Positions 1 through 22,902 of a stretch of DNA of 22,902 nt are shown here, one piece after another. The notes below the pieces were generated by a model. It was given only the letters and a program-made list of their open reading frames with translations, did no database searches and was not told the origin of the DNA. The position numbers were made by a program, and so were the translations under genes. Where the stretch lies: the IMG/VR virus record IMGVR_UViG_3300027917_000180, positions 1 to 22,902 of that record. The stretch is one strand, 5' to 3'. Numbering within the stretch: the stretch's first letter is position 1; each line of letters opens with the position of its first letter. This stretch comes from a virus.

Positions 1-568
1 CTTTCCTTGTCTGTTCCGATATATTTTCTACTTCCCGCAATTTCAATATTTCATCTGTTCTCAGATGGTAGTCTTCCAGTTCGCTATCCTTTACTACCAT
101 CAACCTAGGCTCAAATACCATATCGGCATACTTTTTCATGAAGGACATGGTTGCATCAATATTCTTTCTATGTACAACAATCCTATATACAATGTTGAGG
201 TTTTCATTTTTGTAGTACCAAGACATTCTGGTATCGGGCGTTATTTCTTTGGCAAAATGGTAGTTATAACGGATAGCGTTATACTTCTCATGTAGCCCCC
301 TCTCAAACCATTTTCCATTCGTTGATACTACTATTTCAAAGCCCCCAAGATATTTCCATAGGGTGTCTATATATGTAATGGGTAGAAGCCCCGGCTCACC
401 ACCTGTTATACAGAATCTTTTTATATCATCTCTCTCTTTACAACACTCTACTATGAAAGGCACATATATATTCATCAACCCATAGTCTTCTCCTTTGGGA
501 GCAAACCTGTGGTCACAGTAGCTACATTGCCAGTTGCATTTATCTGTTGTGTATAGTGTTATCTCCAT
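1..568 (-). CDS. Radical SAM enzyme, 3' end cut by window edge
   Basis: Partial gene; 189 codons are visible and the frame stays open to base 1. The N-terminus carries the radical SAM [4Fe-4S] motif CNWQCSYC (Cys11, Cys15, Cys18), followed by ITGGEPG, the SAM-binding GGE motif, and a STNG strand. Members of this family reductively cleave S-adenosylmethionine to start radical chemistry; the substrate is unknown here. The ATG at 568 overlaps the end of the sulfotransferase gene by 29 bases, and no strong ribosome site precedes it, which fits translational coupling. It shares the motifs VHRKN and LRTDE with the two radical SAM genes at 1417-2331 and 2309-3133, so the three look like paralogs. 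The C-terminal half, which would show any auxiliary cluster, lies outside the window. Confidence 0.9.
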   Translation of the reverse strand, partial: MEITLYTTDKCNWQCSYCDHRFAPKGEDYGLMNIYVPFIVECCKERDDIKRFCITGGEPGLLPITYIDTLWKYLGGFEIVVSTNGKWFERGLHEKYNAIRYNYHFAKEITPDTRMSWYYKNENLNIVYRIVVHRKNIDATMSFMKKYADMVFEPRLMVVKDSELEDYHLRTDEILKLREVENISEQTRK

Positions 569-1442
569 ATTTGTACCATGTGTAGAAATCGTTTAGATTT
601 TCCATTATGTATTTGTTCATGTACTCTACGGCTTCTTCACCAAGTTCCTTTTTCCATCTCCCCGGCCCACCTTCTCTAACCTTGTATGTGTCTTTATTCT
701 TTCCATCACCGGATAATCCCCAATTGTTTCCCCAACTCATTTTGCAGTATAGTTGCATTTTTTTGAACTTGCAGAAGTTCAGTGTTTCAGCCACCATGTC
801 TTCATCTATTTCTACACCCATGAATCCTATAACTCTAATCAATTCACGTTTTATATCGTATACCATGTCTTCATATCGTATCCAATCAACGCTAGAAAAT
901 ATGTTAGAGTTTTCTACCCACAGGTTGTATGCCTTCACGCAGGACATCAGAGAACCAAGGTCATAGCGAACAAATTCATCTATCGTTCCGTCAAACGGTG
1001 TTGTCATCAGGTTCAAATTTTTGCCTTCACGTAGAGCCTTTTTTACATTGTAGTATGCAGCAGATTTTGATGGTGGTGTATACACATTTTCAAACCCAAA
1101 ATTTCTGTAGTAGTACGCACTTACCACAACATCTCTTGGGTCTCTTATCAGGAACATTACTTCTCTGCCTTTGAAGAAACTACGATCAAATTGTATCATG
1201 TTACATGGAACCCACCAACCCAGAGTAGAATGTATAACACATGGTATATGGCGTATATATCCCTTGTCATAGAGCAATTGCCAAAAATCCCACGACCTGT
1301 ACATATAGAACTTTTCCTGATCGAACATAACGGAGAAGTATTTACCCAATAGAAATTTCAACCATGTTCTCCCTGTCTTGGGAAACGTCTCTATTATTCT
1401 TATGGGTATGTCCGGTCTATTCATCCCCATGTACTGTTCCAT
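540..1442 (-). CDS. PAPS-dependent sulfotransferase (Sulfotransfer_1 type)
   Basis: The 300-residue product has the length and motif order of cytosolic-type sulfotransferases, which move sulfate from PAPS to a hydroxyl or amine. The 5'-phosphosulfate loop is TFPKTGRTWL (residues 19-28). The 3'-phosphate segment is LIRDPRDVVVSAYYY, with Arg100 and Ser108 at the same eight-residue spacing as in animal SULT enzymes. The C-terminal REGGPGRWKK (256-265) matches the RKGxxGDWK loop that closes over PAPS. His71 is a possible catalytic base. The start at 1442 follows GGGAG at good spacing and overlaps the upstream radical SAM gene by 26 bases. The acceptor is unknown; neighbouring sugar-related genes favour a glycan, but a protein tyrosine or small molecule cannot be excluded. 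Confidence 0.9.
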   Translation of the reverse strand: MEQYMGMNRPDIPIRIIETFPKTGRTWLKFLLGKYFSVMFDQEKFYMYRSWDFWQLLYDKGYIRHIPCVIHSTLGWWVPCNMIQFDRSFFKGREVMFLIRDPRDVVVSAYYYRNFGFENVYTPPSKSAAYYNVKKALREGKNLNLMTTPFDGTIDEFVRYDLGSLMSCVKAYNLWVENSNIFSSVDWIRYEDMVYDIKRELIRVIGFMGVEIDEDMVAETLNFCKFKKMQLYCKMSWGNNWGLSGDGKNKDTYKVREGGPGRWKKELGEEAVEYMNKYIMENLNDFYTWYKYGDNTIHNR

Positions 1443-2331
1443 TTGTCTCCCTCACCAATGAGTTGTGCAAGTAGTAATCAAAATATTTGAAGAACTCGTT
1501 GCATGACAAACAAGCCTTGTCATTCTCAGAATTTTGAAAAGCATCAAATTTCATGGCTCTTTTGAAATTTTCTTCACACAGGTCTATTTTGTCTGTATAT
1601 TTCCTGCTTATAGGACATCTCATTATCTGCTTGGCAGCAAAATCAAATGTTGGATGTATCTGGGCATTCCCGCAGTGCTTACGTTGTATCTTCAGATTTT
1701 CTTCATCTAACATCCACATTCTGAATGCTAAGTTTTTTGACCCCGGCTCAACATTGGGTATATCACAAATTTCTTTGTATAATGCCAGATAGTCATCTTT
1801 CTGAAATCTATATGCTTCATCAAAATATGTCTTCTCATGAACAGGCATTATGGTAAATTTGAAATCTGGATTTGTTTTTACTACTTCCGCTATTTTCCCA
1901 AGATTCTTTTTATGCACTGGTTGAAAGATGTCTATCTTGTCATCTGGTTCTAACTTATGTATTATATACTCTAAATTCTCTATATCCACCGTTGGGTGAT
2001 ATCCAACCCACTTTATTTTGTCATAGTACTTATCAAAATATCCATTGCCTATGAATGTTCCGTTGGTGTTGACTCTGACATCGTGGCATGGTTTTACTTC
2101 GGTGAATATGAAATGAAGGATATCAGAGTCAACTAACCCCGGCTCACCACCTGTTATAGTGATGTTCTTAGCAAAATCGTCTCTCCCGTTCAGAAGCGGA
2201 AAATACTTCTCCAATAGTTCTTTGTCAGTATCCTTCTGATCCTCTATCTGTCCTATGTCACAGTAGAAGCAATTCATGTTACACTTCTCTGTAAGGAACA
2301 TGACTATTCTATATGCGGCTAACGTTCTCAT
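1417..2331 (-). CDS. Radical SAM enzyme with C-terminal Cys cluster
   Basis: The 304-residue protein has the radical SAM motif CNMNCFYC (Cys17, Cys21, Cys24), the SAM-binding ITGGEPG and the VNTNG strand. The C-terminal third has cysteines spaced like a reduced SPASM or twitch region: HCGNAQ, then MRCPISRKY, then LCEENFK and CLSC. These could bind an auxiliary Fe-S cluster. The substrate is unknown. It is a paralog of the downstream partial gene and of 2309-3133, sharing YHP, PVHKKN and the GGEPG context. The chosen ATG at 2331 overlaps the upstream gene by 23 bases and has no clear Shine-Dalgarno. Met11 is an alternative start that still leaves the cluster intact. Confidence 0.9.
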   Translation of the reverse strand: MRTLAAYRIVMFLTEKCNMNCFYCDIGQIEDQKDTDKELLEKYFPLLNGRDDFAKNITITGGEPGLVDSDILHFIFTEVKPCHDVRVNTNGTFIGNGYFDKYYDKIKWVGYHPTVDIENLEYIIHKLEPDDKIDIFQPVHKKNLGKIAEVVKTNPDFKFTIMPVHEKTYFDEAYRFQKDDYLALYKEICDIPNVEPGSKNLAFRMWMLDEENLKIQRKHCGNAQIHPTFDFAAKQIMRCPISRKYTDKIDLCEENFKRAMKFDAFQNSENDKACLSCNEFFKYFDYYLHNSLVRETNGTVHGDE

Positions 2332-3133
2332 TTACTATATCATTGAATCCTTTCACACAATGGTAGCAGGTACTACACAAATCGGTTTTTTCAAACTTCA
2401 AGCTACCCCCTATGAGCGTTTTGAAGCTCTTCTCTGTCAGCTTGACTTTTGCTGCTCTCTCATGACTACACACGCATTTGTCTATAGTCATGTTTACCAG
2501 ATCAAGGGAAATATCCCAATCAGCAACAAAACACAGGGTTCTATATAAGTCCATCAGTTGTTCCATCTTCACCGCTCGTTCAAGTATATTCAGGGAAGAC
2601 ACGTTTCCCCTTCTCCTTGCAACATCGACTATATACTCAAGGTCTTCGGGTCTCAACAGGTAGTCTTCATCCAATTCGCTTTTATGATCATAGGGAACCA
2701 GATGAAAATTTATGTCTCTATATTTTTCAAGGAACTCTCCCAATTGTAGATGATTTTTCCTATGCACTGGTATATGGTATATAACATTTTCATAGAGTTG
2801 TTCTATGTCTTCTGTTATTTCGCTGACAGGATGATATTGGATTTTTACTTCTGATAACAATTGTGGGTATTTCTTCATGAACAGACCATTTGTGTTCACC
2901 TGTATTTCTCTTCCCTTCAGTTCGTTCAACATAGTGGTAAATGTTTTTAGCTGCAACATTCCTGTCTCACCACCTGTCAGAATGATCTTTTCAATGTCTG
3001 TCTCTTTGATCAACCCACAATACTTCTTGATTGTATCAACCCGTGCCGTTCTACGCTTACCTAATTTGCTGATGTCACAATAGCTACAATTTCTATTGCA
3101 TCTCTCCGTCAGAAACAATGTTATCTTTTTCAT
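2309..3133 (-). CDS. Radical SAM enzyme with C-terminal Cys cluster
   Basis: The 274-residue protein starts almost directly with the core: LTERCNRNCSYC (Cys12, Cys16, Cys19), then LTGGETG and VNTNG. The motif has Thr where its neighbours have Pro (GGET rather than GGEP), a tolerated variation. The C-terminus has KCVCSHE and CSTCYHC, suggesting one auxiliary Fe-S cluster. YHPVSEI and PVHRKN are shared with the adjacent paralogs. The start at 3133 forms an ATGA overlap with the stop of the gene before it, after GGAG at good spacing, so translation is probably coupled. The reaction and substrate cannot be told from the sequence. Confidence 0.92.
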   Translation of the reverse strand: MKKITLFLTERCNRNCSYCDISKLGKRRTARVDTIKKYCGLIKETDIEKIILTGGETGMLQLKTFTTMLNELKGREIQVNTNGLFMKKYPQLLSEVKIQYHPVSEITEDIEQLYENVIYHIPVHRKNHLQLGEFLEKYRDINFHLVPYDHKSELDEDYLLRPEDLEYIVDVARRRGNVSSLNILERAVKMEQLMDLYRTLCFVADWDISLDLVNMTIDKCVCSHERAAKVKLTEKSFKTLIGGSLKFEKTDLCSTCYHCVKGFNDIVNENVSRI

Positions 3134-3948
3134 AATATCTCCAATATCCTGTCGTTGTCGTTGTATACCATCTTCTCTTCTATTATTTCTCTTGGTATAT
3201 ATATATCTTGATCGAAATTGTCATCGATGCCAAATTTTTGTAGGTAAAATGTGAGACCATCATCAAAGGTCTTATTCTTTGCGGAGTATCTAACCATCTT
3301 TCCTATGTATCTAAATTCAAAAATAAGCTTACCAATATTTTCTACGTATACATCAGGAGCGATAGCAAACCATCTGTTATAAACTAATTCTCTGAATCTA
3401 TGTGGCAACTTGTCGAACCCATCCTTCGTTCTCTTTGTGCGCCTTATATCTTCAACAGTAAGAACATCATCATCTTCTCCCATCTTGCTTTCGATAAAGT
3501 CCAATCTCTGCTTACTGAACCGATGATAGTATTCTGTGAAATCTAAGAAGTATTTCCCCGCCCATTCATTAGACTTGTTACCCAATAGTATTGAATTATC
3601 AGGAACGTTTTTGAAATAATCCTTCTCCGTTCCGGTGTATTTTGATATTGCTAATCCCGTAGCGTCAAGGAATATCGCTCTGTTGCATTCGATCTTATCG
3701 CTTGATTTTGTAAGTGTATCGGTTGAAGTTATGACAACATCTGATTCAACCACTTCCTTTCCCATCTTTACATTATCCAGTTTGATTTTCGGAAAGTTGT
3801 TTTTCATGACCCTGTAGGTATGATAGAAATCGTCAGTGTGTACAACAAACTTCGTTTCAAACTTATCTTTCAGAAATAGGTATAGATCGATTATGGAAGT
3901 AAATGTTCCTGATACAACACCCTTATGTATGTAGTATAGTGTTACCAT
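3130..3948 (-). CDS. Putative GT-B-like glycosyltransferase paralog
   Basis: A longer frame opens at 4026, but the better start is the ATG at 3948 (MVTLYYIHKG). It overlaps the previous stop by seven bases, matches the tight packing nearby and gives 272 residues. No catalytic motif is certain. The N-terminus alternates hydrophobic strands and helices (GTFTSIIDLYLF, then KFVVHTDD) like a Rossmann domain. The C-terminal part (GKLIFEFRYIGKMVRY, then DDGL) aligns by eye with ESLMMNKKIIYDN plus DG in 5490-6389 and EAIQYKKEVIIP plus DG in 7207-8067. Those resemble the donor-binding E-x-x-x-x-x-K segment of GT-B enzymes. This protein and 5490-6389 both end in an acidic stretch and IL. I infer a diverged, possibly inactive, glycosyltransferase relative. 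Confidence 0.6.
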   Translation of the reverse strand: MVTLYYIHKGVVSGTFTSIIDLYLFLKDKFETKFVVHTDDFYHTYRVMKNNFPKIKLDNVKMGKEVVESDVVITSTDTLTKSSDKIECNRAIFLDATGLAISKYTGTEKDYFKNVPDNSILLGNKSNEWAGKYFLDFTEYYHRFSKQRLDFIESKMGEDDDVLTVEDIRRTKRTKDGFDKLPHRFRELVYNRWFAIAPDVYVENIGKLIFEFRYIGKMVRYSAKNKTFDDGLTFYLQKFGIDDNFDQDIYIPREIIEEKMVYNDNDRILEIL

Positions 3949-4514
3949 AAAAGCTCTTCTACTGGTATTCTCTCTGATCCGTAAAATTCTTTGAACCCAT
4001 ATTTTCTCAAAATACCACGCATCCAATCCTCTTCATGATTGAACGGAAAGCAATATATTCTGGGATGGTTATTGAACCAATGGTAAAACCTGAAAAGCAT
4101 TCTTTCTGTGTCTATCATGAATTTTTCGATCTTCAGTGCTTTACTGGTTTTTGGAAGGTTCCGATAGTGCTTTGTGTTTCTGACATCTATGTGTTTGTGT
4201 CCATGTCCACCCATTTTTGCAAAACGATCAAGCATCCAGTTTGCTTCTTCCACTGATATATACCCGCTTAGATCACCATCTTCTCCCATCTTCCTTGCTT
4301 CAACAGCGGTTAGATTTTCATTTTTATCATTTCTATATGGTCGTAAAAATCCAGTAGATATAAAAAATATCTTTTCAGTGTTTAGCCTTCTTATTTCATC
4401 CCAATAGTAGAATTGGCTGTAGAGACCATCATCAAATGTAAGTATGTAATTTTCCAATGGTAGTGATAATATTTCTTCGGTTACTTCATGAATCATCAAT
4501 ACGTCTTTTGACAT
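3942..4514 (-). CDS. NodB-like polysaccharide deacetylase (CE4 family)
   Basis: The 190-residue protein has the NodB homology motifs in order. LTFDDG (residues 25-30) is motif 1, with the catalytic-base and metal-binding aspartates. GGHGHKH (102-108) gives the His-x3-His metal pair at His104 and His108. RIYCFPFNHE, near residue 155, sits where motif 3 lies. CE4 enzymes remove N- or O-acetyl groups from chitooligosaccharides, peptidoglycan or exopolysaccharides with a divalent metal. There is no signal peptide or membrane segment, so it would act in the cytoplasm on a precursor. It is at the short end for the family. The start at 4514 overlaps the upstream radical SAM gene by 29 bases with only a GA-rich leader; Met7 is an alternative. 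Confidence 0.82.
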   Translation of the reverse strand: MSKDVLMIHEVTEEILSLPLENYILTFDDGLYSQFYYWDEIRRLNTEKIFFISTGFLRPYRNDKNENLTAVEARKMGEDGDLSGYISVEEANWMLDRFAKMGGHGHKHIDVRNTKHYRNLPKTSKALKIEKFMIDTERMLFRFYHWFNNHPRIYCFPFNHEEDWMRGILRKYGFKEFYGSERIPVEELLW

Positions 4515-5493
4515 TCTCTTTTATATCCTTCCATTTCATGTTTGAAATCTTCCTATACTCGCTTATATCATACCGTGGCACTCTCACATCACAACAATTC
4601 CCTATTCGACAAATCACGCATTTCTTTTTCATTGCTTCTTCTCTTTTCTTCACATCAAAAAAGTCTGTTTTTTCTTCGTGTAGAACACATGGTTTTATTT
4701 CTCCGTTAGAGGTTATTGATATATTGGAATCGTAACACAAACATACCCATGTTTTTTTCTTGCCTACTTCTGTCACAAGCAGTTCTGTTCTTGTTATGCC
4801 ATCTATTCTATCCGGTGAAACATTTTCATAAAGGTACTCTTCACCGTCTTTATACATAATCACATACCCACCCTCCGCACCATCTTCAAAATTGGGTTCC
4901 AATCCTTCTGCTACCCACGGTCTCTGAAATATCTTCGATGGGATGCAATCTATATTGTATTTGCTTGTGAATGCTTTATATTCTTCCACACACATAGGAG
5001 TGTTTATCATAAATGCCACTGGATAGAATTGCCCACCATACTCCTTCAATTCCGTTATTCTTCTACCCATAACATCATAGTCAAAAAACTCTCTATGGTA
5101 TGATATAAAGAAACGCAGTTCCGGTTTTGTATTCCTACATATATCAATCAGTGTTTTGTAGTAGTCTACGCTCTTGGTAAGATTGGTGCTTATTTCTATC
5201 CTACCAGACCGGTCATTTTTATTATACCCATCAACCAGTTCTTTTACTACTTTTCTGAAGCCCCGGTATGTGGTTGGTTCCCCCCCGGTTATTCCTGTAT
5301 CCAAGTAATCTGTTTTTATAGTGGGTATCCATCTTGCTATTTCTAAAGCCTTCTCCACCGGCAACACGGGAGCATAATTATTATGTGAACCACAATAGTC
5401 ACAATCGAAATTACATTTCTCCGTTATTCTCCAAACGACACTATATGATTTTTTGTCGAGATATGACTTCTTTGCTGTCAGAACCTTTTTCAT
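4486..5493 (-). CDS. Radical SAM enzyme with SPASM/twitch-like tail
   Basis: The 335-residue protein has a 26-residue N-terminal extension before CNFDCDYC (Cys27, Cys31, Cys34), then ITGGEPT and a STNL strand. The C-terminal region reads like a SPASM or twitch domain: WVCLCYDS, NGEIKPCVLHEE and CVICRIGNCC supply seven cysteines for one or two auxiliary clusters. SPASM-type enzymes often act on peptides or carbohydrate-linked substrates, but none can be named here. The start at 5493 forms an ATGA overlap with the upstream gene. It is flanked by a glycosyltransferase-like gene and a deacetylase, which leans toward a sugar or glycoconjugate role; that is inference only. Confidence 0.92.
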   Translation of the reverse strand: MKKVLTAKKSYLDKKSYSVVWRITEKCNFDCDYCGSHNNYAPVLPVEKALEIARWIPTIKTDYLDTGITGGEPTTYRGFRKVVKELVDGYNKNDRSGRIEISTNLTKSVDYYKTLIDICRNTKPELRFFISYHREFFDYDVMGRRITELKEYGGQFYPVAFMINTPMCVEEYKAFTSKYNIDCIPSKIFQRPWVAEGLEPNFEDGAEGGYVIMYKDGEEYLYENVSPDRIDGITRTELLVTEVGKKKTWVCLCYDSNISITSNGEIKPCVLHEEKTDFFDVKKREEAMKKKCVICRIGNCCDVRVPRYDISEYRKISNMKWKDIKENVKRRIDDS

Positions 5494-6389
5494 AGTATTT
5501 GAATTATTGGATCATCTTTGGTAAGAATTCTGTCTTTCGGTAATTTCTTCCTGCGTTTTATCTCTTGCCATCTGTACCAACTACCATCTCTCACATCATA
5601 TTTGTTATCATAGATAATTTTCTTATTCATCATTAGGGATTCTAACAGCAATCGGCATCTTGGTTCAAAATACTTCCCATCGTGGATGTACATATATGTA
5701 GTCCACATATTGAAGAAATCTTTAGGTGCTTCTCTGACGATTTTTATCCTGCTATCCGTTGTTATGTAATCGGTTCCCGTGAGCAGGATGTCCATATCTG
5801 TCAACTCTAATGCCCTTTCTATTTCATCAATCCCTTTACCACTACAGTTTATGTAACATCTCTTCTCACACTCCTTCACAATTGGTATCTTGTACAGGTC
5901 TATAGGAATCTTCAGCTTGTAGTGAATGTCACCAATTCCGAAAGGCATCTCATTGTATAATATACAATCCTTTCTCTCTTTGTATTCCTTGTATCGATCA
6001 ATGTAATATTCATCATGATCATATACTATATGGAATGCGGCATCCTCTATCTTTTTCTCAGTATGTTCATAGACGATATGGTATTTAGCTTTTGTGTACT
6101 GCAAAATGTTGGTAGTAAAATAATCCATTACTACCACATTATTGAATTTCATAGAGGGTATTTTCCAATGACCCTTCAGCCATACAATGTTTTCTTTCCA
6201 TTCTGGTATCTGGTCGGTTTTGTATCTACCCTCTATCTGTTCATATACTTGTTCAGGCCCCATGAAGTTCTGGGTTAGCATCATCACTAGTTTTACATCC
6301 TTGCCTACGCTTCTGGCAAACAAGTAGTAATCCAGAACATCAAAAAATGATCCGTTTATTTTGAATAACCTGAATAGTATTGCATTCAT
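5490..6389 (-). CDS. Putative GT-B-like glycosyltransferase paralog
   Basis: The 299-residue protein has no motif I can assign with certainty. The N-terminus (GSFFDVLDYYLFARS, then VKLVMMLTQ) parallels the start of 3130-3948. The C-terminal segment (RLLLESLMMNKKIIYDN, then RDGSW) parallels the donor-site region of the glycosyltransferase at 7207-8067. Both this protein and 3130-3948 end in an aspartate-rich stretch and IL. I infer a Rossmann-type glycosyltransferase relative, cytoplasmic, with no signal peptide. The start at 6389 shares one base with the preceding stop (TAATG) and the stop overlaps the next gene as ATGA, so it is embedded in the operon. Confidence 0.6.
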   Translation of the reverse strand: MNAILFRLFKINGSFFDVLDYYLFARSVGKDVKLVMMLTQNFMGPEQVYEQIEGRYKTDQIPEWKENIVWLKGHWKIPSMKFNNVVVMDYFTTNILQYTKAKYHIVYEHTEKKIEDAAFHIVYDHDEYYIDRYKEYKERKDCILYNEMPFGIGDIHYKLKIPIDLYKIPIVKECEKRCYINCSGKGIDEIERALELTDMDILLTGTDYITTDSRIKIVREAPKDFFNMWTTYMYIHDGKYFEPRCRLLLESLMMNKKIIYDNKYDVRDGSWYRWQEIKRRKKLPKDRILTKDDPIIQIL

Positions 6390-7210
6390 TAGTCTATCAT
6401 GAGCATACTGTACATATCTCTGATTTCGCTCTGTCTGAACACTCTTCTGTTATTGTCGAAATCTTCAAAGAAGCTTTTTACTCTTTCTCTATATTCTTTG
6501 TCTCTGTTTTCCCAATCGACAAACAACTTCACCATCTGTCCTGTACTGAGACTGTATCCACGTTTCATATACTTCACACATCTGAACGTGCTGCTTATGG
6601 GGCAATGGATATTTTTCAGCTTCAGAGATTTCGTGTTTTCATCTTTCTCAAAGTCGTTATCGGCCCATGCGTACCCGTTTGACCATGAGTAGTAATCCAT
6701 TCCGATCCGAATGATAGAGAAATCAAAATTGCTCAAAATTTCAGTGAGCGAACCGTTTGCTACAATCGCTCCTTTCCGCAAAGGTGTAATAAGCTGAAGG
6801 CTTTTCAATCCGAAAAGTTCGTGGGATGGTTTGTTTGGTCTCCGATATGTCAGGCTAACTTCGTTCTGATGTTTTATATACAGGCGTTTTCTGCGGAAGA
6901 GTCTTTGCAGTTTTTCATAGGTTTCTGTGTCCTTACAGTAGATATCTATATCACTTGCTTCTGCGGGTTCTTTCTGTGTACTGCACATCCATCTCACATA
7001 CCCACCACAAATGTAGACATCTCTCTTGAAGCCATTATCACCTAACATCTTCCACAACTTCTTTAGGTTTCCATCACGCAGTATATTTACTATGTGAAAC
7101 CCCTCCGGTTGTTTTTCTTCCTGTGTGTGATCTATGACATATTCGTGAACATCATCTATCTCATTTACTACTTCCGTAAATTCGTCTAGCAGTCTACCAT
7201 CTATACTCAT
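6389..7210 (-). CDS. Nucleotidyltransferase-fold protein
   Basis: The start is set at 7210: this ATG forms an ATGA overlap with the upstream stop and has AAGGAG seven bases before it (7218-7223). The longer frame from 7252 lacks these features. The product is 273 residues. YICGGYVRWM (Gly69-Gly70) followed by SDIDIY (Asp87, Asp89) is the G-G...D-x-D signature of the polymerase-beta-like nucleotidyltransferase fold seen in tRNA CCA-adding and MNT-type enzymes. A later SNFDFSIIRIG could carry the third acidic residue. Similar proteins are found in large phages. Possible roles are transfer of a nucleotide to RNA, protein or a small molecule. It lacks the C-terminal tRNA-binding regions of CCA enzymes as far as I can see, so tRNA repair is not assumed. 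Confidence 0.75.
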   Translation of the reverse strand: MSIDGRLLDEFTEVVNEIDDVHEYVIDHTQEEKQPEGFHIVNILRDGNLKKLWKMLGDNGFKRDVYICGGYVRWMCSTQKEPAEASDIDIYCKDTETYEKLQRLFRRKRLYIKHQNEVSLTYRRPNKPSHELFGLKSLQLITPLRKGAIVANGSLTEILSNFDFSIIRIGMDYYSWSNGYAWADNDFEKDENTKSLKLKNIHCPISSTFRCVKYMKRGYSLSTGQMVKLFVDWENRDKEYRERVKSFFEDFDNNRRVFRQSEIRDMYSMLMID

Positions 7211-8067
7211 AAAACTTCTCCTTTTATCCAATCGTTCATTCCTATATACCATATTCTGTCTAATTTGTACACGAATCCAGACTCAAAAATTTTGTTGTAG
7301 AACGAACGAAAATTCTCCCAATCAAGCAACGATATATCGTCTTCTATGCAGTCAATTATATCATCAATTCCATCTTTGAAACTTCTATCAAGTTTCGGTA
7401 TAATTACTTCTTTCTTATATTGTATGGCTTCATACAAGCTTGTAGGAAACGGGTCAACAAACTTATTTGACATGGGGTACACATAATGGGTGATGTTGCT
7501 GAAGAATTCCTTGTTATCGTATGTGTGTTTATAATCGACAACGTTGTTGTACTGTTGCACTTCCGGTGCATCATTACCCATAAGATACACATCCACTTCT
7601 TCACCAAAATTCTCAACTACTTCACAAAACTTCCACCACGCATCCCATATCAGGTTCTTACGTGCGTAGTATCCAAGCACGGGTCTTTTTGGTGTCACGT
7701 GTTGTATTTCTTCTACTTTCGGCAAGATGGGTATGTAGTATTTTATGTCACAATTGTTTCTATAGTAGTGAAAACCATTTGTGCATGATTCATATATGCT
7801 ATGGTTGTGTTCTGACCTTATGAATATAACGTGTCGAGTGTTTATAAGCCTTGTTATGTTTACAGGAAAGGTGTATTTGAAAGGCATCTGGGTTAGGAAT
7901 ATAATCTTGTCATAATCATTTTTCAACCTTTCGGTTGTTACAATTTCAACATACTCTTCTTCCAGATGATCAATATAATTGGGGAACATTCTATGCAAGT
8001 TCTGTGCAGTAGTATATGCTCCCCGTTTTGTGTTTTTATATCTGTGGGCTACAACAGCATATCTCAT
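7207..8067 (-). CDS. Glycosyltransferase, GT-B fold
   Basis: The 286-residue protein has a two-lobe pattern. The N-terminal lobe begins MRYAVVAHRYKNT and contains KIIFLTQ and VIFIRSEHN strands. The C-terminal lobe starts near RPVLGYYARKN, continues with VDVYLMGND, and holds DPFPTSLYEAIQYKKEVIIP, which matches the E-x7-(E/K) sugar-nucleotide donor site of GT4-like enzymes. Enzymes of this type transfer sugar from a nucleotide sugar to a glycan, lipid or protein; some phages use them to modify DNA or host surface polymers. There is no membrane segment. The start at 8067 forms an ATGA overlap with the upstream gene; the Shine-Dalgarno is weak, suggesting coupling. It is the clearest of three related proteins in the island. 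Confidence 0.75.
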   Translation of the reverse strand: MRYAVVAHRYKNTKRGAYTTAQNLHRMFPNYIDHLEEEYVEIVTTERLKNDYDKIIFLTQMPFKYTFPVNITRLINTRHVIFIRSEHNHSIYESCTNGFHYYRNNCDIKYYIPILPKVEEIQHVTPKRPVLGYYARKNLIWDAWWKFCEVVENFGEEVDVYLMGNDAPEVQQYNNVVDYKHTYDNKEFFSNITHYVYPMSNKFVDPFPTSLYEAIQYKKEVIIPKLDRSFKDGIDDIIDCIEDDISLLDWENFRSFYNKIFESGFVYKLDRIWYIGMNDWIKGEVL

Positions 8068-8657
8068 TTTGGATTCTCTATACTTTCGAAAAAATCACTT
8101 ACCGCTCTGTTTATTTCTTTCCCTGCCGTTGCGGATTCTATTGCTCTGCTGCTGTCTTCGTATTTTGTATAAACCCAACTTACTGAGCTTGCTCTGTCTC
8201 TAAGCTCAAGATATGTTTCCAACTCGCTTATGAGTTGATCGTTTTCGGTGTCAATAATTTTCAGATATTGTTCTTCTCTGTTCTCATCGGTTATAAAGAA
8301 CCCACGATCAAGCAATCTCATATGTATGACAAAAAACCGGTAGAATTCAAGTGCTGAAAATGCTGCCATGTGACCATCTACCTTCGATCTTATTTTGGCA
8401 ATGGCAACCCCTTTTGCAACCGTCAACGGATCGGTCTCGTTTATTATCAAATCCATCGGTATAATTTCTCTTTCAACACCTTTTGGTATCAAAACTTCCG
8501 ATCCCTTTTTTAGCTCTTCTCTTATTTTCTCTGCACACAAGGCAGATATCTTTATGTGATTGCGCCCCGGCTCAATGAAAGCCATGTCACTTTTCCCGAC
8601 ACTGATCGCTCTGTAAGAGCCACCCAAATCTTTTACTTCTGTCACATCATAGATCAT
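8064..8657 (-). CDS. Unknown phage protein after S74 chaperone gene
   Basis: I do not recognise this 197-residue protein. The first half is mixed alpha/beta with a long amphipathic segment (KISALCAEKIREELKKG). The second half is strongly helical and charged (residues about 130-195), likely coiled-coil. There is no signal peptide, membrane segment or cysteine cluster; there is a single Cys. Its ATG overlaps the stop of the S74 chaperone gene as ATGA, after GGAGGAT, and its own stop overlaps the glycosyltransferase start. Position just after the tail-fibre chaperone suggests a fibre assembly or attachment role, but this rests on context only. Confidence 0.75.
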   Translation of the reverse strand: MIYDVTEVKDLGGSYRAISVGKSDMAFIEPGRNHIKISALCAEKIREELKKGSEVLIPKGVEREIIPMDLIINETDPLTVAKGVAIAKIRSKVDGHMAAFSALEFYRFFVIHMRLLDRGFFITDENREEQYLKIIDTENDQLISELETYLELRDRASSVSWVYTKYEDSSRAIESATAGKEINRAVSDFFESIENPK

Positions 8658-8926
8658 TTGTCACATCCTCCCACGCTTTCTTCCAATTTATCTACTTTGC
8701 CTGATAGCTCCTGAATTGCTTTTGTTAGAAGTGCAATGAACTGTATATAGTTTACCATTTTATATCCACCCGCACCCTCATGTACAACAGCATATTCATC
8801 GATTGGAAATTCTTCTTCTAAATCCTGTGCTATGAATCCAAAGTGTTTTTTCCCACCGTCTCTTATTATTTCTTCATCGTACTTGAATTCACACGGCTTC
8901 AATTTCTTCACAATTTCTAAACTCAC
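8654..8926 (-). CDS. Separate peptidase S74 chaperone domain (C-terminal part)
   Basis: The 90-residue product is the C-terminal part of the intramolecular chaperone domain found at the end of many phage fibres and endosialidases. HFGFIAQDLEEEFP is the GLIAQEVE-type core; MVNYIQFIALLTKAIQEL and the following heptads form the trimeric coiled-coil. The domain normally opens with SDxRLK, and that stretch is the very end of the preceding gene (8938-9456). This gene starts with GTG at 8926. AAGGAG at 8934-8939, overlapping the previous stop, lies seven bases upstream and fixes the start. It is therefore a chaperone made as its own polypeptide. An intact fused domain would be the family norm. Confidence 0.85.
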   Translation of the reverse strand: MSLEIVKKLKPCEFKYDEEIIRDGGKKHFGFIAQDLEEEFPIDEYAVVHEGAGGYKMVNYIQFIALLTKAIQELSGKVDKLEESVGGCDK

Positions 8927-8933
8927 AATGTTT

Positions 8934-8939
8934 CTCCTT
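8934..8939 (-). promoter_or_regulatory. Ribosome site inside stop region of fibre gene
   Basis: On the minus strand the stop of the cysteine-rich fibre reads TAAGGAG. The TAA therefore supplies the first bases of a perfect AAGGAG Shine-Dalgarno, seven bases before the GTG of the S74 domain gene. It decides that GTG is the start and that the chaperone part is translated on its own. Confidence 0.8.
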
Positions 8940-9456
8940 ACATATATATTATGTCTTTCTTCAATCTCTTATCTGAAATTAAAATGCCGTAGTTATTGCC
9001 ACAATTGCCGTGACATACACAAACAAGATTTGCACCACAATCGGTATTACATACACAATCTTGTCTGAGTTCATTTATCTTTGTTCTCAATTCGTTTACA
9101 TGAGAAGCAAGAATAGAATCACCAACCACATATGTTGTAGTAATATCTCCTGTAACACTATCACCCGTTTGTGCTACCATTTCATTGATTGAATCTTTTA
9201 GATCGTCTGCGTGTTGTGCTTCTACAAGATCGTCACTATCAACGTATGTTGGAAAATCTGCTGATAGGCCCCTTCTGCTTGTTCTTTCGTTGTCAACCGA
9301 AATTCTGAGAGCGTTTATATGCTCCGCAAGAATCGTGTCTCCTGTTATCAGTGTCGATCCAAAATTCGTTGCATTTGAAGGACAGGCAACAGCGTAAGGC
9401 CCCGCACAACCGTAACTATAACAGTTACCGCTACAAAAACTAGGTGTACAAGCCAT
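8938..9456 (-). CDS. Cysteine-rich tail-fibre tip protein with S74 catalytic stub
   Basis: The 172-residue protein has three parts. The N-terminus is rich in Cys and Gly (Cys3, 8, 12, 17, 25). The middle has about three copies of a repeat like GDxILAxHxNxLR (ITGDTILAEHINALR, DDLVEAQHADDLKDS, VGDSILASHVNELR), a pattern common in phage fibres. The C-terminus has two copies of C-x-C-x3-C (CVCNTDC at 134-140, CVCHGNC at 146-152), then LISDKRLKKD. Ser161 and Lys166 match the Ser-Lys dyad of peptidase S74 self-cleaving fibres, but the rest of that domain is in the next gene. Eleven cysteines in 172 residues are unusual. The gene starts four bases after the SPASM enzyme at 9461-10615, behind AGGAG, making it a candidate substrate of that enzyme (inference). 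Confidence 0.85.
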   Translation of the reverse strand: MACTPSFCSGNCYSYGCAGPYAVACPSNATNFGSTLITGDTILAEHINALRISVDNERTSRRGLSADFPTYVDSDDLVEAQHADDLKDSINEMVAQTGDSVTGDITTTYVVGDSILASHVNELRTKINELRQDCVCNTDCGANLVCVCHGNCGNNYGILISDKRLKKDIIYM

Positions 9457-9460
9457 CTTT

Positions 9461-10615
9461 TTATTCTCCTATAATAATTTCTCTTACCGCTCTATGTATA
9501 TTACCAAAAATTTTGAAGTATGTACATAGATTGCTCTGGTTTGTGTAGTCGTGCCATCTGTCACCAAGTTCTTCCATCTCGCTTAGTTCATACTTTCTGG
9601 CATTACACCGCATACATTTTGTTGCAGGACATAACTCACATTCCAGTGGTTCTACTATTTCGTAAGACATCATCTTTTCTCTGTTTCTTTCGATGTCTCT
9701 TACAAAATTATCACTCCCAATACTAGTTATTTTTAATTCTTCCTTTGTACCATTATATAATACACCGTGACAGAAATAAACTGAGCCATTGATATCAACT
9801 ATCACTAAGTCCTTACCTGCCGTGCAAGCCGGTCTACTTCCGTCAAACCACGTGAACAGAAATCTACCCATTTCCCTATGGAAACCTATCTCTTTCTTGG
9901 CAATAGCAACCATCGATTTCTCAAAGTCCTCTACGTATTCTACTTCCGTTGTGTTTATATAATCAATTGTAGGGCAGTAACCAACCTGATGTTTTGGATA
10001 CCTGTCACACAGTCTTCTGAAATCATCCCACACTTCAGGTATGTATTTGAAGTCTTCTGGAACAACGGTTGATTTGAAGTTTACAGGTAGACCCAGATTG
10101 TAGAACCTGTCTGTGTTTTCCAAAATCTTCTCCGCTGTTTTGTTTCCGAAATTGTCTTTCCGTCTTATATCATGTATAGGCTGTCCGTCATAAGAGAACT
10201 GGATATCAAATTTCTTCTCCTGCTTCAGGATATCATCTATATACCTTTCTATCACGTAGTAAAAAGTATCAACCTGATACCCATTAGAATATATGTGAAA
10301 AGACACTCTTGGGTTTTTCACGTACCTGTCGAGAAGCATTTCTATAATGTCAGTTTTCAGTGTCGGTTCTCCACCCCAATAATCTATCTTCAGACCCTTG
10401 TAGGTATTATTGAACCATTCATCATTTAGCAATTCATCGACACGTTTTACTATCATGTCTGGGTTTCTAATCGTTCCACATTCTTTCTTGTGTTCAAAAC
10501 AATAAGAACAATCCATATTACAAGCCTGAGTCGGTATTATCTCAAGGCCAAAAAATCCACGATTGTTTTTCTCCGCAATTTCTTCTATGTCTTCCCTAAA
10601 TGAGTCTTTATTCAC
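9461..10615 (-). CDS. Radical SAM/SPASM enzyme (anSME-like layout)
   Basis: At 384 residues it has the length and order of SPASM peptide-modifying enzymes and anaerobic sulfatase maturases. The radical SAM motif is CNMDCSYC (Cys32, 36, 39), then YWGGEPTL for SAM binding and FSYDG. The C-terminal SPASM pattern is RPACTAGK, VYFCHG, CELCPATKCMRCNARK and LCTYF, enough for two auxiliary [4Fe-4S] clusters. Such enzymes form thioether, C-C or formylglycine modifications on peptides. The GTG start at 10615 is set by AAGGAG at 10623-10628. Its neighbour, four bases downstream, is the cysteine-rich fibre gene, so protein modification of the fibre is plausible. No sulfatase gene is visible to support a maturase role. 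Confidence 0.92.
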   Translation of the reverse strand: MNKDSFREDIEEIAEKNNRGFFGLEIIPTQACNMDCSYCFEHKKECGTIRNPDMIVKRVDELLNDEWFNNTYKGLKIDYWGGEPTLKTDIIEMLLDRYVKNPRVSFHIYSNGYQVDTFYYVIERYIDDILKQEKKFDIQFSYDGQPIHDIRRKDNFGNKTAEKILENTDRFYNLGLPVNFKSTVVPEDFKYIPEVWDDFRRLCDRYPKHQVGYCPTIDYINTTEVEYVEDFEKSMVAIAKKEIGFHREMGRFLFTWFDGSRPACTAGKDLVIVDINGSVYFCHGVLYNGTKEELKITSIGSDNFVRDIERNREKMMSYEIVEPLECELCPATKCMRCNARKYELSEMEELGDRWHDYTNQSNLCTYFKIFGNIHRAVREIIIGE

Positions 10616-10796
10616 TTAGCAACTCCTTATATTTGTCTATCTCTTCTCTGTCCAAATCCCAATTCTCCACCATAGTCAAATACTTCTCAGCCATGTCCAG
10701 AATCACATCAGAATCTTCGTTGTCTTCGAACTTCAGATATTTTGATGCTTCCAGAAGAAGCAAAGCCGCATTATATAACCTAATCTTTTTTTCCAT
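10608..10796 (-). CDS. Small acidic helical protein between two radical SAM genes
   Basis: This 62-residue product is not recognised. It is acidic, predicted all-helical, with no cysteine, glycine pair or leader-like cleavage site. Its frame overlaps the upstream radical SAM gene by 17 bases and the downstream one by eight, and it has GGAG at suitable spacing before the ATG, so it is a real gene. The downstream gene's AAGGAG lies inside its last codons. It could be a partner or adaptor for one of the two enzymes. Confidence 0.72.
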   Translation of the reverse strand: MEKKIRLYNAALLLLEASKYLKFEDNEDSDVILDMAEKYLTMVENWDLDREEIDKYKELLSE

Positions 10797-11763
10797 GCAT
10801 CATCTCCATCACAATGTTTGCCCATTGGTAATTATCTTTCAGTCTGTGGTTCAGTTGTGTTACCTGCTCATATATTACCTTATATAGTTCACAGAGTTCA
10901 TCAGAAATCCCGTGATCTTTTTCTACCGAATGCCAACACCCACGTTCACAAATGTCTTCTATTATACACCCCTCACATTTTGTATAATATGTTGTGCTAC
11001 TGGTATATATAGGATCGGAACCGTATCTGGCGCACGGTTCCCATCTTCCATTAGGCATATACGCACAATGACTTCCCCCTGCATCACAACCCGCCTTCGT
11101 ACCGTTTCCTACCCAACCATCAATTGTCTTCATCAGGTAGTGCTTTATAATTCCCGGCATACAATTTTCATGCTTATATACAAGTCTTTTTTCGTATTCA
11201 CCACATAGTTTTATAAACTCTTCTTCGAATTTCTTCACGTCATCCATAGACCAGATGTTATCTTTCACTATCTTGAAATCTGGAATCATTTGGATATCAT
11301 TCAGGAAGAATAGATAGTTTCTGGATAGAGTTATTCCTTTTCTATCCGGTGGAATCATGCAGGTAACACCATTGGCTACACTTTTTATCAAATCGGCTTT
11401 CATGAACTGAACAGTGAAACCGGGGTCTTGCCACAGCCCATCAAAAGACCAATTGAACACGATACCAGACTCTTTTATGAAATCCGCTTTCTTCTGTGAT
11501 AATGCAATGCCATTAGATAGAAGATTTATCTTCTTACATCTCTTATCATCTTTGAGGGTATTGTAGATTGTCTTTATAAGGTCGAATTCAAGGAGTGGTT
11601 CACCACCAAATAAATCTATCTCAAACTCATCATAATTTACAAGTCTGTGTTCGTATATCTCTTCCCATTTTTCCTTTGTCATCACTGTATTTTTGTTCTT
11701 CATGTAACAATAATGACAACTTTGATTACACCTCTCTGTCAGTACTAGTTGAATTGTTTGCAT
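10780..11763 (-). CDS. Radical SAM/SPASM enzyme
   Basis: The 327-residue protein opens with LTERCNQSCHYC (Cys12, 16, 19) and has LFGGEPLL for SAM binding, LLSNG and WSFDG strands. The C-terminal SPASM region includes KAGCDAGGSHC, WEPCARYG, CEGC and ICERGCW, consistent with two auxiliary clusters. This layout is typical of enzymes that modify ribosomally made peptides or proteins. It follows a small fibre gene by about 45 bases and starts after GAGGTGAT. It shares overall architecture with 9461-10615 but is clearly diverged from it. The substrate is not known. Confidence 0.92.
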   Translation of the reverse strand: MQTIQLVLTERCNQSCHYCYMKNKNTVMTKEKWEEIYEHRLVNYDEFEIDLFGGEPLLEFDLIKTIYNTLKDDKRCKKINLLSNGIALSQKKADFIKESGIVFNWSFDGLWQDPGFTVQFMKADLIKSVANGVTCMIPPDRKGITLSRNYLFFLNDIQMIPDFKIVKDNIWSMDDVKKFEEEFIKLCGEYEKRLVYKHENCMPGIIKHYLMKTIDGWVGNGTKAGCDAGGSHCAYMPNGRWEPCARYGSDPIYTSSTTYYTKCEGCIIEDICERGCWHSVEKDHGISDELCELYKVIYEQVTQLNHRLKDNYQWANIVMEMMHGKKD

Positions 11764-11808
11764 ATCACCTCACATTATCACATTTCTACAATTTTGTACA
11801 CGTGTTAT

Positions 11809-12087
11809 TTAGCTGTATTGTGCTGATGTTGCTGTGCCGTAAAATGTGACTGCATGAACTTCTTTCAATCTCAATGCTGATGTTCCCAGAGTAGTAGTAT
11901 TATCATATATTGGGTCTACAATTAGCTTCTGCCATGAAACCGGCCCACCAATATAAAGTTCCCCTTGCGTTTGATCAAATACTAATCTACCTTCATCTGT
12001 GCTGTCTCCTGAATGTGGATGTAGCGTGATATCTGTAACTCTGTGAACCCAGAACTTTCCTCTCATGTCAATCTTATGAAATTTCAT
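11809..12087 (-). CDS. Short tail-fibre-like protein
   Basis: The 92-residue product resembles the distal repeat region of phage fibres. RLVFDQTQGELYIGG followed by WQKLI is a common fibre beta element. The C-terminus TTLGTSALRLKEVHAVTF then YGTATSAQYS matches the 'LG...RW..vya..F.GtAtsA' repeat that usually precedes an S74 chaperone domain, but here the frame stops. It may be a stand-alone fibre tip or the remains of a longer fibre. AAGGAG precedes the ATG. Confidence 0.72.
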   Translation of the reverse strand: MKFHKIDMRGKFWVHRVTDITLHPHSGDSTDEGRLVFDQTQGELYIGGPVSWQKLIVDPIYDNTTTLGTSALRLKEVHAVTFYGTATSAQYS

Positions 12088-12176
12088 TTTACTCTCCTTC
12101 TATGACCTTTGCTTTGTGTCCAATCAGGACGATTCAAACCGGAACCGTGAAGCACGTCCGTCAAAACAAAGTGATA
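12088..12176 (-). other. Intergenic leader with possible RNA structure
   Basis: This gap of 89 bases is one of only two sizeable gaps. It is more GC-rich than its flanks. GGACG at 12127-12131 can pair with CGTCC at 12155-12159; GTCC at 12118-12121 can compete for the same GGAC. On the RNA, CGUG-CUU-CACG can form a tight hairpin inside the larger stem. I see no good -35/-10 pair and no U-tract. Confidence 0.35.
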
Positions 12177-12365
12177 TTATAAATTTCTCAGTTGATTACT
12201 TATTCTGCTAAGTAAGCTTGATTTGTCTGCACTAGGCAGCCAATCTATATCTTTTATCGTGGCTTTCAGGTTTTGCAATCTATTCCTGTTACCCTTTGCC
12301 TTCTCAATTTCTTTGTTGAACTTCTGTATGTTTATTTCATTTAGTACCCAATCGCTGAATTTCAT
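12177..12365 (-). CDS. Small protein with capsid-targeting-like N-terminus
   Basis: The 62-residue product is unknown. It starts MKFSDWVLNE, which has the length and ending (L-x-E) of the T4 capsid-targeting sequence MKTYQEFIAE cut by the prohead protease. The rest is basic and helical. The ATG follows AGGAG, and the gene begins ten bases after the previous stop. A packaged internal head protein is possible; the similarity is short. Confidence 0.7.
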   Translation of the reverse strand: MKFSDWVLNEINIQKFNKEIEKAKGNRNRLQNLKATIKDIDWLPSADKSSLLSRISNQLRNL

Positions 12366-12375
12366 TTATTATCTC

Positions 12376-12591
12376 CTATTTTTTCTTTTTGAACTGACTT
12401 GGCATACTAATGGCATCCTTCCAAATTTGTGTGAAGTAATTAGAAGGCATTTTATCTCTCATTGCACGTAGTTCTTCTACCGCTTCATCATACGTCTTTT
12501 CCACTTTTAGTTTTTTGTACCAATCCGTTATTTCCTTTTGGCTCATTTTCCCTTCCGGTATTAGCGTTTCAATCTTTTTTACTAAGTCCAT
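12376..12591 (-). CDS. Small hypothetical protein
   Basis: The 71-residue product is charged and helical, with a lysine-rich end. I do not recognise it. It overlaps the upstream gene by 23 bases and has GAGGGAT before its ATG, supporting real translation. There are no cysteines, membrane segments or signal peptide. Position among tail genes suggests a minor virion or assembly protein, without direct evidence. Confidence 0.7.
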   Translation of the reverse strand: MDLVKKIETLIPEGKMSQKEITDWYKKLKVEKTYDEAVEELRAMRDKMPSNYFTQIWKDAISMPSQFKKKK

Positions 12592-12916
12592 GTTTATCCC
12601 TCATTTCTGATTCGATTTTCGTTTTTACTTTTGCAATTTGATCGTTCAATTCTAACATCTTCCTTAGAAGATTCTCTCTTACTCTTTTATTTATTTTCAG
12701 TTTCGGTTCTTCAACAATTTCCTTCCCACTGACAAAACCCAATTTATACTTTCCCCCGCTTGCTCTACCCAACAGTTTATTGAGTTGGTTTATCTCCGAA
12801 AATACAGTACTGTCCAGACCGATCTCATCACGTATTTTTTCGACAATATCATAATTGTCTTCTTTGTCGGTGAAGTTTATTTCTAATTCAAGGTATTTTT
12901 CGATATAATTATTCAT
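12569..12916 (-). CDS. Small coiled-coil hypothetical protein
   Basis: The 115-residue product is not recognised. The C-terminal half (NLLRKMLELNDQIAKVKTKI) is a likely coiled-coil; the N-terminus MNNYIEKYLELE slightly resembles the capsid-targeting-like starts elsewhere in the window but lacks a clean L-x-E cut site. The ATG shares one base with the stop of the fibre gene before it (TAATG), so translation is probably coupled. Confidence 0.75.
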   Translation of the reverse strand: MNNYIEKYLELEINFTDKEDNYDIVEKIRDEIGLDSTVFSEINQLNKLLGRASGGKYKLGFVSGKEIVEEPKLKINKRVRENLLRKMLELNDQIAKVKTKIESEMRDKHGLSKKD

Positions 12917-13731
12917 TATCCAATTACCGTCACTGTTGAATCAACATCTAATACAGACCATACTCTAATAGTAGTATATGGTGATGTCTGATCAATGGAG
13001 TCTATTCTCCAAGGGTAATACGCTGCACCCGATGATTCATATATTTGGACAATCGGATGTTTTATATTCAGGTTGTGATCTATATCAGCATATAGATATG
13101 TTCCAGATGGTGCTGCTGATGGAATCCATTTTACTGATTTCCCGCTACCTGATGTTCCAACATTTATAGTCACCACCACCGCACCTGAAGAACTAATGAA
13201 TGGTGATTGTGCAGAAGTCAACAAAGAATCCAATTCATTCATCAGGTAATTACTTACAAGCTTATTTGGCGTAGAGTCATTTGGGTCTGTCTCATCCACA
13301 CCTTCTATCCCATGTGCTTCGTCTTCCCATGTAAGATTGGGGTGTGTATCCCAATCATACGCAAGCTCATTACTTACAAGCTTATTCCCGGCAGCATCAG
13401 AAGTGGTGGTTTCATCAACTTGGAATAAGTTCGGAAATATGTTTATATTATCGATAGAGCCAATTACAGCAACACCGGCAGTAGTGGCACCAGACCACGT
13501 TAGCTTGAATTTTTGTGTTGCAGCATATCCGCTTATTTCAGCGTAGTTTCTCACATAGAAACTGAATACTCCGCTGCTGTTTGTTGTCAATGGGTTGGTT
13601 ATTGAAACATTTGTTCCGTTATATATATTTGCTAGAGTGCTTGTTCCTGCAAGGTATACCGAAACACTCGCCCCCTCTACAGGTCTACCCTCTAAGTCTC
13701 TCAGCGTTCTCCAAAATTGATAAATTGCCAT
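12916..13731 (-). CDS. Tail fibre/baseplate adaptor protein, paralog B
   Basis: The 271-residue protein begins with FWRTLRDLEGRPVEGASVSV, a Y/FLAGT-type beta domain (residues 1-95), shared with the next gene upstream. The middle carries two copies of a roughly 40-residue unit, VDET...NKLVSN-x-L, encoded in part by an exact 18-base direct repeat (13249-13266 and 13369-13386). The C-terminal beta domain (HNLNIKHPIVQIYE...VIG) resembles the repeats in the 980-residue gpI-like protein. It probably links or decorates fibres at the baseplate. No enzyme motif is seen. Confidence 0.78.
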   Translation of the reverse strand: MAIYQFWRTLRDLEGRPVEGASVSVYLAGTSTLANIYNGTNVSITNPLTTNSSGVFSFYVRNYAEISGYAATQKFKLTWSGATTAGVAVIGSIDNINIFPNLFQVDETTTSDAAGNKLVSNELAYDWDTHPNLTWEDEAHGIEGVDETDPNDSTPNKLVSNYLMNELDSLLTSAQSPFISSSGAVVVTINVGTSGSGKSVKWIPSAAPSGTYLYADIDHNLNIKHPIVQIYESSGAAYYPWRIDSIDQTSPYTTIRVWSVLDVDSTVTVIG

Positions 13732-13735
13732 ATTA

Positions 13736-14518
13736 TTATCCTATTACAGTTATGTCGGTATCTATATCTTCCGAAATCCATATTCTCAATGAATTCTCAT
13801 CAATCGTCTCCACCATACCGGGAACAATCAATTGATCATCTGCGACATCTCTTATTTGCACAACTGGATAATCTCTTCCCAAGAAGTGATTTATAACTGT
13901 ATAGTATTCATCACCAGATGTTGTCCAAGAGGTAACACTAAATTCTCTTACTACCGCTGCTGATGCCTGAATGCTCAGAGTTCCCGCTGTTGCTAATACA
14001 GAGAACATATAGTTTAGAAGAGAATTGCTTACCAGTTTATTTTTATTTGTGTTAGTATCGGTTTGGTCAACAGATTGTATACCATGTGGTTGTGAACCAT
14101 AACGTGATTCAACGTGGGTTGTCCAGTTGTATGCAAGTTGATTACTAATCAGTTTGTCTTTGACATCTTTCTCAACAGAAGTATTGTCTGTTTCATCCAC
14201 TTGGAATATCTGCGGCAGAACATCTATGTTGTTTATGGTTCCGGTGCTGATTCCCGCTTTTGACCAGACCAGTTTGAATTTCTGACTCGCAGTATATCCA
14301 CCATTGGTTTCCCATTCGTCACCAATGTAGAATTCAAAATATCCATTACCGTCCGTTTGTAGAACGGTTGAATCCGTTGTAGTAGTAGTTCCGGCAGTTG
14401 GGTGTAAAAATATTTCTGCGGGAACCACTGTATTTGCAAGGTAGAATTTTATGTCGGCATCTTCTACCGGTCTACCTTCTTCATCTAGCACGTAATGCCA
14501 GAACTTTACTCTTGCCAT
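13736..14518 (-). CDS. Tail fibre/baseplate adaptor protein, paralog A
   Basis: The 260-residue protein has the same three-part plan as paralog B: FWHYVLDEEGRPVEDAD then FYLAN at the N-terminus, two VDET/NKL(V/I)SN units (FQVDETDN...DKLISN and SVDQTDTN...NKLVSN), and a C-terminal beta domain RDYPVVQIRD...DTDITVIG. Both proteins end in TVIG. The ATG follows AAGGAG. The C-terminal module is the common phage fibre element that normally sits next to gpI-like proteins. Tandem duplication with divergence is the simplest origin. Confidence 0.78.
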   Translation of the reverse strand: MARVKFWHYVLDEEGRPVEDADIKFYLANTVVPAEIFLHPTAGTTTTTDSTVLQTDGNGYFEFYIGDEWETNGGYTASQKFKLVWSKAGISTGTINNIDVLPQIFQVDETDNTSVEKDVKDKLISNQLAYNWTTHVESRYGSQPHGIQSVDQTDTNTNKNKLVSNSLLNYMFSVLATAGTLSIQASAAVVREFSVTSWTTSGDEYYTVINHFLGRDYPVVQIRDVADDQLIVPGMVETIDENSLRIWISEDIDTDITVIG

Positions 14519-14528
14519 TTTTTGCTCC

Positions 14529-17471
14529 TTATGATGATGGTTGCAGTACCTTATACTGCACTATTATCGATACGTTTGATGGTTTATGTATGTTGCTCAT
14601 CCATGAGTAGAACATCATATCACCTTCGTTATTGAATATTCCCATCTCTTTTATATCTAATTCCTGTCCTTCGGGTATTGTAAAGTTTATGTAGTAATAG
14701 CTACCGCTTGTTTCTACGCTTGTTAGACTTCCCGTTGCGGTAGTATTTGCAAGCCTGTTGTTCGTGGTGTAGTTGTATGTTTCCAGTAGAACACCGGCTT
14801 CATTCGTTCTGTCACCGACTTCCCAATATCCCTGCTCTCCGTATGTGGAAAGCAACCCAAGTCCTGTTGGATCAAGTGGTTCTTCCGAATCTGCAAGATT
14901 TCTCGCAAACTTGATCAATCTCGCTGAACCTGTAACCAGTTCACTGAACGTTATCGTACATCTGTTGTATGTATCCAGAGTTATGTCTGATGGATGAACA
15001 AGAATATCACCGCTAAATACTTCTACCAAGAGACCAAGGGCATTTAGATTGTGTGTTATGCTCCATGTACTTGCCGGTGTTGATTGTGTATGTCCATATG
15101 TTCCTCTTCTTACCTGTCCGTATCCTGCTGCTGATATTTCGAAAGAGCTTGGTGATCCGCTCAATGTGTAAGAACCAAAGTCTGCATCAAATTGATCGGT
15201 GCTTATTTCATCTACTTCAGAAGCAAACATATTATCTCTATCTTCATCCCAAATCTGAACCAGTGGGTTACTATATCCGCTTGTACCCAGACTGTGAACT
15301 ATGCTCCACGTGTTAGCAGAAGATGTTTGAGTATGTGTATAATCCGCACCTGCCACGAATGCTGTTCCTCTAACTGCTTCGTTGAAATACGCTTCTATGG
15401 TATTACTGTCAATTACTGTTACGTCTTGTGGTATAAGCATGTTTCTATCAGGATTGTAGAACTGTGCTATTACGTCACTGGTTCCAAGGTTATGTGTAAT
15501 TCTCCATGTTGTACCTGCCACTACTTTTGAGAATGAATAGGTTGCACCAACATATTCTCCACCACCACCAATCGCTGACGCTGCTGAAGAGTAAATCGAT
15601 CCTGTAAAAGCAGTGTTCAGAAATCCGTTGAAGTCTTCAGAGTATGTTCCAACTGCTGCACCACCACCCGCTTCGCTCATTTCAGCGTTCGGTGCAATCA
15701 GGTAGTTGTAGCTTACAAATTTATTTACAGGCTTTGTGTACTCCCAATATCTTATCATCTCATCAATCAAATCTTCTGAGATGATGTATGTGTCACCTAA
15801 TGGTTCACCTGTCAAATCCATTTCTATTCTGTAGTGTGGCGATTGAATCCAGTAACCAGACAATCCAACATCATTGAAAGTAGTAGAAGAAGTATATAGA
15901 TCAGATATTTCTCCTGTGAATGATCCCGATGGTGCTGCTGTTATGGCTACAGAATTTATACCATGCAGATATGTCCATGATTCGTCTGATTTCAGCGTCA
16001 TATTCAGAGTTTCTAATCTGTCGTTTTCGCCCCTTCTCTCTCTATCGAATATATCAAGTGAAAGTGTTCCTGCACTTGCAACCTTATACACTGTGCAGTA
16101 GTAATCTCTGTCCACTACATACGTTCCTGTTGATTCTACCGTATATGTAGACCCGCTATACTTGTCATATAATCTGAATTTTATTGTTGGTGCTACTTCT
16201 ACTTCTGATCCGATCCAATTTCCTGTATGTGAATCAAGAGAATCTTGTTCGTTGCTCAACGCCCAAAACATAACCGATGAACTAGGTGTTGCGGAAGTAG
16301 AAACGTTGGTGGTCATACAGTATCTAAAATCAGTTCCACTTGGAACTACTGAACTTGCTATAAGGTATATGTCATCTGTGTTACCATCAAATGTTGTTAT
16401 AAAAACTCTATCGGCATATACATCAATATTGGCACCAACATCGCTCTCATCAAATGATTGATAGCTCTTTGCTCCTGTACACCTCCAAGTGCTTTCTACA
16501 CATCCTGTAGCCGATGGTGCTATATCTGCATGAGTAGGATAATCACCCGCAAATTGACTGTAGTAATAATCTCCCGCTGCACCTGATGGTTGAATACCGT
16601 AGTATTCAAGATAATGATGGTCTGTGAACCAAGGAATAGGATAATCTTGGATATATGCGGAACACCATTCTTGCCACCTCTCGTAAATATTCAAATTGTT
16701 AGTTACGTTTCCAAGAAGTAGTTTCCATATGATGAAGTATGAAGAGTATGTTCCCTTTCTTTTCAGGAAGTATGCTATATTCTGAACCCACTCTCTCAGT
16801 TCCGCTTCTGTCAATATACCTTCATTTATTGCAACACCAAATGCATCTGCTATGTAAGCAAGGAAGTCAAAGTTTACTTCTTTGGCATCTATCATAGACC
16901 ACATGGTTTTCATGAGGTTGTAAACAGAGTGATATGATTGATCCCAGAATACTTCTATCCATTCTTCTATGTTGGTATTTCTGTTATTGACAGGAAGTGC
17001 GGCATAAACAAAATCTTTCAATCCATCGAATATCACGTTTATTCTGAGGTTGTCTTCATCAGTGTATCCACTTACAGGATATGCTCTTCCAAAATATATA
17101 AATGTTTTATTGGTGTTGACATCATCTTGGTATAGGTCGGAATTGAATCTCAGCCATTCATGGAAATAACTATCTTTCCTGAAGTATAGCTCATTATCCA
17201 ATTCCAAACTAGAAGCAATTGACGCTGTGGACAATGTTCCAGAATATTCAAAAACAAAATTATTTCCTGTTACAGAAACTATCTGAAAATTGTGTCCTAT
17301 GAATCCTTCAACCGGTTTCAATTCGTATAGCTGTGTATATACTCCACCTTCTGAAGCAACACTACTTTCAGGCCCGATAAGATAAGAGTTATCTGTTCCT
17401 GTTCGACCCGCAAGTATTTTTTCAAAATATGTTTTTAGTATGGTATAAGATGGATCGGCAAATTTGCCCAT
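14529..17471 (-). CDS. gpI-like baseplate protein fused to fibre domains
   Basis: The 980-residue protein joins several parts. Residues about 150-270 (WDQSYHSVYNLMKTMW, FLAYIADAFGV, FLKRKGTYSSYFIIWKLLLG) match the helical core of P2 gpI-type tail proteins, which sit between the wedge and the fibres. Residues about 315-540 form a serine/threonine-rich beta-sandwich of LamG-like appearance, possibly sugar-binding. Helical EMIRYWEYTKPVNKFVSY (about 571-588) resembles the usual gpI end, so the sandwich looks inserted. Residues about 645-855 hold three copies of 'TWxIxHNLGT' fibre repeats. The end (LDIKEMGIFNNEGDMMFYS) resembles collar-fibre C-termini. It directly follows the J-like wedge gene. 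Confidence 0.85.
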   Translation of the reverse strand: MGKFADPSYTILKTYFEKILAGRTGTDNSYLIGPESSVASEGGVYTQLYELKPVEGFIGHNFQIVSVTGNNFVFEYSGTLSTASIASSLELDNELYFRKDSYFHEWLRFNSDLYQDDVNTNKTFIYFGRAYPVSGYTDEDNLRINVIFDGLKDFVYAALPVNNRNTNIEEWIEVFWDQSYHSVYNLMKTMWSMIDAKEVNFDFLAYIADAFGVAINEGILTEAELREWVQNIAYFLKRKGTYSSYFIIWKLLLGNVTNNLNIYERWQEWCSAYIQDYPIPWFTDHHYLEYYGIQPSGAAGDYYYSQFAGDYPTHADIAPSATGCVESTWRCTGAKSYQSFDESDVGANIDVYADRVFITTFDGNTDDIYLIASSVVPSGTDFRYCMTTNVSTSATPSSSVMFWALSNEQDSLDSHTGNWIGSEVEVAPTIKFRLYDKYSGSTYTVESTGTYVVDRDYYCTVYKVASAGTLSLDIFDRERRGENDRLETLNMTLKSDESWTYLHGINSVAITAAPSGSFTGEISDLYTSSTTFNDVGLSGYWIQSPHYRIEMDLTGEPLGDTYIISEDLIDEMIRYWEYTKPVNKFVSYNYLIAPNAEMSEAGGGAAVGTYSEDFNGFLNTAFTGSIYSSAASAIGGGGEYVGATYSFSKVVAGTTWRITHNLGTSDVIAQFYNPDRNMLIPQDVTVIDSNTIEAYFNEAVRGTAFVAGADYTHTQTSSANTWSIVHSLGTSGYSNPLVQIWDEDRDNMFASEVDEISTDQFDADFGSYTLSGSPSSFEISAAGYGQVRRGTYGHTQSTPASTWSITHNLNALGLLVEVFSGDILVHPSDITLDTYNRCTITFSELVTGSARLIKFARNLADSEEPLDPTGLGLLSTYGEQGYWEVGDRTNEAGVLLETYNYTTNNRLANTTATGSLTSVETSGSYYYINFTIPEGQELDIKEMGIFNNEGDMMFYSWMSNIHKPSNVSIIVQYKVLQPSS

Positions 17472-17473
17472 TA

Positions 17474-19168
17474 TTACGTTTCCTCTCTAATTCTCACTGT
17501 ATCCGATGCTAGCATTGGGAATTGATTTAATCCAAGCTGTATTTTTCTAAGTTGGTTTTCACCAATGTATGTCGATGCTGCTTCTACGTAGTATGGGTAA
17601 TTACCAACTGTATTGGTCTCGTATACCGTAGCAGACACATCAATATCTCTGAGTACAAGGTTTCGTATACCGTTTATGTAAGTAAAATCATCGGCATCCG
17701 AAACCTCTGTCGTGTCTATTATGTATTCAAGTATATTTTTGAAGTCTATTTCACTGTTGAACTCTTGGTTCTCCGCTCTGAAATACCAAATCAATTTATT
17801 CAACACATCCGTTTGGACATCATCAAAATCATATAATCTTTTTGTTCTCAGCCCAAAATCGAAAGCGAAGTAAATCAAATCTGGCAACTCAAAAATTTCG
17901 TAAGCAGTTAAGGCTTTTCTTGGCTCAAGATATGTACTCAAAGTATTCTGCCATGTACTGCTGTATGTTGTAGGTATCAAGACACTCGCACTTGTACTCC
18001 AACTGGTTGTCCATGCTGATGTAGCACCTGTTATGGTTCCACTTGTAAATGATGTCGGAATTACTGACAGGTGTACTTTGTTGTACTCAAGTACACTACC
18101 AGATGGTGCGATCTCTTGTTCACCCCATGCCGCTGCTGCATACACATCATTTCTTGTGTTCAGATGTGTTCTATAATCATAAGCAGTCAGGTTTCTAAAT
18201 TGTGCGTGTAGTCCTGATTTAGAATTCTCTTTTATCTGTTCGATTGTTTCCGGTTCAGACCCACCCGTTGACGCTTCGACATTTGTTATGTTCACATTCG
18301 TGTTACTTGTAAATATGTTTCTATTCACAATGTAAACGAAAGTCTGATTGCTCTCAGTAGCAGTAATTTCACCCGCTGCTACATCACCATTCGATCCAAG
18401 GCTTTTTAGTGCATTTATAGTAATGCTATCATCTTCCGTTGGCACATTTCTAGCGGTATTGAATACTACCTTATTTCTCTCGTATCTATCATATACGAAC
18501 ATATAGACGTTATCCAAATTAGCAAGCGGTGATATGTCATCGTAGAAATCCGTTACTCTTGTCCACGGCTCATCATTTACTAACACCTGTATAGATGGAT
18601 ATTGATCATCAATATCATCGTCATATGCATATCCTGTAGGCAGTATAAGTTCGTTATCTACAAGGTCTGCGCCTGTGTAACCTGTTAGGGCTTCTACTTC
18701 ACCCTGCCTTACAGGTAATCTAATTGTCATGACAGAAGCACTTACAGTTCCAGACCATTGAGTAGTATTTGCGAATTTTATTGATTCATCATTAAACTGT
18801 GAATTCGGTGCTTCAAATTGAGTAAACTCGCTAATTCTCAATTGATCACCTAATATCATACCTGATACAGAAATGGTAAGGGTTGTTCGTGATGATCTAT
18901 ACCCCCTAGGTTCATAACCCATCTGTCTTGCGACTCTGTTTACTGTTTCGTAAACATCTGCTGTTTCTATGTGGATGTTCTTTGCGATCTTATTCAGGAA
19001 GAACGTTTGCAGTTCTGTAACGTATGCATTCAATTCCATAAGGATAGTAATATTTGATCCTTCGAAATTGTAGTCTGCGAAAACGTCAGAACCGGCAAGG
19101 TTATCCCTCAACCTATCCATCATAGTATTGTAGTCAATACTAATATATTCTGGAACTAGCTCTGGCAT
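17474..19168 (-). CDS. Baseplate wedge protein, J/gp6-like
   Basis: The 564-residue protein matches the gp6/J (gp47) wedge family. The N-terminus (ISIDYNTMMDRLRDNL, then FEGSNITILMELNAYVTELQ) and DVYETVNRVARQMGYEPRG are the typical start. The middle (GGSEPETIEQIKENS, then RNLTAYDYRTHL) is the central J motif, followed by a C-terminal alpha/beta domain. In T4 this protein forms the ring that changes shape during contraction. It lies between gp25-like and gpI-like genes, the standard order. AAGGAG precedes the ATG. Confidence 0.92.
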   Translation of the reverse strand: MPELVPEYISIDYNTMMDRLRDNLAGSDVFADYNFEGSNITILMELNAYVTELQTFFLNKIAKNIHIETADVYETVNRVARQMGYEPRGYRSSRTTLTISVSGMILGDQLRISEFTQFEAPNSQFNDESIKFANTTQWSGTVSASVMTIRLPVRQGEVEALTGYTGADLVDNELILPTGYAYDDDIDDQYPSIQVLVNDEPWTRVTDFYDDISPLANLDNVYMFVYDRYERNKVVFNTARNVPTEDDSITINALKSLGSNGDVAAGEITATESNQTFVYIVNRNIFTSNTNVNITNVEASTGGSEPETIEQIKENSKSGLHAQFRNLTAYDYRTHLNTRNDVYAAAAWGEQEIAPSGSVLEYNKVHLSVIPTSFTSGTITGATSAWTTSWSTSASVLIPTTYSSTWQNTLSTYLEPRKALTAYEIFELPDLIYFAFDFGLRTKRLYDFDDVQTDVLNKLIWYFRAENQEFNSEIDFKNILEYIIDTTEVSDADDFTYINGIRNLVLRDIDVSATVYETNTVGNYPYYVEAASTYIGENQLRKIQLGLNQFPMLASDTVRIREET

Positions 19169-19178
19169 TTTTTACTCC

Positions 19179-19478
19179 TTATAATGCACCATGAATTTGC
19201 TTGTATCCATCTTCTCCAAGTTTTGCTTTTACTCTTGGATACAGGTAGTCATGATCCATTTGATAACTTAATTTACTCAATTCGTGTGGCATATGACCAT
19301 AAAACTCATGCAAGTCATTTATAGCCTGATATGCACGTTGAAGTTTTGCATCTCTGATGTACACTGCTATAGCGACCCTTGCTTCCGAATGATAGTTCTT
19401 ATCCGTCATCTTTGCGATTTTCGCAACAAAATCTGGATCAACTTTTTTTGCTTCTGATATATACTTCTCGTATTTCAT
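19179..19478 (-). CDS. Small protein with capsid-targeting-like N-terminus
   Basis: The 99-residue product starts MKYEKYISEAKK, close to the T4 internal-protein leader MKTYQEFIAEA. I-S-E/A fits the prohead protease rule of a hydrophobic residue, any residue, then Glu. The remainder is helical and His/Lys-rich (for example KLSYQMDHDYLYPRV). No enzyme motif is seen. It sits between the gp25-like and J-like genes, behind AGGAG. It may be packaged in the head despite lying in the tail operon. Confidence 0.75.
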   Translation of the reverse strand: MKYEKYISEAKKVDPDFVAKIAKMTDKNYHSEARVAIAVYIRDAKLQRAYQAINDLHEFYGHMPHELSKLSYQMDHDYLYPRVKAKLGEDGYKQIHGAL

Positions 19479-19491
19479 TCTTATCTCCTAT

Positions 19492-19875
19492 TTATTGTGC
19501 CTTCAATATGAAGTCGATTGATTCTATGATTTCTCTTTGTAGTATCTTGAAGTTCAACCTGATTCTGTACTGGTTATCATCATACATAGGTTCTATATCT
19601 AGACCGGTTACTTCAATCCGGTCATCCCAATACTCAACACCTTCCAACAAACGTTCGGCAATTAGCCTAGCCGTTTCATCATCTATAGGCTCAAACAGTA
19701 ATTCATGGATAGCAATTGCAAATTCGGGCAGCATTCTTCTGGAACCTTGAAACGTTGACATTATATTCGTCAAGCTGTTTTTCACGGCATCGATTTCAGT
19801 CACCCGTGTTACATCACCATCTGTCTGTTTGGTCAAATTTATATCTACATCTGAATATACTGCTGTTCGTGCCAT
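19492..19875 (-). CDS. Baseplate wedge protein, gp25/GPW-like
   Basis: The 127-residue protein belongs to the GPW/gp25 family. SDVDINLTKQTDGDV followed by VTEIDAVKNSLTNIMST is the typical start; the GSRRMLPEFA motif is the family's P-G-x-R-x-x-P loop, here lacking the Pro-Gly. ETARLIAERLLEGVEYWDDRI is the conserved helix before the final strands. In T4, gp25 joins sheath and wedge and helps start contraction. The 127-residue length fits gp25 (about 130 residues). Confidence 0.93.
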   Translation of the reverse strand: MARTAVYSDVDINLTKQTDGDVTRVTEIDAVKNSLTNIMSTFQGSRRMLPEFAIAIHELLFEPIDDETARLIAERLLEGVEYWDDRIEVTGLDIEPMYDDNQYRIRLNFKILQREIIESIDFILKAQ

Positions 19876-19877
19876 AA

Positions 19878-20129
19878 TTAGAATCCTATTGATTTGATAT
19901 CAACCCATCTGGCCTTTCTTAGTTTTTTCAATTCGTTTATTTTGAATCTGTATGTAGATTCACCATACTTACCACGCAAGGTTATTATCTTTCCATGTAT
20001 TCCATCAAACACTTGCTCAACATCATCTTCTTCCAGACCAAACTCTTTTATCCTTTTCAGAGTGTCCATGTCTAGGTCAGAATATTTTACTTCTGATGCT
20101 TCTTCTAGGTATTTCTCATATAATTTCAT
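19878..20129 (-). CDS. Small protein with capsid-targeting-like N-terminus
   Basis: The 83-residue product starts MKLYEKYLEEASEV, again like T4 MKTYQEFIAEA, with L-E-E/A at the cut position. The rest is charged, with basic residues at the C-terminus. It follows the hairpin-rich gap and has AGGGG (20137-20141) at workable spacing before the ATG. It may be an internal head protein; apart from the leader I see no recognisable domain. Confidence 0.75.
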   Translation of the reverse strand: MKLYEKYLEEASEVKYSDLDMDTLKRIKEFGLEEDDVEQVFDGIHGKIITLRGKYGESTYRFKINELKKLRKARWVDIKSIGF

Positions 20130-20164
20130 AATTCTACCCCTTTTTATTATTTATTTCAATAATG

Positions 20165-20192
20165 TTCCATAATTTACGAAAGAATTATGGAA
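20165..20192 (-). repeat. Perfect 10-bp inverted repeat in the intergenic gap
   Basis: TTCCATAATT at 20165-20174 and AATTATGGAA at 20183-20192 are perfect complements around an eight-base loop. On the minus-strand RNA it could form a hairpin some 35 bases before the next ATG. There is no U-tract directly after it, so it may be a binding site or an RNA processing or stability element rather than a terminator. Confidence 0.55.
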
Positions 20193-20206
20193 TTAAATCT
20201 AATTAT

Positions 20207-20237
20207 GAGGGTTTTCTGGCACCTCTCAAAAACCCCC
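20207..20237 (-). terminator. Possible transcription terminator hairpin
   Basis: On the minus strand GGGGGTTTT (20237-20229) pairs with AAAACCCTC (20215-20207) around a 13-base loop, with one G-U pair. A second, tandem copy of the 5' arm lies at 20247-20239, making a (AAAAACCCCC)2 repeat on the plus strand. The sequence after the stem is AT-rich rather than a clean U-run, so termination may be partial. Confidence 0.35.
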
Positions 20238-20262
20238 AAAAACCCCCTCACACACACATACC

Positions 20263-20778
20263 TTATGCGTACCTTCCATACGAACTAACAAGTGCAGTAT
20301 ACTTATCTCTGTTTGCTTCTGCTACAGATTCCGCTGTTTGAAGGTTCACTATCGTTGCAGCTAAACCATATGTTCCATTCACATCAATTGAATCGTTTAT
20401 ATGATCATATATCTCTGCGAAATCTTCTTGTCTATAATATTGGTTCGGATGCTCGGAAGTAGAAACGTCTGATGGTTTATATATAACGGGTTTTTGACTA
20501 CCACATCCACCACCACTTACTATTCCCCATTCTGTAAGATTGCTGACACCGTAACTTCCAGAAGTACAAAATTCAACGGCACTTGGAACACCAAACTGTA
20601 ACGCTTTCCATGTTCCCCACGCATCTGATGAAGCAGTCAAGTCTGTCAGTGTGCTATTAGCTGTTGACTGTTGCGCCTGTAAATCTATTATATTTGCTGA
20701 TATCGATACAAGGCTCAGTGTTAGGTTTTCTATCTTCTGACTATATGCTGATACCAGTTCGCTTAGTGTATATGACAT
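20263..20778 (-). CDS. Coiled-coil virion protein of unknown role
   Basis: The 171-residue protein has an N-terminal coiled-coil of about 45 residues (KIENLTLSLVSISANIIDLQ), a central Gly/Ser segment with two cysteines (EFCTSGSYG, GGGCGSQKP), and a short C-terminal helix. It lies next to the PAAR tip gene, behind GGGGGGAT, so a baseplate-associated role is likely. I do not recognise the family. Confidence 0.75.
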   Translation of the reverse strand: MSYTLSELVSAYSQKIENLTLSLVSISANIIDLQAQQSTANSTLTDLTASSDAWGTWKALQFGVPSAVEFCTSGSYGVSNLTEWGIVSGGGCGSQKPVIYKPSDVSTSEHPNQYYRQEDFAEIYDHINDSIDVNGTYGLAATIVNLQTAESVAEANRDKYTALVSSYGRYA

Positions 20779-20781
20779 TTA

Positions 20782-21090
20782 CTATCCCCCCACAAGAACA
20801 TTATCGCTTCCGTTTATTATTGTACCAAAAAATGTGCCGGTAAATACCGATCCTATTTGTGCATTGCCTATGCCTTCTGTTATTACAGTGGTTGACCCGC
20901 TTATTATTACTCCTGTATGACCACAATCTCCAATTACTATACTTCCGATCAATCCCATTCCAAGACCGTTACATAGTGCAGAACCAGAACCATTTACTAT
21001 CTGTCCTTGCATTGCTATACACGGTATCGGTGGATGCCCACAACACGTTCCCGATCCTGTATCACCTACTCTCGCTGCTCCTATTCCCAT
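20782..21090 (-). CDS. PAAR-like spike-tip protein
   Basis: The 102-residue protein has GAARVGD at the start, CCGHPPIPC and GDCGHTGVI as likely metal ligands, and repeated Gly-rich short strands (GLIGSIVIGD, IGSVFTGT) that form the sharp beta-cone. PAAR proteins cap the gp5/VgrG spike and are driven into the host envelope on contraction. Its ATG shares a base with the stop of the gp5-like spike gene (TAATG), the usual neighbour. Confidence 0.88.
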   Translation of the reverse strand: MGIGAARVGDTGSGTCCGHPPIPCIAMQGQIVNGSGSALCNGLGMGLIGSIVIGDCGHTGVIISGSTTVITEGIGNAQIGSVFTGTFFGTIINGSDNVLVGG

Positions 21091-21734
21091 TAGTTTATAG
21101 CCACCTGTGTTCCAGATATGGTGATCAATCCACTGGAAGTAATTGTTATGTTGCCTGTTGCTGTTACGCTTGCTTGTCCTGATATCGTTACGTTGCTGTC
21201 TCCCGATATTATCACGTCATGGTCTTTTGTTGCATTTACCTCTATCGTTCCATCATCCTTCAATAGTACCTTCGAACCATTAGTGTGTTTCATCTCTACT
21301 TCTTTGGCACCGTCTGTTGAATCTAATCTGAAATGACCGGCAGCGGTTACAAATATGGATACCTTTCCAACAGCACCACCACCACTGTTCCAATCTCCAT
21401 TTCCCCCCGGCAGACTTCCTACATATATAGGCTTCAGAGGATTCCCATTTTCGAAAATTACCAGTACGTGTGAATTTACTTGTGGTACACCAAACAAGCC
21501 CTTCTGGTTGATTCCACCCTCAACTATAGGTATCATTGGTTCAGCCCAAGGTAGTTCATCGGTTGGTACACCGTCCGTTGCACTCTTAGTAGTATTCTGA
21601 GAATGTAGGCCCCATATTCTTACACGTACCCTGCCTGAAGATAGCGGGTCTTCAATATCTTCTACTACTGCTCTATAGAACCCATGATGCATTCCGTCAT
21701 GTATTTTGATATCCGCAATTTCATTTTTTAGCAT
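21090..21734 (-). CDS. gp5-like tail spike (OB-fold plus beta-helix)
   Basis: At 214 residues it has the two ends of T4 gp5 without the lysozyme domain between them. Residues about 18-110 (FYRAVVEDIEDPLSSGRVRV, LPWAEPMIPI, PQVNSHVLVIFENGN) are the OB-fold that sits on the hub. Residues about 125-214 (VTISGQASVTATGN then ITITSSGLITISG) are an intertwined beta-helix needle. With the PAAR tip it forms the membrane-piercing device. The peptidoglycan-degrading enzyme must come from elsewhere. Confidence 0.9.
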   Translation of the reverse strand: MLKNEIADIKIHDGMHHGFYRAVVEDIEDPLSSGRVRVRIWGLHSQNTTKSATDGVPTDELPWAEPMIPIVEGGINQKGLFGVPQVNSHVLVIFENGNPLKPIYVGSLPGGNGDWNSGGGAVGKVSIFVTAAGHFRLDSTDGAKEVEMKHTNGSKVLLKDDGTIEVNATKDHDVIISGDSNVTISGQASVTATGNITITSSGLITISGTQVAIN

Positions 21735-21744
21735 ATTTCTTCCC

Positions 21745-22902
21745 TTATACGTTTGTTCTGGTTGCTTTCAGTAAACTACTTGAATCGATATCAGTGTATC
21801 CATTCTTTATGAGAACCAATCTTTGTTTGTATGGTAGGCTTCTATCTCTTCCAAACATATGTGTCACGGTCTTTACAAGATAATTACCCTTCAAATTCTT
21901 TGCGTAGTAGTTCTTTCTGTCTATGCTAGGCCATTTTATCTCCAATAGTTGTCCTGCAAACCTGTCTTCTCTTCCCTCTACGATAGCGTTTAGAACAAAT
22001 TGCTTATTATATCTGTAAACCCAATTACTGTATGCTCTATTTTCCAGAGTTGTTTCTGAATTATCACCATAAAGGAAAATATTTTCCGTTCCGCTTATAT
22101 CTGGGTACAGACTTTTCCTACCTAATAGGTTTGTCTTACTTACACCATCCGAATATTCAAACTCTTTTTCTATCAGACTCTTGCTAGCGAAATCAAATCC
22201 AAGAAATTTCCCGCCCCTCAAAAACTTATTGCTGAACTTATCTAATCCGTCAATCCACCATTCCAGAATCTTGTTATCAAGTTTTACGCTTTCACTCTCT
22301 AAAATATATTCTTCGATTTCTTTGAAATTATCGGAACTCAATAAATAATTATAGGATTTGAAGTTAGATTTGAATCCATTTTCTGTATTATTGTAGAAAA
22401 GGAACCCTGCACCATATCTATCCTTTGCTCTAGTGGATAGAAATTTGATTGTCTGAAGAGGTGTCCAAAACGGCATGATGTAATTATCGATAGTATTTGT
22501 TGTTTGCATTATGGACAAGAATCTACTATTCAGATTTACCATGTTCGTCAGTATTTGATTTACTATCGATGAATATCTCTGGTTAGAGCCAAATGACTTA
22601 CTGAATTTCTTCAGGGTCAGCGGCATGAAGGTCATATCTACAAAGTGAATTTCTACTTGGGTATCATTGACCATGTTGCCCATACTACCCTGTCTAATTG
22701 CTCCTATCTTGAATATTTCAAATATCTGTTCCCTGTTCTCTCTCTTGCCATATTGGATAGCTATTTTCTCTATCCCTGTAAATGGCCCATACTCTAGTAT
22801 TCCTACTCTGTCATTGAATACGATCTTACCAGTGATACACGGCATAGTGATGTCTTCGATGAAGTACAACATCTCTATGTCTTGAACATCGATAATTAGG
22901 TT
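21745..22902 (-). CDS. Baseplate hub protein, gp27-like, start outside window
   Basis: The frame is open to the window edge, giving 385 visible residues before the stop; ten codons precede the ATG at 22872 (NLIIDVQDIE), so that ATG is probably internal. The segment MPCITGKIVFND then GPFTGIEKIAI is typical of hub tube domains; IMPFWTPLQTIKFLSTRAKD and GAGFLFYNNTENGF match gp27-like hubs. The hub joins the tail tube to the gp5 spike, encoded next. The true N-terminus is not visible. Confidence 0.82.
   Translation of the reverse strand, partial: NLIIDVQDIEMLYFIEDITMPCITGKIVFNDRVGILEYGPFTGIEKIAIQYGKRENREQIFEIFKIGAIRQGSMGNMVNDTQVEIHFVDMTFMPLTLKKFSKSFGSNQRYSSIVNQILTNMVNLNSRFLSIMQTTNTIDNYIMPFWTPLQTIKFLSTRAKDRYGAGFLFYNNTENGFKSNFKSYNYLLSSDNFKEIEEYILESESVKLDNKILEWWIDGLDKFSNKFLRGGKFLGFDFASKSLIEKEFEYSDGVSKTNLLGRKSLYPDISGTENIFLYGDNSETTLENRAYSNWVYRYNKQFVLNAIVEGREDRFAGQLLEIKWPSIDRKNYYAKNLKGNYLVKTVTHMFGRDRSLPYKQRLVLIKNGYTDIDSSSLLKATRTNV

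Follow-up and report, generated by a model that had tools for sequence, protein, structure and literature searches.

A phage gene cassette pairing a SPASM radical SAM enzyme with a cysteine-array tail-tip protein: a candidate system for chemical modification of the virion

In many tailed phages, a small tail protein terminates in a dense Cys array, and its gene nearly always adjoins that of a radical SAM (rSAM) enzyme of the type that cross-links Cys in peptides; chemical modification of the virion tip by the phage itself is therefore probable. The example analyzed here lies in a 22.9-kb virus record (referred to as the window; all coordinates refer to this full stretch), where a SPASM rSAM enzyme (tentatively referred to as rSAM1) is followed by a small Cys-rich tail-tip protein, its putative substrate. 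Taken as a whole, a virion-modification cassette with a Cys-array tip is the best explanation of this locus, and one in which we place considerable confidence; it is built on the genes observed, their conservation and co-occurrence, the fold of the enzyme, and the position of the array.

The window has PHROG matches to baseplate and tail genes and contains six rSAM domains, two of which belong to the cassette. The cassette genes and the neighbors described here are all on the minus strand. rSAM1 (384 aa; 9461-10615, GTG start, Pfam PF04055) is separated by four bases (9457-9460) from the ORF of the tip protein (172 aa, 11 Cys; 8938-9456), which has an AGGAG upstream of its ATG start; an earlier note on this DNA had described a SPASM enzyme ending four bases before a Cys-rich protein, and these two ORFs bear it out. 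A second SPASM rSAM enzyme of the cassette (rSAM2, 327 aa; 10780-11763, PF04055) has homologs adjoining rSAM1 in most relatives, where a second SPASM enzyme is usually found near rSAM1. Between the two rSAM genes is a gene for a 62-aa small protein (10608-10796) that is 53% identical to its counterpart in the nearest relative, L012, and weakly conserved beyond it (23-25%); in relatives, an ORF of similar size adjoins either rSAM genes or the gene of the tip protein. Downstream of the tip protein is a phrog_25260 gene (8064-8657, PHROG match), and genes resembling it by eye follow the tip gene in L013, L019, L021, L025, and L035. Ahead of the cassette is a 92-aa tail-fiber-like protein (11809-12087, weak PHROG tail-fiber match), and L012 contains a similar ORF.

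Besides the cassette, four more rSAM domains are present in the window at 2-568, 1417-2331, 2309-3133, and 4486-5493, with a sulfotransferase (540-1442) sitting among them (2-5493), and rSAM-rich stretches also come after the cassette in L018, L020, L023, L036, and L090. Beside the baseplate hub genes of the window is a small Gly-rich protein with five Cys (20782-21090; CCGHPPIPC), which by eye resembles a PAAR-type spike tip.

The 11 Cys of the tip protein lie in two segments. Five are within residues 1-25 (9382-9456, minus strand), which are partly conserved in relatives, and six form a C-terminal array (residues 134-152; 9001-9057, minus strand) in which C-x-C-x3-C occurs twice, as CVCNTDC (residues 134-140) and, after the spacer GANLV, as CVCHGNC (residues 146-152). 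The second motif ends eight residues ahead of SDKRLKK, the start of a peptidase S74 domain. The Cys-rich start and the two C-x-C-x3-C copies just before a chaperone site that had been claimed for this protein are in place, and the count of 11 Cys is correct. The tip protein is enriched in Cys relative to the overall Cys rate of the window (P ~5e-5) and to the structural proteins of the window (P ~3e-10), and the conservation in relatives, with all six array Cys invariant in a 16-member alignment, is the stronger argument. Across the arrays, the residue following CxC is Asn in 72% and Asp in 17% of cases; the window array contains Cys-x2-Asp once and no Cys-x3-Asp. Neither a C-x-P-x-R sulfatase motif nor a recognizable leader was found in the tip protein. 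In its AF2 model (pLDDT 62, modest confidence), the Cys ends are unstructured, and folding of the arrays may depend on modification, on metal, or on partner chains. The earlier designation of this protein as a fiber is imprecise, as the model shows a small, mainly helical protein with a three-helix repeat as its core rather than a beta-fiber.

In the window, the S74 domain is spread over two ORFs (8654-8976, minus strand). The tip protein ends with a 12-residue stub, SDKRLKKDIIYM (8941-8976), which comprises the expected cleavage site and catalytic start and is followed by a stop, and the remainder of the chaperone domain is encoded by a separate ORF (8654-8926) with a GTG start and an RBS (AAGGAG, 8934-8939). 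This ORF matches Pfam PF13884 with 38.2 bits (cut-off 22) over profile positions 16-54, and this match, together with the SDKRLKK with which the tip protein closes, assigns the two ORFs to Peptidase S74. A frameshift or assembly error at an AT repeat (8941-8950) was considered for the split and rejected, as the domain is likewise split in L012 (51% identical in the enzyme and 54% in the tip), where the remainder has its own start, and many other relatives also stop at the same place, with only the stub SDxRLKxxIxY(L/M/I/F). Among the stub-only relatives inspected, no S74 remainder was seen nearby. In the window, the separate S74 ORF is possibly a chaperone acting in trans.

Following the array, distinct array proteins contain either a full S74 domain (19) or an S74 stub (13, plus ~7 close variants), and the others have their own stop or, once, a Hint-like domain (L027); the genes without S74 end at the same position, with CNY or CNYS directly before the stop. 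Since the array may precede S74, a stub, a stop, or a Hint-like domain, it most simply represents the C-terminal end of the mature protein, and this is probably its role. In L027 (9776-10450 of that contig), the Cys array and the Hint/intein-like domain (subthreshold PT-HINT) are beside an rSAM1 homolog, and this domain perhaps produces an equivalent tip through another kind of self-processing.

rSAM1 matches the Pfam Radical_SAM model with 52.9 bits (cut-off 29.5) and contains the SAM-cluster motif CxxxCxxC (residues 32, 36, and 39) and auxiliary-cluster Cys at residues 264, 282, 326, 329, 334, 337, and 364; both the cluster Cys and the fold place it in the radical SAM superfamily and among SPASM enzymes. 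All ten Fe-S ligand Cys and a GGE motif are invariant in 33 sequences that are 22-52% identical to rSAM1 of the window, and, judging from this invariance across divergent relatives, rSAM1 is maintained as an active SPASM enzyme. The solved folds nearest to its AF2 model (pLDDT 92.3) are those of the thioether maturase CteB (Z 28.2), the anaerobic sulfatase maturase anSME (Z 26), and ChlB (Z 25), and Foldseek ranks anSME first with CteB close behind. Following an auxiliary Cys, rSAM1 has an invariant His, as does CteB (Cys-His) and unlike anSME (Cys-Asp). As none of the NCBIfam maturase or equivalog cut-offs is reached, rSAM1 represents a new subfamily.

The earlier note had suggested checking whether the C-x-C-x3-C repeats co-occur with this SPASM enzyme across phages, and they do so in both search directions, as do arrays of 7- or 8-residue CNY repeats. 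A search with a four-enzyme alignment recovered 80 viral loci; an alignment was needed, as the window enzyme alone, used as a single protein, gave no matches in the viral contigs scanned. An alignment of 14 tips proved too divergent for use as a query. A same-strand Cys-array ORF is present at 23 of 27 rSAM1 loci, compared with 8 of the 47 viral loci that have other rSAM genes (Fisher P ~1e-8; P values are indicative only, because the records are related and not independent, the average control contig is shorter, and records may be incomplete). L019 was scored as a miss solely because its tip has two CxC, and L024, L032, and L033 are rSAM1 loci without an array.

For the converse scan, an rSAM-blind, codon-degenerate pattern (C-N-Y-x-C-x-C-x-C-N-Y) matched 44 records, in which the reversed CNY pattern has no match. 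The rSAM1 profile matches 41 of the 44 (36 at E < 1e-78), and the best match is within 5 kb on the same strand in 38. Among the remaining six, another rSAM gene adjoins the array in G034, the motif sits at the contig edge in G005 and G025, and G007, a 43.8-kb fragment encoding a 54-Cys protein, is a true exception. Two motif matches (G023/L115 and G036/L128) were rejected as chance, having no Cys-rich ORF. All five new records from a short-tip scan are positive for rSAM1. A second, heptad pattern added ten records, of which six are positive (three of them Campylobacter phages, one known already); in the four without any rSAM, the array is near the downstream contig edge with at most ~1.6 kb of flank. 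G102 and G103 also have arrays without an rSAM in their fragment. Full-length rSAM1 is absent from all 50 S74-fiber control records chosen without the Cys motif, two of which have a weak rSAM match. Such Cys-rich proteins occurring widely without a nearby rSAM gene, the observation that would have spoken against the pairing, were not found, and the exceptions are in fragments, mostly with the relevant flank cut.

Gene order and array form vary among the relatives. Within the full-length clade, the start of the Cys protein is often no more than 15 bases past the end of rSAM1, and at other loci it comes before rSAM1 or a few genes off. The arrays have either a short form (CxCNxDCxCNxVCxCHxDCGCNY) or consist of repeats 7 or 8 residues long (e.g., CTCDCNY and CTCNCNYA), and range from 8 to ~90 Cys per protein, with maxima of 86 beside rSAM1 (L025) and 90 beside rSAM genes of other kinds (L039). 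When the tip classes (short or repeat) are mapped onto a tree of 45 enzymes, 4 changes are required vs. 17 with shuffled labels, an agreement that fits enzyme-substrate matching and also plain common descent. L102 (4721-7285) combines one rSAM1 gene with four tandem tip genes of 12 Cys each, a possible case of tip diversification. Other viral rSAM families are found near Cys-rich proteins (13-81 Cys) with different repeat types in L038, L046, L047, L050, L065, and L067. A scan of bacterial genomes gave mostly chance matches, with the pair only in L273 and L284; L273, which encodes rSAM1 and a 15-Cys protein (461-2171), is a contig of 9.6 kb that was assigned to a Thermoplasmata archaeon by binning but may be viral.

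Among cultured phages, all 15 matched Firehammervirus records carry the enzyme (29-30% identity over ~95%) and a 534-aa, 35-Cys protein. In CP220, CPt10, and IBB_35, as in the window, the rSAM1 homolog and the Cys-rich protein are close together (within ~2-3 kb), but the array is internal and there is no S74 domain. CP220 and CPt10 encode 11 and 12 rSAM proteins respectively, and a 21-bp DNA repeat lies inside CPT_0180 (Timms et al., 2010, PMC2853527); we found that, in CP220, the annotated repeat and the Cys heptads occupy the same place. The Firehammervirus rSAM genes were published as “metabolic” only (PMC2853527, PMC3322345), and the link between rSAM and the Cys protein is drawn neither in the CP220/CPt10 paper (PMC2853527) nor in the IBB_35 paper (PMC3322345). 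A tblastn search of cultured phages with the window tip protein and the L016 array gave no match, to which low-complexity filtering may contribute. In phage CP21 (HE815464.1, 78875-80003), the rSAM1 homolog, unlike in its relatives, is broken into two annotated genes with internal stops, and the region of the 35-Cys protein carries a lyase annotation that seems to be wrong.

We propose that the cassette belongs to a contractile-tailed phage and would modify its virion, with rSAM1, perhaps together with rSAM2, acting on the C-terminal array of the small tail-tip protein encoded next to it. The S74 domain would assist tip assembly and then be cut off just before Ser-Asp, leaving the array as the exposed mature end. 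It is likely that rSAM1 acts on the array, given the co-occurrence, the intact enzyme, and its fold, and this is further supported because the closest folds (CteB and anSME) act on peptidyl Cys. The most likely chemistry would be sulfur-to-carbon (thioether) links from Cys to neighboring Asn, Asp, Thr, or Tyr, resulting in a rigid, reduction-resistant tip of presumed benefit to the phage, perhaps through hardness, binding, or stability; the hardening or activation of a receptor-binding tip suggested in the earlier note would be of this kind. These four residues are acceptors in known sacti- and ranthipeptides. Based on the fold, the Cys-His pair, and these neighbors, a thioether product is plausible, at a little under an even chance. 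The NCBIfam scores below the maturase cut-offs and the absence of the PapB Cys-x3-Asp motif as such count against the main reading, as do the rSAM1 loci without an array and the arrays without an rSAM in their fragment. On balance, we lean slightly toward a widespread class of tailed phages with cross-linked Cys-array tips, dedicated rSAM maturases, and exposure by S74 (once Hint-like) autoprocessing.

Alternatively, the enzyme could act on the array to yield, for example, formylglycine (the product of anaerobic sulfatase maturation), an epimerized residue, or another C-H change instead of a thioether, with rSAM1 and rSAM2 possibly performing separate steps. Two SPASM enzymes per cassette would permit two reactions, and anSME is both the first Foldseek hit and the second-best NCBIfam model; yet the Asp position of anSME is occupied by the invariant His, as in CteB, the tip lacks the sulfatase motif, and dense Cys arrays suit cross-linking better than a single aldehyde, and we consider such a product unlikely. 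Less probable still is a metal, Fe-S, or disulfide tip, with the rSAM enzymes modifying another virion or host target. Iron-binding HxH needles occur in some phage fibers, the CxC and CxxH-like spacing suits metal binding, C-x2-H repeats are found at some N-termini (L014), and the array is unstructured in AF2, but such a tip leaves unexplained both the conserved Asn/Tyr between the Cys and the strict co-occurrence of array and rSAM, with S74 fibers without Cys lacking this rSAM subfamily.

The adjacency may also reflect inherited linkage within one tail module with no biochemical link, as the records come from related phages and tip class and enzyme clade agree in the way vertical descent predicts. 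However, the association persists across enzymes that are 22-52% identical, the array may be before, after, or several genes away from the enzyme, the pair recurs in cultured Campylobacter phages, and other rSAM families adjoin other Cys-rich phage proteins (L010, L038, L047, L065, and L067), all of which make linkage by itself very improbable.

Modification of the virion tip by the cassette, if true, would mean that RiPP-type chemistry is used in building part of a virus particle, to our knowledge the first radical SAM post-translational chemistry in virus-particle construction; our searches of the open-access literature gave no publication that connects an rSAM enzyme of a phage with a tail protein. 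The enzyme would be of a familiar kind and its target of a new one, with a Cys-modifying rSAM system used on a virion part. At least one of the numerous rSAM genes in Campylobacter phages would also gain a role that can be tested, and natural Cys-array scaffolds with matched enzymes would become available.

Among known systems, CteB/SCIFF (PDB 5wgg, 5why) shares with rSAM1 the full-length SPASM fold (Z 28.2), the Cys-His after the auxiliary Cys, and an adjacent Cys-rich substrate (putative here). No separate N-terminal RRE domain is seen in the fold comparison of rSAM1 with CteB, because the alignment starts at CteB residue 91. The ranthipeptide maturase PapB (NF047865) is the best NCBIfam model for rSAM1, with 76.1 bits, far below its 340-bit cut-off; PapB substrates contain Cys-x3-Asp/Glu motifs, which the window array does not match as such, and PapB tolerates spacers of 0-6 (PMC9413430). 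Whereas the partner of CteB or PapB is a short precursor peptide, the partner here is a virion-type protein of 170-530 aa, and instead of the released modified core of a RiPP, the core would be the tip of a protein. anSME (PDB 4k36-4k39) has the same SPASM fold (Z 26) and also acts on a protein Cys, but it has Asp where rSAM1 has the invariant His, its C-x-P-x-R target is absent from the partner, and rSAM1 scores 52.6 bits against its model TIGR03942 (cut-off 349), outside that family.

In the CXXX-repeat systems (enzyme TIGR04115, target TIGR04114), a radical SAM enzyme is likewise encoded beside a Cys-repeat protein. rSAM1 scores 50.4 bits against TIGR04115 (cut-off 350) and falls outside it, and, unlike the CXXX repeats, those of the window type are CxC based and located at an S74 cleavage site. 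L010, a human-gut phage contig, encodes a 22-Cys CXXX-repeat protein (8427-9008; 21.3 bits, cut-off 20) ~0.9 kb upstream of a TIGR04115-like rSAM (9890-11230; 300.6 bits, cut-off 350); because of this pair, some of the CXXX-repeat systems may belong to phage tails. Finally, fibers and spikes with an S74 (endosialidase chaperone) domain share with the window the SDxRLK site and the C-terminal chaperone domain, but, unlike in the usual S74 fibers, the domain is split (window and L012) or reduced to a stub (many relatives), and it is preceded by a Cys array instead of a beta-helix.
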